Shown here: in pieces, positions 1 through 56,041 of the stretch
Numbering within the stretch: position 1 is the stretch's first letter
Layout: each line of letters starts with the position of its first letter
Source of the DNA: Lachnospiraceae bacterium
GTDB lineage: Bacteria > Bacillota > Clostridia > Lachnospirales > Lachnospiraceae
DNA: 56,041 bases
Direction of reading: 5' to 3'
Assembly: GCA_021205755.1 (NCBI GenBank)
Contig: JAJPWX010000061.1
Location: forward strand, 1-56,041
Position numbers and translations under genes: made by a program
Notes under the pieces: generated by a model
Databases searched by the model: none
Told to the model about the DNA's origin: nothing
The model's input: only the letters and a program-made list of their open reading frames with translations

Positions 1-1518
1 ATTTACATCCGCAGTATCACGACTTTTTTATCCGGCATCGTTCAGTCGCATGACTACATATCTTCTGTTTACCTGTATTTTGACGGATACGATTCCTATT
101 TTTCTTCGACCTCAAAGAAACTGTCCCTCTCAGAAGAAGATGACAGCTGGCTTAGCATATACCTTAGCATGGAGGAAGAGACTGAGGGTCTCGCACGGCT
201 GCGGACACAGACGGAAAGCGCCTATTCCGAGGATTCCGCCACACAGGTTCTTTCGATCTATCGCCGGATGCTGATTCAGGATGGAGTCATTGTCTTAAAC
301 CTGAATCTGCAAAAACTCCAGGAAAGCCTGAACAGTATGTCCGTAAACGCAATGGAAAAACTATATCTGTTTGATGAGACCGGAGCTCTGCTGACGGCAG
401 ATGAGGACGAAATTGTCAGTGACATTTCGTCGGAAGACAGAAAACAAAAGCTTATAAACCTTGCAGGCGCAGAGGATAACGAAAAATGGCAGAAGCTTGG
501 CAACGGCTATTATCTGATCCAGGTACAGTCTTACGAATTATACCACCTGTATCTGACATCGGTCATCCCGCGCATCTCACTGATCCGCAATATGATGCCG
601 CTGTTTGGCATTTTTCTCCTGTTTTTCCTACTGGATGTCGGCATCGCAATATCGATTTCCTATGTGACGACAAAAGGAAACTTCCGCGAGATCGAATATA
701 CCCTGCATCTATTTGAGCAAGCAGAACAGGGACATTTCCCGGAACAGGAGGATCAGCAGCCGCAGGACGAATACGGTGTAATCATGAACAACATCCTTCG
801 TATGTTTTTGAATACTACCTACCTGAATACACAGCTGGCAGAAAAACAATACCGGCAGCAGGTAATGGAGCTTTCTACCCTGCAGTACCAGATTAACCCG
901 CATTTTCTCTTTAACACCCTGCAAACGGTAGAGCTTGAGATTCGCAAGCTTCCCGGAGATACGGAAAACGCCACTGAAATACTGACTTATCTCTCGGATA
1001 TCCTGAAATATTCACTTGGCGACCCGACCGCAACGGTCACTCTGGCCGAGGAGCTTCGTTATCTGAAGGAATATGTCTCCATTCAGCAATATCGCCTGAG
1101 AGAGGAATTTATCGTTTACTATGAGATTGAGGACGAATGGATGAATTTCCAGGTCCCCCGCTTGCTGCTCCAGCCTCTTCTGGAGAACAGCATTCTTCAC
1201 GGACTGCGGGAAAGCGGACGAAAAGGTTATGTAAAAGTACGTGTCTATCCACGAAATGGCCAGATGCAGTTTGTTGTCATCGATAACGGTTCGGGTATGA
1301 CAAACGAAGAACTTATCCAACTGCGGGAACGCATTTGTGATGAAAACAGCCGCAATATCGGCCTTACCAATGTGAATCGGCGGCTCACTCTGCGTTACGG
1401 TGAAAAAAGTGCACTGAAATTGCAGGCAAAAAAAGAACTTGGGTGTTGTATTTCGTTTCATATTCCGCTGATTCAGCCGGATGAATTATGCAAAAATACT
1501 GTCAATAGCAAGAAATGA
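1..1518 (+). CDS. Sensor histidine kinase, YesM family (5' end cut by window)
   Basis: The reading frame is open from base 1, so the N-terminus and probably the first membrane segment lie outside the window. The visible part is an extracellular sensor region, a membrane helix near bases 595-665, a HAMP-like linker, then a His_kinase domain with the H-box QINPHFLFNTLQ (near base 890), an N-box (LLQPLLENSILHG), a G1 box (DNGSGM) and a G2 box (NIGLTNVNRRL). This is the LytS/YesM class, which normally pairs with an AraC-type response regulator (YesN), presumably encoded upstream of the window. The next genes encode a sugar-binding protein and permeases, so the likely role is sensing an oligosaccharide and inducing this locus. 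The ligand cannot be read from the sequence. Confidence 0.93.
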   Translation: MYIRSITTFLSGIVQSHDYISSVYLYFDGYDSYFSSTSKKLSLSEEDDSWLSIYLSMEEETEGLARLRTQTESAYSEDSATQVLSIYRRMLIQDGVIVLNLNLQKLQESLNSMSVNAMEKLYLFDETGALLTADEDEIVSDISSEDRKQKLINLAGAEDNEKWQKLGNGYYLIQVQSYELYHLYLTSVIPRISLIRNMMPLFGIFLLFFLLDVGIAISISYVTTKGNFREIEYTLHLFEQAEQGHFPEQEDQQPQDEYGVIMNNILRMFLNTTYLNTQLAEKQYRQQVMELSTLQYQINPHFLFNTLQTVELEIRKLPGDTENATEILTYLSDILKYSLGDPTATVTLAEELRYLKEYVSIQQYRLREEFIVYYEIEDEWMNFQVPRLLLQPLLENSILHGLRESGRKGYVKVRVYPRNGQMQFVVIDNGSGMTNEELIQLRERICDENSRNIGLTNVNRRLTLRYGEKSALKLQAKKELGCCISFHIPLIQPDELCKNTVNSKK

Positions 1519-1618
1519 TACCTTTTTATGGCATTTTTCGCAAATTTTGGAACCAAATCGCAAGCGAAACACATTGTTTCCAGTGAATCTCCTGTGATAA
1601 ATTATAAGTACAAAAAGC

Positions 1619-1645
1619 GTAACTGTTCAGGTATGGAACAGTTAC
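1619..1645. promoter_or_regulatory. Perfect 10-bp inverted repeat upstream of the sugar-binding protein gene
   Basis: Arms gtaactgttc (1619-1628) and gaacagttac (1636-1645) flank a 7-nt loop, about 50 bp before the start codon at 1694. No T-run follows, so it is not an obvious terminator. A weak promoter-like pair lies just upstream (ttgttt at 1574, ataaat at 1597). The position suits an operator for the response regulator or a carbohydrate repressor, or a leader hairpin. The role is inferred. Confidence 0.45.
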
Positions 1646-1693
1646 AGCAAATCAAATCTCGCAAACGAAGCGAATCATAAGGAGGAATACACT

Positions 1694-3037
1694 ATGAAGA
1701 CAATATCCAGAAGAGATTTTTTACGCGGCTCAGCAGCTGGCATGGCTGGTGTAGCACTGGCCGGGCTCACAGGCAGCTCCTTTGTCATGGCTGAGGAATC
1801 TGACAGTACATGGGAAAAAGCAGAATACACCGGTGAAGATGCAACGCTTCGCTTCAGCTGGTGGGGCGGCGACGAAAGACTGGAAGCCACGCTGGCAGTG
1901 ATCGAAGCATTTGAGGCAGACTATCCGACCATCCAGATCGAAGCTGAATATGGCAGCAGCGATGGCTACAACGACAAGCTGGCGACACAGCTGGCAAGCG
2001 GCACTGCTCCGGATATTATCCAGATTGACCCTGAGTATATGCCAACCTACGTAGCGACCAACCCGGACTATTTCGTAAGCTTTGATGAGTATGGATTTGA
2101 CTTTTCCAACTATGATGAATCTTTCCTGCGTCTGCAGATCAACGGCTACTATGACGGACAGCAAGTCGGCATTCCGACCGGTATCGCTGGACCGGCACTT
2201 CTGGTGAATCAGGAACTTGCTGAAGCAATTGGCCTTGATTTTACCGGCGATTATACCTGGGAAGATCTGATTGAATGGGGCAAACTGGTGCGTGAATACG
2301 ATGATTCCATGTATCTGATGTGTGCAAATAAGACTTATCTCTCCACATTCGTCTTCTTTAACTACGCAAAGCAGCTGACCGGCCAGACCGTCTTTGACGT
2401 TGACAATGGTGTAATAAACCTTACTGCTGAGCAGGCAGAGACCTGTCTGGAATATATCCAGCGCCTGTATGACGAAGAAGTGATCGCTCCGGCTTCCTAT
2501 ATGGCAGCGTATGACGGCGACAATCTGCAGTCCGATCCGAACTGGATCAACAGCAAGTATGTTTGTACATTCGCGCATGTTTCTACCATGAGTGTCATGA
2601 TGGCAGCCAATGAAACCGCAACCTGGTATGCAGGAGAGCTTCCGATGCTCGACGGCGCACTGGATCCAGGCTGGACAGCAAACTGCCCGCAGGTAATCGC
2701 AGTTGCTTCCTCCAGTTCCAATATTGAAGCATCTATGCTTTTCCTCGACTATTTCTTTAACAACCCGGAATCCATGTCTACACTGGCATGCACCCGTTCC
2801 GTGCCGGCAACAGAAAAAGCCCGTGAGATTTGCACCGAAGACGGTACGCTTGACTCGATCCTGATGGACGCAGCGAACATCTGCTCGGCCTACGGCGGAC
2901 TGACACCGGACCGTTATGCATCTTCCGAAGAAGGAAAGACTATCGTAACAGATGCGATCGAGACCGTTGGCTACGGCGCAAGCACACCGGCGGAAGCTGC
3001 GGCTGATATGGTTTCTCAGCTGGAGATGCTGATTTAA
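1694..3037 (+). CDS. Sugar ABC transporter substrate-binding protein with Tat-type signal
   Basis: 447 residues, family 1 extracellular solute-binding protein, the capture component of a CUT1-type importer with the two permeases that follow. The start is fixed by aaggagg 8-9 nt upstream. The N-terminus has a twin-arginine motif (SRRDFLRG, Arg6-Arg7), a hydrophobic stretch and a probable cleavage site after Ala33 (VMA). There is no lipobox Cys, whereas most Gram-positive binding proteins are lipoproteins, so membrane attachment is not explained. Mature sequence features such as LRFSWWGGDERL and GTAPDIIQIDPEYM are typical of the family. Expected substrates are xylo- or arabino-oligosaccharides, judging from the downstream GH43; this is inference. 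Confidence 0.93.
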   Translation: MKTISRRDFLRGSAAGMAGVALAGLTGSSFVMAEESDSTWEKAEYTGEDATLRFSWWGGDERLEATLAVIEAFEADYPTIQIEAEYGSSDGYNDKLATQLASGTAPDIIQIDPEYMPTYVATNPDYFVSFDEYGFDFSNYDESFLRLQINGYYDGQQVGIPTGIAGPALLVNQELAEAIGLDFTGDYTWEDLIEWGKLVREYDDSMYLMCANKTYLSTFVFFNYAKQLTGQTVFDVDNGVINLTAEQAETCLEYIQRLYDEEVIAPASYMAAYDGDNLQSDPNWINSKYVCTFAHVSTMSVMMAANETATWYAGELPMLDGALDPGWTANCPQVIAVASSSSNIEASMLFLDYFFNNPESMSTLACTRSVPATEKAREICTEDGTLDSILMDAANICSAYGGLTPDRYASSEEGKTIVTDAIETVGYGASTPAEAAADMVSQLEMLI

Positions 3038-3087
3038 CAAAAATCTTAAAACTCATACCCGCTGACAGGAAATGAATCTTACGACAA

Positions 3088-3116
3088 GGCTGCCGCAAAA
3101 CAGACGTGCGGCAGCC
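3088..3116 (+). terminator. Intrinsic terminator or attenuator after the binding-protein gene
   Basis: A 10-bp GC-rich stem (ggctgccgca / tgcggcagcc) with a 9-nt loop is followed by ttattta. It lies 50 bp after the binding-protein stop and before the permeases. Such a partial terminator usually lets the binding protein be made in excess over the membrane subunits. Confidence 0.7.
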
Positions 3117-3117
3117 T

Positions 3118-3247
3118 TATTTATAGTGAACGACAAAATTCTTTTGCCATTCACTATAAAAGATGCACACGGACGCACGAGGGATGGCTGCTTCGCAGCC
3201 TTGCGTCCGGCGCAAAGTAAAACGACATACGTCGTTTACTATAAATA
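3118..3247. mobile_element. MITE-like element with 17-bp terminal inverted repeats
   Basis: The ends tatttatagtgaacgac (3118-3134) and gtcgtttactataaata (3231-3247) are inverted repeats matching at 16 of 17 positions, and both outer ends are TA, as expected for insertion of mariner/IS630-type elements. Inside are three hairpins: 3120-3160 (11-bp arms), a nested one at 3171-3208 (ggacgca/tgcgtcc around ggctgc-ttc-gcagcc), and 3217-3240 centred on cgacatacgtcg. It has no coding capacity. It fills the gap between the binding-protein and permease genes, so it is transcribed as part of the operon mRNA. Confidence 0.65.
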
Positions 3248-3274
3248 CACGAAAAATCACCGGAGGTACCCGAT

Positions 3275-4183
3275 ATGAATGGAAAGAAAAAAATCCGCGC
3301 CTACCGGAGACGGGATTATCACGCATTTATTTACCTCGCGCCATGGCTGATCGGCCTGTGCGTATTGCAGCTATACCCGTTTCTGAGCTCTCTGTACTAT
3401 TCCTTTACCGATTATCAGATCACATCCAGTCCTGTATGGGCCGGATTGAAAAATTACATCACTTTATTTACTTCAGATAAAGAGTTTATCACCTCCTTGT
3501 CCGCAACCATCCGCTTTACCCTGATGACGGTGCCCGGCAAGCTGATCCTCGCCCTGGCTGTAGCGGTATTTTTAAACAGGGATATCAAAGGCATCAATCT
3601 GATCCGTACCTTTTACTACATCCCCTCCCTCTTCGGCGGCAGCATTGCCATTGCCATGTTATGGAAGGTTATGTTCATGGATAACGGCGTCGTAAATGCC
3701 CTTTTGAATTCCATCGGCATATCCAGCGTCAGCTGGCTTGGCAATCCGAATGTCGCCCTGAAAACCATCTGTATGCTGGAAATCTGGCAGTTTGGTTCAT
3801 CAATGGTAATGTTCCTGGCAGCTCTCAAGCAGGTTCCGAAAGAATTATACGAAGCAGCTTCCATTGACGGAGCAGGAAAAATCCGGAAATTCTTCAGCAT
3901 TACTGTCCCGCAGATTACGTCGATTATCTTCTTTAACATGATCATGCAGACCATCAACGCGCTGCAGGCCTATACTTCCGCTTCCGTCATTACAGACGGC
4001 GGGCCTCTGAAAGCGACCTATCTGCTGGGCCTGAAGCTGTATAAGGAAGGCTTCTCTTACTTCAAAATGGGGTATGCATGCGCTATTTCCTGGGTTATGT
4101 TTGCAATTATCCTCGTAGTAACACTATTGTTATTCCGATTTTCGAATACCTGGGTGTATTACGAAGACAGTGATGTATTTTGA
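3275..4183 (+). CDS. Sugar ABC transporter permease (MalF/UgpA type)
   Basis: 302 residues with about six membrane helices. The cytoplasmic EAA loop (EAASIDGAG, about residue 192) contacts the ATPase. An N-terminal basic patch precedes the first helix (APWLIGLCVLQLYPFLSSLY), as in UgpA-type permeases. The start ATG follows cggagg by 8 nt. It is 17 bp from the second permease, so the two are surely co-transcribed. No ATPase is encoded here; CUT1 systems of Clostridia commonly share an MsmK-type ATPase encoded elsewhere. Confidence 0.95.
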   Translation: MNGKKKIRAYRRRDYHAFIYLAPWLIGLCVLQLYPFLSSLYYSFTDYQITSSPVWAGLKNYITLFTSDKEFITSLSATIRFTLMTVPGKLILALAVAVFLNRDIKGINLIRTFYYIPSLFGGSIAIAMLWKVMFMDNGVVNALLNSIGISSVSWLGNPNVALKTICMLEIWQFGSSMVMFLAALKQVPKELYEAASIDGAGKIRKFFSITVPQITSIIFFNMIMQTINALQAYTSASVITDGGPLKATYLLGLKLYKEGFSYFKMGYACAISWVMFAIILVVTLLLFRFSNTWVYYEDSDVF

Positions 4184-4200
4184 TGAGGAGGGAATAAGCA

Positions 4201-5046
4201 ATGACAAAAGAGCAAAAGAAAAAACTCAATCTGGTCGGCTCCTATCTGGTGATTCTTGTAAACGGCGTGGTACTCCTGTATCCAATCATCTGGATGTTCT
4301 TTGCGACCTTTAAGACAAATGAAGAAATATTTGGAACCACTGCCCTGCTGCCATCCTCCTTTAACCTGAAAAACTACATCGAGGGCTGGACAGGAACCGT
4401 CATACCATATACCAAATACTTTATCAACACAGCGATTCTCGTAATCCCGACGACACTGTTTACCATTGTATCCAGCTCTCTGGTGGCTTACGGCTTCGCC
4501 AGGTTCCGCTTTCCCGGCAAAAAGATCCTTTTTGCCATTCTGATCGCTACCCTGATGCTTCCGAACTCCACCATCATCATCCCCAGGTATATGCTGTATA
4601 ACAAGCTTCACTGGCTGGATTCCTATCTGCCATTCTATGTACCGGCGATCCTGGCCTGCAACCCATTCTTCAGCTATATGCTGATCCAGTTCATGCGTGG
4701 ACTGCCGCGCGAGCTTGACGAATCGGCCTATATTGATGGCTGCGGTACCTTCCGGGTCTTTTATCAGATCCTGCTTCCACTGATGAAGCCAGCCATGTTT
4801 TCGGCAGCATTGTTCCAGTTTATGTGGACCTATAACGATTATTTCAATTCACTGATTTACATTAATTCTGTGAAAAAATACACCGTCTCCCTGGCACTCC
4901 GGTTGTCGCTGGATGCTGAATCTGTGGTAGTATGGGGAAAAGTACTTGCCATGGCCTTTGTTGCTGTGGTACCATTAATTATCCTGTTCTTCTCCGCGCA
5001 GAAATACTTTGTAGAAGGCATTGCTACCAGCGGACTGAAGGGATAA
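4201..5046 (+). CDS. Sugar ABC transporter permease (MalG/UgpE type)
   Basis: 281 residues with about six membrane helices, and the EAA loop ESAYIDGCGTFRVF at about residue 174. It forms the heterodimeric channel with the preceding permease. A gaggagg ribosome-binding site precedes the ATG. It is the third transporter component of the operon and ends 110 bp before the GH43 gene. Confidence 0.95.
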   Translation: MTKEQKKKLNLVGSYLVILVNGVVLLYPIIWMFFATFKTNEEIFGTTALLPSSFNLKNYIEGWTGTVIPYTKYFINTAILVIPTTLFTIVSSSLVAYGFARFRFPGKKILFAILIATLMLPNSTIIIPRYMLYNKLHWLDSYLPFYVPAILACNPFFSYMLIQFMRGLPRELDESAYIDGCGTFRVFYQILLPLMKPAMFSAALFQFMWTYNDYFNSLIYINSVKKYTVSLALRLSLDAESVVVWGKVLAMAFVAVVPLIILFFSAQKYFVEGIATSGLKG

Positions 5047-5079
5047 CCAGTCGGACATAACATCTATTCTATGGAACTG

Positions 5080-5105
5080 TTCAGAACAGCATCTGCTGTT
5101 CTGAA
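5080..5105 (+). terminator. 11-bp perfect hairpin between permease and GH43 genes
   Basis: Arms ttcagaacagc and gctgttctgaa enclose the loop atct. The following bases (acgtttctgtttt) are T-rich but not a clean T-run, so it may be a weak terminator, an mRNA-processing or stability hairpin, or an operator. The arms share the core gaacag with the inverted repeat at 1619-1645. Confidence 0.45.
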
Positions 5106-5156
5106 ACGTTTCTGTTTTACAAGGAAAATATCGAACAGCTACAGAGAGGATATCAA

Positions 5157-6761
5157 ATGAAAAATTGGATATGGAACGCAGATAACGGGGATGGAACATA
5201 CCGAAATCCCATCCTATATACAGATTACTCCGACCCGGATGTTGTTCGGGTCGGCAAGGATTACTATCTGGTGGCATCCAGCTTTTGCAATACGCCCGCC
5301 CTGCCGGTGCTTCACTCGAAAGACCTTGTAAACTGGACGATGCTCTCCTATGTGCTGGAGCAGATCGACGAGCCCGGTTACGAAAAGCCACAGCACGGAC
5401 ACGGCGTCTGGGCGCCTTCGATCCGCTATCACGAAGGGTATTTCTATGTTTACTATCCCATGCCGGATGAAGGAATTTTTATGTGCAAAGCAAAAGACGC
5501 AGCCGGTCCCTGGTCTGAGCCTGTCTGTGTAAAAGCGGCAAAGGGCTGGATTGATCCATGTCCGCTCTGGGATGACGATGGCAGAGCTTGGCTGGTTAAC
5601 GCTTTCGCCAAAAGCCGTTCCGGCATCAAAAGTATCCTCCACATCAGCCCCATGAGTCCGGACGGAGAATGTCTTCTGGATGAGGGCGTTGATGTCTTTG
5701 ACGGACACAACACGCAGCCGACGATTGAAGGACCGAAGTTCTATAAGCGAAATGGATATTATTATATACTGGCTCCGGCCGGAGGCGTAAAAACCGGCTG
5801 GCAGACCGCTCTGCGCTCCCGGAATGTTTACGGCCCTTACGAAGAAAAAATTGTAATGATGCAGGGAGATTCCGCCATTAACGGGCCTCACCAGGGCGGT
5901 TGGACCACCACCCCGTCCGGAGAAGACTGGTTTATCCATTTTCAGGACGTCGGAAACGCAGGGCGCATCGTTCATTTGCAGCCGATGCGCTGGGAAAACG
6001 ACTGGCCAGTGATTGGTAAAGACACTGGAGAAGGATACGGGGTGCCTGTTGCTGTTTATCGGAAACCAGATTGCAAACCCGATAGCAATTGTGCAATGCG
6101 TAAAAACTCCATTTCTGTGGCAGGGACAGACTGTATCGTTTCTCCGGACGACAGTGATGATTTTGCCGGAAACCGCCTTGGTCTTCAATGGCAGTGGAAT
6201 GCCAACCACAAAAGCAACTGGTATCACATGGAGCAGCCGGGACTGCGTCTGTTCGCACAGCCATACAGCGGACCACTTTGTGACGCGCCCCATCTGCTCT
6301 TACAAAAGTGGACGGCGCCAGCATTTACGGTACGTGTTGAGTTCGACACTTCCGATTTATTGGACCAGGATACGGCCGGATTTGTGTCATTCGGACGCTT
6401 CTACACCGCTCTTATCTTTGAAAAAGAGAACGGCTCCCTCTGCCTGACCCGGGTTTCCGGAACAATCGGGGGCAGCGAAACGACTGTTCGCTATGGAATT
6501 GTCCCATCAGGGCGCACCGAAGTCGCGATGCAGGTATTCGCCGATGGCAACGGGCAATTTTACTTCCCGGATGTGACAGGAGTCTGGCGTACAGTCGGAG
6601 AACGTTTCTCCTTCACCCCGGGTGTGTGGGTGGGTGCAAAATATGGATTGTTTGCTTCACACGAAGGACATACCCAGAACGACGCATCGGGCAGTCTGAA
6701 AGTCTTAAAAGTAGAAGTGCGTACGGATACGTTTATACAAAAATGCCAGCCTGAAAGCTGA
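5157..6761 (+). CDS. Glycoside hydrolase family 43 (beta-xylosidase / arabinofuranosidase type)
   Basis: 534 residues with no signal peptide, so probably cytoplasmic, acting on imported oligosaccharides. The N-terminal five-bladed propeller (about 1-305) carries the three acidic residues of the family: the general base Asp26 in YSDPDVV, an Asp at about 133 in WIDPCP, and the general acid Glu at about 191 in TIEGPK. Residues about 310-534 form the C-terminal beta-sandwich found in many GH43 xylosidases. The substrate split between xylose and arabinose cannot be decided by eye. It is the fourth gene of the sugar operon. Confidence 0.92.
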   Translation: MKNWIWNADNGDGTYRNPILYTDYSDPDVVRVGKDYYLVASSFCNTPALPVLHSKDLVNWTMLSYVLEQIDEPGYEKPQHGHGVWAPSIRYHEGYFYVYYPMPDEGIFMCKAKDAAGPWSEPVCVKAAKGWIDPCPLWDDDGRAWLVNAFAKSRSGIKSILHISPMSPDGECLLDEGVDVFDGHNTQPTIEGPKFYKRNGYYYILAPAGGVKTGWQTALRSRNVYGPYEEKIVMMQGDSAINGPHQGGWTTTPSGEDWFIHFQDVGNAGRIVHLQPMRWENDWPVIGKDTGEGYGVPVAVYRKPDCKPDSNCAMRKNSISVAGTDCIVSPDDSDDFAGNRLGLQWQWNANHKSNWYHMEQPGLRLFAQPYSGPLCDAPHLLLQKWTAPAFTVRVEFDTSDLLDQDTAGFVSFGRFYTALIFEKENGSLCLTRVSGTIGGSETTVRYGIVPSGRTEVAMQVFADGNGQFYFPDVTGVWRTVGERFSFTPGVWVGAKYGLFASHEGHTQNDASGSLKVLKVEVRTDTFIQKCQPES

Positions 6762-6786
6762 GCCCTAAAGAAAGGAATAGAGGTTC

Positions 6787-7620
6787 ATGAGAATCGGAAT
6801 TAACACTTCTTTCCCCCACTCTTCTCCTGAAGAATGGGCGGATATTCTGAAAGAAAACGGCTGCCGCGCCGTCTCCTTTCCGGTCGACTATACAAAGCCG
6901 GTCTCTTTGATTGATGCCTATGTAAAGGCAGCCAGAGCGCGTGATATCCGGATTGCGGAGGTGGGAATCTGGGATTCTCCCTTCCAGCCTGACGCCTGGA
7001 AAGCCGCTCAGGTAAAAGAACGAAGCAAAGAACAGCTCTGCCTGGCAGATTATATTCAGGCAGACTGCTGCGTCAATGTATCAGGCGCTTTCGGCGAAAA
7101 CTGGAGCGGCTGCTATAGGGAAAACTTTGAAGACGACAGCTATCAGAAAACGGTAGAACTCGTACAGTGGCTTTGTGACGAAGTAAAGCCCACACATACC
7201 TTTTACACCCTGGAACCCATGCAATGGATGGTTCCGGATACGCCGGAACAGTATCTGCAGCTGCTGAACGATGTCAACCGGAAAGAATTTGCCGTCCACA
7301 TGGATCTCATTAACTTCATCAAAGACCCTTATACCTACACACATATGGAGGAGCTGATCTGCAAATCCTTTGCACTTTTAGGACCCCACATCAAAAGCTG
7401 CCACATCAAAGACTGCCTGCTCATGCCAGGCACGACCGTGGCAATCCGCGAGGTTCCTATCGGAGAAGGCCGGATGGATTTGCCTCTCTATCTGGAGGAA
7501 ATCGGAAAACTCAGCCCCGATATTCCTGTGCTGGTCGAACATCTCCCGAAGCTTGAGGATTATATAAATGGCGTAAATGCTGTCAAAAAGCTGCTGGCGG
7601 ATCATGCTTCCATGATCTGA
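6787..7620 (+). CDS. Sugar phosphate isomerase/epimerase (xylose-isomerase-like TIM barrel)
   Basis: 277 residues, AP-endonuclease-2/IolE-like TIM barrel. Likely metal ligands are the Glu in LEPMQ (about 143), the Asp in HMDLIN (about 173), the His in CHIKDC (about 206) and the Glu in LVEHLP (about 250). It lies 25 bp after the GH43 gene and is probably its operon partner, converting the released sugar or sugar acid. The family is known for broad substrates (ketoses, inosose, hydroxypyruvate), so the reaction is not assigned. It ends 7 bp from the convergent PHP gene with no terminator hairpin visible between them. Confidence 0.88.
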   Translation: MRIGINTSFPHSSPEEWADILKENGCRAVSFPVDYTKPVSLIDAYVKAARARDIRIAEVGIWDSPFQPDAWKAAQVKERSKEQLCLADYIQADCCVNVSGAFGENWSGCYRENFEDDSYQKTVELVQWLCDEVKPTHTFYTLEPMQWMVPDTPEQYLQLLNDVNRKEFAVHMDLINFIKDPYTYTHMEELICKSFALLGPHIKSCHIKDCLLMPGTTVAIREVPIGEGRMDLPLYLEEIGKLSPDIPVLVEHLPKLEDYINGVNAVKKLLADHASMI

Positions 7621-7627
7621 AAAAGAT

Positions 7628-8473
7628 TTATAAATTCTGCAAAATGGTTAGATCCTCTTCGGTTACCATCGCTCCATACGCATTCAGAGTACCCAATGCG
7701 ATATTCTTGCGAAAGCCATGGTAATCACTTCCGCCGCTGATCAACAGCCTGTGCGTTGCAGCCATATCCCGCAGGAACTGCACCTGTTCCTGTGAGTACC
7801 GCGAATAGTGGCATTCCAGACCGCGAATGCCACTTTCTATCAGAACCCGCAGCTGACCCACGAACTGCTCCCCGGAAAGCAGCTTTTCTCCTTCCCCGCC
7901 AAGCGGATGTGCCCAGACCGGAATCCCGCCCGCATGTAGAATAGCGGCTATCGCAGTCTGCGCGGTAATCCGATCCGCTCCTTTTTCCGTCCCCTGGACA
8001 TTCGTATGAATATAATTGCGAATCACATCATCACGGTTTTTCCCAATCCCTCTCTTAAGCAGAAGCTCCGCAAGATGCGGCTTCCCAGGGCTTTTCAAAC
8101 TATATAGCCACTCCAGTTCTTCCTGTGTAAATTCGATCTGGTACGTCTCCCGCACATACGCAAGACGCGCTTCAAGCTTTGCCATCCGAAGGGCTGAGCC
8201 TTCCTTAAGCGCCGCCAGCAGCTGTGAATCCGCTGCGTCATAGCCGTAGCCCAAAATATGACACTTGCCCAGCGGCGAAATACAGGAGAACTCCACGCCC
8301 TTCACAAATCGTGCGCCCGGCCAGACGAATTTTTCCATCTCCAACGCACCGTCGATCGTGTCATGATCCGTTACGGCAAAGGTATCAATATCATATTTTC
8401 TGAGTTTTTCCGCAAGTTCCCGCACAGAATCCGAACCATCCGAGGCTGCTGTGTGAATGTGCAAATCTATCAT
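7628..8473 (-). CDS. PHP-domain phosphoesterase (TrpH / RNase AM-like)
   Basis: 281 residues. The polymerase-and-histidinol-phosphatase metal site is visible: DLHIHTAASDGS at the N-terminus, AVTDHDT (about residues 33-39), the Glu in GVEFSC, CHILGYGYD, a mid-protein AHPLGGEG and a C-terminal SGGSDYHG. Members of this stand-alone family hydrolyse 3',5'-nucleoside bisphosphates or trim RNA 5' ends. It is convergent with the sugar operon and divergent from truA, and is probably a single-gene unit. Confidence 0.92.
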   Translation of the reverse strand: MIDLHIHTAASDGSDSVRELAEKLRKYDIDTFAVTDHDTIDGALEMEKFVWPGARFVKGVEFSCISPLGKCHILGYGYDAADSQLLAALKEGSALRMAKLEARLAYVRETYQIEFTQEELEWLYSLKSPGKPHLAELLLKRGIGKNRDDVIRNYIHTNVQGTEKGADRITAQTAIAAILHAGGIPVWAHPLGGEGEKLLSGEQFVGQLRVLIESGIRGLECHYSRYSQEQVQFLRDMAATHRLLISGGSDYHGFRKNIALGTLNAYGAMVTEEDLTILQNL

Positions 8474-8773
8474 AACTATCGCTTTTTCTCCTTTTCTAGA
8501 AATGTTTCCTGCCTATCACGAAGCAATCCGTAGTATCATACCCTTCTGTCACTCGAATCATTATATTCGAACCATTGGTCAAAAATCAACCCCTCACTGA
8601 TGTGATATAGAAACTCAGGCAGAAAAAATTATGGCAATCCATAATATTCCATGCTATACTGAGTTTAAGAAAAACATATCAAACGCATACCCGAAAGGAT
8701 AAATGAACAGAGTCTTTGCAGCTGAAAATATACTGAAACAGTTGCGAATAATCTTAAATAGCAGAGGAAAATT
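8474..8773. promoter_or_regulatory. Divergent promoter region between the PHP gene and truA
   Basis: This 300-bp AT-rich spacer separates the two start codons. On the plus strand tggcaa (8632) and tatact (8655, preceded by tgc as in an extended -10) are 17 bp apart and could start the truA transcript. A 29-codon open frame (8703-8792) overlaps the truA start but has a poorly spaced ribosome-binding site. Nothing else was recognised. Confidence 0.4.
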
Positions 8774-9550
8774 ATGGCGAACTTTGGAATGATCATTCAA
8801 TACGATGGAACCAGGTACAATGGCTGGCAGCGCCAGGGCAACACCGCAAATACCATACAGGAAAAACTGGAAAACATTTTGGAACACTTATATGGAGAAC
8901 CGATTGAGCTGAATGGCTCCGGGCGGACGGACGCCGGCGTCCATGCGCTGCATCAGGTGGCAAATTATCGGATTCCAAGGGTGCTCAGCCGTTATTCCTG
9001 CCAGGAAATACGGGATTATTTTAACGAGTATCTGCCTGCGGATATCCGGATTCTTTCTGTACAGAAAATGGACGAACGTTTCCATGCTCGCCTGAATGCC
9101 ACTGGAAAGCTCTACGAATATCGCATTGACTGCGGAGAAGTCGCAAATATTTTTGACAGACGCTACTTATACCGCATAGAGGAGCCTCTGAACCTTCCGC
9201 GAATGCGCGAAGCGGCGGACGTACTCACCGGGACGCACGATTTCCGAAGCTTCTGTGCAAACCGCCAAATGAAAAAATCCACCGTCCGCACGATACATGA
9301 AATCGCTTTTGAAAAAACGGATGGAATCTTATTTATCCGCTACTTTGGTGATGGATTTTTATACAACATGGTGCGCATTCTGACCGGCACACTGATTGAA
9401 ATAGGCACTGGCGACATGCTGCCATCGCAAATTCCGGGAATCCTCGACGGAGCAGACCGTTCCCTCGCTGGCTTTACAGCACCGGCGCAGGCATTGTTTC
9501 TTGTGAATGTTTATTACGAAAATACTGCCGAAAACGAGAAACTTATATAA
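8774..9550 (+). CDS. truA: tRNA pseudouridine(38-40) synthase TruA
   Basis: 258 residues, close to the usual size. The catalytic motif GRTDAGVHA (Asp about 52) and the N-terminal YDGTRYNGWQRQ are characteristic. The enzyme modifies uridines 38-40 in the anticodon arm of tRNAs. In many Firmicutes truA sits with ribosomal or ecf genes; here it stands alone behind its own promoter. The start is supported by agagga upstream. Confidence 0.96.
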   Translation: MANFGMIIQYDGTRYNGWQRQGNTANTIQEKLENILEHLYGEPIELNGSGRTDAGVHALHQVANYRIPRVLSRYSCQEIRDYFNEYLPADIRILSVQKMDERFHARLNATGKLYEYRIDCGEVANIFDRRYLYRIEEPLNLPRMREAADVLTGTHDFRSFCANRQMKKSTVRTIHEIAFEKTDGILFIRYFGDGFLYNMVRILTGTLIEIGTGDMLPSQIPGILDGADRSLAGFTAPAQALFLVNVYYENTAENEKLI

Positions 9551-9558
9551 GGCACAGA

Positions 9559-9666
9559 ACAGCTGCGCTGAACACTTACAAAATCCGTTTTCCATTGACG
9601 GCAAGTGCTGTCTTTGGTAAAATAATACGAAAAGAGAAATTTATGTTACATTCACAGCGCAGTTGT
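9559..9666. repeat. Distant 12-bp inverted repeat in the tyrA leader
   Basis: acagctgcgctg (9559-9570) and cagcgcagttgt (9655-9666) are inverted repeats with one mismatch, enclosing the tyrA promoter. They could form a long stem on single-stranded DNA. No established function. Confidence 0.35.
9595..9623 (+). promoter_or_regulatory. Sigma-A type promoter for tyrA-aroA
   Basis: ttgacg (9595-9600) and taaaat (9618-9623) are exactly 17 bp apart and lie 90 bp before the tyrA start. Both hexamers match the consensus at five of six positions. Confidence 0.7.
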
Positions 9667-9712
9667 GGATAGTAACAAATTTATGACAATAGCTTGAGGG
9701 AAGGACCGAATT

Positions 9713-10813
9713 ATGCAAATTGAAACTTTTGGATTTATCGGGCTGGGGCTGATCGGCGGCTCACTGGCGAAGGCATTGAAGCGTGCACAGCCAGGCTGCC
9801 ATATCATGGCTTATACGAGAACCGCAAAAACAGTTGAGGAAGCGCTCCGCCAGGGAGTGATTGATGAGATCTGTTCCTCTCCCGCTGATCCGTGTTATGC
9901 GAAGTGCGACTGCATTTTTTTATGCGCACCGGTAGGCAGCAACGTTGCCGCGCTTGAGCAGTTGAAAGATATCGTCCGGGCGGACTGCATTCTGACGGAT
10001 GTTGGAAGTGTCAAGACAGACATTCACCTGGCAGCGGAAAACCTGGGGCTGAATGGACGCTTTATCGGCGGGCATCCCATGACGGGTTCCGAAAAGTCCG
10101 GGCTTAGCTATTCGCAAGCACATTTGTTTGAGAATTCTTATTATATCATCACGCCCTCTCCAGGGACGCCGGATGAATGGGTAGAAGCCTACCGCGAACT
10201 GGCCGCATCGATCGGTGCACTGCCACTGGTGCTTAATTATCGCCAGCATGACTTTGCGACAGCCGCGGTCAGCCATCTCCCGCATCTGATCGCTGCTTCT
10301 CTGGTTAATACGGTGCATGATCTAGATTCTGAAGATGAGCTGATGAAGCTGATTGCTGCCGGCGGATTCAAAGATATCACCAGAATCGCCTCCTCCTCTC
10401 CCGAGATGTGGGAACATATCTGTATGTCAAACGGAGACAATATCATCTCGGTCATGGATACGTTCATTGATCTGCTGACCGCCTCGCGAGAGGCCATGTG
10501 CAGCGAGGATGGCGAATACATCTATAAAATGTTTGAAAAATCCCGTGATTACCGCGATTCTTTCGCATCCAGCAGTCCCGGCAGCATCAAAAAGACTTAC
10601 CGGATCTACTGCGATATTGTGGACGAGTCCGGCGCGATTTCTACCATTGCTACCGTACTTGCAGCCAACAATATCAGCATTAAAAATATCGGCATTGTAC
10701 ACAGCCGGGAATTTGAGGAAGGGGTGCTGCAAATTGAATTTTACGAAGAAGCAACCTCCAAAGAGGCGGCAAAAGTATTGAGGAATGACGGCTACCAGGT
10801 ATGGGAGCGATAA
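9713..10813 (+). CDS. tyrA: Prephenate dehydrogenase with C-terminal ACT domain
   Basis: 366 residues. The N-terminal Rossmann motif GFIGLGLIGGSLAK binds NAD(P); the middle part has GGHPMTGSEKSG and the helical C-half of the dehydrogenase. The last 70 residues (YCDIVDESGAISTIATVLA onward) are an ACT domain, which in this family mediates feedback control by tyrosine. It catalyses the oxidative decarboxylation of prephenate to 4-hydroxyphenylpyruvate. aroA follows closely, so the pair serves aromatic amino acid synthesis. Confidence 0.95.
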   Translation: MQIETFGFIGLGLIGGSLAKALKRAQPGCHIMAYTRTAKTVEEALRQGVIDEICSSPADPCYAKCDCIFLCAPVGSNVAALEQLKDIVRADCILTDVGSVKTDIHLAAENLGLNGRFIGGHPMTGSEKSGLSYSQAHLFENSYYIITPSPGTPDEWVEAYRELAASIGALPLVLNYRQHDFATAAVSHLPHLIAASLVNTVHDLDSEDELMKLIAAGGFKDITRIASSSPEMWEHICMSNGDNIISVMDTFIDLLTASREAMCSEDGEYIYKMFEKSRDYRDSFASSSPGSIKKTYRIYCDIVDESGAISTIATVLAANNISIKNIGIVHSREFEEGVLQIEFYEEATSKEAAKVLRNDGYQVWER

Positions 10814-10853
10814 TAACGATTTTATTATTCCAGAAAGGAATCTTTCAAATATC

Positions 10854-12188
10854 ATGAAAATGAAGTATACCGCCCCCCTGCGCGGGGAGTTATCCATTCC
10901 GGGAGATAAATCCATCTCCCATCGGAGCATTATGTTCGGCGCACTCGCGAATGGCACGACCGAGGTTACAAATTTCCTTACCGGCGCAGATTGTCTTTCA
11001 ACGATCGCCTGTTTTCGTCAGATGGGTATTGACATTTCACTTGAAGAAAATTCCCAGGGCGGCCATGTGCTGGTGCATGGCAAGGGACTGCACGGCCTGT
11101 CCGCTCCTTCGGCCATTCTTGACGCGGGCAACAGCGGAACGACGGTGCGTCTTCTTTCCGGTATCCTTGCCGGTCAGGCGTTTGACTCGACGATTACCGG
11201 AGATGCCTCTATACAAAAACGCCCGATGAAGCGCATTATGACGCCGCTCCTTGCCATGAACGCTGATGTTTCATCCCTGAATGGCAACGGTTGTGCCCCG
11301 CTTCTGATACGCGGCAAAAAGCTGCGGGGAACGCATTACAATTCTCCTGTAGCTTCTGCTCAGGTGAAATCCTGCGTTCTTCTGGCCGGATTATACGCAG
11401 ACGGTATAACCAGTGTCACAGAACCGGCGGTATCCCGCAATCACTCGGAGCTGATGCTGCGCTATTTTGGTGCTGACTTACGGACCGGAGAAGAAGCCAA
11501 AGATCAGGCCCATTCGAAAGCTGCGGTTTCCGGCGGCTTTACGGTATCTATCTCGCCTGAGCCTGTCCTCACCGGACAGAAAGTGCGCGTACCAGGAGAT
11601 ATTTCTTCCGCGGCTTATTTCATCGCTGCCGCCTTGCTTGTCCCTGGCTCTGAGTTGCTTTTAAAGAATGTCGGAATCAATCCAACCCGCGATGGAATGC
11701 TGCGCGTCTGCCAGGCAATGGGTGCGGATATTACCCTTCTCAACGAAGATCACAGCGGCGCGGAGCCCTGTGCCGATCTGCTCGTGCGCAGCAGCGATTT
11801 AAAGGCAGTCGAAATTGGCGGCAGCCTGATCCCCACACTGATAGACGAACTGCCGATTCTGGCTGTCCTGGCAGCTTTTGCGGACGGCACAACCGTGATT
11901 CGAGACGCGTCCGAGCTGCGTGTCAAAGAATCTGACCGCATTGCCGTGATGACAGAGAATCTCACCCGCATCGGCTGCCCGGTAGAAGCCGCAGCAGACG
12001 GCATGATCATCACGGGAGGCCAGCCGCTTCACGGAGCAGTGATCGACCCGCACAAGGATCACCGCATTGCCATGAGCTTTGCTGTGGCTGCGCTTGCCTG
12101 TGCCGGGGAGACGGAAATTCTCGACGCGGACTGTGTGAAAATCAGCTATCCGAGATTCTATCAGGATCTCGCGACATTGTGTGGTTAA
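10854..12188 (+). CDS. aroA: 3-phosphoshikimate 1-carboxyvinyltransferase (EPSP synthase)
   Basis: 444 residues from ATG 10854. An in-frame ATG at 10785 inside tyrA would add 23 residues unlike the family, whereas MKYTAPLRGELSIPGDKSISHRS is the normal N-terminus, so 10854 or 10860 is preferred. Family motifs GDKSISHRS, DAGNSGTTVRLLSG, RVKESDR and HKDHRIAMSF are all present, so both phosphoshikimate and PEP sites look intact. The residue pattern after DAGNSGT (TVRLLSG) is like class II enzymes of Gram-positives, but class assignment needs an alignment. It is co-transcribed with tyrA. Confidence 0.95.
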   Translation: MKMKYTAPLRGELSIPGDKSISHRSIMFGALANGTTEVTNFLTGADCLSTIACFRQMGIDISLEENSQGGHVLVHGKGLHGLSAPSAILDAGNSGTTVRLLSGILAGQAFDSTITGDASIQKRPMKRIMTPLLAMNADVSSLNGNGCAPLLIRGKKLRGTHYNSPVASAQVKSCVLLAGLYADGITSVTEPAVSRNHSELMLRYFGADLRTGEEAKDQAHSKAAVSGGFTVSISPEPVLTGQKVRVPGDISSAAYFIAAALLVPGSELLLKNVGINPTRDGMLRVCQAMGADITLLNEDHSGAEPCADLLVRSSDLKAVEIGGSLIPTLIDELPILAVLAAFADGTTVIRDASELRVKESDRIAVMTENLTRIGCPVEAAADGMIITGGQPLHGAVIDPHKDHRIAMSFAVAALACAGETEILDADCVKISYPRFYQDLATLCG

Positions 12189-12212
12189 TATTATTTTTAG
12201 ATATCTTTCATC

Positions 12213-12240
12213 GGCGGAGAACTCCTCTTCGCCATTTTTT
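12213..12240 (+). terminator. Intrinsic terminator of tyrA-aroA
   Basis: An 8-bp stem (ggcggaga / tcttcgcc, one G-U pair), loop actcc, followed by attttttc. It lies 24 bp after the aroA stop. Confidence 0.8.
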
Positions 12241-12331
12241 CATTCTTTTCATATCTGCTACACATCCTGAACATATTTCTTTTATATAGTTTTACTAATA
12301 CTTCAGGCAAAACAGGGGGAATTTGTTACAG

Positions 12332-12931
12332 ATGACCAGTGAAGAATATTATGAATTGATCTTACCATATCAGGACGCGCTGAATTTATTGCTTTCCCGG
12401 CTCGATGTCCTTAACCATTCCATTTACAGTGACGGAGCAAGTAAGCCCGTTCATACCGTATACTCCAGAATCAAAAAACATCAAAGTCTGGATGATAAAC
12501 TCATTCGTCTGAATCACGAAACAACACCTGCAAATGCCCGCGAATACCTGCAAGACATCGCCGGTATCCGCGTGATCTGCTATTTTGAGCAGGACGCCTA
12601 TCAGATGATCGACGCACTGAAACGCCAAAATGATCTGATCGTGGTCACGGAAAAGGACTATATTCATCACCCGAAGCCGAACGGCTACCGCAGCTATCAC
12701 ATCATCCTAGGAATTCCGGTTCGCTATATGGAACTCACTGAATACTATCCGGTCGAGGTTCAGGTACGCACACTAAGTATGGATTTCTGGGCAAGCATGG
12801 AGCATCGGATCAATTACAAACAGGATCGGGCAGACAAAGAAGAAGTGCGCGCGCAGCTGCTCAAATACGCTGATATACTAAAAGATATGGAGCAGAGTTT
12901 TGAAACATATAATGAAAACCGGGCCAACTGA
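12332..12931 (+). CDS. Small alarmone synthetase, RelQ/YjbM type (GTP pyrophosphokinase family)
   Basis: 199 residues from ATG 12332, preceded by aggggga at 11-nt spacing; a TTG at 12323 lies too close to that site. It contains only the RelA/SpoT synthetase domain: the G-loop SRIKKHQSLDDKL, DIAGIRVICYFEQD, the KPNGYRSYHIIL signature and EVQVRTLSMDFWASMEH. It lacks the hydrolase, TGS and ACT domains of long RSH proteins, which defines the small alarmone synthetases that make (p)ppGpp or pGpp. It has its own region after the aroA terminator and ends 21 bp before the convergent pnp stop. Confidence 0.9.
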   Translation: MTSEEYYELILPYQDALNLLLSRLDVLNHSIYSDGASKPVHTVYSRIKKHQSLDDKLIRLNHETTPANAREYLQDIAGIRVICYFEQDAYQMIDALKRQNDLIVVTEKDYIHHPKPNGYRSYHIILGIPVRYMELTEYYPVEVQVRTLSMDFWASMEHRINYKQDRADKEEVRAQLLKYADILKDMEQSFETYNENRAN

Positions 12932-12938
12932 CCCGGTT
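12917..12938. terminator. Bidirectional terminator between relQ-like gene and pnp
   Basis: Stem aaccggg / cccggtt overlaps the last codons of the alarmone synthetase gene. On the minus strand it is followed by ttttcat, so it serves mainly pnp; on the plus strand the T-run is weak. Confidence 0.6.
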
Positions 12939-12952
12939 CTCGTTCGTTGCAT

Positions 12953-15043
12953 TTATCTCTGCTTTACGTCTTTTATACTGAAGCTCATGCGGCCCATCTT
13001 GTCCTTGCCAAGGCAAACGACTCTTACCTTGTCTCCAAGTGTGAGCACGTCCTCTACGCGGTTGATGCGCTGTTTTGCGATGCGGGAGATGTGTACCATG
13101 CCTTCCTTGCCTGGCGCAAATTCTACGAAGCAACCGAAGTCCTTGATGCTGACAACGACGCCGTCGAAGACCTGTCCGGCTTCGAAATCGGTCACGATGA
13201 TACGGATCATCTCAGCGGCCTTGTCCATCATTGCCTGATCAGTACCGCAGATGGACACGAAGCCATCTTCATTGATATCAATCTTTACACCTGTGCGCTC
13301 GATGATGGTGTTGATTGTCTTGCCTCTCTGGCCAACCACATCGCCAATCTTCTGCGGATCAATCGTCATCTGCATGATCTTCGGCGCATACTCATTCACA
13401 GTAGGTCTCGGCTCTGCGATGCAAGGCATCATGATCTTTTTTAAGATGTACTCTCTCGCCTGATGTGTGCGGGAAATCGCTTCCTCTACGATCGGACGGG
13501 TCAGACCATGAATCTTAATATCCATCTGGATTGCAGTAATACCGTCAAGCGTACCGGCCACTTTGAAGTCCATATCACCGAAGAAATCCTCCAGGCCCTG
13601 AATATCGGTCAGTACAATATAGTCGTCATCGGTATCTCCGGTGACGAGTCCACAGGAGATACCTGCTACCGGTTTCTTGATCGGCACGCCAGCCGCCATC
13701 AGCGACATAGTAGAAGCGCAGACACTTGCCTGAGAAGTCGAGCCGTTTGACTCAAAAGTCTCTGAGACGGTACGAATCGCGTACGGGAACTCTTCCTCGC
13801 TCGGGAGCACTGGCATCAGAGCTTTCTCTGCAAGAGCTCCATGGCCGATCTCGCGGCGTCCCGGTCCTCTGCTCACTTTTGTCTCGCCTACAGAGTAGGA
13901 CGGAAAATTATAATGATGCATATAGCGTTTGCTGCTGATATTATCATCCAGGCCGTCAATCTTCTGCACCTCAGAAAGCGGTGCCAGTGTCGTAACGGTG
14001 CAGATCTGGGTCTGCCCACGCGTAAACATCGCGGAACCATGTACACGCGGAATAATGTCTACTTCTGCTGCCAGCGGACGAATCTGCGTGATCGCACGGC
14101 CATCCGGGCGCTTGTGATCTTTCAGGATCATCTTGCGGACGGTCTTCTTCTGATACTGATAAATCGCTTCAGAAAGAACAGAAAGCCATTCTTCATTGTC
14201 CGCAAATGCTTCTTCCAGCTTCGCTGTGATCTCGCGGATATTTGCCTCGCGCACCTGCTTCACATCAGTGAAAACCGCTTTCTCCATCTCTTCCGGCGGC
14301 ACGATCTTTTTGATCGCCTCAAACAACTCCTCCGGAATCGCGCAGCTCTCATATGCGTGCTTAGGCTTACCAACCTCAGCCACAATCTGATCGATGAATT
14401 TGATCAGTTCGAGGTTTACATCATGGCATTTATAGATCGCATCGATCATCACATCGTCCGGAATCTCATTCGCACCGGCTTCAATCATGATAACTTTCTC
14501 ACGGGTTGAAGCGACCGTCAGCTGCAGATCTCCATTGTCCCACTCATCCTGAGAAGGGTTCACAATCAGTTTCCCATCCACAAGACCCATCTGTGTCATC
14601 GCGCAGGGACCATCAAACGGAATATCAGAAATGCAGGTTGCGATTGCGGTACCAATCATCGCAGTCAGTTCCGGACGGCACGCAGGGTCAACGGACATAA
14701 CCATATTGTCCAGTGTCACGTCATTGCGGTAATCCTTCGGGAACAGCGGACGCATCGGACGGTCGATCACACGATCCGTAAGAACGGCATTTTCTGAAGC
14801 CTTGCCTTCTCTTTTGTTAAATCCTCCCGGGATCTTACCTACTGCGTAATACTTTTCCTCATATTCCACGCTGAGCGGGAAAAAATCAATTCCATCTCTC
14901 GGCTTTTCCGATGCTGTTGCTGTACACAGCACCGTTGTATCCCCATAATGCATAAAGGCGCATCCATTAGCCTGTGCGCCTACACGGCCGATATCGACAG
15001 TAAGCGTCCTTCCAGCCAGTTCCATTGAAAAACTCTTGTACAT
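12953..15043 (-). CDS. pnp: Polyribonucleotide nucleotidyltransferase (PNPase)
   Basis: 696 residues, full length. Order: first RNase PH domain, helical linker, second RNase PH domain (RPLAAEVDIIPRVHGSAMFTRGQTQ), KH domain with GQRGKTINTI (about 565-575) and a C-terminal S1 domain (FDGVVVSIKDFGCFVEF). It degrades RNA 3' to 5' using phosphate and is a degradosome component. The gene follows rpsO, the conserved rpsO-pnp arrangement. gaaggag sits 6-7 nt before the ATG. Confidence 0.97.
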   Translation of the reverse strand: MYKSFSMELAGRTLTVDIGRVGAQANGCAFMHYGDTTVLCTATASEKPRDGIDFFPLSVEYEEKYYAVGKIPGGFNKREGKASENAVLTDRVIDRPMRPLFPKDYRNDVTLDNMVMSVDPACRPELTAMIGTAIATCISDIPFDGPCAMTQMGLVDGKLIVNPSQDEWDNGDLQLTVASTREKVIMIEAGANEIPDDVMIDAIYKCHDVNLELIKFIDQIVAEVGKPKHAYESCAIPEELFEAIKKIVPPEEMEKAVFTDVKQVREANIREITAKLEEAFADNEEWLSVLSEAIYQYQKKTVRKMILKDHKRPDGRAITQIRPLAAEVDIIPRVHGSAMFTRGQTQICTVTTLAPLSEVQKIDGLDDNISSKRYMHHYNFPSYSVGETKVSRGPGRREIGHGALAEKALMPVLPSEEEFPYAIRTVSETFESNGSTSQASVCASTMSLMAAGVPIKKPVAGISCGLVTGDTDDDYIVLTDIQGLEDFFGDMDFKVAGTLDGITAIQMDIKIHGLTRPIVEEAISRTHQAREYILKKIMMPCIAEPRPTVNEYAPKIMQMTIDPQKIGDVVGQRGKTINTIIERTGVKIDINEDGFVSICGTDQAMMDKAAEMIRIIVTDFEAGQVFDGVVVSIKDFGCFVEFAPGKEGMVHISRIAKQRINRVEDVLTLGDKVRVVCLGKDKMGRMSFSIKDVKQR

Positions 15044-15341
15044 GTCAGTCTCCTTCTTCGTAATCGTCTAAACAGTCCGTTCAGCTTAAGCTAACGTCCT
15101 GAAGCTGATTTCATTGTCTGTATGCTCCAAAACCTCAGCGAATGAAATCATGCAGGGAACTTTTCCCTGTCAGCTGCACAAAATAAGTGCAGTATTTATC
15201 CCATTCAAAAATAAGGGAATCCTACATTGCTTTGAAAGAAAGACACTCACCAGCAAAAGCTCCGAAACTACTGAAAAACCGACAGGCGATCTATCTGCTT
15301 TTCAGTGGTCTCGGCTGTCACTGGGTGAAAGTCTCTCTGGA
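15044..15341 (-). promoter_or_regulatory. pnp leader region, hairpin-rich
   Basis: About 300 bp lie between the rpsO terminator and pnp. The stretch contains a hairpin ctgcac/gtgcag (15174-15191) and a second one, aggga/tccct, at about 15156-15170. In many bacteria the pnp leader folds into stems cut by RNase III or bound by PNPase for autoregulation; whether this happens here is inference. No convincing open frame was found. Confidence 0.35.
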
Positions 15342-15369
15342 AAGAGGGCGGATCGAAATCCGCCCTCTT
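15342..15369 (-). terminator. Strong hairpin terminator after rpsO
   Basis: A perfect 12-bp stem (aagagggcggat / atccgccctctt) with loop cgaa lies 6 bp after the rpsO stop on the minus strand. The T-run is short (tttcc), so read-through into pnp is plausible, as seen in other rpsO-pnp units. Confidence 0.75.
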
Positions 15370-15375
15370 CGTTTA

Positions 15376-15642
15376 CTATTTACGAATGCCAAGTTTGGCA
15401 ATCAGAGAACGATAACCCTCCAGATCGGTCTTCTTCAGATACTCCAGAAGACCACGTCTCTTACCTACCATTTTCAGCAGACCGCGTCTGGAATGATGAT
15501 CCTTCGGATTCGCCTGAAGATGAGCAGTCAGCTCCTGAATCCGCGCGGTCAGAACCGCGATCTGTACTTCCGGTGAACCTGTGTCACCCGGGGTTCTCGC
15601 ATACTCGTTGATAATAGCTGTCTTTTTTTCCTTGGAAATCAT
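15376..15642 (-). CDS. rpsO: 30S ribosomal protein S15
   Basis: 88 residues from ATG 15642, preceded by aggagg. A longer in-frame start upstream gives a non-conserved extension and is rejected. The S15 signature is clear ([48 protein letters not shown]). S15 binds 16S rRNA early in 30S assembly and in several bacteria represses its own mRNA through the leader. Confidence 0.97.
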
Positions 15643-15790
15643 TGGTAAATCCTCCTGATATATTTTATAATTGCGCATTCGCGCAACCCGCCCAGCTGAG
15701 TTACATTTATATTCTCAGAGGGGCGATGACCGCCTGAAACCAGGAATCCGGTTGGAGCATCCGGGATACCGGGCCTCGGCTGAACTCATA
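15643..15790 (-). promoter_or_regulatory. Structured rpsO leader, candidate S15 autoregulatory RNA
   Basis: The transcript from the promoter below has about 150 nt before the start codon. It contains stems such as ggcggtcatcgcc and a ggattcctggtttcagg region, and another around gcgcgaatgcgc. Several unrelated S15-binding leaders are known in different phyla; placing this one among them is inference. Confidence 0.4.
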
Positions 15791-15797
15791 CTGCTCT

Positions 15798-15826
15798 ACT
15801 ATAACACAAGAGTGGAAGAGCGTCAA
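15798..15826 (-). promoter_or_regulatory. Sigma-A type promoter for rpsO
   Basis: Read on the minus strand, TTGACG and TATAGT are separated by exactly 17 bp. This is one of the best promoter matches in the window and suits a ribosomal protein gene. Confidence 0.8.
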
Positions 15827-15840
15827 CCCGAATTTTCCTT

Positions 15841-18800
15841 TTAATTTTCTTCCAGATAATTCTCGAACTGCTCAGCGGACATCAGAATTTTCCGGGGCTT
15901 GGTGCCCTCTTCCGGCCCTACAACACCGGCGTCAGAAAGCTGATCCATAATCCGCGCCGCACGATTGAAGCCGATTTTGAAGACACGCTGCAGCATGCCA
16001 ATCGATGCTTTATCTTTTTCAATGATAAATTTCCCGGCGTCCGCAAAAAGCTCATCGGTGTCTTCAGCCGCTCTTGCGGAAGCAGAAGCCAGCTGTACTT
16101 TCGCGATCTGCTGCTCCATTTCGGAATTGCTCGAGAAAGCACTGTTGCTGCTTTTGAGAAAATCGACGACATCGGAAACCTCTTCATCCGAAACGAATGC
16201 CCCCTGCACACGTGCGGGCTTTTGATAACCCTGCGGATAAAAGAGCATGTCGCCCTTTCCAAGCAGCTTCTCTGCGCCATACATATCAATGATGGTGCGG
16301 GAGTCTACACCGGAGGATACGGAAAAAGCGATCCTCGAAGGCATATTTGCCTTAATCAGGCCGGTGATAACGTTGACAGATGGACGCTGGGTCGCAATAA
16401 CCAGGTGAATGCCGGCCGCACGCGCAAGCTGCGCCAGCCGACAGATAGAATCCTCTACCTCGCCCGGCGCCACCATCATCAGGTCGGCAAGCTCATCGAC
16501 AATAATGACAATCTGCGGAAGTTTTTCCGGTTTGTCCGGATCGTCCACATCCGCAAGCGCCTCAATTTTCTGATTGTATCCTTTCAGATCGCGGACACCG
16601 ACCTCCGCGAATTTTGCGTAACGATCTGTCATCTCAGCTACCGCCCAGTTGAGAGCACCGGCCGCCTTTTTCGGATCGGTTACAACTGGAATAAACAGAT
16701 GCGGAATGCCATTGTATACGCTCAGCTCGACAACCTTCGGGTCAATCATAATCAGTTTGACTTCCTCCGGCTTTGCCTTATAGAGAATGCTCATAATCAG
16801 TGTATTGATGCAGACAGATTTACCAGAGCCGGTCGCACCCGCAATCAGAAGATGCGGCATTTTCGCAATATCCGACACTACAACTTTACCGGCAATATCT
16901 TTTCCGGTCGCAAAAGCCAGCTTCGACTTATGATTCTGAAATTCATCGGATTCCAGCAGGTCGCGAAGTGGTACGGTACCATTTTCCACATTTGGGACCT
17001 CAATGCCAACCGCGGATTTTCCCGGAATCGGAGCCTCAATGCGGATATCGGCCGCGGCAAGATTTAATTTAATATCATCAGAAAGTGAGACAATTCTGCT
17101 GACCTTCACACCCTGTTCCGGCAAAAGCTCGTAACGGGTCACACTGGGTCCGCAGCTTACATTCGTCACCGTCACATGTACGCCAAAGCTTTCCAGGGTC
17201 TGCTGAAGCTTTACTGCAGTCTGACGAATCTCCTGTCCCTGTCCTTTTTTCGACTTGCTGTTACCTTTTTTCAAAAGGTCAAGCGGAGGGAATACATACT
17301 CTGGGCGCACTTCTTTTGCCGCCTGTGCAGCTTCCGCTTCCACCGAAGCAATCCCTTCTGCAATCTCCTGCTCTGAAGAGCGGGGATTGCGCTTGATTTT
17401 ACTTCCTGATCCGCCCGAATCCTGCGGCTGTGCCGATTCAGCGGAAGCTTCCGCTTCACCCGTCTGCGAGCTTTCCTGTATACATTCCGACTCTGCGTGT
17501 TGTTTTTTCACCCGCTTCTGTGGCGGATTGCTCTCCGAATTCGCGTATGTGTTTGCCGCAACATCTGCGGAAATATCCTTTTCATTTGATGCTTCTTCCG
17601 CGGAAACTTCGCGTCCCTCTGCTCCTGACGCATCAGAAGCAGCTTCCAGGCTTTCTTCTTCCTCAACACCTTCTATATGAATTGACAAAAGCTCCGGATC
17701 TAGTTCTGGTACAATCGGCGGAACTCCCGCCGCTTTCTTTCCAGCTTGATTTTCCTGCTCAAGGGTAATGTAATTCGCCTTGTCATCCGTCCTTATTCTT
17801 CTATTCGCCGCAGAACCACTTTCCTCTTCGGCTGCGGCAGCCTGCCGGGAGTTGTTCGCAGCAGACGGATCATATGCTTTCGGGAGAATCTCGTGGACAT
17901 CCGCCCCGACCTGTCCCGGCTCGCCAGTAATCCTGGTATTGGTCGTTACGCCGCTGGCATGACGATGATGTCTCCGCTCTCCTGTGGGCTCCGTAAACAT
18001 CATGGAGACATCCAGCTGCCGATGCTCTGCTGCACTCTTCTTTTCTTTCTCTTTTTTGCTTCTGCTGGTGTATTCTGCGTCAAAAAATGGTTCTAAACTC
18101 TGCGTCTGCTCAATTTCCGGTGTACTCTGTTCCTCAAACTGCTCCCATTCCCGCCGCTTTTTCTGTTCCTCTCTCCGGCGTTCGGAAGATTCCTTTGCTG
18201 ACCGATAGACACGATCACTCTGTCGCTTTACGCCGCCAATCAGAGATTTCTGTGTGACCAAAACAATCGCCACCACAGCAAACACTGCAAGCAGAACCGC
18301 AACTCCAGCTGTACCCAATGCAGGCACCAGAAAATAGACAATGGTACCGCCAATGACTCCGCCTCCCGCTTTGTCCGTCGCGCAGCGTGCATAAAGCTTT
18401 CCAAGATGGTAAACACCGCCGTACTCCCCTTCAATCAGGGCCGCAAAGCAACACAGACACACATAAAACAGAGCGCAGCCGCCAAATTTAATCCCGGCCA
18501 GCCGGTTCCCACGATTTGAAATCAGAAACGCACATGCCAGGAAAAATAACAGTGGAAATACCCAGGCACAAACCCCAAAAGTGCCAAAGCAGAAATCAGA
18601 GACCACACTGCCAACATAACCGCCAATGCCCAAAAAGCTGATGAAAAGAAAGACGCACACTGCCAGAACCAGCCAGATCATAGCCTCCCTCGCGAGCAAA
18701 GGATTGCCCTGTCCCGTTTCTCGCTCCGATAACGGTTCAGCATTTTCCGGCCGCGAAACAGAGGCAGCCGTTTTTGTATTTGTCCTGCGGCTGCCATTGC

Positions 18801-18948
18801 TTGTTTTCGTATTTGTCTTCGTGTTCGTCCTTGAATTAGACGTTGCAGATCGAGTTTTTGTCGTGCCCGTCTTTGTATTTGATTTTGAAGCCGCCGTTTT
18901 TTTATTTGACCCTGCAGCTGTAGTCTTTTTTGAAGCGTTCGATGCCAA
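15841..18948 (-). CDS. ftsK: DNA translocase FtsK/SpoIIIE
   Basis: 1035 residues. A TTG start is chosen because aggggag lies 8 nt upstream. Residues 1-75 are a low-complexity Lys/Thr/Ser/Asn stretch, followed by four membrane helices (about 88-245), a long acidic low-complexity linker (about 245-560), the alpha and beta motor domains with Walker [14 protein letters not shown] and Walker [12 protein letters not shown], and a C-terminal gamma winged-helix domain ([21 protein letters not shown]) that reads KOPS-like sequences. It pumps DNA across the division or spore septum. FtsK and SpoIIIE cannot be told apart here, so the symbol is conventional. It is downstream of uppP with a 48-bp gap. Confidence 0.95.
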
Positions 18949-18996
18949 GCCAGATACTCCCCTTTCTTTCAGACTGCGAACTCCCCCCTGCCTGTA

Positions 18997-19872
18997 TTAC
19001 AGAAGAAAATGTCCGGCAATCGCAATCAGGCCGACAACCGTGCAGTAAGCAGAAAAGTAAACAAATTTCTTATTGCGCACAACTACAAGCATGGTCTTGA
19101 TACAAATATAACCGACAATTGCCGCGAATACCATACCGATGGCATAAATGCCGATCTGACTCATCACGATCGGTTCCTCAATTACATCTTTTATTTCCAG
19201 CACCGCCGCTCCCATAATCGCCGGGATAGAGAGAATAAAAGAATACTTCACAGCAAATCGGCGGTCCATCCCGCACAGCAGGCAAACCGCAATGGTCGTC
19301 CCTGAGCGGGAAAGACCCGGTAAAGTCGCGCAGCCCTGCGCCGCTCCGATAATAAGCGCATCCCGATAGCTGATATCCCGCGGAAGCTTATTGCCTTCCC
19401 GCACCGTATCCGCCATCAGCAGCAGAACCGCCGTAATCAAAAGACAGATACCGGGAATCAGCAGCGTATCGCCCGCATCGGAAATCAGATCGCTTCCCAA
19501 CACGCCAATCAGTCCGGTCGGAACAGTTGATACCAGAACCAGAACCACAAATTTACGGTAACTGTTGTGGATGATCTTTTTATATTTCAAGGAAGTCTTA
19601 TGTATTTTGTTCAGCAAAAAGGTCTTTAGATTCGAGCAAATATCCACGAACATAAACACGGCCTCGCATATCATCTTCCAGATATCTTTGCGGTAAACCA
19701 CAAAGACGACAAGAAGTGTCCCCACATGGAGCATGATATCGAAAAGCATCCCACCATCTGTCTCGATATGAAACATATTTTCCAAAATAGCAAGGTGCCC
19801 GGAACTGCTGACCGGAAGGAACTCGGTCAACCCCTGCACAATTCCCAGAAATATAGATTGTAATACTGTCAT
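18997..19872 (-). CDS. uppP: Undecaprenyl-diphosphatase (UppP/BacA)
   Basis: 291 residues from ATG 19872, which has ggagg 5 nt upstream; the longer frame adds a non-conserved extension. Both active-site motifs are present: EFLPVSSSGHLAI (about residues 18-30) and PGLSRSGTTIA. It has about eight membrane helices. The enzyme recycles undecaprenyl pyrophosphate for peptidoglycan and other envelope polymers and gives bacitracin tolerance when abundant. It is co-directional with ftsK. Confidence 0.95.
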   Translation of the reverse strand: MTVLQSIFLGIVQGLTEFLPVSSSGHLAILENMFHIETDGGMLFDIMLHVGTLLVVFVVYRKDIWKMICEAVFMFVDICSNLKTFLLNKIHKTSLKYKKIIHNSYRKFVVLVLVSTVPTGLIGVLGSDLISDAGDTLLIPGICLLITAVLLLMADTVREGNKLPRDISYRDALIIGAAQGCATLPGLSRSGTTIAVCLLCGMDRRFAVKYSFILSIPAIMGAAVLEIKDVIEEPIVMSQIGIYAIGMVFAAIVGYICIKTMLVVVRNKKFVYFSAYCTVVGLIAIAGHFLL

Positions 19873-19894
19873 AACTGCCTCCGCAATAATAATG

Positions 19895-19929
19895 GTAACG
19901 GTCCAGGAGCAATCGTCCTGAATCGTTAC
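19895..19929 (-). promoter_or_regulatory. Leader hairpin of uppP
   Basis: Two stacked stems (gtaacg/cgttac and cagga/tcctg) with short internal loops lie between the promoter and the start codon. No T-run follows, so it is a stability or regulatory hairpin rather than a terminator. Confidence 0.4.
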
Positions 19930-19957
19930 AAGGTAAAATTTGGGTGCATACCCGTTT

Positions 19958-19986
19958 ATTATAACAGAGATTTTTATGAGGCACAA
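19958..19986 (-). promoter_or_regulatory. Promoter for uppP(-ftsK)
   Basis: On the minus strand TTGTGC and a perfect TATAAT are 17 bp apart, just after the tepA-like stop codon. Confidence 0.65.
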
Positions 19987-19992
19987 GGATTT

Positions 19993-20703
19993 TTATTTTG
20001 AAGTTGCCTGTATCATATCATACAGCTTTTTCAAAGCCTCGCCGATGCCGCCCACCTCATTGATCAACCCTTCACGGACAGCCTCGCCGCCGACCAGAAT
20101 GGTTCCGAGATCTTTGGTGAGAATCCCCGTATCCAGCATCATCTCTTCGAGACGTTCCATTGTAGCTGTAGAATGGTCACAGATAAAGCCCAGAATCCGA
20201 TCCTGCATCTGCCTGAAATAATCGTATGTCTGCTGCGCGCCAATCACCGTACCATTCATGCGCACCGGATGGATGACCATTGTACCCGTTTTTACAATAA
20301 AAGAGTAATCCGTCGAGACCGCAATGGGAACGCCGATGGAATGGCTGCCTCCCAATACAAGAGAAACCGTCGGTTTGCTCAGGGATGCAATCATCTCGGC
20401 GATCGCCAGTCCGGCTTCTACGTCTCCGCCCACTGTATTCAAAAGGATCAGCAGACCATCAATATCCGGACTGTCCTCGATTGCTGCCAGCTTTGGCAGC
20501 ACATGCTCGTACTTCGTTGTTTTTGAATTATTGGGAAGACACTCGTGCCCCTCGATCTCCCCGATTACGCTTAACAGATGAATTTTTCCGTGCAGCGTAA
20601 CCTCACCGGTCTCCCGGATCGCCTCCCGCTGCTCTTTTTCCTGCTTATTCTGCCGCTCGGGACTTTCTTGTTTTTCTCTTTCCGGCTGTTCCATATCCAC
20701 CAT
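19993..20703 (-). CDS. ClpP-family serine protease, TepA-like
   Basis: 236 residues from ATG 20703, chosen because aaggag lies 8 nt upstream; a longer open frame continues upstream without conserved sequence. The first 45 residues are charged and Glu/Gln-rich. The rest is a ClpP/crotonase-fold peptidase: GGDVEAGLAIAEMI, the nucleophile Ser in GGSHSIGVPIA and the His in MVIHPVRMNG. This matches the translocation-enhancing protein TepA of Bacillus more than true ClpP, and no ClpX partner is nearby. In Clostridia it commonly lies close to ftsK/spoIIIE, as here. Function in export or signal-peptide turnover is only weakly established. Confidence 0.85.
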   Translation of the reverse strand: MVDMEQPEREKQESPERQNKQEKEQREAIRETGEVTLHGKIHLLSVIGEIEGHECLPNNSKTTKYEHVLPKLAAIEDSPDIDGLLILLNTVGGDVEAGLAIAEMIASLSKPTVSLVLGGSHSIGVPIAVSTDYSFIVKTGTMVIHPVRMNGTVIGAQQTYDYFRQMQDRILGFICDHSTATMERLEEMMLDTGILTKDLGTILVGGEAVREGLINEVGGIGEALKKLYDMIQATSK

Positions 20704-20829
20704 ATTCGCCGCTCCTTCCTCGAATTTGGGCTGACTGTTACGTAAAGGCCGACGCATCCTGCACTTTAATCTTCGATACAGCTGCCAATTGATATCAGTA
20801 TATCCGGAAAAAGGTTTTTTATACGAAAA

Positions 20830-20856
20830 AACAGCCTTCCTTTGCGGCAGGCTGTT
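20830..20856 (-). terminator. Intrinsic terminator after the CFI-box-like gene
   Basis: Stem aacagcct/aggctgtt followed on the minus strand by ttttttc, 8 bp after the stop codon. Confidence 0.85.
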
Positions 20857-20863
20857 GTCTGGA

Positions 20864-21634
20864 TCAGTGGAAATATTTTTTTTGAAGTGTATGTACCATC
20901 TCGATATAATGTTCCCGGCATGCTTCTTTTTGCCCGGATTCAATCAGGGAAATGCAGGGAGCCAACCACTCTTCCCAGATGGAATAATAGATCGCGTCGG
21001 AATCTGGCTGCTGGTCAATGTGTTTCACGATGCTCGGCGCCACATCATAATATTCCTCGATCAATTCGCTGCCGCCGGGGCTGTCCGCAAGATAGGTGTC
21101 CCGATATTCACGCAGCGTCCGCAGCTCGTAGCAGTCATCTGGCTTCTGAAAAGAACGGCAGACTGCGGTCGTAATGTAGCACCATGTCTTGTGAAAGCCG
21201 CTCTCAATCGTTGTATATTCCGCGGCGCCCAGATTTGTCTTCGGAAAGCTTTTTTTCCAGGATTCCGTCATCTTATTGGCCAATGGTTTTGAGAATTCCC
21301 CGTGATATTCCAATATCATCGGCAATACGAAAACTGCCATCGTCATATTCAAATCCATCAGAAGATGTTCTTTTTTATTTTTCCGGGAGCAGGCGTCTAC
21401 TTTTTCTACAGCGTACGATGTCAGTGCGTCCGCAAGTGCGGTCAGATACTGATCGCCGTCTTCGGCCGCGTGATACCCCTCTTCAATCGCGTCAAACACT
21501 GTGACGTGCTCCTGATACATTTTCTGAAAGGCATCCGTGTAAGTCTTCTTCTGGAAAAGCTGCATTACATCGCTGCCTTCACAGCAGTCAAGAAGCTTAT
21601 GTATCCCTTCGATTTCGGATAATTCATCCTTCAT
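20864..21634 (-). CDS. Conserved protein with a CFI-box-like C-terminal motif
   Basis: 256 residues, soluble, no signal peptide. Residues 152-203 contain CYITTAVC, then ELRTLREYRDTYL, then EYYDVAPSIV, a pattern that resembles the CFI-box C-terminal domain found on many otherwise unrelated bacterial proteins. A Cys pair brackets TTAV, suggesting metal or redox chemistry, but no function is established. The N-terminal 140 residues are helical and not recognised. It lies 45 bp downstream of the YebC-family gene and ends at a strong terminator, so the two are probably co-transcribed. Confidence 0.7.
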   Translation of the reverse strand: MKDELSEIEGIHKLLDCCEGSDVMQLFQKKTYTDAFQKMYQEHVTVFDAIEEGYHAAEDGDQYLTALADALTSYAVEKVDACSRKNKKEHLLMDLNMTMAVFVLPMILEYHGEFSKPLANKMTESWKKSFPKTNLGAAEYTTIESGFHKTWCYITTAVCRSFQKPDDCYELRTLREYRDTYLADSPGGSELIEEYYDVAPSIVKHIDQQPDSDAIYYSIWEEWLAPCISLIESGQKEACREHYIEMVHTLQKKYFH

Positions 21635-21679
21635 TCCGCATCATCCTTTATAAAAGTAAATTAGAACCGTCTGTCTGGA

Positions 21680-22411
21680 TTATGCCTCGTCCAGATTCGT
21701 GTATACAGCCTGCACGTCGTCATCATCGTCCAGCAAATCCAGTGTACGGTTCAGCTGCCTGATATCCGTCTCATCAGTCAGCGTAACGTAGGTCTGCGGA
21801 ATCATCGTCACCTCTGCGGATGCCATCGGAATCCCCTGATCCTCAAGTGCCTGACGAACCATACTGAAATCATCCGGATCAGTAAGCACCTCAAAGCTGT
21901 CCTCTTCTTCTGAAAAGTCCTCAGCTCCGGCATCCAATGCCATCATCATCAGATCATCCGGATCCATCTCGCATTCCTCACGATCGATGACAATCTGTCC
22001 TTTTTTATCAAACATATATGAAACACAGCCCTGTGTGCCAATGGTACCGCTTCCCTTAGTGAATGCGTTCCGCACATTGGAATAGGTGCGGTTCTTATTA
22101 TCCGTCAATGCTTCGACGATAATCGCAATGCCGCTGGGGCCGTATCCTTCATACGTCACATACTCATAATTCACAGAGCCCATCTCACCAGCAGCTTTCT
22201 TGATGCCACGGTCGATGGTATCGTTCGGCATGTTATTCGCCTTCGCTTTGGCAATAACATCACGCAGGCGGCTGTTGTTGGCCGGATCCGGGCCTCCTTC
22301 TTTCACCGCAACCGCAATTTCACGGCCAATGATGGTAAATACTTTTCCTTTCGCAGCATCATTTTTCTCTTTCTTGTGCTTAATATTCGCAAATTTTGAA
22401 TGTCCTGACAT
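21680..22411 (-). CDS. YebC/PmpR-family protein
   Basis: 243 residues from the conserved [19 protein letters not shown] start; the open frame begins ten codons earlier without conservation. Characteristic features are [25 protein letters not shown] and [21 protein letters not shown]. The family was named as transcriptional regulators, and more recent work ties members to translation of difficult peptide stretches. It is of usual length and complete. Confidence 0.95.
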
Positions 22412-22533
22412 AACCGAATATACTCCTTCTTTCAATTTCACTGGACAAGATCAGACCAGCATCGTTAGGATAGCATTTTCCCCGTATTTCGTCAAGAACT
22501 ATCCGAAATGAATCCTTTTCTCTCTTTTAAAAA

Positions 22534-22560
22534 TGACCTGCGGATGTTCCTCACAGGTCA
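22534..22560 (-). terminator. Intrinsic terminator after the MazF/EndoA gene
   Basis: Stem tgacctg/caggtca with an internal loop, followed on the minus strand by tttttaa. It would end the alr-mazF transcription unit. Confidence 0.75.
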
Positions 22561-22583
22561 GGTGTTTTTCAGTTGCCGGAGTC

Positions 22584-23018
22584 TTATGTAAGCATCTCCA
22601 GACCATTTTTCATGCTGCCGCAGGCGATCCGCGCCCTTCCCTGGTTTTGCGCCTGTGTGCGCGTATCAGACATCATCTGCAGCTCAAGGCTGACTTTCAG
22701 TGCTTTGTCGACCCGTTCCAAAAGTTCGTAGTCGACATGGCAGACCCAGTCCTTCAGACGCTTTTTGTCAATAGTGCGCAGTTGTTCCAGAAGGATCACC
22801 GAATCCTTAACAATCTGATATTTTCCGGCTTTAATCTCGACGTGCGTCGGAAGCTTCGCTTTATTCATCTTAGATGTAATGGCGGCACAGATCACAGTCG
22901 GGCTGTGGCGGTTCCCCACATCGTTCTGAATGATCAAAACCGGGCGGATGCCGCCCTGTTCAGAGCCAATCACCGGCCTCAAGTCTGCGTAATAAATATC
23001 ACCTCTTCGAATATTCAC
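22584..23018 (-). CDS. MazF/PemK-family endoribonuclease (EndoA-like), no antitoxin gene beside it
   Basis: 144 residues from a GTG start with aggag 9 nt upstream. [30 protein letters not shown] and the Thr-Ser pair in AAITSK are the hallmark of the family, which cuts mRNA at short sites. The core matches Bacillus EndoA; the last 28 residues (after LELQMM) are an extension rich in Gln, Arg and Gly. Bacilli have alr - antitoxin - toxin in this order. Here alr is directly upstream, but the 134-bp gap holds no antitoxin-sized frame, so the antitoxin is missing, replaced or elsewhere. Confidence 0.92.
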
Positions 23019-23031
23019 ACAATCACACTCC

Positions 23032-23081
23032 TATATACAAAAGATTTTGGTAAAAGTATTCCCCAGATTCTTTTGTATATA
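23032..23081 (-). promoter_or_regulatory. 13-bp perfect inverted repeat just before the MazF ribosome-binding site
   Basis: Arms tatatacaaaaga (23032-23044) and tcttttgtatata (23069-23081) enclose 24 nt. The proximal arm abuts the aggag of the toxin gene. It could be an operator for the toxin or its partner, or an RNA stem limiting translation. A second palindrome (agtctc and gccatgc arms, about 23103-23140) lies between it and alr. Confidence 0.5.
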
Positions 23082-23152
23082 CATGTAAAAGCGTCCTCAA
23101 TGGAAAGTCTCGTGCCATGCTTGCATGGCTAAGAGACTGGACATATATTCTT

Positions 23153-24316
23153 TCACTCACAGTATATTCTCGGCACCCGTTTGCCAATATCACAGACAAA
23201 TTCATACGGAAAACGCCCGGAAAGCGCACCCAATTCATCTACGGTAATCTCGTCCTTGCCATCCCGCCCCATCAGAGTCACTTCGTCAAGAATATGTATG
23301 TCCATGCCGGTCACATCGACCATAAACTGATCCATGCAGACACGCCCCAAAATTTTCGCTCGTTTCCCGTTGATCAGCACGGAACCCTTATTGCTCAGAG
23401 AACGCGGATAGCCGTCGCCGTAGCCGACCGGGATGGTCGCGATCTCCATCTCACATTCGGATACAAAGGTTCCGCCGTAGCTGACCGGTGTACCCGCAGG
23501 TATTTTCTTACAGTAAACAACATGAGATTTCAGTTCCATCACCGGAGAAAGCTGGTTGGCCTCGCGATCCATCTCATCCGATGGATAGATTCCATAAATC
23601 GTGATGCCTGCGCGTACCAGATCCATGTTTGCTTCCGGCAGTTCAAGAATCCCGGCGCTGTTGGAGCAATGTCTTACAAATCCACGCACACCTGCCGCCT
23701 CCAGCTGATCACAAAAGGCAGTAAAACGCGCTGCCTGTGCCCTTGCCGCACTTTTATCTTTTTCATCCGCCCTCGCGAAGTGTGTGAAAACACCTTCTAT
23801 GGAAATTGCATCCATGCCAGCGATCGCAAGAGCCGTAGCCAGGCCTTCCTGTGTATCCGCAACACCAATGCGCGACATTCCTGTATCCACAGCCAGATGA
23901 ACCGGGAAGCGTTTCTTCTCCGGTAAAGAAACCGGATTTGTTTGAGATGCTGCAATACTGGCTGCAGCAAAGCTGAATTCACGGGCCATTTCGACGGTAA
24001 AGACAGTCGGCCGAACGCCATTTTCCGCCATCCAGGCGTAATCTTCGGCGAAAGTATAGCCTAAAATGAGAATAGGCTTTTCGATACCCGCTTCTCTGAG
24101 TGTTTTCGCCTCCGGCACGGCTGCAACCGCATAGCCCCAGATGTAATCGCAGGATTCCAGCATCTGCGCGATCGGAACCGCACCATGTCCGTAGCCGTCG
24201 GTTTTAATCACAGCGATCATAGGAACATCCTCTCGCAGATTCTCCCTCATGACGCGGAAATTGCGGGCAATTGCATCCATATGTATATATGCGGTAACCC
24301 GATTATGTTTACTCAT
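23153..24316 (-). CDS. alr: Alanine racemase
   Basis: 387 residues. The PLP lysine is in AVIKTDGYGHGA near the N-terminus (the second residue after Lys is Asp rather than the common Ala-Asp order), and the second catalytic base Tyr is in PVSYGGTFV. It supplies D-alanine for peptidoglycan. It lies 57 bp after the nnr fusion gene and before the MazF homologue, a neighbourhood conserved in Firmicutes. Confidence 0.95.
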   Translation of the reverse strand: MSKHNRVTAYIHMDAIARNFRVMRENLREDVPMIAVIKTDGYGHGAVPIAQMLESCDYIWGYAVAAVPEAKTLREAGIEKPILILGYTFAEDYAWMAENGVRPTVFTVEMAREFSFAAASIAASQTNPVSLPEKKRFPVHLAVDTGMSRIGVADTQEGLATALAIAGMDAISIEGVFTHFARADEKDKSAARAQAARFTAFCDQLEAAGVRGFVRHCSNSAGILELPEANMDLVRAGITIYGIYPSDEMDREANQLSPVMELKSHVVYCKKIPAGTPVSYGGTFVSECEMEIATIPVGYGDGYPRSLSNKGSVLINGKRAKILGRVCMDQFMVDVTGMDIHILDEVTLMGRDGKDEITVDELGALSGRFPYEFVCDIGKRVPRIYCE

Positions 24317-24373
24317 CTGTCTCCCCCCCCCTGGAATTTCTGAATGGTTCCTTTTCTCCTCGCATGACCGTTT

Positions 24374-26032
24374 TCACCGGGCATATTTTTTAATCACTTT
24401 TCCTGCAAAATCACAGATATCTCCAGCCATCATAGCGTGGGCTCCCAGCTCGTCCCGGGCAGCATCTCCAGCAAGACCGTGCAGATAGACCCCGAGTGTC
24501 GCTGCGTCATAAACCGGCACTTTCTGAGCCAGCAGACTGCATAGCACGCCGGTAAGTACATCTCCGCTTCCGGCCACAGCCATCCCGTCGTTGCCGGAGG
24601 TATTAAGATACGTCTGACTGCCGTCTGATACCACCGTCCGCGTATTCTTCAGCACACAGACCACTTCATAGGTATCAGCGAATGAACGCGCAGTTCCAAT
24701 CGGATCAGCAGCAATTGTATTTTTCTCCATCCCGGTAAGCCGCATCATCTCTCCAAGGTGCGGAGTAAGAATTACCTTGCCTTTCAGAGAATCTTGTACA
24801 GACAATGGAATTTTTCCCCGATCGTCTGTGGCAGACGCAGTGCACTCTGCAGCTGTCTGTTCACACATTTCACCACAGCGGGGCATGAGAGGTGCAGACA
24901 GAAGGTTAATCGCATCCGCATCGATCACCAAAGGCTTCGCAAAATGGTTTAAAACATAGCACAGCAATTCTTTGGCGTCCGAGGAAGTGCCAAGACCCGG
25001 GCCGATCCCGACCACATCTGACCAGGCAAGGGCTTTCTCAAGCTCTCCAGGCTTTGCTCCGCCAGGCTCCCAGGTCGTGACCATGGCTTCTGGAATCGCA
25101 GTCTGTATCACAATCCGATTACACGAAGGTGTAAACACGCGAACCATGCCGCAGCCGCTTCGAAACGCGGCGCGCGCCGCCAGACAGGCAGCTCCGCTCA
25201 TGCCTTCGCTTCCGGCAATCAAAAGTACCTTGCCATAGGTGCCCTTATGCGAATCAGGAACTCGCTTTGGCAGCCGACTCAGATCCTGTTCCGTATATGT
25301 AAAGATACACGGCGAAGCATCATGGATTCCGGAATTGTTCCAATCCGTCTGGATTCCAATGTCTCTGCAAACTAGACGCCCGCAATACTCTGCACCTGGA
25401 TAGAATACCTGGCCGAGCTTGCGGGCAGCAAAGGTAACTGTCAGATCTGCACGCACCGCTGTGCCAAGCACGCATCCTCTATCCGCACTGATTCCGGAAG
25501 GAATATCCACTGCCACCACCTGTGCATTCTGCGCACTGATCCATTCCACTGCCTCTGCGTATCGCCCTTCCACCGCGCGGGAAAGGCCAATGCCAAGCAT
25601 GGCGTCCACTATAGTAGTATATTCACCATATGGGAAATTACTGCTGATTTTCAATCCACAATTTTCACAGATACTCCGCTGTAGCATGGTTTCTTTCGTC
25701 ATGGAAGACTCTTTTCCGACAAACCATACTGTTACCTGCCTCGATCCGACGGCATCGGGAACAGTCCTCCGTAGCAAGTCATCTCCAGAGCCGCCGTGAG
25801 TGACTGCAGCCTTTCTGCTGCAAAACAGGATCCTGGCCACCGCAAAGCCATCGCCACCATTGTTACCAGAGCCGCAGACAACCAGTACCTTCGACAAATC
25901 CAGCTGTGCCTTTTCCATCTCATCGACTACCGCCAGAGCCGCCCGTTCCATCAGAACCATGGAAGGGATTCCAAGTCCAATGGTCTGCTCATCACACGCT
26001 TTCATCTGTTTCGCGTTCAGCAAAAGCTCCAT
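24374..26032 (-). CDS. nnr: Bifunctional NAD(P)H-hydrate epimerase / ADP-dependent NAD(P)H-hydrate dehydratase
   Basis: 552 residues from ATG 26032 (ggagg 9 nt upstream). The N-terminal YjeF-N domain has VVCGSGNNGGDGFAVAR and AMLGIGLSR; the C-terminal kinase-like YjeF-C domain begins about residue 245 (PKRVPDSHKGTYGKVLLIAGS) and has the AGSGDVLTGVL signature. Together they repair hydrated NADH and NADPH. Two insertions are unusual: about 30 residues after FCSRKAAV in the epimerase half and about 35 Cys/Thr-rich residues before KVILTPHLGEM in the dehydratase half. It sits between rex and alr. Confidence 0.93.
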   Translation of the reverse strand: MELLLNAKQMKACDEQTIGLGIPSMVLMERAALAVVDEMEKAQLDLSKVLVVCGSGNNGGDGFAVARILFCSRKAAVTHGGSGDDLLRRTVPDAVGSRQVTVWFVGKESSMTKETMLQRSICENCGLKISSNFPYGEYTTIVDAMLGIGLSRAVEGRYAEAVEWISAQNAQVVAVDIPSGISADRGCVLGTAVRADLTVTFAARKLGQVFYPGAEYCGRLVCRDIGIQTDWNNSGIHDASPCIFTYTEQDLSRLPKRVPDSHKGTYGKVLLIAGSEGMSGAACLAARAAFRSGCGMVRVFTPSCNRIVIQTAIPEAMVTTWEPGGAKPGELEKALAWSDVVGIGPGLGTSSDAKELLCYVLNHFAKPLVIDADAINLLSAPLMPRCGEMCEQTAAECTASATDDRGKIPLSVQDSLKGKVILTPHLGEMMRLTGMEKNTIAADPIGTARSFADTYEVVCVLKNTRTVVSDGSQTYLNTSGNDGMAVAGSGDVLTGVLCSLLAQKVPVYDAATLGVYLHGLAGDAARDELGAHAMMAGDICDFAGKVIKKYAR

Positions 26033-26072
26033 CCGCCAAGACCTCCCATCTGCCGTACACAATTTTTTTATA

Positions 26073-26717
26073 TCAACTGCCTTCTTTGATTTTTCGATGA
26101 TTCAGATCATAAGAAAGCTGCATCAGGCTCTCAGAAAGATGGACGTTTTCCACCACCACATCGTCCGGCACTTTCAAATCCGTATGAGCGAAATTCCAGA
26201 TTGCTTTTACGCCGTTGTCGATCAGAATCGGTAAAACTGCCTCCGCGCCTTCTTTCGGAAGCGTCAGCGCCGCGATCTGAATCTCGTTTTCTTCCAGAAA
26301 TTTAGGCATTTCCTCTGTCATCCGAATCGGAATGCCCCGCACAAGCTTTCCATTCAGCTCTGGATTGATATCAAAAATCCCCTTAATGGAAAACCCTCGT
26401 TTTTCAAATTTGACGTAATTTGCGATCGCCTGTCCGAGACGGCCGCCTCCTACAATTACCATATTATAAGTCTTATCCAGGCCGAGGATCTTCCCGATTT
26501 CATTGTAGAGGTACTTGACATTGTAGCCATATCCCTGCTGGCCAAAGCCGCCAAAATTATTCAGATCCTGACGAATCTGGGACGCGGTCACATTCATCAG
26601 TTCGCTAAGTTCATTGGATGAGATCCGCTCCACCTTCGCGCTGAGCAAATTACCAAGATACCGATAATACCGCGGAAGTCTCTTTACTACCGCTTTTGAA
26701 ATTTCATGTTCTGACAC
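26073..26717 (-). CDS. rex: Redox-sensing transcriptional repressor Rex
   Basis: 214 residues. The GTG at 26717 is chosen because ggagg is 7 nt upstream and the G is shared with the TAG stop of the ABC-F gene, a coupled start; the longer frame is not conserved. The N-terminal winged helix includes LMNVTASQIRQDLNNFGGFGQQGYGY, followed by the Rossmann motif IVGGGRLGQAIA and a domain-swap C-terminal helix. Rex senses the NADH/NAD+ ratio and represses fermentation genes. Confidence 0.96.
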   Translation of the reverse strand: MSEHEISKAVVKRLPRYYRYLGNLLSAKVERISSNELSELMNVTASQIRQDLNNFGGFGQQGYGYNVKYLYNEIGKILGLDKTYNMVIVGGGRLGQAIANYVKFEKRGFSIKGIFDINPELNGKLVRGIPIRMTEEMPKFLEENEIQIAALTLPKEGAEAVLPILIDNGVKAIWNFAHTDLKVPDDVVVENVHLSESLMQLSYDLNHRKIKEGS

Positions 26718-28621
26718 TATAATTCCTCCGACAGTTCTTCCCACTTTCCATATAATTCTTCCAGTTCTTGCGCGACAGACGCTTTTTCTTTTGTCAGATC
26801 CAGGCAGCGCGTTACGTCTGTAAAAACCTCTTCCTGTGAAAGAAGTGAATCAATCTCCCGGTCTCGCTCCTCCAGTTTCGCAATGCGCTCTTCTGTCCGT
26901 TTCAGTTCGTTTTCCAGCCGGCGCTTCTGCGCCTGTTCCTCTTTGCTGCGCGCCCAGTCCTCCTTAGAAGAAGAAAGGGGACGATTTTCTTTCACGGCAA
27001 CAAAAGAAGCTTCTTCCGATATTTCCTGAACCTTTTCCAGATAATAATCATAGTTTCCGATGTAATTGGTCAGCGTCTGATTTTTCAGTTCAAGAATACG
27101 GGTGGCCGTCTGATTAATAAAGTAACGGTCATGGGACACATAAAGTACCGTCCCTGTATAATTGCGCAACGCTTCTTCAAGAATCTCTTTTGAGGTAATA
27201 TCCAGATGGTTCGTCGGCTCATCGAGAATCAGAAAATTTGCATTGGAAAGCATCAGTCTGGCCAGAGAGAGACGTCCGCGCTCGCCGCCGCTGAGATCAC
27301 TGATCCGTTTATAGACATCGTCTCCAGTAAAAAGAAACGAAGCAAGAAGATTGCGAATCTCCGTCTCCGTCATATCCGGATAGACGTCGGAAATTTCTTC
27401 AAACAAAGTCTTTTCCATATGCAAAAGCTGGTGTTCCTGGTCATAATAGCCAATATGCACACGGCTGCCATGGGAAATCTGTCCAGCGTTTGCCTCCTCC
27501 AACTCGTTGATAATCTTCAGAATCGTCGTCTTTCCGGTGCCGTTATCACCAATTACTGCAACCTTTTCTCCCCTGCGGATATCAAAATTCAGATCCGAAA
27601 ACAGAGGATTGTTCGGGTAGGCCTTCGCCAGATGCCGCACCTTAAGGACATCGTTTCCGCTGATCTCACGGGGAGAAAAGCGCAGATGCATATCTGCTTT
27701 TACTTCAGATGGCTTCTCCAGTACCTCAATCTTGTCCAGCATTTTCTCGCGGCTTTCTGCGCGCTTGATGGATTTCTCCCTATTGAACGATTTCAGCTTC
27801 GCTATCACCGCCTCCTGGTGGCGGATCTCCTGCTGCTGATTCAGATACGCTTTCCACTGAATCTCGCGCAGCTGTGCCTTTTTCTGGGCATATGCACTGT
27901 AATTCCCGTCAAAGCTCATCACGTGGCCATTGTCCAGCTCAATGATTTTTGTAACGACCCGGTTCAAAAAATAACGGTCATGCGCAACAATCAAAACCGC
28001 ATTGCGGTAATTCTGCAGGTAGGTTTCCAGCCAGGCGATTGAATTCAGATCCAGGTGATTCGTAGGCTCATCCAGAAGCAGGATATCCGGCTCTGCCAGC
28101 AGAAGTTTCCCCAGCGCGACCCGGGTCTTCTGTCCACCGGAAAGTGTACAGATCGGCTTATTAAATTCCTCCTCCGTAAAGCCCAGTCCCTTTAACACTC
28201 CGGCCACCTGGCTGCGCACTGCGTATCCATTGCGGTTCTCAAACTCTGTAGAAACACGGTTATAGCGTTCCATAAGCGCTTCCGTGTCCGCCAGATGTCT
28301 CATCTGTTCTTCCATCTTGCGGAGGCTTTCCTCCATATCCAGCAGGTCGCGCTTTACCTCCAGAAGCTCGGAATAAATGGAAGCCGTGCTGTTCACATCC
28401 TGATGTTGTCTTAAATATCCCAGTGTTTTCCCTTTTGTAATGGAGATGACACCCTGATCCGGCTCAAGTTCTCCCGCAATCATGCGCAGGAGGGTCGTTT
28501 TTCCGGCCCCGTTGATGCCGACAATCGCTGCCTTTTCCCGGTCTTCTATATGAAAAGACGCAGCGGAAACAATCACATCCGTGCCAAACGACTTTGCTAT
28601 ATTCTGACATGAAAGTATCAT
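26717..28621 (-). CDS. ABC-F family ATPase (YdiF/Uup-like)
   Basis: 634 residues with two ABC domains and no membrane helices. NBD1 has GINGAGKTTLLR and LSGGQKTRVALGKLL with EPTNHLD; the interdomain linker (about 250-320) is basic and helical; NBD2 has GDNGTGKTTILK and LSGGERGRLSLARLM with EPTNHLD; a coiled coil closes the C-terminus (about 550-634). These proteins act on ribosomes. The next gene is rex with a one-base overlap, the order known from Bacillus ydiF...rex. Antibiotic protection is possible but not shown by sequence. Confidence 0.93.
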   Translation of the reverse strand: MILSCQNIAKSFGTDVIVSAASFHIEDREKAAIVGINGAGKTTLLRMIAGELEPDQGVISITKGKTLGYLRQHQDVNSTASIYSELLEVKRDLLDMEESLRKMEEQMRHLADTEALMERYNRVSTEFENRNGYAVRSQVAGVLKGLGFTEEEFNKPICTLSGGQKTRVALGKLLLAEPDILLLDEPTNHLDLNSIAWLETYLQNYRNAVLIVAHDRYFLNRVVTKIIELDNGHVMSFDGNYSAYAQKKAQLREIQWKAYLNQQQEIRHQEAVIAKLKSFNREKSIKRAESREKMLDKIEVLEKPSEVKADMHLRFSPREISGNDVLKVRHLAKAYPNNPLFSDLNFDIRRGEKVAVIGDNGTGKTTILKIINELEEANAGQISHGSRVHIGYYDQEHQLLHMEKTLFEEISDVYPDMTETEIRNLLASFLFTGDDVYKRISDLSGGERGRLSLARLMLSNANFLILDEPTNHLDITSKEILEEALRNYTGTVLYVSHDRYFINQTATRILELKNQTLTNYIGNYDYYLEKVQEISEEASFVAVKENRPLSSSKEDWARSKEEQAQKRRLENELKRTEERIAKLEERDREIDSLLSQEEVFTDVTRCLDLTKEKASVAQELEELYGKWEELSEEL

Positions 28622-28728
28622 TGTAAAACAATTTCCTCTCTCACATTTTCTTTATCCGGCCCGTCTCCGCTGCTGTTTCAGTCCGCCGGCCGTATTTGCT
28701 CCGCAGAGCATATCTGGAGCAATCTGCT

Positions 28729-29085
28729 TCAATTCCAGAACTTGGAGATCGCTTTCTTTGATTCGCGCCCATACCAGAGGGAAAGCACAATAAAAATCAC
28801 CATCGCCGCCATGGAAACGTACATATTATAAGCGCCAAGCAGATCCTGCATAAGACTGATCAGTCCGCATGCGGTGGCTGCAATGCCAAAGATCAGCTGC
28901 TTCGTCCCCATCGCTTTAATGTAGCCTTTTTGATCCGTGCACCGCTCGATCGGGATTTCCTTCGGCAGCAACATATTTTTCCGAAGTTCTTTCGTGGCCA
29001 CCATAAAAATGTACTGCGCAATAATGTAAATCCCGCTGATTGTCACAAATATATCAATCATGATATAAAAAACACTATCTGACAT
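28729..29085 (-). CDS. Small membrane protein, unknown function
   Basis: 118 residues with three predicted membrane helices (about 8-28, 62-82 and 88-108) and a short charged loop KEIPIERCTDQKG. No family was recognised. It starts 25 bp after thrC and is probably in the thrC transcript. The C-terminus ends in a basic helix (GRESKKAISKFWN), suggesting a cytoplasmic tail. Confidence 0.7.
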   Translation of the reverse strand: MSDSVFYIMIDIFVTISGIYIIAQYIFMVATKELRKNMLLPKEIPIERCTDQKGYIKAMGTKQLIFGIAATACGLISLMQDLLGAYNMYVSMAAMVIFIVLSLWYGRESKKAISKFWN

Positions 29086-29110
29086 CGTATCATCCCTTTC
29101 TATATAGCTG

Positions 29111-30601
29111 TTACGACAATAGGAAACGCTTCACCGCCGATTCCATCTCGTTCTTTTCAATCACCGTCTTGTGAAGCACAGGTGCGTTCCGGATTTCCTC
29201 GATCGCGCGCGGAATCGGAACGCCAGCCAGCTTTTGCAGCTCATCAATCAACACAAAATCATCCATTACGCCATATTTTTCCTGATCGATCGCCGTCATC
29301 ACGCTGCGCGCGAACTTATACGGGCTCGCGGTAGAAGCGATCACCGCCGGTACGCTGCCGCAGTCTTTGGCGAATTGCTCGTGATAAACGCTCGAAGCTA
29401 CCGCCGTATGCGTATCGAGAATATAGCCGGATTCCCTGTAGACCCGGCGAATTTCCTCGAAAGTCTGCTCTTCCGTCGCATAACCGCCCGCAAAATCACA
29501 CATCTGCGCACGCATCTCGTCTGTCACTGTATAGCGGCCGGATTCGGACAGCTGCCGCATTAAGGAAGCATTCATCGCCGCGTTTCTCCCAGATGCGTGG
29601 TAAATCAGGCGTTCCAGATTACTCGAAATCAGGATATCCATGGATGGAGAGGAAGTCAGTACGAACTCCCGATTCCGGTCATAGACGCCTGTCTCAAAAA
29701 AGTCAAACAATACCTTATTTTCATTCGAGGCACAGATCAGTTTTCCAATCGGCAGCCCCATATTCTTCGCGTAAAAAGCAGCCAGAATGTTTCCGAAATT
29801 GCCAGTAGGAACAACCACATTCATCGGCTCGCCGGCGGTTAGAATTCCATCTCTCAGCAGTCGCCCGTACGAGTATACGTAATAAACAATCTGAGGGACA
29901 AGGCGCCCGATATTAATGGAATTCGCAGAAGAAAAACAGAATCCCTGCTCCGAAAGCTCCTCGCCAAGCTTTTGATCAGCGAAAAGGCGCTTCACACCGC
30001 TCTGTGCATCGTCAAAGTTTCCCAGAATGCCGATCACACATGTATTCGCGCCTTTCTGAGTCACCATCTGCTTTTCCTGCACCGGGCTCACCCCGTGCTT
30101 TGGATAAAATACAATAATTCTCGTACCCGGAACATCCGCAAAACCGGCCAGCGCTGCTTTCCCTGTATCTCCTGAGGTCGCCGTCAGAATCACAATCTCC
30201 CGTGTCTCATGATTCTTCCGGGCTGCGGTTGTCATCAGGTAAGGCAGAATCGAAAGCGCCATATCCTTGAATGCAATCGTCGCGCCATGGAACAGTTCCA
30301 GATAGTATGCGTTCCCCGCTTCATGAAGCGGAGCGATCTCCTCGGTGTCAAATTTATCATCATAGGCTCTGCGGATGCAGTCTTTCAACTCTTCCTCGCT
30401 GTAATCAGTCAGGAACTGCTTCATCACCGCATAAGCTGTTTCCTGATAGGACATACCGGCAAGAGACGCAAGAGGAATATCCAATGCCGGAATCCGCTCC
30501 GGGACAAAAAGTCCGCCATCCTCTGCAAGCCCTTTCAATATCGCCTGTGAGGCGGTCACCTGTTTCCCGGCATTTCTCGTGCTGTTGTACATTAAATTCA
30601 T
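29111..30601 (-). CDS. thrC: Threonine synthase
   Basis: About 496 residues. ATG 30601 is preferred over ATG 30613, which overlaps the ribosome-binding site aaagga. The PLP lysine is in HGATIAFKDMALSILPYL and the phosphate loop is TATSGDTGKAALAGF. This is the long, E. coli/yeast-type enzyme that converts O-phosphohomoserine to threonine. Its promoter overlaps the terminator of the upstream gene. Confidence 0.95.
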   Translation of the reverse strand: MNLMYNSTRNAGKQVTASQAILKGLAEDGGLFVPERIPALDIPLASLAGMSYQETAYAVMKQFLTDYSEEELKDCIRRAYDDKFDTEEIAPLHEAGNAYYLELFHGATIAFKDMALSILPYLMTTAARKNHETREIVILTATSGDTGKAALAGFADVPGTRIIVFYPKHGVSPVQEKQMVTQKGANTCVIGILGNFDDAQSGVKRLFADQKLGEELSEQGFCFSSANSINIGRLVPQIVYYVYSYGRLLRDGILTAGEPMNVVVPTGNFGNILAAFYAKNMGLPIGKLICASNENKVLFDFFETGVYDRNREFVLTSSPSMDILISSNLERLIYHASGRNAAMNASLMRQLSESGRYTVTDEMRAQMCDFAGGYATEEQTFEEIRRVYRESGYILDTHTAVASSVYHEQFAKDCGSVPAVIASTASPYKFARSVMTAIDQEKYGVMDDFVLIDELQKLAGVPIPRAIEEIRNAPVLHKTVIEKNEMESAVKRFLLS

Positions 30602-30681
30602 AGCTGTTATCATCCTTTACCTGTTCGTATTCTTGTTTCCTTCTTCCCTGGCACAGATGCGCCTTTTGAAGCCTAAACATA

Positions 30682-30710
30682 ATAATACCACATGAAAAAA
30701 GCTGTTGCAA
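30682..30710 (-). promoter_or_regulatory. Promoter for thrC, overlapping a terminator hairpin
   Basis: On the minus strand TTGCAA and TATTAT are exactly 17 bp apart. The -35 box is the inner part of the terminator stem of the upstream SleB-like gene. Confidence 0.65.
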
Positions 30711-30731
30711 CGAAAATGCAACAGCTTTTTT
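30695..30731 (-). terminator. Terminator after the SleB-like gene
   Basis: Stem gctgttgca/tgcaacagc (30701-30725) is flanked by six A and six T residues, so it can work in both directions. It begins about 10 bp after the stop codon of the hydrolase gene. Confidence 0.9.
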
Positions 30732-30741
30732 CAAAAATCAT

Positions 30742-31575
30742 TCAGCTTGCGCTGCTTTGGTACGTGTAGAAATCATGCCCCCCGTATGTAAAAAGCCATA
30801 CCAGGCTGGAATCGAACCAGCTTAATTTTGATGTGTCAGCGGAATCCCGTGCCACAAAAAACAGAGCTCCCTGCGAATAATCCTCACCGGCAAGAACACG
30901 CTCCACAGCTTCAATCGTCTCGTCTGTCACTGTGCAGGAATAAATCCGCCCGTCCGAGGTCGGCTGAAACTGTGATTCTTCCCAGACTACGTCATAAATC
31001 GTATCCGGAAAATGAGAATCCTTCACTCGATTCAATACTACGCTGGCCACCATCATCTTACTCATAATATCCTCGCCGGTGGCCTCCGCTTCCACTATCC
31101 GCAGCAGCGTATAATAATCGGACGATGACATCTGATTATTCTTGACCGTCTGCTGAGCAAGATAACCCAGCTGACTCGCAGTTGATGAAGCCTGCGAAAA
31201 CACGGATTTACGGATTGCTCTTCTGTCTACACCGCTGGCTCCAGCCAGCACTTCTTCCTCTGAATCCGCCACACGAACCACTCTGGTCACGTCGGAATAT
31301 CGCTCCATATCTGCAACGCCGTTGACAACACCCATCAGACCGGCCTGAATCTCCTGGCCGGATCCATTTCCCGAGGTAGAACTGACGGCATAAACCACCT
31401 GGCCATGACCTCCAAAATTCATTTCCGAGATCATCCATGTGATACAGCCTACCAGAAAGGTGCCAAGCAGCAAAAGTGCGGTCGTTCTCAGACATCGCCA
31501 GCACTTCATGAGACGAATCAAAGACCTTTCTCCGTTTACTAACAGCATATAAACTCTCCCGCGCATAAATTTCAA
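30742..31575 (-). CDS. Cell wall hydrolase, SleB/CwlJ-like catalytic domain
   Basis: About 277 residues. A TTG start at 31575 has ggggag 5 nt upstream; ATG 31566 is an alternative. An N-terminal membrane anchor (TTALLLLGTFLVGCITWMI) is followed by an extracellular linker and a C-terminal Hydrolase_2 domain (about 150-277): DYYTLLRIVEAEATGEDIMSKMMVASV, NRVKDSHFPDTIYDVV and QFQPTSDGRI. The Glu in IVEAEA is the likely catalytic residue. Members hydrolyse spore cortex or vegetative wall peptidoglycan. A sporulation role is inferred from family membership only. Confidence 0.88.
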   Translation of the reverse strand: MKFMRGRVYMLLVNGERSLIRLMKCWRCLRTTALLLLGTFLVGCITWMISEMNFGGHGQVVYAVSSTSGNGSGQEIQAGLMGVVNGVADMERYSDVTRVVRVADSEEEVLAGASGVDRRAIRKSVFSQASSTASQLGYLAQQTVKNNQMSSSDYYTLLRIVEAEATGEDIMSKMMVASVVLNRVKDSHFPDTIYDVVWEESQFQPTSDGRIYSCTVTDETIEAVERVLAGEDYSQGALFFVARDSADTSKLSWFDSSLVWLFTYGGHDFYTYQSSAS

Positions 31576-32022
31576 CCTGTCTCCCCAAGGAGGTCGATTT
31601 GTGCCCCTTATTGTTTATACCCGCCGCTTTCACGTGATTCCATTATAAATGCTCACTTTCGATATGTCAACACTTTTTCACATTTTTGTAATATTTTCTT
31701 TTCGACAGTGTCTATTTCTTTTTGCGAATTTTCGAGCATTTTCGATAATTATTTTTCGTTTTTTTGTATTTCAGATTGTTTTACTGTTTTTTCAAAAAAT
31801 TATTTTGTTCCTGCTCCACGCCGCCGAAAGAAAAAAACACCCAAATTGTGCCGATTTTCATGGTTTTCGAGTCTCATCTGATCTTTTTTTACATTGTTAT
31901 CTTTTCTTTGTAATACTTTGTAATATTTCGTAATATTTTGTCGGTTTTTCGCAGATGCTGTGGCTCTCAAAAAAAGGACATACCAGATACGGTATCGCGC
32001 ATCCGGTATGTCCAGGATTCCA
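31576..32022. promoter_or_regulatory. AT-rich spacer upstream of the SleB-like gene
   Basis: 447 bp of T-rich sequence between folA and the SleB-like gene. It holds the folA terminator at 31969-32013, three 10-bp tandem units of the type ttgtaatat at 31909-31938 (a fourth related unit at about 31686), several ttttcg steps and one ttcgaca (31701-31707), which on the minus strand reads TGTCGAA like a Spo0A box. No open frame is convincing. Confidence 0.4.
31969..32013 (-). terminator. Intrinsic terminator after folA
   Basis: A 9-bp stem ggacatacc/ggtatgtcc with a 20-nt internal loop is followed on the minus strand by a run of T residues, 10 bp after the folA stop. Confidence 0.8.
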
Positions 32023-32517
32023 TCAGTCTCTTTTCTTTTCGTATTTCAAAAAGTAATATTCAATATCAAAATACGTCTGTTCCTCACTGTCAGCCGTGAT
32101 TTTCCAATCCTCCATCTCATCCAGATTCGGAAAAAAAACGTCCGCATCGTATTTTTCCATAATTTTTGTAATATGCGCAGTATCACAATACGGCAAAAAC
32201 TGGCGGTATACGCTCTCACCGCCGATGATATAGACGTCCTCGCTGCTGTAATGCTCTGCTTCTTTGAGTACTTCGTTCACAGAATGAAGGACAAGCGCGT
32301 TGCGAACCTGATAGGACGGATTTGATGACAGAATCAGATTGGTTCGCCCGGCCAGCGGCAGGCCATTCGGAAGGCTTTCCAGAGTTTTTCTTCCCATCAC
32401 CACTACCTTGTGGGCAGTCATTTCCCGGAAGGATTTCATATCAGAGGGAATCTGTACCAACAGCTTTCCCTGGCAGCCAATCCCCCAGTTTTCGTCTACA
32501 GCCGCAATTAAATTCAT
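32023..32517 (-). CDS. folA: Dihydrofolate reductase
   Basis: 164 residues, usual length. MNLIAAVDENWGIGCQGKLL, the Asp in PSDMKSFREMT, VVMGRKTLESLP and IIGGESVYRQFLP match the family; the protein reduces dihydrofolate with NADPH. thyA, a common neighbour, is not adjacent. aaaggagg precedes the ATG. Confidence 0.95.
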   Translation of the reverse strand: MNLIAAVDENWGIGCQGKLLVQIPSDMKSFREMTAHKVVVMGRKTLESLPNGLPLAGRTNLILSSNPSYQVRNALVLHSVNEVLKEAEHYSSEDVYIIGGESVYRQFLPYCDTAHITKIMEKYDADVFFPNLDEMEDWKITADSEEQTYFDIEYYFLKYEKKRD

Positions 32518-32583
32518 CGATTATTTCCTCCTTTGCCACGCTCATGCTGATGCAAAACAATTACAAATATATCACCGCTGAAA

Positions 32584-32605
32584 AAGCTTTGCCGGCGCAG
32601 AGCTT
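32584..32605 (-). terminator. Terminator after the DHHW gene
   Basis: Stem aagct/agctt and ttgc/gcag with a small internal mismatch, followed on the minus strand by tttttc. It touches the stop codon of the DHHW gene. Confidence 0.6.
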
Positions 32606-33775
32606 CTAGTAGAGAAGCTTTGCCAGCGATGTATCCTCCGCAAATCCGGAAGCATTATAGAGAAACAGGACATCTGTGTATCCGCCATCGCTGATCAGAG
32701 CACTCAGTTCCTGATTGTAATAGCGAATATCCAGTACATCAATCTCATCAAATTCAGAGAGCAGGAATGGTACAAAGCAATGCGCATAAGAATCCTTGAT
32801 CACCAGTATTTTCCGCCCGGTGCCAGCCCGTGTGGTGATCTGTGTAAGCGCATTGTTCCCCCCAAAAAAGATATCATATTTACTTTTCGTGTCCAGAGCC
32901 GAATAATCGTAAATACTATAAGAAATCTCTCCGCTTCCATCTTTTTCTACGGTGTAATACGGATCCTCCGGATCGAGATAAAGTTCGATAGAATCGGTCA
33001 CCGTATGAATGCCCAGTTTGGACTGTATCGTTCCCTCAAATTCCTCCGTTACCACAGTAACCTGATACGCATCCGCAGACGGCACAGCATAACCCTGTGC
33101 CTCGGCCCACGCCTGATAGACATAAAAAGCTCCCAATGTCTTCCAGTGGTGATCCGTGCGATAGTAAATTTCTTCATCGCTGTGTTCCTGGAGAACCTGC
33201 CGCGCGTCAAACCAGACGGTTTCTGTATCTGCCGCCTCTGACACTGCTTCCTGAACATTCTCGAGATACTCTCCCTCATCATAAGGGGCCGCAAAGGCTG
33301 GCAAAAGTTCCCGCAGGATATCCACTGCATTTGGGACAATCATCACCGTCATATGTCCATCTGCAAACTGTCCCGAATATTTTTCAACAAACTGCGCGAG
33401 AAGTTGAATATTTGTCGCTGCCTGTTCCGAGGTAAATGTGCCTGTATGTGCTTCAATCAGATAATCGTCATCTGCAAAATAGATGTCATTGCTCTGCGTA
33501 CGCCCCATCACCCGCTCCGTGCCTGTTTTCAGTGCAATCCAGTTATCACGAAGGACAAACTGATCGGTCAGGTAATCTTCATAATCTGCTTCAAAGCTGC
33601 CGTCAAGCAGTGCGTCCAGAGAGATTTCCGGCATCTGCGCCAGCGTACGGTTCTCTGTCTCAGAATATTCTGTATCCGGGGCGATCAGCGTAGCAATCGC
33701 GAAGCCGAAAATCAGGATACCAAACAATGTAATAATGTTCCAGGACTGCGTTTTATTCATCATTTTATTTTTCAT
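32606..33775 (-). CDS. DHHW-family protein (AlgJ/DltD-like, surface O-acylation)
   Basis: About 389 residues from ATG 33775. One N-terminal membrane helix (IITLFGILIFGFAIATLIA) anchors an extracytoplasmic domain with YYRTDHHWKTLGAFYVYQAW, the motif that names the family, and KILVIKDSYAHCFVPFL, a serine motif reminiscent of SGNH acyltransferases. Such proteins work with MBOAT partners to add acetyl groups to surface polysaccharides. Its start region overlaps the end of the MBOAT gene, so translation is coupled. Confidence 0.88.
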   Translation of the reverse strand: MKNKMMNKTQSWNIITLFGILIFGFAIATLIAPDTEYSETENRTLAQMPEISLDALLDGSFEADYEDYLTDQFVLRDNWIALKTGTERVMGRTQSNDIYFADDDYLIEAHTGTFTSEQAATNIQLLAQFVEKYSGQFADGHMTVMIVPNAVDILRELLPAFAAPYDEGEYLENVQEAVSEAADTETVWFDARQVLQEHSDEEIYYRTDHHWKTLGAFYVYQAWAEAQGYAVPSADAYQVTVVTEEFEGTIQSKLGIHTVTDSIELYLDPEDPYYTVEKDGSGEISYSIYDYSALDTKSKYDIFFGGNNALTQITTRAGTGRKILVIKDSYAHCFVPFLLSEFDEIDVLDIRYYNQELSALISDGGYTDVLFLYNASGFAEDTSLAKLLY

Positions 33776-33792
33776 TTTCTTCGTGTTCCCTC

Positions 33793-35214
33793 TCAAAATC
33801 GGAAATAAAGGAACGGATTGTACGATGCGTCGACCAGCCAGGCTACAGAAAGCAGGAAAATCCCGACATAAAGCAGCCCTCTTGCCGTCAGGATCACGAC
33901 ATCATTTTCCGCAAAACGCACAGTAAAAGCATTACCGAGTTTTTTAGGAAGCTGTGTACATCCCACAGTCAGAAGGAGCAGCAAGACGGCATGATTGAGG
34001 AAAAGATAAATGGTCTCTGTATTCCACAATCCTGCGCCGTAAACGCCAAACAGTGCTTTCAGGTAAGTCAAGCTTTGTGTAAAGTCGCCAAACATAAACA
34101 GATTCCACCCCAGCATGACCAATAGCACACAGTAAAGATGACGCAGGACCTTCGGCAGCTTTTCCAGAAAAATACCAAACACATATTTTTCAAGGATCAG
34201 AAGCACGCCATAATAGATTCCCCAGGCGACAAAATTCCAGCTTGCACCGTGCCAGAACCCCGTCAGCAGCCACACAATCATCAGATTCCGAATATGACGT
34301 CCTTTGCTGACCCGATTCCCTCCAAGCGGGATGTATACGTAGTCCCGAAACCAGGTACTTAAGGAAATATGCCATCTGCGCCAGAATTCGGTGATACTTT
34401 GAGATATATATGGATAATTGAAATTCTCCGAAAAATGGAAACCAAACATTAATCCCAGGCCAATTGCCATATCCGAATACGCGGAGAAATCGAAATAAAT
34501 CTGAAACGTATAGGCAACCAGCCCCATCCAGGCTGTGAGGACAGGCATCTCACTTACTGTCAGGGCAGTAATTGTATCCCACAGAGCTCCGGCGTTATTC
34601 GCAAGCAGAACTTTCTTGCCCAGACCGAGCAGGAAACGGTGGATTCCCTGTGCAAACTCCTCCGGCGTCTCTTTTCGTCCGCGAAGCTGAGCGTCTATGG
34701 TCTTGTACTGAACAATCGGGCCAGCAATCAGCTGCGGAAACATGACCACATAAGCACCGTATGATATCAGATTTTTCTGCACATGCGCCTCGCCGCGATA
34801 AACATCAATCGTGTAAGACATCGTCTGAAATGTATAAAAGGAAATGCCGATCGGCAGTGAAAGATTTAATAACTGCAGCCCGGCCCCGGTTAATGTATTG
34901 ACGGTACCCAGTACAAAATCCGCATACTTAAAAAAAGCCAGCAGTGCAAGGCTGACAGCCAACGAAACAACCAGCATATTCCTGGCAGCCTTTGGCCGTC
35001 CGCAGTTCTTCATTGCATCCACTGCAATACCTCCGGCATACGACACCAGAATCGTGACCAGCATAAGAATAATATAAACCGGTTCCCCCCATGCATAGAA
35101 GATCAGGCTGAACAAAAACAGCACGAAATTGCGCGCACGGCGCGGAACCAGATAATAGCAAAGCAATACAGCCGGCAAAAACCGAAACAAGAACAGCAGG
35201 CTGCTAAAGACCAT
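33793..35214 (-). CDS. MBOAT-family O-acyltransferase (AlgI/DltB/PatA type)
   Basis: 473 residues with about eleven membrane helices. It carries the family's NFNYPYISQSITEFWRRWHISL stretch in part and LTGFWHGASWNFVAWG with the conserved His. It transfers acyl groups across the membrane to an extracytoplasmic acceptor protein. It lies between the DUF4358-like lipoprotein gene and the DHHW gene in a co-directional four-gene unit. Confidence 0.93.
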   Translation of the reverse strand: MVFSSLLFLFRFLPAVLLCYYLVPRRARNFVLFLFSLIFYAWGEPVYIILMLVTILVSYAGGIAVDAMKNCGRPKAARNMLVVSLAVSLALLAFFKYADFVLGTVNTLTGAGLQLLNLSLPIGISFYTFQTMSYTIDVYRGEAHVQKNLISYGAYVVMFPQLIAGPIVQYKTIDAQLRGRKETPEEFAQGIHRFLLGLGKKVLLANNAGALWDTITALTVSEMPVLTAWMGLVAYTFQIYFDFSAYSDMAIGLGLMFGFHFSENFNYPYISQSITEFWRRWHISLSTWFRDYVYIPLGGNRVSKGRHIRNLMIVWLLTGFWHGASWNFVAWGIYYGVLLILEKYVFGIFLEKLPKVLRHLYCVLLVMLGWNLFMFGDFTQSLTYLKALFGVYGAGLWNTETIYLFLNHAVLLLLLTVGCTQLPKKLGNAFTVRFAENDVVILTARGLLYVGIFLLSVAWLVDASYNPFLYFRF

Positions 35215-35243
35215 GCGTTTTCCCCTTTCGTAAATACGGCGAC

Positions 35244-35717
35244 TCAGAATCCGTAAGATTCCAGAATCTCTTCCGCCGCATCCGTATCATCACACACGCA
35301 GAGCACCGTATAAACACCGACACTCTTAATAATCGCCGTCTCCAGTCTGGAAGCTTCACTCTCATTGTATGACGTATAAAGCTCAATCTGGTTGTCCACA
35401 CGAGTCTGCATCCCGCTTTCCACATCGGCTGTGCTGTCTGCATCCGAACTCTCGATCACTGCAATCTCACAGGCTGTCGCGCCAGAGCTGGCGTACGCTA
35501 CCGATGATGCTACCTTATCTTCGTCCAGATAATAAATCGACGGAACCAGTGAAGAAGCGGTCTCGCTCAGAGAATCAGAAGTCACTGTCTCCAGCAGTGC
35601 TTCTGCCAGTTCTGAAATCGTAATGGTAACCGTTTCGCTATCTTTGGTATCTGAGCTGCAGGCAGTCAGTGAAAAAACCAAAACCACAGCACAGATAAAA
35701 GCCGTTATTTTTTTCAT
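35244..35717 (-). CDS. DUF4358-type lipoprotein
   Basis: 157 residues from ATG 35717 with aggaga upstream. The signal peptide ends in a lipobox (FSLTACSS), so the mature protein is a lipoprotein. The rest fits DUF4358: ITISELAEALLETVT, IYYLDEDKVASSVAYASSGATACEIAV and a C-terminal ADAAEEILESYGF. The function is unknown, but the gene is regularly found beside MBOAT and SGNH genes in Clostridia. Confidence 0.82.
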   Translation of the reverse strand: MKKITAFICAVVLVFSLTACSSDTKDSETVTITISELAEALLETVTSDSLSETASSLVPSIYYLDEDKVASSVAYASSGATACEIAVIESSDADSTADVESGMQTRVDNQIELYTSYNESEASRLETAIIKSVGVYTVLCVCDDTDAAEEILESYGF

Positions 35718-35742
35718 CGTATTCCTATCTCCTCTTTTTCTC

Positions 35743-36741
35743 TTACTCTTCTGTCTCCTCGGTTGCCGTCTCCCCTGCATCTGTCACAGAGACATAGTGT
35801 GTCTTCATATATTCCAACATCACCTTGCAATAATCCGCTGTGATATGGACGCCATCGCTCGATGCGTCTTCAATCAGCGATCCGTAGCCATCGGAAAGCA
35901 CTTCATTGAAATCCAGATAATAGTACCCTTCTTCTTCGCATACTTCAAGCAAAATGGAGTTGAGCGTATCTACATTTTCGTTATTAATATAATCACCAGT
36001 CGTGACCTTATCCTCTTCTACGTAGATGCAGCTGCACAGATAAAGAATCGCGTCCGGCTGCAACTCCTGAAACCGTTTTGTCACGGAGATCAGTCCTTCT
36101 TTAAAATCATCCCAGCTGTACTCGCCGAGATCATTGGCCCCGAGCATAATATAAATCTTTCCATACGTACCGCCGGAAAGTGCCGCGGCAACCGTAATCT
36201 TGTCATCTCCGTCTGAGATAATCGCGCTGCTGGTCATAGAAGAAAGGGACATCCCCACGCTAGTGAAAAACGTTCCCTCAGTAATTCCTGATGTATTGCG
36301 GAATCCCTCCATCCGGGAATCCCCGATAAACACAGCGTCAGAAAAATAGGTATCATCCACCGCTTCCGCCTGTTCCCGGACAATCGCAGTGCTATCCGGA
36401 TCTGATACCGTCGCATGTGTCTCTGGTTCTGTCTCTGGTTCTGTCTCTGTCTCCGTCTCTTCGACGGTCTCGCTCTCCACCACTCCAGCATCCGACAGGC
36501 CTGCGAGATACATATCATCACTCACTACATAGTGGATCGCTTCCGTCTCCGCTGCTTCTGTCTCCGTTTCCTCTTCTGTCACAGAATTATCAGCGGAAAC
36601 TGCATCAGACGCATCAAATGTTACCATAGTATAAATAAATCGCCCCTCAAAAATAAAAATCACGGCGGCGACCCAAATCAAAAGCTTTAAAACATAGGCA
36701 AATTCCGACCTTCTTCTTCGCCTGCGACTCCCCTGTGCCAT
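35743..36741 (-). CDS. Membrane-anchored SGNH/GDSL hydrolase
   Basis: 332 residues from ATG 36741. A basic N-terminus (GSRRRRRRSEF) precedes one membrane helix, then an acidic Glu/Thr-rich spacer (about 55-125, with ETETEPETEPE repeats), then an SGNH domain: block I FIGDSRMEG, block III MLGANDLGEYSW, block V SSDGVHITADY. The catalytic Ser, Asp and His are all visible. It is probably the extracellular acetyl-transferring or deacetylating partner of the MBOAT. It heads the four-gene unit, divergent from the Lrp gene. Confidence 0.87.
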   Translation of the reverse strand: MAQGSRRRRRRSEFAYVLKLLIWVAAVIFIFEGRFIYTMVTFDASDAVSADNSVTEEETETEAAETEAIHYVVSDDMYLAGLSDAGVVESETVEETETETEPETEPETHATVSDPDSTAIVREQAEAVDDTYFSDAVFIGDSRMEGFRNTSGITEGTFFTSVGMSLSSMTSSAIISDGDDKITVAAALSGGTYGKIYIMLGANDLGEYSWDDFKEGLISVTKRFQELQPDAILYLCSCIYVEEDKVTTGDYINNENVDTLNSILLEVCEEEGYYYLDFNEVLSDGYGSLIEDASSDGVHITADYCKVMLEYMKTHYVSVTDAGETATEETEE

Positions 36742-36883
36742 AACCATTCCCCTATTGCGCTTGTTTCGATTTGCGCTATCAAAAAATTATTTTATTCTTT
36801 ATCTGGGACAAAGTCAAGTTATATGTCGAAAAATGTCGCAATAATTTTGTAGAAAAGAATGCAGAATTTTGAAATATTTCCAA

Positions 36884-36912
36884 TTGACTTTTTTTTAAAT
36901 CAGCTATAAAAT
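36884..36912 (+). promoter_or_regulatory. Promoter for the Lrp/AsnC-type gene
   Basis: ttgact (36884-36889) and taaaat (36907-36912) are 17 bp apart. Two TGTCG-containing motifs (about 36823-36840) lie further upstream in the divergent region. Confidence 0.6.
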
Positions 36913-36926
36913 CGAAAGAAATAAGG

Positions 36927-36968
36927 ACAGAGACGTCAGGCATTTGCTTTGCGGCTCTGTTTTTTTTT
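36927..36968 (+). terminator. Terminator-like hairpin inside the leader of the Lrp gene
   Basis: Stem acagag/ctctgt, with further weak pairing in a 22-nt interior, is followed by nine T residues. It lies between the promoter and the start codon at 37011, so most transcripts could stop after about 50 nt unless read-through is regulated. Confidence 0.55.
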
Positions 36969-37010
36969 ATTTAATCCCAGAATTTCGCTATAGAAGGGAG
37001 AATTTTCATT

Positions 37011-37493
37011 ATGGATTCCATCGATCATAAAATAATTTTAGCTCTTAAAGAAAACGGGCGCCGCAAAGCTTCCGACATCAGCCATGAGATTCATCTTTCG
37101 GTTTCCTCTGTGATTGAACGCATCCGCAAGCTGGAAGCGTCAGGCATCATCCAGTCCTACACGATTATTATGGATGACACAAAGATTGGAAATGACCTGA
37201 CTGTGCTGATGGAAGTCAGTCTGGAACATCCCCGCTTTTCCGATCCATTCGTCCGCTATGTCCGAACGAACGCACACATCATCTCCTGCTATTATCTGAC
37301 AGGTGAATTCGACTATATGCTGAAAATCTGCTGCCGCTCTTCCAGAGAGCTGGAAGAGATTCACCGTGAAATCAAGCAGCAAGAGGGGGTACGCCTGACG
37401 AAAACTCATTACGTATTGAGTACGGAAAAGAATACGTATTCTTCCATGCCCGATTTTGAAGAAGAGAACGGTTTTATCGGTAAAACAGTCTGA
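37011..37493 (+). CDS. Lrp/AsnC-family transcriptional regulator
   Basis: 160 residues. The N-terminal helix-turn-helix (KIILALKENGRRKASDISHEIHLSVSSVIERIRKLEASGII) is followed by the RAM/ACT-like effector domain (about 65-145). Such proteins sense amino acids or cofactors and regulate metabolic genes. It is convergent with leuA, 51 bp apart. No target can be named. Confidence 0.92.
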   Translation: MDSIDHKIILALKENGRRKASDISHEIHLSVSSVIERIRKLEASGIIQSYTIIMDDTKIGNDLTVLMEVSLEHPRFSDPFVRYVRTNAHIISCYYLTGEFDYMLKICCRSSRELEEIHREIKQQEGVRLTKTHYVLSTEKNTYSSMPDFEEENGFIGKTV

Positions 37494-37508
37494 TAAAACC
37501 ATTCTCTT
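37462..37508. terminator. Bidirectional terminator between the Lrp gene and leuA
   Basis: Arms aagagaa-c-ggttttatc and gataaaacc-a-ttctctt form a 16-bp stem with one mismatch. It overlaps the last codons of the regulator gene and ends 36 bp before the leuA stop. Confidence 0.75.
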
Positions 37509-37544
37509 GCATTGTCTCAAACGAAAAGCTGATTCATCTGCGTA

Positions 37545-39224
37545 TTATCCCTCTGAGGCCTGTTTTACCGCCATATGGTTAATCGCGGTCAGAAGCGCAT
37601 CCACGGAAGCGCGGATGATATCGACATCGATTCCGGCTCCCCAGTGAAGCGCGCCTGTCTTTTTCTCACGGATACCTACATAGGCAATCGCACGGGAACT
37701 GGAGCTCTGCTCAAGCGCATGCTCTTCATAGGTGACCAGATCATACTCCAGACGGAAATGGCGCTTCATAGCGTTGCTCACCGCATTCAGACGACCGTTG
37801 CCGGAAGCCTTAATTACATTCGTCTTACCGTCACAGGTCACCGTCACCTCCGCAATGATGCCATTATGCTGCTTGAAATGCATCTCCGGAATGCTGTACG
37901 GTTCAGTAATATTCTCAAACTTATCTTTGAAAAGCTGGAAAATCTCCTCCGGGAGCAATTCCTTATGAAGCTCGTCGGAAACACCTTTCGCCGCATACCC
38001 CATTGCTTCGCGCATTTTCTTTGGAAGCTTCAGGCCATAATTCTGTTCCAGAATATAGCCGACGCCTCCCTTGCCGGACTGACTGTTAATACGAATGACG
38101 TCCGCGTCGTAAGAACGGCCGATATCCGTCGGATCAATCGGAAGATAAGGCACCGTCCACGTATCACAGTGATTCTCCTCCCGGTATTTCATGCCCTTCG
38201 CGATTGCGTCCTGATGCGAACCAGAGAACGCAGCAAACACCAGAGCGCCTGCATATGGACTTCTCTCGTCCACTTTCATGCCGGTATATTTCTCATATGC
38301 CTCCGTAATCTTTGTCATATCATTGAAATTCAGCTCCGGATCTACGCCCTGCGCATACATATTCATGCCAAGTGTCACGATATCCACATTGCCGGTGCGT
38401 TCGCCATTTCCAAAAAGAGTGCCCTCAATGCGGTCCGCGCCCGCCAGCATTCCCATCTCTGCGTCAGAAATACCGCAGCCTCTGTCATTGTGCGGATGCA
38501 GAGAAAGAACGACATTTTCTCTGTATTTCAGATGTTCATTCATATACTCAATCTGGCTCGCGTACACATGCGGCATCGACATCTGTACGGTACTTGGCAG
38601 ATTGATGATCGCTTTGCGATCCGCCGTCGGCTTCCAGACATCCAGCACTGCATTGCAGACTTCTGCCGCATACTCTACCTCCGTGCCTGTAAAGCTCTCC
38701 GGGCTGTATTCGAAGCGGTATTTTTCTCCTGCCTCATCGGTAAGCTGCTGCAGAAGCTTTGCTCCGTCTACGGCAATTTTCAGGATTTCCTCTTTCGACA
38801 TATGGAAGACCTGCTCCCGCTGTGCCAGAGAAGTTGAATTGTATACATGCACAATCGCGTTTTTCGCACCTTTCAGCGCGTCAAAGGTTTTGCGGATGAT
38901 ATGTTCACGCGCCTGGGTCAGTACCTGCAGGGTCACGTCATCCGGAACCAGATCTTCTTCAATCAGGCGGCGAAGAAACTGGAATTCCGTATCAGAAGCC
39001 GCCGGAAAGCCAACCTCGATCTCCTTAAATCCGACTTCAACCAGAAGCTTGAAAAAGCTGATTTTCTGATCCAGGGTCATCGGCACCACCAGAGCCTGAT
39101 TGCCGTCGCGCAAATCCACACTGCACCAGATGGGTGCATGGTCCACATATTCCTTTTCAGCCCATTTCATACATCTTTCGGGGGGCATAAAATACTGGCG
39201 GGTATACTTTTTGGGGTTCATCAT
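37545..39224 (-). CDS. leuA: 2-isopropylmalate synthase
   Basis: About 559 residues from ATG 39224 (gaaggag 8 nt upstream); the frame extends upstream into repeat sequence and is rejected there. The catalytic HMGL-like TIM barrel has WCSVDLRDGNQALV and LSLHPHNDRGCGISDAEMGMLAGADRIEGT; the C-terminal regulatory LeuA dimerisation domain spans about 435-550. It condenses 2-ketoisovalerate with acetyl-CoA as the first step of leucine synthesis and is normally inhibited by leucine. Expression is also controlled by the T-box leader described below. Confidence 0.95.
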   Translation of the reverse strand: MMNPKKYTRQYFMPPERCMKWAEKEYVDHAPIWCSVDLRDGNQALVVPMTLDQKISFFKLLVEVGFKEIEVGFPAASDTEFQFLRRLIEEDLVPDDVTLQVLTQAREHIIRKTFDALKGAKNAIVHVYNSTSLAQREQVFHMSKEEILKIAVDGAKLLQQLTDEAGEKYRFEYSPESFTGTEVEYAAEVCNAVLDVWKPTADRKAIINLPSTVQMSMPHVYASQIEYMNEHLKYRENVVLSLHPHNDRGCGISDAEMGMLAGADRIEGTLFGNGERTGNVDIVTLGMNMYAQGVDPELNFNDMTKITEAYEKYTGMKVDERSPYAGALVFAAFSGSHQDAIAKGMKYREENHCDTWTVPYLPIDPTDIGRSYDADVIRINSQSGKGGVGYILEQNYGLKLPKKMREAMGYAAKGVSDELHKELLPEEIFQLFKDKFENITEPYSIPEMHFKQHNGIIAEVTVTCDGKTNVIKASGNGRLNAVSNAMKRHFRLEYDLVTYEEHALEQSSSSRAIAYVGIREKKTGALHWGAGIDVDIIRASVDALLTAINHMAVKQASEG

Positions 39225-39258
39225 AATGCTTGTCTCCTTCCTGAACATTTGCTGCTGG

Positions 39259-39291
39259 CGCAACGCCTGTCTTTTCATTTTGCTGCTGCTT
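39259..39291. repeat. 33-bp direct repeat, copy 1
   Basis: cgcaacgcctg (39259-39269) followed by tcttttcattttgctgctgctt. It is repeated with two mismatches at 39426-39458, bracketing the structured repeat below. A shorter relative (ttttcattttctgctgc) lies at 42105-42121 before the secreted-protein gene. Confidence 0.8.
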
Positions 39292-39298
39292 CACTGGA

Positions 39299-39403
39299 TT
39301 CAAATCAGCAGGCCGCAAACCCGCCTGCTTCGCAGGCTATACGCTGCTGACGCAGCTTCTGTTTGTGGCTGATGGGAGATTCTCTCCCATCCCAAAATGA
39401 AAA
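39299..39403 (+). repeat. Dispersed multi-hairpin repeat, copy 1
   Basis: This 105-bp element contains hairpins gcctgc-ttc-gcaggc (39323-39337), a gctgctgacgcagc stem and a perfect 9-bp stem gatgggaga/tctcccatc with loop ttc (39371-39391). A second copy lies inverted at 51781-51882. It is part of the leuA leader RNA, between the T-box terminator and the start codon. Confidence 0.75.
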
Positions 39404-39410
39404 CTCAGTC

Positions 39411-39430
39411 TTTTGCGAGCAAGCTCGCAA
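39411..39430. repeat. Palindrome ttgcgagcaagctcgcaa
   Basis: An 18-bp near-perfect palindrome just before direct-repeat copy 2, part of the leuA leader repeat complex. Confidence 0.6.
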
Positions 39431-39458
39431 CGCCTGCTTTTTCATTTTGCTGCTGCTT
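39426..39458. repeat. 33-bp direct repeat, copy 2
   Basis: cgcaacgcctg (39426-39436) then ctttttcattttgctgctgctt. With copy 1 it flanks 134 bp that hold the multi-hairpin repeat. Confidence 0.8.
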
Positions 39459-39471
39459 TGAATCTTTACAC

Positions 39472-39815
39472 AAAAAATCCGCCTCTTTCGGCTGTGTGCC
39501 TCAAGAGACGGAAGATTACAAAACCTTTCGCGGTACCACTCTCATTTATGATCGCTCATACACTCTACGGACACGGACTGCAATCCATTCGTACTGCTTT
39601 CTCGAAGCACATCCAAATCTGTCAGTCTTATATCCTTCCCATGGTAACGGTCGGGTGCCGTCTGTGTCTACTCTGCTTTCTGCAATCCAGGATCTCAAAG
39701 AATTGTTCTGAAACCTGATACTGTAAAAAGATTTCGGACAGCCGCTCGGGAGCGAGTTCCTCTGACTTCTCCTAATGTCTCGCACCCTCCGGCATCTCTC
39801 TGGAAAAAGAAAATC
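39472..39815 (-). promoter_or_regulatory. T-box riboswitch controlling leuA (tRNA-Leu)
   Basis: On the minus strand the core AGTGGTACCGCG (39529-39540) is the T-box sequence that pairs with the tRNA acceptor end and forms the antiterminator. Downstream is a terminator, stem ccgtctctt/aagaggcgg (39479-39511) followed by TTTTTT. Upstream are an agagag K-turn-like motif and a ggtgcgag motif of stem I. A CTC leucine triplet at 39754-39756 is a plausible specifier, consistent with leuA, though the full stem I fold was not computed. Uncharged tRNA-Leu would permit read-through. Confidence 0.9.
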
Positions 39816-39868
39816 AGTGTACTATTCTCCGTCATCGCATTTTGCAATGTTGTTTTTCAACTTTTGCC

Positions 39869-39897
39869 AGTTTAACATTGAAAATGAGATTTGTCAA
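39869..39897 (-). promoter_or_regulatory. Promoter for the leuA leader
   Basis: On the minus strand a perfect TTGACA and TAAACT are exactly 17 bp apart. The start of transcription would be near 39862, giving a leader of about 640 nt. Confidence 0.7.
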
Positions 39898-39916
39898 CCA
39901 CAAATTCTTTACCCAT

Positions 39917-42073
39917 TTATACTTCCGGGCGCTCCACTGCGTAACCATCAAAACTGTCAGTCGTAGAAGCTCCGGACGTATCGGCGCTGTCGCTGTATGA
40001 TTCTACGGTAACGGTATAAGCGCTGCTTCCTTCTGCGTAAACCGTTCCGTCTGTCCCTACCACTGAGACACTGTTGCCATCAGCATCGACAATTGTGCCG
40101 CTGCAAGAAAGACTTGTCACGGTGCTGTCGCCGGTCACAACCCAGGTAGAATCTTCACTAATAATCACGTTGCAGTAACCGCTGCCGCCGTTTCCGGCCC
40201 AGGTTTCATCATTTACAAAGGCGCCGGTCAGTGTGCTGCCGTCCGTCATATAGAAATCAAGTGTACTGATGCTGTCCCAGATCACATCGCCATCCATAAC
40301 CTGGCTGATCGCGGTAAACAGGCAGTCAGAGCCATTGCTGCCGGTGGTGCCCCAGCCTCTGGAATTTGTGTTGCCGGTACACTGCAGGAAGAACTCACAG
40401 TCATCCGCTGCCGTGATTTCTACATTCTCCAGCGTGATTGTGCATTCTGTGTTCGTTGTATAAAACAGACCGCCGTTCGTGGAAGTAAGCGTACCGCCTA
40501 CCATCTGGAAAGTGCCGTTGCCTACCTCGGAATCACCGGACATACTCTGATATACAATCACAGTCCAGGTCACATCATTGCGCTCATCGTCCGGAGCCAT
40601 ACCGGTCAGGTCGCAGTCATAAAGACGAAGCGTATTTAAACCCTCGATGCAGACTGCTTCTGCTGCAGTCGACGTCAGCGTTGCTTCACTGATGGCGATT
40701 TCCGCTGTGCAATATACTGCCGGAGAATCAGAGCCATTGGAGGTGTACGTGCCTCCATCAACCACCATTGTGCCGCTGCCGCGATCACTGCGGACCGCTG
40801 CGGAGGAAGTTCCGTTCGTTGTCGCGGTTACATCCCATGCATAAAGCGTTCCGCCGCCCGCCACATGAATGCCGCCAGAGGTATTCAGCTGCGTGTCAAT
40901 CACTGTATCCATGACATATACGACGCCGTCACCGTAAGCAAACACACCAGCGCCTCCCTCCGAATCCGTCGAGATTGTGCTGTCACTGATAATCAGCGTG
41001 CCGTCTGTAGCCAGTAATGCAGCTCCTACCCCATAAAAGCTGGAATTATCGCCGCCTGTGCTATCATCGGATTCTCGGATAATCGTGTCATTGGTAAGAA
41101 TCGCCGTTACATCCTCCGATACCAGAAGCGCGTTTTCATCTGTCCCGGTGGAAGTGAGTTCCTCTGAGTCAATCGTAGTATCTTCTGTAATCGTGTTCGC
41201 GGCATCATAGCTGTCTACACCGGAGGAACTGCCTCCCCCCATGTCTCCACCCATATCGCCGCCCATTCCGGAGCCGCCCATTCCAAAATCACCGGACTGG
41301 ACGGTAACAGTGGCTGCTGTCCCATCTTCATTTAAGGTGATAATGACCGAATCACCAACTTCAATGTCTGAGAGTGTGATTTCCTCTATCTCAGTGGAAC
41401 CGCCCATTCCAGATCCGCCTTCCCCCATGGAGCCGTCTCCGCCATCGCCCATATCGAATGGTGCTTCACCTCCCTCATCGGACGGTGCCTCACCTCCTTC
41501 ATCGGACGGCGCCTCGCCTCCCTCATCGGACGGTGCCTCGCCTCTTTCATCCGTCGGTGCTTCACTGCCTTCATCCGTCGGTGCTTCACCGTCTCCATCC
41601 GGCTTTTCCATCGCTTCCCCGTCCGCAAAATCTGAGCCATTGTTTCCGCCACCCATACCGCCGCTTGCTTTCAGGTACTGCGTATCTTCAGTCAGCGTAA
41701 CGGTCTGGGTTTCTGTCTCTGCGTCCACCGTCTCAACATCATCCGGAGCTGCGTCACTGCCTTCTTCGCCCATTTCTCCGTCTGCAGAAGCTTCGCCGCC
41801 ATCTGCCTCTTCACCAGCATCCTCTGGTTTTTCCATGGCCTGGCCGCCCATGCCAGTCGTAATGGAAACGGTAATATAATCTTCGCCAATCTCTGTCACG
41901 GTTCCCATTACCATCTGGGAAACTTCCTGCGCATCATCTGGTAAATCTGCCGGTGTTCCTTCTCCATCCACTGCATCCGCGACAATCTCTGTCTGACTCT
42001 CTTCCGCATACGCTGCGGTCGGTACTGCCGTAATGACCAGCCCCATCAGCACTGCGATTTGTCTTTTCTTCAT
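39917..42073 (-). CDS. Secreted acidic repeat protein with probable beta-helix region
   Basis: 718 residues with a Sec signal peptide (KKRQIAVLMGLVITAVPTAAYAEES). No family was recognised. Residues about 60-285 are acidic and low-complexity: Gly/Met/Asp-rich runs (GGSGMGGDMGGDMGGG) and six 8-residue repeats of the type GGEAPSDE. Residues about 290-700 have many short Thr/Ser/Val-rich strands spaced like a right-handed parallel beta-helix (GGTLYAWDVTATTNG, DGGTYTSNGSDSPAVYC). There is no LPXTG or membrane anchor at the C-terminus, so it may be released or bound by other means. The codon usage matches its neighbours. Confidence 0.85.
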   Translation of the reverse strand: MKKRQIAVLMGLVITAVPTAAYAEESQTEIVADAVDGEGTPADLPDDAQEVSQMVMGTVTEIGEDYITVSITTGMGGQAMEKPEDAGEEADGGEASADGEMGEEGSDAAPDDVETVDAETETQTVTLTEDTQYLKASGGMGGGNNGSDFADGEAMEKPDGDGEAPTDEGSEAPTDERGEAPSDEGGEAPSDEGGEAPSDEGGEAPFDMGDGGDGSMGEGGSGMGGSTEIEEITLSDIEVGDSVIITLNEDGTAATVTVQSGDFGMGGSGMGGDMGGDMGGGSSSGVDSYDAANTITEDTTIDSEELTSTGTDENALLVSEDVTAILTNDTIIRESDDSTGGDNSSFYGVGAALLATDGTLIISDSTISTDSEGGAGVFAYGDGVVYVMDTVIDTQLNTSGGIHVAGGGTLYAWDVTATTNGTSSAAVRSDRGSGTMVVDGGTYTSNGSDSPAVYCTAEIAISEATLTSTAAEAVCIEGLNTLRLYDCDLTGMAPDDERNDVTWTVIVYQSMSGDSEVGNGTFQMVGGTLTSTNGGLFYTTNTECTITLENVEITAADDCEFFLQCTGNTNSRGWGTTGSNGSDCLFTAISQVMDGDVIWDSISTLDFYMTDGSTLTGAFVNDETWAGNGGSGYCNVIISEDSTWVVTGDSTVTSLSCSGTIVDADGNSVSVVGTDGTVYAEGSSAYTVTVESYSDSADTSGASTTDSFDGYAVERPEV
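41460..41603 (-). repeat. Six 24-bp tandem repeats inside the secreted-protein gene
   Basis: Units start at 41460, 41484, 41508, 41532, 41556 and 41580 and encode the 8-residue repeat (GEAPSDEG type). Being a multiple of three, gains and losses keep the frame. Units 1-3 are more alike than units 4-6. Confidence 0.9.
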
Positions 42074-42271
42074 AATTTTTCTACCTCCGCTCGAATCTGT
42101 TTAATTTTCATTTTCTGCTGCATGATCCACGTTCTCATTTCTGTACGCGGGCTTTTTTCTTCCTGTTATTCTCTGCCAAATCGATTGCTCTGGCACGAGT
42201 AGGACTATAATTCCAAATTATGTTTCCGATGTGAAAAAAAAACGAACGAAGTATGTTTGATAATTTTGTCC
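42074..42271 (-). promoter_or_regulatory. Upstream region of the secreted-protein gene
   Basis: The ribosome-binding site ggaggtag is 9 nt before the ATG. A tatagt-like -10 (about 42209-42214) is present without a clear -35. The rest is AT-rich with no open frame. Confidence 0.4.
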
Positions 42272-42378
42272 GATAGGGAAGTTCGGAAAACCTTCCCATC
42301 GAACCGAGTAGGGAGACATGTCCCCTACTCGCCGCGCGGGCTGCATCCGGCTTAAGCCGGAAAACTCCTTACGCAGCC
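42272..42378. repeat. Series of four hairpins (REP-like cluster)
   Basis: Stems in order: gggaag/cttccc (42276-42297), cgagtaggg/ccctactcg (42305-42331), and ggctgc/gcagcc (42339-42378) enclosing the 16-bp palindrome tccggcttaagccgga (42346-42361). The end cgcagccttgcg is shared with the MITE-like element at 3194-3205. It lies between the leuS terminator and the secreted-protein gene. Confidence 0.65.
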
Positions 42379-42391
42379 TTGCGCATAAAAA

Positions 42392-42416
42392 AGGCACCCC
42401 CACACAGGAGATGCCT
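42392..42416 (-). terminator. Intrinsic terminator after leuS
   Basis: A 10-bp stem (aggcatctcc with gggggtgcct, two G-U pairs, read on the minus strand), loop tgtgt, followed by tttttta, 60 bp after the leuS stop. Confidence 0.85.
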
Positions 42417-42476
42417 CTGCTCTTTTTACAGCTATGCAAAAAATCATTTTCCCATTCATGCACTGCAAATACACGT

Positions 42477-44894
42477 TTACGGTTTTACGACAATGTTTAC
42501 AATCTTCTTCGGCACATAGATTTCCTTCACTACCGTGCCGGACAGCTTCGCTCCAAGTGCCTCACGCCCCTGTGCGATCGCATCTTCCTTTGAGATGTCG
42601 ACCGGGATGGAGATGACTGCTTTGGTCTTGCCATTGATCTGTACCGGAATCTCGATTTCATCGTCCTTCATCGCGTCCGCATCTGCTTCCGGCCATGTGG
42701 TATGGAAAACAGAATCCGTATGCCCGTACATCTCCCAGAGTTCCTCCGTAATGTGCGGTGCGAACGGCGCAAGCAGCTGGATGAAGGTCTCAATGGTCTC
42801 ACGGTCAACGCCGCCGGATTTTCTTGATACCTCGATCAGCTTATTGTTGTACTCCATGAAACCGGAAATAACCGTATTCAAACTGAAGCTTTCCAGACGC
42901 TGAGTGATGTCATACACCAGCTTATGCCGAATCTTGACCATTTCTTTGGTCTCTGCCACGTTCGCTTCCAGGCTGTCGCAGGCGAGCTTCCAGAAACGGT
43001 TCAGGAAACGGTAAACACCGTCGATGCCGCGGTCATCCCACTCTGCATCGAGTTCCGGCGGTCCAACAAAAAGCTCATACATACGCAGCGAGTCACAGCC
43101 ATAGTCGCGCACCAGATCGTCCGGGGATACCACATTCCCCTTGGACTTACTCATCTTAATGCCGTTCTTACCGGTGATCATTCCCTGGTTGAACAGCTTC
43201 TGGAACGGCTCGTCAAAGTCGATCACGCCGATATCACACAGGAACTTCGTATAAAAACGGGAGTACAGAAGATGCAGTACTGCGTGCTCCACACCGCCGA
43301 TATACATATCAACCGGCAGATACTTGTCTGCTTTCTCTCTGGAAACCAGTTCTTTATCATTTTTGTTGTCCACATAGCGCAGGAAATACCACGAAGAACC
43401 CGCCCACTGAGGCATGGTGTTCGTTTCACGCTTCGCATCTGCGCCGCAGACCGGACATTTGCAATTTACCCACTCGTCAATCGCGGCCAGCGGAGATTCT
43501 CCTGTGCCGGTCGGCTCATAAGACTCTACCTCCGGCAGACGCAGCGGCAGTTCTTCCTCCGGAACCGGAACATTTCCGCAATGCGGACAATGGATGATCG
43601 GAATCGGCTCACCCCAATAGCGCTGACGAGAGAATACCCAGTCGCGCAGTTTATAATTCACCGTCGCACGGCCGATGCCCATCTCTTCAATGATGTGCGG
43701 CGCTTCTTTTTTCAGCACTGCCGACTCCATACCATTCCACTCGCCGGAATTGATCATCGTTCCGGAAGCAGCGGTATAAGCCTCGGTCATATTTTCAATC
43801 TCCTGGCCATCCTTCGCGATAACCTGAATGATTGGAATGTTGAATTTGGTCGCAAACTCAAAGTCACGGTCGTCATGCGCCGGTACGCACATAATCGCGC
43901 CGGTACCGTAATCCGCAAGCACATAATCAGAAAGCCAGATCGGAATCTTCTTGCCGTTCAGCGGGTTAATCGCGTAGGAGCCGGTAAACACACCCGTCTT
44001 TTCCTTATCCTGCATACGGTCAACATTCGAACGCATGGAAGAATCAAAGATATATTTCTCTACATCCGCTTTCGTCTCCGGCGTCGCCAGAGAAGCGGCA
44101 AGCGCATGCTCCGGGGCAAGTACCATAAACGTCGCGCCGTGCAGCGTATCCGGGCGGGTCGTGTAGACAGTAATCTTCTCATCCCTTCCGTCTACAGGGA
44201 AGTCCACTTCAGCTCCATAGGATTTGCCAATCCAGTCGGTCTGCATCTTCTTTACTTTCTCCGGCCAATCCAGCTTATCCAGATCATTCAGAAGACGATC
44301 CGCGTATTTCGTAATGCGCAGCATCCACTGACGCATATTCTTCTTCGTCACCGGAGAGCCGCAGCGCTCACAGCAGCCATTGACAACTTCTTCATTCGCC
44401 AGGCCAGTCTTGCAGGACGGACACCAGTTGATCGGGAACTCCTTCTCATAGGCCAGTCCATTTTTAAACATCTGGACAAAGATCCACTGCGTCCACTTAT
44501 AAAACTCCGGATCTGTCGTATTTACCTCGCGGTCCCAATCATAGATCGCGGAGATATCGTTGATCTGCTTTTTGATATTCTTCACATTCTCAGCGGTCGA
44601 AATCGCCGGGTGGATATGCTTTTTAATCGCATAGTTCTCCGCAGGAAGGCCGAACGCATCCCATCCCATCGGATGAATCAAGTAATACCCCTGCATCAGC
44701 TTGTATCTGCTCCAGACATCTGAGATCACGTATCCTCTCCAGTGACCTACATGAAGTCCATTTCCGGACGGATATGGAAACATATCCAGACAATAATATT
44801 TCGGTTTCTTGCCATCGTCCACATTCACCGGGTGCTCCTCCCAGTGTGCTCTCCACTTCTGTTCGATGGCTCTGTGATTATAAGGTGCTGCCAT
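42477..44894 (-). CDS. leuS: Leucyl-tRNA synthetase
   Basis: 805 residues from ATG 44894 with aggagg 8-9 nt upstream; the frame runs further back into a repeat and is rejected there. HIGH-type motif PYPSGNGLHVGHWRG, the zinc-like knuckle CPSCKTGLANEEVVNGCCERCG, an editing domain (about 220-405), the KMSKS motif (MSKSKGNVVSPDD) and the C-terminal anticodon and tail domains are present. It charges tRNA-Leu; the leuA T-box senses the same tRNA pool. No T-box precedes leuS. Confidence 0.97.
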   Translation of the reverse strand: MAAPYNHRAIEQKWRAHWEEHPVNVDDGKKPKYYCLDMFPYPSGNGLHVGHWRGYVISDVWSRYKLMQGYYLIHPMGWDAFGLPAENYAIKKHIHPAISTAENVKNIKKQINDISAIYDWDREVNTTDPEFYKWTQWIFVQMFKNGLAYEKEFPINWCPSCKTGLANEEVVNGCCERCGSPVTKKNMRQWMLRITKYADRLLNDLDKLDWPEKVKKMQTDWIGKSYGAEVDFPVDGRDEKITVYTTRPDTLHGATFMVLAPEHALAASLATPETKADVEKYIFDSSMRSNVDRMQDKEKTGVFTGSYAINPLNGKKIPIWLSDYVLADYGTGAIMCVPAHDDRDFEFATKFNIPIIQVIAKDGQEIENMTEAYTAASGTMINSGEWNGMESAVLKKEAPHIIEEMGIGRATVNYKLRDWVFSRQRYWGEPIPIIHCPHCGNVPVPEEELPLRLPEVESYEPTGTGESPLAAIDEWVNCKCPVCGADAKRETNTMPQWAGSSWYFLRYVDNKNDKELVSREKADKYLPVDMYIGGVEHAVLHLLYSRFYTKFLCDIGVIDFDEPFQKLFNQGMITGKNGIKMSKSKGNVVSPDDLVRDYGCDSLRMYELFVGPPELDAEWDDRGIDGVYRFLNRFWKLACDSLEANVAETKEMVKIRHKLVYDITQRLESFSLNTVISGFMEYNNKLIEVSRKSGGVDRETIETFIQLLAPFAPHITEELWEMYGHTDSVFHTTWPEADADAMKDDEIEIPVQINGKTKAVISIPVDISKEDAIAQGREALGAKLSGTVVKEIYVPKKIVNIVVKP

Positions 44895-44915
44895 TTTTTC
44901 ACTCCTCCTAATTCC

Positions 44916-44997
44916 TGTCCCGCATTGGTTTTTATGCGGGATCTGTTCCGATTTGCGAAGCAAATCGAGAACACTACCGCAGGCCGCGCCATTGCGC
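44916..44997. repeat. 82-bp palindromic element, copy A (leuS leader)
   Basis: It differs from copy B at 45720-45801 at only four positions. Hairpins: cccgcat/atgcggg and gatttgc-gaa-gcaaatc. It lies just upstream of the leuS ribosome-binding site, so it is in the leuS 5' leader. Read on the plus strand it stays open in the same frame that copy B uses inside a protein. Confidence 0.9.
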
Positions 44998-45004
44998 GCT
45001 TATT

Positions 45005-45488
45005 CCCCGTTATTCTATGCCCGAACAGCGGTTTTTGTCAAGTTATTGTTATCCTTTCTGCATAGCCAATTCATTACAGTGAAATGAAAATTTAAATTCC
45101 ACAACTCGGGGGTACAAGTGGAATTCAGTCTTACTCAAAATTCCACTTGTATTTCCGGCGTTCGCAGCAAAAACCTAGTGGAAATCAGTCTTACACCATA
45201 TGGCCTACCCAATTCTACTGGGTAAATGATGGCGTAAATGGAATGAAGTTTTACTCCTTGACTGTGCTTTTAATCCCTGAAAGAGTGAAATCCACCGGAA
45301 AATCACAAATTTTGGTGTGGAAATAAACTTTTCACTTCAGCGCCAATTCATTACTCACTGTATTCTCCGCAAAAAATTCTGTAGCATTTTTCTGCAAATT
45401 GCGTTATTCTTTTCTGAAAGACGATTACTGCCTTTCCATCATTTTTTGCTCTTAACCGAACAATTCCTGTTGCAATTTCGAGGCTAAA
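45005..45488. promoter_or_regulatory. Spacer between leuS and the RluA-family gene
   Basis: 484 bp without a credible gene. It contains the 60-bp-period repeats listed separately, an 11-bp inverted repeat caagtggaatt/aattccacttg (45115-45149), and a tacccaattctactgggta hairpin. Promoter elements for leuS and the RluA gene must lie here but no strong match was seen. Confidence 0.35.
45116..45335 (+). repeat. Four direct repeats with 60-bp period
   Basis: agtggaattcagtcttac-type units start at about 45117, 45177 and 45237, exactly 60 bp apart; a fourth, weaker unit (gtggaaataaacttttcac) is at about 45317. They resemble iterated binding sites, such as the multiple terminal repeats of IS21-like elements or iterons. 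No transposase is nearby. Confidence 0.6.
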
Positions 45489-46706
45489 ATGGACAGAACT
45501 ATTCGTTACCAGATTCAAAAAGAAGACGCCGGAATCCGCGTAGAACAGTTTCTCCGGCGAAGGCTCTATTCCAGGCAAAACCTGGCACAGCTGAAAAAAG
45601 AGAATGCCACCTGGCGAAACGGCCAGACCTGCCCTCTGATGCAAAAACTCTCCTGCGGAGGCATCCTGGAAGTGCATATCCGCGAAGATTCCTGTTCAGA
45701 GAACATTCCGGCCGTATCTTGTCCCGCATTGGTTTCTATGCGGGATATGTTCCGATTTGCGAAGCAAATCGAGAACACTGTCGCAGGCCGCGCCATTGCG
45801 CCTTGCGCAATTTCGAATGCGCGGCTCTCCCGAGCCCTCTCCATTGTCTACGAAGATGAGGATATCCTGGTTGTAAACAAACCCGCAGGCCTTCCCATGC
45901 ATCCCTCCAGGGATAATTTCTATTATTCGCTGGCAAACGCTGTGATGTACTACTATAGAAACAGCGGCCGCTTTGTCTTTCGCTGCACCAATCGGCTTGA
46001 CCGGGATACCTCCGGCCTGACTGTGATTGCAAAGCATCCTGTCAGCGCAAGCGTCCTTGGTTCCATGTTGAAATCGAAGGGAGGCGGATCGCGGCCGGTA
46101 ATGGAACGGGAGTACCTTGCGATTGCCTGCGGCACTGTCACACCGGCAGACGGTACCATTTGCGCTCCGCTTGCTCGCAAAGAGAACGCTCTGTCTGTAA
46201 ATGCATTCCATCCCGTGGCAGCGCCGGAACGCACCATTGAACGCTGTGTCGATTTCGAACATGGGGAGCGAGCCGTCACACACTACCGTGTCCTTGAAAC
46301 AAAAAATGGGTACAGCCTCCTCTCCCTTCTTTTGGAAACAGGCCGTACCCATCAGATCCGTGTCCATATGGCATATCTGGGATATCCGCTTGCCGGAGAT
46401 TACCTGTATCATCCGGCCTGCCGTGCAGCCGCCATCCGGACATACCCTGCTGCGCAGCTGCTGATTCAGGACTCACCGGAGAATGAGGTTCCCACACTGA
46501 TTTCCACGCAGATTCCCTCTGTCACCGTGCCTATGGAAATCACCGGAATTTCCCGGCAGGCGCTCCATGCGTACCGTTTAACGTTTCCCCATCCCATGAC
46601 GGGGAAACGTCTGGAATTCACCGCTCCGCTGCCGGAGGATATGCAAAAATTCGGATTTCATCCCTCCACTCTACATCAATCGGCGGAATGCTTTCCTCTC
46701 TGGTAA
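45489..46706 (+). CDS. RluA-family pseudouridine synthase with in-frame repeat insertion
   Basis: 405 residues. The N-terminus is S4-like (GIRVEQFLRRRLYSRQNLAQLKKE). The catalytic domain starts at about residue 118 (LSIVYEDEDILVVNKPAGLPMHPS) with the catalytic Asp in RCTNRLDRDTSGLTVIAKHP and ETGRTHQIRVHMAYLGYPLAGDYLY. The enzyme isomerises uridine in rRNA or tRNA. Between the domains, residues about 77-117 are encoded by repeat copy B plus a flanking hairpin and have no counterpart in the family. The last 89 bp overlap the opposing GH115 gene. No clear ribosome-binding site was seen at 45489 (cgaggctaaa), so an alternative start is possible. Confidence 0.88.
   Translation: MDRTIRYQIQKEDAGIRVEQFLRRRLYSRQNLAQLKKENATWRNGQTCPLMQKLSCGGILEVHIREDSCSENIPAVSCPALVSMRDMFRFAKQIENTVAGRAIAPCAISNARLSRALSIVYEDEDILVVNKPAGLPMHPSRDNFYYSLANAVMYYYRNSGRFVFRCTNRLDRDTSGLTVIAKHPVSASVLGSMLKSKGGGSRPVMEREYLAIACGTVTPADGTICAPLARKENALSVNAFHPVAAPERTIERCVDFEHGERAVTHYRVLETKNGYSLLSLLLETGRTHQIRVHMAYLGYPLAGDYLYHPACRAAAIRTYPAAQLLIQDSPENEVPTLISTQIPSVTVPMEITGISRQALHAYRLTFPHPMTGKRLEFTAPLPEDMQKFGFHPSTLHQSAECFPLW
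45720..45801 (+). repeat. 82-bp palindromic element, copy B, inside a coding sequence
   Basis: 78 of 82 bases match copy A at 44916-44997. It is in frame within the RluA-family gene and encodes CPALVSMRDMFRFAKQ and IENTVAGRAIA. A further nested hairpin (attgcgc-ctt-gcgcaat inside ccgcgc/gcgcgg) follows to about 45825, extending the inserted block to roughly 120 bp. Confidence 0.9.
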
Positions 46707-49700
46707 GAAAGATCCGATCCACGCGTATCCCTGACGCGACCGCATACACGGTAAGTGTATGTTCTCCCGGAGCCAGCTCCGCATCCGCGAGGAGCATCCA
46801 CACCCAGTTCTGCTTTGTCCCGTAATTAAACAGCCTGCCGCTGCCGTACATCTTTTCCTGCGGTATCACCTTCCCGTCTACACCAATGGCCACTCTGGCA
46901 GAAAACTCATCATCATATTTCAACAGCGTCCAGATCTGATAGCTCCCTCCCTCTGCCTGTATGCGGTAGTTAAGAGAGGGGGCCTGTGGAATATTTTCCC
47001 AGAAAAGCCCTTCTTCGGCAATATGCATCGCCAGCCCTGTCCTTCCATCTGTCTCTGACTGTACGTGTTCCCAGGCGATTCCCGATAAATCCACTGTCCG
47101 ATATGCATCTTTGGAATCCAGAAGAGCGCACTCACAGTCAATTCGTATCTCACCGTTTCTTTCTGCAAAAATTCCCTGCCTCATTTTGGAAAATACATTT
47201 TTGGTGCCATCCTCCTCACAGCTATATTTTTTTACGCCCAGCGAATCCTGGTGGCGCACAGCATTTTTCAAATACAGGCGGTTGCTCGCCCAGAATGTTT
47301 TCCCGGCGTAAATGACGTCCGGAAGCTCCGCCCGGGCACCGTCAAAGAGGTTCTGAAATAATTCTGACACAGCAGACGCATCAAAGAAAAATTCATACGG
47401 TTCATGTCCCGGCTCTCTGTTGTACTGTGCATGATAGCTCTCCTGCGGTCCGAGATTCGAAGCCACATACCCTTGTGTATAAATTACAATCTTTGAAAAG
47501 GATACATACCGGTCTAACGCCCGTATCCGCAGCATATGTCTGCCAGCAGCAATATACGGCAGACGGAGGCATAGCTTTTCTACGTTATTCATCACGTTGT
47601 TTTTCCAGCCTCCGCGCCATTCGTCCGTAGCGATTGATTCCAGAATGCCTGCGCTTTTGCCATCAAGGAGCACTTCCAGGCGAATCCTTCCTGTGGAGTT
47701 CAGGGAAGGAAAACGGTAGAGTTCCAGCAGAAATTCCCCTTCAGAGGCAAAGTACAGTTCATATTCCAGCAGAGCGCCCGCCTCTGCTTCCATGAGACTG
47801 CCTTCATATCTTCCCAGATAGTCGATCCTGTGCCAGCCGTCGTTTCCTGTAAAATGATCCGCAAGAATCGAAATGCAGCCCTCGCCTTCTGTATAACCAT
47901 TCTCTGAATACCGGCCACAGGCTCTCTCGCTATCTGTACTCAGGCAATCCATTCCCTGACTTTTTACTTTCGGATTGTCTGCTGCCTGACAGCCTGCTCT
48001 CCGATTGTCCTCTTCCAGGCACTCTGTCTCCTGCCGACCATGTTCCTGGCGCAGCACATCCTCTTTCTGAATCACCAGCGCCGGCTTGCACGCCGGATAA
48101 AGGGCAGTACAGGGCGGTCGGAATTCCTCCGGAGTCAGGATTCTGTCCCATTTTCCGCCGCACATTTTCTTATTATAGTAATACAGCAGATCCCGCTTCC
48201 GGTCGTCTGCTTCCCTGGAGAACGCCGTGCAGACTTCCGCGTCCATCATACGTCCCTGGCTATACATCAGAGCGCTTCTATCCGCATAATAAAAGGAAAC
48301 ATTAATCAGGTATCCGGCATAAATTTTTAAAGCAAACATCTGCAAAAATGCGTCTTTTTCTTCTTCCGGGAGCAACTGGTGAATCTTCACAGTACGCTCG
48401 AAAAGGTTCTCATATCGGAGCATACGGCGTGCCGCTTCATTCCCATACGCTGTCTGGGAAAAAACGTTCGCTTTCATGTGTTCGACCTTCCGCACATTGG
48501 TAATCTGCGTAAAATCGCGGTAGATTGCCGCTGCTTCTTTTCCATGACTGCCTGTAAAATTCTGATTGATCCAGCTTTCTGTAAAGGCGCAGACATCCCC
48601 CGTTGTCGGTTCCTCTCTTCCGATTTCCCATGCGTAGCGCAGAAAAAAGGTAATGTCCTGCTCCAGAGGCTTGATGGCTCCGGCATTCAATACCCAAAGC
48701 TTTCGGATCCCGTTTTCGTACGATTTTCGCAGTTCATTTTTCATATGAGCGAGCGGCGTGGAATTAAAAAACAGGTAGCTCATACCCGGATGCGCCCAAT
48801 AGGAAGCGTGATAGTACAAGCCGTGTCCTCCCGCGCGCATCTGTTCTTTTTCATTCGGATAGCGGCGCATATAGCCGAAATTATCATTTGCCCAGATCAG
48901 AGTGATATCCTCCGGCAGATTCAACCCCGCGTCATACAGGGACAAAACCTCCTTGTAAGGTACGAAAGTCTGGAAAGTATGTGCATTCCCTGTCACATCT
49001 TCCAGGATTTCACGCTGATCCGTAATTACCTTTTCCAGCAGGGCGACCTTTTGCTTCTGCTTCTCTTCCTCTGAAAGGTCATTTCTGCAGTCAATCTTTT
49101 CCGCGACAAATCCGCTGTCATGGATGCCGCGCATCCCTACAGTATAGCTCACCTCATATTCCAGATTCTGCTCGACGCTCCCTCTCCAGTAGCGCTGAAT
49201 CATCTCCCGGTTTCTTCCCTCAATCGAATAATCATAGGAGACGTCCAGGGCGTCATTTTCTTCACACCAGGGTGTCCACTCATTCTGATTGCTCCGAAGG
49301 AGCATATCGCAGTGAGAAGTTCCCACTACAATTCCCATTTCATTCGCGAGCCGGCCATTTTCCGGATCCAGATTAAAGGCATTTACGTGCATCGCCGGCC
49401 AGATATAATTTGCTTTCAGGCGCAGCAGCAGTTCAAAAACACGCACATAGGTTTTCGGGCCGATGGTTGTTTCTTTCATATAAGCCTGGGACCAGGCTTC
49501 CAGTTCCTCCTCGTCATTGATAAAAATACCCCGATACTGCACGGAAGGCGCGTCCTTCTTGTGAAATCCTTCTTCCAGGCAGATGCATTCCTTTTTCTTC
49601 ACCGGTACGTCCGCAAACCAGTGCCAGGGAGATACGCCAATCATTTCACAAAATTCATAAATCCCATAGATCGTTCCCCGCCGGTCCGCCCCGGCGATAT

Positions 49701-50052
49701 ACAGCACTCCATCCGCCACCAGCAGGGAAAATGCCTCCCAGATTCCGCTTCCTTTTTTATCAGTCACGTCAGAGTGATTTGGAAGCTCCGTGATTCCCAG
49801 TGTTCCTATCACAATCTTCTCCATATGTCTGCCATGCACGGCTGCCTCACGATCCACGGCGGTTCCACACTTTACGACTTCTCCGCTTTTCGCAACATCG
49901 TCCCCCTCCTCCGTCGCAAGCTTCGCCCGCGCCCCGCAGACACGTTCCAGATCCGCACACAGATTCTCCGCGGCCAGTCTGACCGCGGAATTTTCCCTTC
50001 CTGATAAATAAATGCTTATTTTCTCACTCTCGTTTATGATCAAACCTTCCAT
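46618..50052 (-). CDS. Glycoside hydrolase family 115 (xylan alpha-glucuronidase)
   Basis: 1144 residues from ATG 50052 (aaggag 10 nt upstream). The N-terminal domain leads to GTIYGIYEFCEMIGVSPWHWFADVPV and the barrel: YRGIFINDEEELEAWSQ, RLKANYIWPAMHVNAFN, WANDNFGYMRRYP and GGHGLYYHASYWAHPGMSYLF. These fit GH115, which removes 4-O-methylglucuronic acid from xylan. A low-complexity segment (about 670-720) and beta-sandwich C-terminal domains follow. No signal peptide is visible, so it is probably cytoplasmic, in line with import of decorated oligosaccharides. The C-terminal 89 bp overlap the RluA-family gene on the other strand. Confidence 0.92.
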   Translation of the reverse strand: MEGLIINESEKISIYLSGRENSAVRLAAENLCADLERVCGARAKLATEEGDDVAKSGEVVKCGTAVDREAAVHGRHMEKIVIGTLGITELPNHSDVTDKKGSGIWEAFSLLVADGVLYIAGADRRGTIYGIYEFCEMIGVSPWHWFADVPVKKKECICLEEGFHKKDAPSVQYRGIFINDEEELEAWSQAYMKETTIGPKTYVRVFELLLRLKANYIWPAMHVNAFNLDPENGRLANEMGIVVGTSHCDMLLRSNQNEWTPWCEENDALDVSYDYSIEGRNREMIQRYWRGSVEQNLEYEVSYTVGMRGIHDSGFVAEKIDCRNDLSEEEKQKQKVALLEKVITDQREILEDVTGNAHTFQTFVPYKEVLSLYDAGLNLPEDITLIWANDNFGYMRRYPNEKEQMRAGGHGLYYHASYWAHPGMSYLFFNSTPLAHMKNELRKSYENGIRKLWVLNAGAIKPLEQDITFFLRYAWEIGREEPTTGDVCAFTESWINQNFTGSHGKEAAAIYRDFTQITNVRKVEHMKANVFSQTAYGNEAARRMLRYENLFERTVKIHQLLPEEEKDAFLQMFALKIYAGYLINVSFYYADRSALMYSQGRMMDAEVCTAFSREADDRKRDLLYYYNKKMCGGKWDRILTPEEFRPPCTALYPACKPALVIQKEDVLRQEHGRQETECLEEDNRRAGCQAADNPKVKSQGMDCLSTDSERACGRYSENGYTEGEGCISILADHFTGNDGWHRIDYLGRYEGSLMEAEAGALLEYELYFASEGEFLLELYRFPSLNSTGRIRLEVLLDGKSAGILESIATDEWRGGWKNNVMNNVEKLCLRLPYIAAGRHMLRIRALDRYVSFSKIVIYTQGYVASNLGPQESYHAQYNREPGHEPYEFFFDASAVSELFQNLFDGARAELPDVIYAGKTFWASNRLYLKNAVRHQDSLGVKKYSCEEDGTKNVFSKMRQGIFAERNGEIRIDCECALLDSKDAYRTVDLSGIAWEHVQSETDGRTGLAMHIAEEGLFWENIPQAPSLNYRIQAEGGSYQIWTLLKYDDEFSARVAIGVDGKVIPQEKMYGSGRLFNYGTKQNWVWMLLADAELAPGEHTLTVYAVASGIRVDRIFLTREESIPPIDVEWRDEIRIFAYPPAAER

Positions 50053-50180
50053 CCTGCTGCCGCTCCTTCTCACCGATCACACTCTTATCCTTTTACCGAT
50101 CCAATCTGCACGCTTTTTTCGAAGCATTTTAGAGATTCCTGCCCCCTATGTGCTTTTTCATTTCTATACCGGAATTTTCG

Positions 50181-51482
50181 TCATTCTACATCATATAGAT
50201 ATCCAGCCAACGCATACAAGGGAACGTTCACCATCCAATCCTGCTCCCGATAGTCCGACATGGAAGATCGTACGGCAATATCCGGCTGATACTTCTGACA
50301 ATAACTGCGCAGGCTTTTGGCGTGTAGATTCTCCTCAGCTTTGACCTCCACAGGAATGATATGGCCATGCCGCTGCACAACAAAATCAATCTCCCCTGTC
50401 GAATTTTCAGTCGAATAATAGTACAGACTTATCCCAGACGCAACCAGTTCCTGCGCAACAAATTGTTCAGTCAATGCGCCTTTAAATTCCGTAAACACTC
50501 GATTTCCCTCCAGCAAAGTGCGGGCATCCAGGTCACATAGTGCGGACAAAAGCCCTACATCAAGAAAGTACAATTTAAAGCTGTTCATTTCCATATAAGA
50601 AATAAGCGGCATTCCCGGTTTGCTGACACGGAATCCTTTATGAATCAAACCGCAGTCCAGCAACCACTGAATCGCAAGTTCAAAATCTTTCGCGCGCGCG
50701 CCCTCTCGAATCATACAGTATATGAACTTCTTATTTTCTTTCGTCAATTGCATCGGAATAGAATTCCACACCATCTGAATCCTCGGTACGGTTTCAGTCG
50801 GAGCATGTTTTGAAAAATCATTCGCATAATATGCCAACAGCTGACGCTGTACATTCTGTACCGCATAGACATCATCTGTTTGAAAATAAGTACTGACTGC
50901 TTCCGGCATCCCACCGACATAGTAGTATTTTCTCAGCAAATCTGCATATTTTGAGGAAAACGCTGTAATCATCTGGAAATCATTCTTCTGCAGTAATTCA
51001 GCCAATTCCACTTCCCCCGCAGCCATCAGGAACTCTCTGAAAGTCAGGGGATACAGGCTCAGAAAATCCACTTTCCCTACTGGAAACGACGTTCCGGCGT
51101 GAAGGGCCACACCCAGAAGTGAGCCAGCGGCAACTATCGCATATTCCGGCGCATTTTCCTGAAAATACTTCAGCGCAGTCAGTGCTTTCGGGACTTCCTG
51201 AATCTCATCAAATATAAGAAGTGTGTCCTCCGGATTGATCTGCATTCGGCTTTCCACTTTCAGCGCCGACAATATCCTGGAAATATCAAAATCTATAGAA
51301 AAGACATTTTTCATACGTTCATTGTTGTCGAAGCTGATATACACGGATTGCTTAAAATACCTCCTGCCGAATTCTTTCATAATCCACGTCTTCCCTACCT
51401 GTCTGGCTCCGCGGATCAGCAGCGGTTTTCTTATTTTTTTCTCTTTCCATTTTACAAGCTCTGCCATGAGTAAACGTTCCAT
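50181..51482 (-). CDS. AAA-14/DUF4143 ATPase
   Basis: 433 residues from ATG 51482, preceded by aggagg at 5 nt. The N-terminal P-loop domain has Walker A LIRGARQVGKTWIMKEF and Walker B LLIFDEIQEVPK; the C-terminal DUF4143 region has a nuclease-like fold signature GEIDFVVQRHGHIIPVEVKAEEN (a PD-(D/E)XK pattern). These stand-alone ATPases are common in anaerobes and often mobile. The biological role is unknown. It is flanked by repeat-rich spacers on its upstream side. Confidence 0.9.
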   Translation of the reverse strand: MERLLMAELVKWKEKKIRKPLLIRGARQVGKTWIMKEFGRRYFKQSVYISFDNNERMKNVFSIDFDISRILSALKVESRMQINPEDTLLIFDEIQEVPKALTALKYFQENAPEYAIVAAGSLLGVALHAGTSFPVGKVDFLSLYPLTFREFLMAAGEVELAELLQKNDFQMITAFSSKYADLLRKYYYVGGMPEAVSTYFQTDDVYAVQNVQRQLLAYYANDFSKHAPTETVPRIQMVWNSIPMQLTKENKKFIYCMIREGARAKDFELAIQWLLDCGLIHKGFRVSKPGMPLISYMEMNSFKLYFLDVGLLSALCDLDARTLLEGNRVFTEFKGALTEQFVAQELVASGISLYYYSTENSTGEIDFVVQRHGHIIPVEVKAEENLHAKSLRSYCQKYQPDIAVRSSMSDYREQDWMVNVPLYALAGYLYDVE

Positions 51483-51780
51483 AAGCGCCTCCTGCATCCT
51501 CCCATAAATGAGTTCTGTTTACGCGATTACTTCATATTAAGTGTAAGCATAACATTTTTCAGGTGGAAATACAATATGGCATCACACTTTTCAGGTGGAA
51601 TTTTGATTAAAATCTACATTTTTCAGGTGATACAAATGTTTGAACAGGAGCAGAAAAGAGTACCACCGACATCCGATGATACTCTTTTACCAACAATCCA
51701 TTCAAAACATTTTTGTAACAGTTCAGAACAGCATCAAAATGAAAAGACAGACTGTGCAGATTTATCTGCTAAAGGCTGTA
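51483..51780. promoter_or_regulatory. Upstream spacer of the DUF4143 gene
   Basis: It contains three 32-bp-period repeats (listed separately) and a hairpin aaaagagta/tactctttt (51654-51688) that is flanked by T-rich or A-rich sequence on both strands and could terminate the SDR transcript. No gene seen. Confidence 0.4.
51553..51630. repeat. Three direct repeats with exact 32-bp period
   Basis: Units catttttcaggtgg (51553), cacttttcaggtgg (51585) and catttttcaggtga (51617) are spaced exactly 32 bp apart, about three DNA turns, with unrelated bases between. This resembles iterated transposase or regulator binding sites. No transposase is present. Confidence 0.75.
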
Positions 51781-51882
51781 TTTTCATTTTGGGATGGGCG
51801 CAACGCCCATCAAGCCACAGATATATGACGCGTTAGCGGCATATAGCCTGCATAGCAGGCGGTCTGCGGCCTGCTGTTCTGA
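51781..51882 (-). repeat. Dispersed multi-hairpin repeat, copy 2 (inverted)
   Basis: The reverse complement of 39299-39403. Stem gatgggcg/cgcccatc (51793-51811, loop caa) replaces gatgggaga/tctcccatc of copy 1, and the gcctgc/gcaggc stem (51846-51860) is conserved while its loop changes from ttc to ata. It sits 20 bp after the SDR stop codon. Confidence 0.75.
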
Positions 51883-51901
51883 ATAGTTACACATTTTCTT
51901 C

Positions 51902-52678
51902 TCACACCAGGCTCAGTCCGCCGCTCACATCCAGCACGGTACCGGTGATATAAGACGTTTCCTCGCTCGCCAGGAAGCAGATCGCTCCCGCCAGATCCTC
52001 TGGTGTTCCCATCCTGCCGGCCGGGATATACGGCAGCATCGCCGACGTGTCCTTCATCTTCGGTCCATGATCTGGGCCTTTGTGCGGCAGACGCTCGATG
52101 GCGCCTTTCTGGATGCAGTTGACCGTGATGCCCTCATCCGCCAGCCGCGCAGCGCAATTTTTCGTCAGGGAAAGAACCACCCCCTTTGCCACAGCGTTGG
52201 TGAAGCCCTCAAGCTTTCCTCCTCTGGCACCCTCTACGGTCGTCATGAAGATGACGCGCGGGCAGGCGCTTTTTCGCAGATACGGAAGTGCGCATTTGAG
52301 CATCGTATAGCTTCCGCCAAGCAGAAGCCCGACATCCTTTAACAGCATCTGAGTGTCAACCGTGTCGATGCTGTCCTCAAAGCCGTCTCCGCCCATGTTG
52401 CAGATGATCACATCGATAGAGCCCTGCTCCTCAAAGATTTTCCGGTAAACCTCCTCATCCGAAACCGGCGGCGTCTGTGCGTTTCCGTCCTGAACTGCCA
52501 CACATTTTCCCGGATAACCGAGGGTTTCCATCTCATCCATCAGTCCCTGAGCCTGCGCCGGCTGATGGGTCATCATGGCCACATTCATACCCGCCTGGCA
52601 GAGTGCTTTTACCGCTGCCACGCCGTCGCCGCCGCTCGCACCGGCAAAGACACAGGTACGTCCATTTAATGTCTGCAT
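51902..52678 (-). CDS. SDR-family protein lacking the usual catalytic tyrosine
   Basis: 258 residues from ATG 52678 (ggagg 8 nt upstream). The Rossmann fold is clear: GASGGDGVA (a variant of TGxxxGxG), CNMGGDG in place of NNAG, the GNIVF-like strand PRVIFMTT, and a C-terminal GRMGTPEDLAGAICFLASEETSYITGTVLDVSGGLS typical of classical SDRs. At the YxxxK position the sequence is N161-AVA-K165, so the tyrosine is missing, and Thr146/147 stand in for the serine. It may be non-catalytic, or use a different mechanism. It lies just downstream of the alpha/beta hydrolase gene. Confidence 0.85.
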   Translation of the reverse strand: MQTLNGRTCVFAGASGGDGVAAVKALCQAGMNVAMMTHQPAQAQGLMDEMETLGYPGKCVAVQDGNAQTPPVSDEEVYRKIFEEQGSIDVIICNMGGDGFEDSIDTVDTQMLLKDVGLLLGGSYTMLKCALPYLRKSACPRVIFMTTVEGARGGKLEGFTNAVAKGVVLSLTKNCAARLADEGITVNCIQKGAIERLPHKGPDHGPKMKDTSAMLPYIPAGRMGTPEDLAGAICFLASEETSYITGTVLDVSGGLSLV

Positions 52679-52770
52679 ATTCGAATCCTCCATCTATGCT
52701 GTATTTTCTAACCTCATGATCCAGCCCCTTCATACAGAAAGTGTCGGACACATTCAGTCTGTCCTATATC

Positions 52771-54066
52771 TTATGCAAATCTCTTCATCCATTTCGCCAT
52801 ATAGTCATACAGCGCGTTCTCGGTATCTCCAAACTCACCCGGCGTTTTCTCTGCGTCGCGGTTCGGGAAGAACATATGGGTTGCGCCGCGCACAAAGGCA
52901 ATCGTCACATCTTCCATTTTCGCGCGCTCATAGATCATCTCGGAAGCCAGATACTCATACCCGCCGGTCATACCCATGAGCAGGGTCGGAACCGTGATTC
53001 CATCAATATTACCGATCGGGGAAGCGTAACTGGATTTCCAGTCCACTCCAACGATCCCGTCTTCAAGAACCGCAAACTCTTCGGTCGTTCGCAGCGCCTG
53101 TGCGCTTAAAAAGCCTTTGACAGTGTTTTTGTTTACGCCCATTCCATAAGTATTCGAGAAGCAACGATCACATTCCGCCGTACGCAGGCTATAGATCCGC
53201 TCATGAGTCACCGTTCCATCGCCATGAACCAGGTCATACTCTCCCTTTGTATGGCTCAGGAAATGCGTATCCTCCGGCAGCAGCCGGTTGTTCGGCTTAG
53301 GCTGGTCGGCCGCCGTGATAAAGAACGGCTCGTCGTCCACGTAGTTGCCCTCGCCCTTCTGAATCTTCTCCAGGCGCTCCAGTGCAAGAGCAATCAGCTT
53401 ATCGTTTCTCGCTTTCTGTGCGGACTGATATTTTTTGATGAATTCTTCGCTGTAATGCGCTCCTGCCGGATCATAACCGTTTGCCGGATCGAAGATGTCA
53501 TATTCCGGATTCAGCTTCATGCCGTTTCCTTCCTCTTCAACTGCCGGATCCATGCTCAGAAGCGACATCACGCCGTTGCCATAGTTTGCATCGATCAGCA
53601 TCAGACCATCCGCCGCAGCCGGTTTTTCTTTCAGCGTACATTTGTAAATCATCTCATCGCCCTGATAAATTTCCGGGCCATTTTCCGCGATGCTCTGATA
53701 GGCTGTCATCAGAGTCGCGCCTCCGCTGTGCCCCATCAGAATAATCTTTTCAATTTCCTTATTCTGGCGAAGATAGCGGATCGCGGAGTCAAGCATCATA
53801 AATTTCCGGTCGATCTCTCCGCCTTCGACCGATTCACACGCAAGTACATGATACCCTCTTTCAGCAAGGGCCGGAGCCATCTTAAGCCCCATATAATTCT
53901 GGTCGCAGTGCATCAAAACGACCGCGATCTGACTGGTCTCTGTCGGATTGATCGGCGCGTATTCCATCGCGTGAGAATGTCCCATATCCATCACGATCAG
54001 GGTCTCCTGGATGGTCTTATTTACCTCTTTTTCAATCTCTCCATTCCGTCCAATTCTTACAATCAT
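52771..54066 (-). CDS. Alpha/beta hydrolase
   Basis: 431 residues from ATG 54066 with aggagg 4-5 nt upstream. A nucleophile elbow MGHSGGATLM (Ser in GHSGG) and a late His in RGATHMFF fit the fold; the acid residue is uncertain. It has no signal peptide. Homologues of this length with a long insert between strands (about 130-330) are often annotated only as hydrolases. Its neighbour is the atypical SDR gene; substrate unknown. Confidence 0.82.
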   Translation of the reverse strand: MIVRIGRNGEIEKEVNKTIQETLIVMDMGHSHAMEYAPINPTETSQIAVVLMHCDQNYMGLKMAPALAERGYHVLACESVEGGEIDRKFMMLDSAIRYLRQNKEIEKIILMGHSGGATLMTAYQSIAENGPEIYQGDEMIYKCTLKEKPAAADGLMLIDANYGNGVMSLLSMDPAVEEEGNGMKLNPEYDIFDPANGYDPAGAHYSEEFIKKYQSAQKARNDKLIALALERLEKIQKGEGNYVDDEPFFITAADQPKPNNRLLPEDTHFLSHTKGEYDLVHGDGTVTHERIYSLRTAECDRCFSNTYGMGVNKNTVKGFLSAQALRTTEEFAVLEDGIVGVDWKSSYASPIGNIDGITVPTLLMGMTGGYEYLASEMIYERAKMEDVTIAFVRGATHMFFPNRDAEKTPGEFGDTENALYDYMAKWMKRFA

Positions 54067-54217
54067 ACGTCTCCTCCTGCCTTCGCTGCGTAAGTCTAAT
54101 ACCGCAGCCATAGATTAGCCAATTAATTTTTCATAATTTATTCCCGCGAAGCAACACGCCAAATAGACGCGCCTGCATCTGGGTTATTTGACCGCAAACG
54201 GCCTAAGCCATTTTATG

Positions 54218-54658
54218 TCAATCGTTCTGCTGCTCCTCCCAATACGCCACCAGCTGTTCATACAGAGATTGCGTGGTCTCCGCATTATCGATATTAAACA
54301 CAGCCGTTTTTTCTGCATCCGAAATCACGATACAGGAGGTGATTTTCGTTGTAAAATACGCATGATAAGTTCCAAAGGATTCACTCTCCCAGGTTCCGTA
54401 CCCGTTTCTCTTATTTACAACACCGCCGTCCACTGCAGAACCGTAATCTGGCTCATCTTCCAGTTCAATCGACTCAATTTCCGAAAAGTAAAATACATCT
54501 GAGGTATCGTTTTGCCCGGAAAAGCAAACCGTTCCCTCCTCTTCGGAAAATTGGATGGATGCAGACGGCTGGGAGTAAAAGAAGTAATATACCGTTGCGC
54601 CCGCAAGGATCAGAAAAACAAGGATTATATTTATCGTCTTTTGTTTTCCGGTGAACAT
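54218..54658 (-). CDS. Membrane-anchored protein of unknown function (PH-like)
   Basis: 146 residues: one N-terminal membrane helix (INIILVFLILAGATVYYFF), then a beta-rich domain with FYFSEIESIELEDEPDYG and a C-terminal helix (ETTQSLYEQLVAYWEEQ). The strand pattern resembles bacterial PH-like domains, but no family is certain. It follows the oppF-like gene by 47 bp. Confidence 0.65.
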   Translation of the reverse strand: MFTGKQKTINIILVFLILAGATVYYFFYSQPSASIQFSEEEGTVCFSGQNDTSDVFYFSEIESIELEDEPDYGSAVDGGVVNKRNGYGTWESESFGTYHAYFTTKITSCIVISDAEKTAVFNIDNAETTQSLYEQLVAYWEEQQND

Positions 54659-54705
54659 CCTATCACACTCCTGATAATTTCAGATTGCAGTCTCTGCCAG
54701 TACTC

Positions 54706-55662
54706 CTACCCGATCTCCTTGATGCGGCAGCAGGATACGAAGTGATCTTTCTCAACCTCTACCAGCTTCTGCGGCTGCTGGCAGGCCTCTGTCGCGTAAG
54801 GACATCTGGATGCGAAGCGGCAGCCCGGTTTCGGGTTAATTGGGCTCGTGATTTCACCCTTAAGCTGAATGCGCTGCATCGGCTTATGAATATCCGTGGA
54901 CGGAATCGCGGAAAGCAATGCCTTCGTGTACGGATGCAGCGTATTATGGAAAAGTTCTTTTGTCGGACTCTTCTCTACCAGCTGTCCGAGGTACATGACA
55001 CAGATGTTATCGGAAATGTGCCGGACAACTGAAAGGTCATGAGTGACAAACATATACGCCATGCCCAGCTGCTCCTGCAGTTCCTGGAGCAGGTTCAGCA
55101 CCGCTGCCTGAATCGACACGTCCAATGCCGATACCGGCTCATCGCAGACAATGAATTCCGGCTGCAGCGCCAGTGCGCGGGCAATGCAGACTCTCTGGCG
55201 GCGGCCGCCGTCGAGTTCATGCGGATAAGCTTCCCGCAGACGTTCATCGATGCCGACCAGCTCCATCAGACGGTTGGCTTCCTCTTTCAGTTCCTTTTTG
55301 GAGTGGAAGCGTCCGGACATTTTCAGCGGCTCGATAACCGTATTTTCAATGCGCAAACGAGGGTTCAGGCTCGAATACGGGTCCTGGAAAACAATCTGCA
55401 TCTTCTCACGGACTTTTTTCAGCTCATGCCCCTTCACATCCGTGATATCCTGCCCGTTCAGATAAATCTTTCCCTCGGTAGACTCAAGCAGATGGATCAG
55501 GGTACGGCCAAGCGTACTTTTTCCGCAGCCGGACTCACCTACCACGCCGAGCGTCTCGCCTTTCTGGATGGTAAAGCTGACATCATCCACCGCGTGATTG
55601 GTTCCGGCAGGAACCTTAAAATATTTTTTCAGATGCTCCACACGAATTAATTCTTCAGCCAT
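54706..55662 (-). CDS. Oligopeptide/dipeptide ABC transporter ATP-binding protein (OppF/DppF type)
   Basis: 318 residues. Walker A GESGCGKSTLGR, Q-loop QDPYSSLNPRL, signature LDGGRRQRVCIARAL (Asp replacing the usual Ser) and Walker B FIVCDEPVSALD, followed by the oligopeptide-type C-terminal region with CRFASRCPYATEAC, a cysteine cluster known in this family and able to hold an iron-sulfur cluster in some members. It overlaps the oppD-like gene by 8 bp. Confidence 0.95.
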   Translation of the reverse strand: MAEELIRVEHLKKYFKVPAGTNHAVDDVSFTIQKGETLGVVGESGCGKSTLGRTLIHLLESTEGKIYLNGQDITDVKGHELKKVREKMQIVFQDPYSSLNPRLRIENTVIEPLKMSGRFHSKKELKEEANRLMELVGIDERLREAYPHELDGGRRQRVCIARALALQPEFIVCDEPVSALDVSIQAAVLNLLQELQEQLGMAYMFVTHDLSVVRHISDNICVMYLGQLVEKSPTKELFHNTLHPYTKALLSAIPSTDIHKPMQRIQLKGEITSPINPKPGCRFASRCPYATEACQQPQKLVEVEKDHFVSCCRIKEIG

Positions 55663-56041
55663 CTGCTTCTCCTCCCTTCCTTACGCATGCGCAGAAATGG
55701 CCTGGCGCCACCTCACGCATGGGGATTTCTCCGGATCTGCACGCGTCCGTTGCATACGGACATCTCGGTGAGAACGCGCAGCCCTTTGGCAGATTCGTCG
55801 GATCAGGCGGCATCCCCGCGATCGGCTTCAGCTTCTCATTATCGTCTGTCATACTCGGAAGAGAAGCAAACAGTCCGTTCGTATACGGATGGGTCGGATG
55901 ATCAAACAGATCCTCCTTGCTGCCGCTTTCTACGATTCTCCCCGCATAAATCACTGCTACAGTGTCACAGGTCTGCGCAATTACGCCCAGATCGTGCGTG
56001 ATCAGGATCATGGAGGTTTCAAATTTTACTTTTAATTCATT
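55655..56041 (-). CDS. Oligopeptide/dipeptide ABC transporter ATP-binding protein (OppD/DppD type), 5' end cut
   Basis: The frame is open to base 56041, so the start and the Walker motifs lie outside the window. The visible C-terminal 128 residues hold the H-loop (ILITHDLGVIAQTCD), the family's HPTHPYTNGLFASLPSM and GCAFSPRCPYATDACR. Its stop overlaps the oppF-like start (ATGGCTGA). Permease and binding-protein genes probably lie beyond the window. Confidence 0.93.
   Translation of the reverse strand, partial: NELKVKFETSMILITHDLGVIAQTCDTVAVIYAGRIVESGSKEDLFDHPTHPYTNGLFASLPSMTDDNEKLKPIAGMPPDPTNLPKGCAFSPRCPYATDACRSGEIPMREVAPGHFCACVRKGGEADG

What the first reader, a model, noticed from the sequence alone, without database searches (positions are those of the whole stretch)
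45720..45801. Palindromic repeat inserted in frame into a conserved RNA-modifying enzyme
Seen: 78 of 82 bases at 45720-45801 match 44916-44997. The second lies inside an RluA-family gene, open in frame, adding about 40 residues (with a flanking hairpin) between the S4-like and catalytic domains; the first is in the leuS leader but is also open in that same frame. Known: Rickettsia palindromic elements insert in frame into proteins this way. Inference: this may be a similar selfish element in a Clostridium relative, chosen for a frame that is harmless in a linker.
Basis: partly seen in the sequence, partly recalled or inferred. Interest (0 to 1): 0.78.

Follow-up and report, generated by a model that had tools for sequence, protein, structure and literature searches.

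The report
Mobile hairpin repeat inside bacterial enzyme
A tiny jumping DNA piece made of two hairpins has spread through a group of Clostridia and sits inside several protein genes without breaking their reading frame, including an RNA-modifying enzyme here, much as the Rickettsia palindromic elements do.

Summary
The repeat is real (94% over 85 nt), but the 82 bp are part of a modular ~75-80 bp double-hairpin element: a sequence-variable hairpin (HP1), a G(C/T/A)AG tag, and a bulged hairpin ending GGCTCTCC. A covariance model of the second hairpin gives about 41 copies here (36 at E<1e-3) and matches in 17 of 47 genomes of the genus, own included. In rluA, empty sites prove the insertion: G021, G020, G019 and G015 lack it; G009 carries 81 nt (27 codons) in the linker; the window carries 111 nt (37 codons), including a further in-frame hairpin. 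Three more in-frame insertions have empty sites: a PNPOx/ferredoxin-like protein, a YolD-like protein and cysteinyl-tRNA synthetase. Flanks show short target-site duplications. The rluA copy probably came from the older leuS-leader copy 0.8 kb away. In-frame placement looks like survivorship: element lengths are even modulo 3, and apparent frame-breaking copies exist. G010 (48 matches, listed as 100% complete) shows neither a Y1 (REP-type) transposase nor a reverse transcriptase, so the mobiliser is unknown. It works like RPE/REP elements but fails defining tests of each: a new variant of a known kind.

The parts
45489..46706 (+). rluA-family pseudouridine synthase gene (405 aa) that carries the element in its inter-domain linker
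   Evidence: ORF; PF00849 at residues 125-295; empty sites in congeners
45720..45830 (+). double-hairpin element in rluA, orientation HP1 -> core, with one extra nested hairpin; open in the rluA frame
45721..45746 (+). HP1, first hairpin (GTCCCGCAT...ATGCGGGAT)
   Evidence: sequence; fold
45746..45781 (+). nested 36-nt hairpin segment (12 codons); absent from the rluA copy of G009, identical to the segment in the leuS-leader copy of G009
45783..45786 (+). GCAG tag between HP1 and core (GCAG 51, GTAG 34, GAAG 20, GCAA 1 of 106 copies)
45781..45830 (+). conserved core: bulged hairpin GGCCGCGCC..GGCTCTCC (covariance model R1, 69 bits)
44916..44997 (+). older copy in the leuS leader: HP1, nested hairpin and a core truncated at 44997
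   Evidence: weak 12-bit remnant at 44977-45005, E 0.45
42477..44894 (-). leuS; start codon placed at 44894 by reading the sequence (the mechanical ORF runs on to 44963 through the element)

Best explanation
The 82-bp repeat is most of a short, non-coding, non-autonomous mobile element made of two adjacent hairpins (HP1 - GNAG tag - bulged core hairpin, ~75-80 bp). It occurs in about 41 copies in this genome and in many relatives. It inserts at scattered sites, mostly outside genes and often near a gene start, leaving short target-site duplications (shown statistically and at individual empty sites). The copy in rluA was most likely copied from the older copy in the leuS leader ~0.8 kb away (inferred from shared sequence and presence/absence). 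It sits in a variable linker between the S4-like and catalytic domains, adds 37 codons there without a stop, and is probably neutral for the enzyme (inferred). In-frame placement is what remains after selection has removed frame-breaking insertions (inferred). The moving enzyme acts in trans and is unknown; since HP1 sequences differ widely between copies but remain self-complementary, it probably recognises structure as well as the short GNAG/CTCTCC motifs (inferred).
For: Copies: 44 matches in the own genome at E<=1, the best 41 studied, 36 of them at E<1e-3; 17 of 47 genomes of the genus and 7 of 250 of the family, own genome included in both. rluA empty and filled sites. PNPOx/ferredoxin-like protein: empty GATATGATGCTG, filled GATA-TGAT-[element]-TGAT-GCTG, +81 nt. 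YolD-like: AACG on both sides, +87 nt. CysS in G010 and G011, empty in G014. Target-site duplications: mean flank match 3.85 against 3.12 (sd 0.11) for re-paired flanks, 0 of 2000 shuffles reach it, 67 copies. Structure: 33 of 41 model hits, not selected for HP1, have an adjacent hairpin against 264 of 2000 random positions; 63 distinct HP1 arms (first 10 nt) in 106 copies, own-arm pairing 94-100% and cross-copy pairing 44-54% at pairs 4-8 (these copies were preselected for a stem). Leader origin: leader copies in G000, G009, G015, G019 and G020, rluA copy only in G000 and G009 of the 16 genomes compared at that site; leader and rluA copies of G009 share ATCTTGTCC and CTCTCCCG. Model of RluA: residues 83-114 have pLDDT<50.
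Against: No mobiliser was identified. The rluA site itself shows no clean target-site duplication (CATC on both sides, but neighbouring bases changed). The duplications are short, of variable length, and their ends are ambiguous where they merge with the terminal CC/CA; 30 of the 67 copies have a best flank match of only 2 or 3 nt. Interior insertions are not only in frame: 10 rows were in frame, 7 shifted and 2 in the same frame with a stop, with orthologous copies counted more than once. The low pLDDT of the insert may only reflect that few aligned sequences cover it. There are no expression or activity data.
Confidence: 0.78

Rival explanations
1. It is a GTAG-tagged REP (repetitive extragenic palindrome) moved by a REP-associated tyrosine (Y1/HUH) transposase.
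For: GTAG/GCAG tag directly 5' of an imperfect hairpin, tandem and dispersed copies, intragenic copies: all described for GTAG REPs (PMC3733652). 11 of 17 carrier genomes have at least one Y1 match, against 14 of 30 non-carriers. In the own genome one core copy lies about 330 bp from a Y1 gene (C118).
Against: No PF01797 match at E<=1e-3 in six carriers (G006, G008, G010, G015, G017, G021; 7 to 82 element matches), G010 being listed as 100% complete. The two Y1 genes of the own genome (140 and 162 aa) look like ordinary IS200 (recalled); only the one in L070 was read at sequence level. Y1 IS200/605-type transposition leaves no target-site duplication (recalled), whereas duplications are seen here.
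Confidence: 0.15
2. It is a retroposed hairpin RNA, inserted by target-primed reverse transcription, which would explain variable-length target-site duplications and ragged 5' ends.
For: Matches of 4 to 7 bp between flanks in 37 of 67 copies and a few variable bases before TGTCC. 15 of 17 carriers have a PF00078 match, against 19 of 30 non-carriers.
Against: G010 (listed as 100% complete, 48 matches) has no PF00078 match at E<=1e-5; neither has G012, which is only 71% complete. The enzyme could have been lost later.
Confidence: 0.06
3. It is a functional structured RNA in 5' leaders (for example a regulator of leuS), and the rluA copy is an accident.
For: In the own genome 15 of 41 copies lie next to a predicted gene 5' side against 7 next to a 3' side (three of the 15 are the proven intragenic ones); leaders include leuS, an asp/asnRS-like gene and an aldolase-like gene (the last two names are recalled).
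Against: No Rfam match overlaps an element in ten loci or in 44850-45900 at E<=1; the leader copy is truncated, tandem or rearranged from species to species; copies occur in both orientations and at many unrelated sites, including protein interiors.
Confidence: 0.08
4. A plain local duplication of 82 bp between the leuS leader and rluA, unrelated to mobility.
For: The two copies are each other's best match in the genome (94%, 132 bits; next by score 76% over 84 nt, 64 bits) and lie 0.8 kb apart.
Against: The shared segment runs close to the element's own ends in G009, and the same element occurs about 41 times in the genome and at insertion sites in other genes.
Confidence: 0.05

Closest known systems
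Rickettsia palindromic elements (RPE) and the Wolbachia protein-coding palindromes
   Same: Short palindromic repeats found in frame inside conserved protein genes as well as between genes (PMC2229807 passages; PMC3733652).
   Different: RPE are described there as long stem-loops with terminal inverted repeats, and their target-site duplication is marked '?'. Here there are two adjacent hairpins, no pairing of the two ends, and target-site duplications. The host is a different phylum. No sequence comparison with RPE was made.
GTAG-tagged REPs / REPINs with RAYT transposases
   Same: GTAG-like tag 5' of an imperfect hairpin, many dispersed and tandem copies, some intragenic; repeats are reported inside tRNA pseudouridine synthase and tRNA synthetase genes (PMC3733652, section 15).
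   Different: No consistent RAYT association here; a second, sequence-variable hairpin beside the tag; target-site duplications. The phyla listed in the passages read do not include Bacillota, and the paper's text holds neither 'clostridi' nor 'lachnospir'.
Double-hairpin elements of fungal and protist mitochondrial DNA
   Same: Two adjacent hairpins, thought mobile (titles and abstract starts, otherwise recalled).
   Different: Organelle genomes; no shared motif tested.
Bacterial MITEs with reading frames (ERIC, Correia/NEMIS)
   Same: ~100-200-bp non-autonomous elements, target-site duplication, in-frame fusions (PMC2229807 passages).
   Different: Those have terminal inverted repeats (24 bp for Correia and 7 bp for ERIC in that paper's table); none seen here.

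Membership tests
Rickettsia palindromic element (RPE) | in-frame insertion inside conserved protein genes, shown by shorter homologues | tested here: met
   rluA, PNPOx-like, YolD-like, CysS
Rickettsia palindromic element (RPE) | single long stem-loop with terminal inverted repeats (~12 bp) | tested here: not met
   two separate hairpins; ends ATGTCC and CTCTCC do not pair
Rickettsia palindromic element (RPE) | sequence relationship to RPE families | not tested
   no RPE sequence was fetched
GTAG REP | unpaired GTAG-type tag at the 5' side of a palindrome | tested here: met
   GCAG 51, GTAG 34, GAAG 20, GCAA 1 of 106 copies; strictly GTAG in 34
GTAG REP | associated RAYT (Y1 tyrosine transposase) in the host genome | tested here: not met
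   PF01797 absent at E<=1e-3 from 6 of 17 carriers including G010; present in 11 of 17 carriers and 14 of 30 non-carriers. Own-genome Y1 genes: L070 shows no core at its ends by eye; L071 was not read at sequence level (one search failed) and has a core copy about 330 bp away
CGTC REP | unpaired CGTC tag | tested here: not met
   CGTC is present on the other strand in many copies, but its GTC belongs to the HP1 stem
MITE | terminal inverted repeats | tested here: not met
   ends read
MITE | target-site duplication | tested here: met
   67 copies, 0 of 2000 shuffles; exact at the PNPOx-like site
Rfam families | match above the gathering score | tested here: not met
   no family overlaps an element in ten loci or the window

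The most novel reading that the evidence does not exclude
A family of mobile elements defined by fold rather than sequence: the HP1 module turns over freely in sequence, the element is moved in trans by an enzyme that is neither a Y1 transposase nor a reverse transcriptase and that reads hairpins plus GNAG/CTCTCC, leaves short variable target-site duplications, and repeatedly writes new 25-40-residue linkers into housekeeping proteins (RluA, CysS, phosphoglucomutase, RecD2) across Lachnospiraceae-like Clostridia.
Probability: 0.35. Interest if true: 0.78.

Novelty: new variant of a known kind. Interest (0 to 1): 0.6.

Why it matters
In-frame 'protein-coding palindromes' are best known from Rickettsia and Wolbachia, with in-frame REPs in other phyla. 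A family in Clostridia, with clean empty sites in close relatives and tens of copies per carrier genome, makes it possible to measure how often small insertions are tolerated in essential enzymes. It also poses the question of which enzyme moves structure-defined repeats where neither a RAYT nor a reverse transcriptase is detected.

Tried and rejected
REP/RAYT origin was the first idea after seeing GTAG+hairpin and was tested with PF01797 in the own genome and in the genus: rejected as the general resident mobiliser. Retroposition was tested with PF00078: G010 and G012 lack it. A local-duplication-only explanation was rejected by the genome-wide copies. 'The element is built to be in frame' was rejected: scanned lengths modulo 3 are even, and open frames per copy (3.29) are only slightly above dinucleotide shuffles (mean 2.95, maximum 3.25 of 200). 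A first codon-usage frame caller was too inaccurate (78%) and was replaced by a periodic Markov caller (98% on windows of its own training ORFs, not held-out); with its threshold it still misses the proven in-frame cases of the own genome, so its counts are rough. Rfam gave no overlapping family (one search did find a cobalamin riboswitch about 220 nt from one copy in L009). Literature searches for such repeats listed no paper that I recognised as describing them in Lachnospiraceae, Clostridia or Firmicutes; only open-access PMC papers are covered and, apart from two papers, only listings were seen. PMC3733652: abstract, passages and sections 7 and 15 seen; PMC2229807: passages seen. Labels that rest on recall: IS200, asp/asnRS-like, aldolase-like and 2-isopropylmalate synthase.

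Full report
Observation. The two stretches match at 94% over 85 nt (44913-44997 and 45717-45801). The second lies in an open 405-codon rluA-family gene, the first just upstream of leuS on the opposite strand. Both fold as hairpins: RNA fold z-score -5.0 for the rluA copy and -2.4 for the leader copy.

Extent and family. A search of the own genome with 141 nt around the rluA copy gave 26 matches at E<=10, the weakest probably chance, many of them sharing only the 3' part. Reading these showed a modular unit: HP1 (GTCC...GGAC, very variable), a G(C/T/A)AG tag, and a bulged hairpin GGCC(NCGCC)-inner stem-..AT-GGCGCGGC followed by TCTCC. A covariance model of the core from 12 own-genome copies found 44 matches at E<=1 in the own genome; the best 41 were studied (36 at E<1e-3) and the 3 weakest dropped. 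In the window only the rluA copy is a full core. In the genus 17 of 47 genomes, own included, match at E<=1e-4, with 7 to 123 matches each (lower bounds, since a limited number of candidates is scored; the 123 are in G018, listed with 6% contamination). In the family 7 of 250 match and in the class 2 of 391, the own genome and one more of the same family. The copies read in several other genera keep the architecture with different sequences.

Structure. In 33 of 41 own-genome model hits an HP1 hairpin is adjacent to the core, though the model does not contain it, against 264 of 2000 random positions; the window's own copy is among the 8 misses because the extra hairpin intervenes. Among 106 distinct copies that passed a filter requiring a stem, 63 distinct HP1 arms (first 10 nt) occur. 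Own arms pair in 94-100% at pairs 4-8, where arms swapped between copies pair in 44-54%. Twelve copies with G.A/A.G in place of two outer-stem pairs lower the pairing there to 92 and 93 of 106.

Insertion into rluA. Congeners G021, G020, G019 and G015 have a 1110-nt gene without it; the more distant G006, G007, G010, G011, G013, G014, G017 and G018 also lack the element. In the linker G009 has 81 nt more (27 codons) and the window 111 nt more (37 codons: residues 80-116 have no counterpart; same count from the alignment). The whole window gene is 105 nt longer than that of G021, because it is 6 nt shorter elsewhere. The window copy contains an additional 36-nt hairpin segment between HP1 and core, identical to the one in the leuS-leader copy of G009, and lacks 6 nt beside the element that G009 has. 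In a 45-sequence alignment only the window protein (P0001) and P0002, which fits the G009 gene by length and contig length, have the element peptide. P0005 and P0007 have other insertions at exactly this linker, so the site tolerates length change. AlphaFold2 gives mean pLDDT 80.1 with residues 83-114 below 50.

Origin of the rluA copy. The leuS leader carries copies in G000, G009, G015, G019 and G020: without the extra hairpin in G019, as a tandem of both types in G015, with it in G009, G020 and G000, and with a truncated core in G000, G019 and the second G015 unit. For G021 the fetched stretch does not reach the leader. Of the genomes compared at rluA only G000 and G009 have the copy there. 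Shared flanking letters (ATCTTGTCC, CTCTCCCG) between the leader and rluA copies of G009 point to copying from the leader. This is an inference from presence and similarity.

Other in-frame copies. PNPOx_N/ferredoxin-like protein of G000 and G013 (+81 nt in G000; empty in G010, G011, G012, G014, G016, G018 and G020; G008 and a second, stop-containing G018 paralogue have the element with altered flanks). YolD-like protein of G000 (+87 nt; empty in the eight congeners aligned). CysS of G010 and G011 (28 codons; empty in G014 and G007) in a linker that varies in length throughout the genus. Pfam support: CysS strong; PNPOx_N and YolD only below their cut-offs. Without empty-site tests: phosphoglucomutase in G018, an AAA-ATPase/PD-(D/E)XK protein in six genomes at two sites and in both orientations (Pfam run on one of them), a secreted-looking protein in G000 and G021 (no Pfam match for the G000 one), and RecD2 in G017 with two in-frame copies, though a third copy in the same gene appears to change the frame, so that gene may be broken.

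Out-of-frame copies. Of 113 copies from own and related genomes with 150-nt flanks, the frame caller put 39 between genes, 54 with one coding side, 10 in frame, 7 frame-shifted, 2 in the same frame with a stop, and 1 between opposite genes; orthologous copies are counted more than once, and some of the shifted or stopped rows may be gene-element-gene arrangements. In the own genome it gave 15 with neither side coding, 15 next to a 5' side, 7 next to a 3' side, 3 shifted and 1 with a stop, of 41; the three proven in-frame cases fell under its threshold and count as one-sided. Element lengths are 0/1/2 modulo 3 in 34/40/32 of 106 (scanned element without its target-site duplication). In-frame placement therefore looks like what selection left.

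Mobility. Of 155 scanned rows, 106 passed shape filters and 67 remained after removing tandem and duplicate sites. The longest match between flanks averages 3.85 nt against 3.12 (sd 0.11) for re-paired flanks, with 0 of 2000 shuffles reaching it; 37 of 67 have 4 to 7 nt, 30 have 2 or 3. Individual cases: TGAT at the PNPOx-like site (exact), AACG at the YolD-like site, and ATTAT to ATATTATGGA at CysS with ambiguous ends. The rluA site shows CATC on both sides but with altered neighbours. Y1 transposases are found in 11 of 17 carriers and 14 of 30 non-carriers, reverse transcriptases in 15 of 17 and 19 of 30; G010 has neither. So neither is a general resident mobiliser, though a lost enzyme cannot be excluded.

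Comparison. It behaves like Rickettsia elements and intragenic REPs (PMC3733652; PMC2229807) but lacks the terminal inverted repeats of the former and a consistent RAYT of the latter. I file it as a new variant of small palindromic mobile repeats. What is shown: copies, structure, empty and filled sites, frames, duplication signal. What is inferred: the leader-to-rluA step, the trans-acting enzyme, structure recognition, neutrality for RluA.

The linker insertion of the window was corrected from 105 nt/35 codons (difference of whole genes) to 111 nt/37 codons; the Y1 and reverse-transcriptase tallies for all carriers and non-carriers, and the core copy near one Y1 gene, were added.

Noticed in passing
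window 39501-39844 (-): T-box leader (RF00230, 96 bits) upstream of the 2-isopropylmalate synthase-like ORF at 37545-39278 (gene name recalled).
   Followed up: no
window 39386-39474 and 51710-51798: 89-nt inverted repeat, 73% complementary, 12 kb apart, origin not examined; one copy of a 33-nt direct repeat (39259-39291 / 39426-39458) lies within the first arm.
   Followed up: no
window 41429-41596: 24-nt tandem repeat coding an 8-residue repeat (GEAPSDEG-like) in a secreted-looking 718-aa ORF on the - strand.
   Followed up: no
leuS leader in congeners: L126, L128, L129, L130: Rapidly rearranging leader: single, tandem and truncated element copies, with or without the extra hairpin; may reflect gene conversion between neighbouring copies.
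   Followed up: partly
L092 (G017), ORF 86-1744 and downstream: recD2-like gene holding three element copies, two of them in frame.
   Followed up: partly
L138 and L139 (G008, G016), rluA linker: A different, apparently unrelated in-frame insertion at the same RluA linker.
   Followed up: no
L014, about 1445-1530 (G000:C22 near 77033): Stand-alone copies of the extra hairpin (GTTCTCGATTT..AAATCGGAACAT) side by side outside any core: a possible second hairpin family.
   Followed up: no
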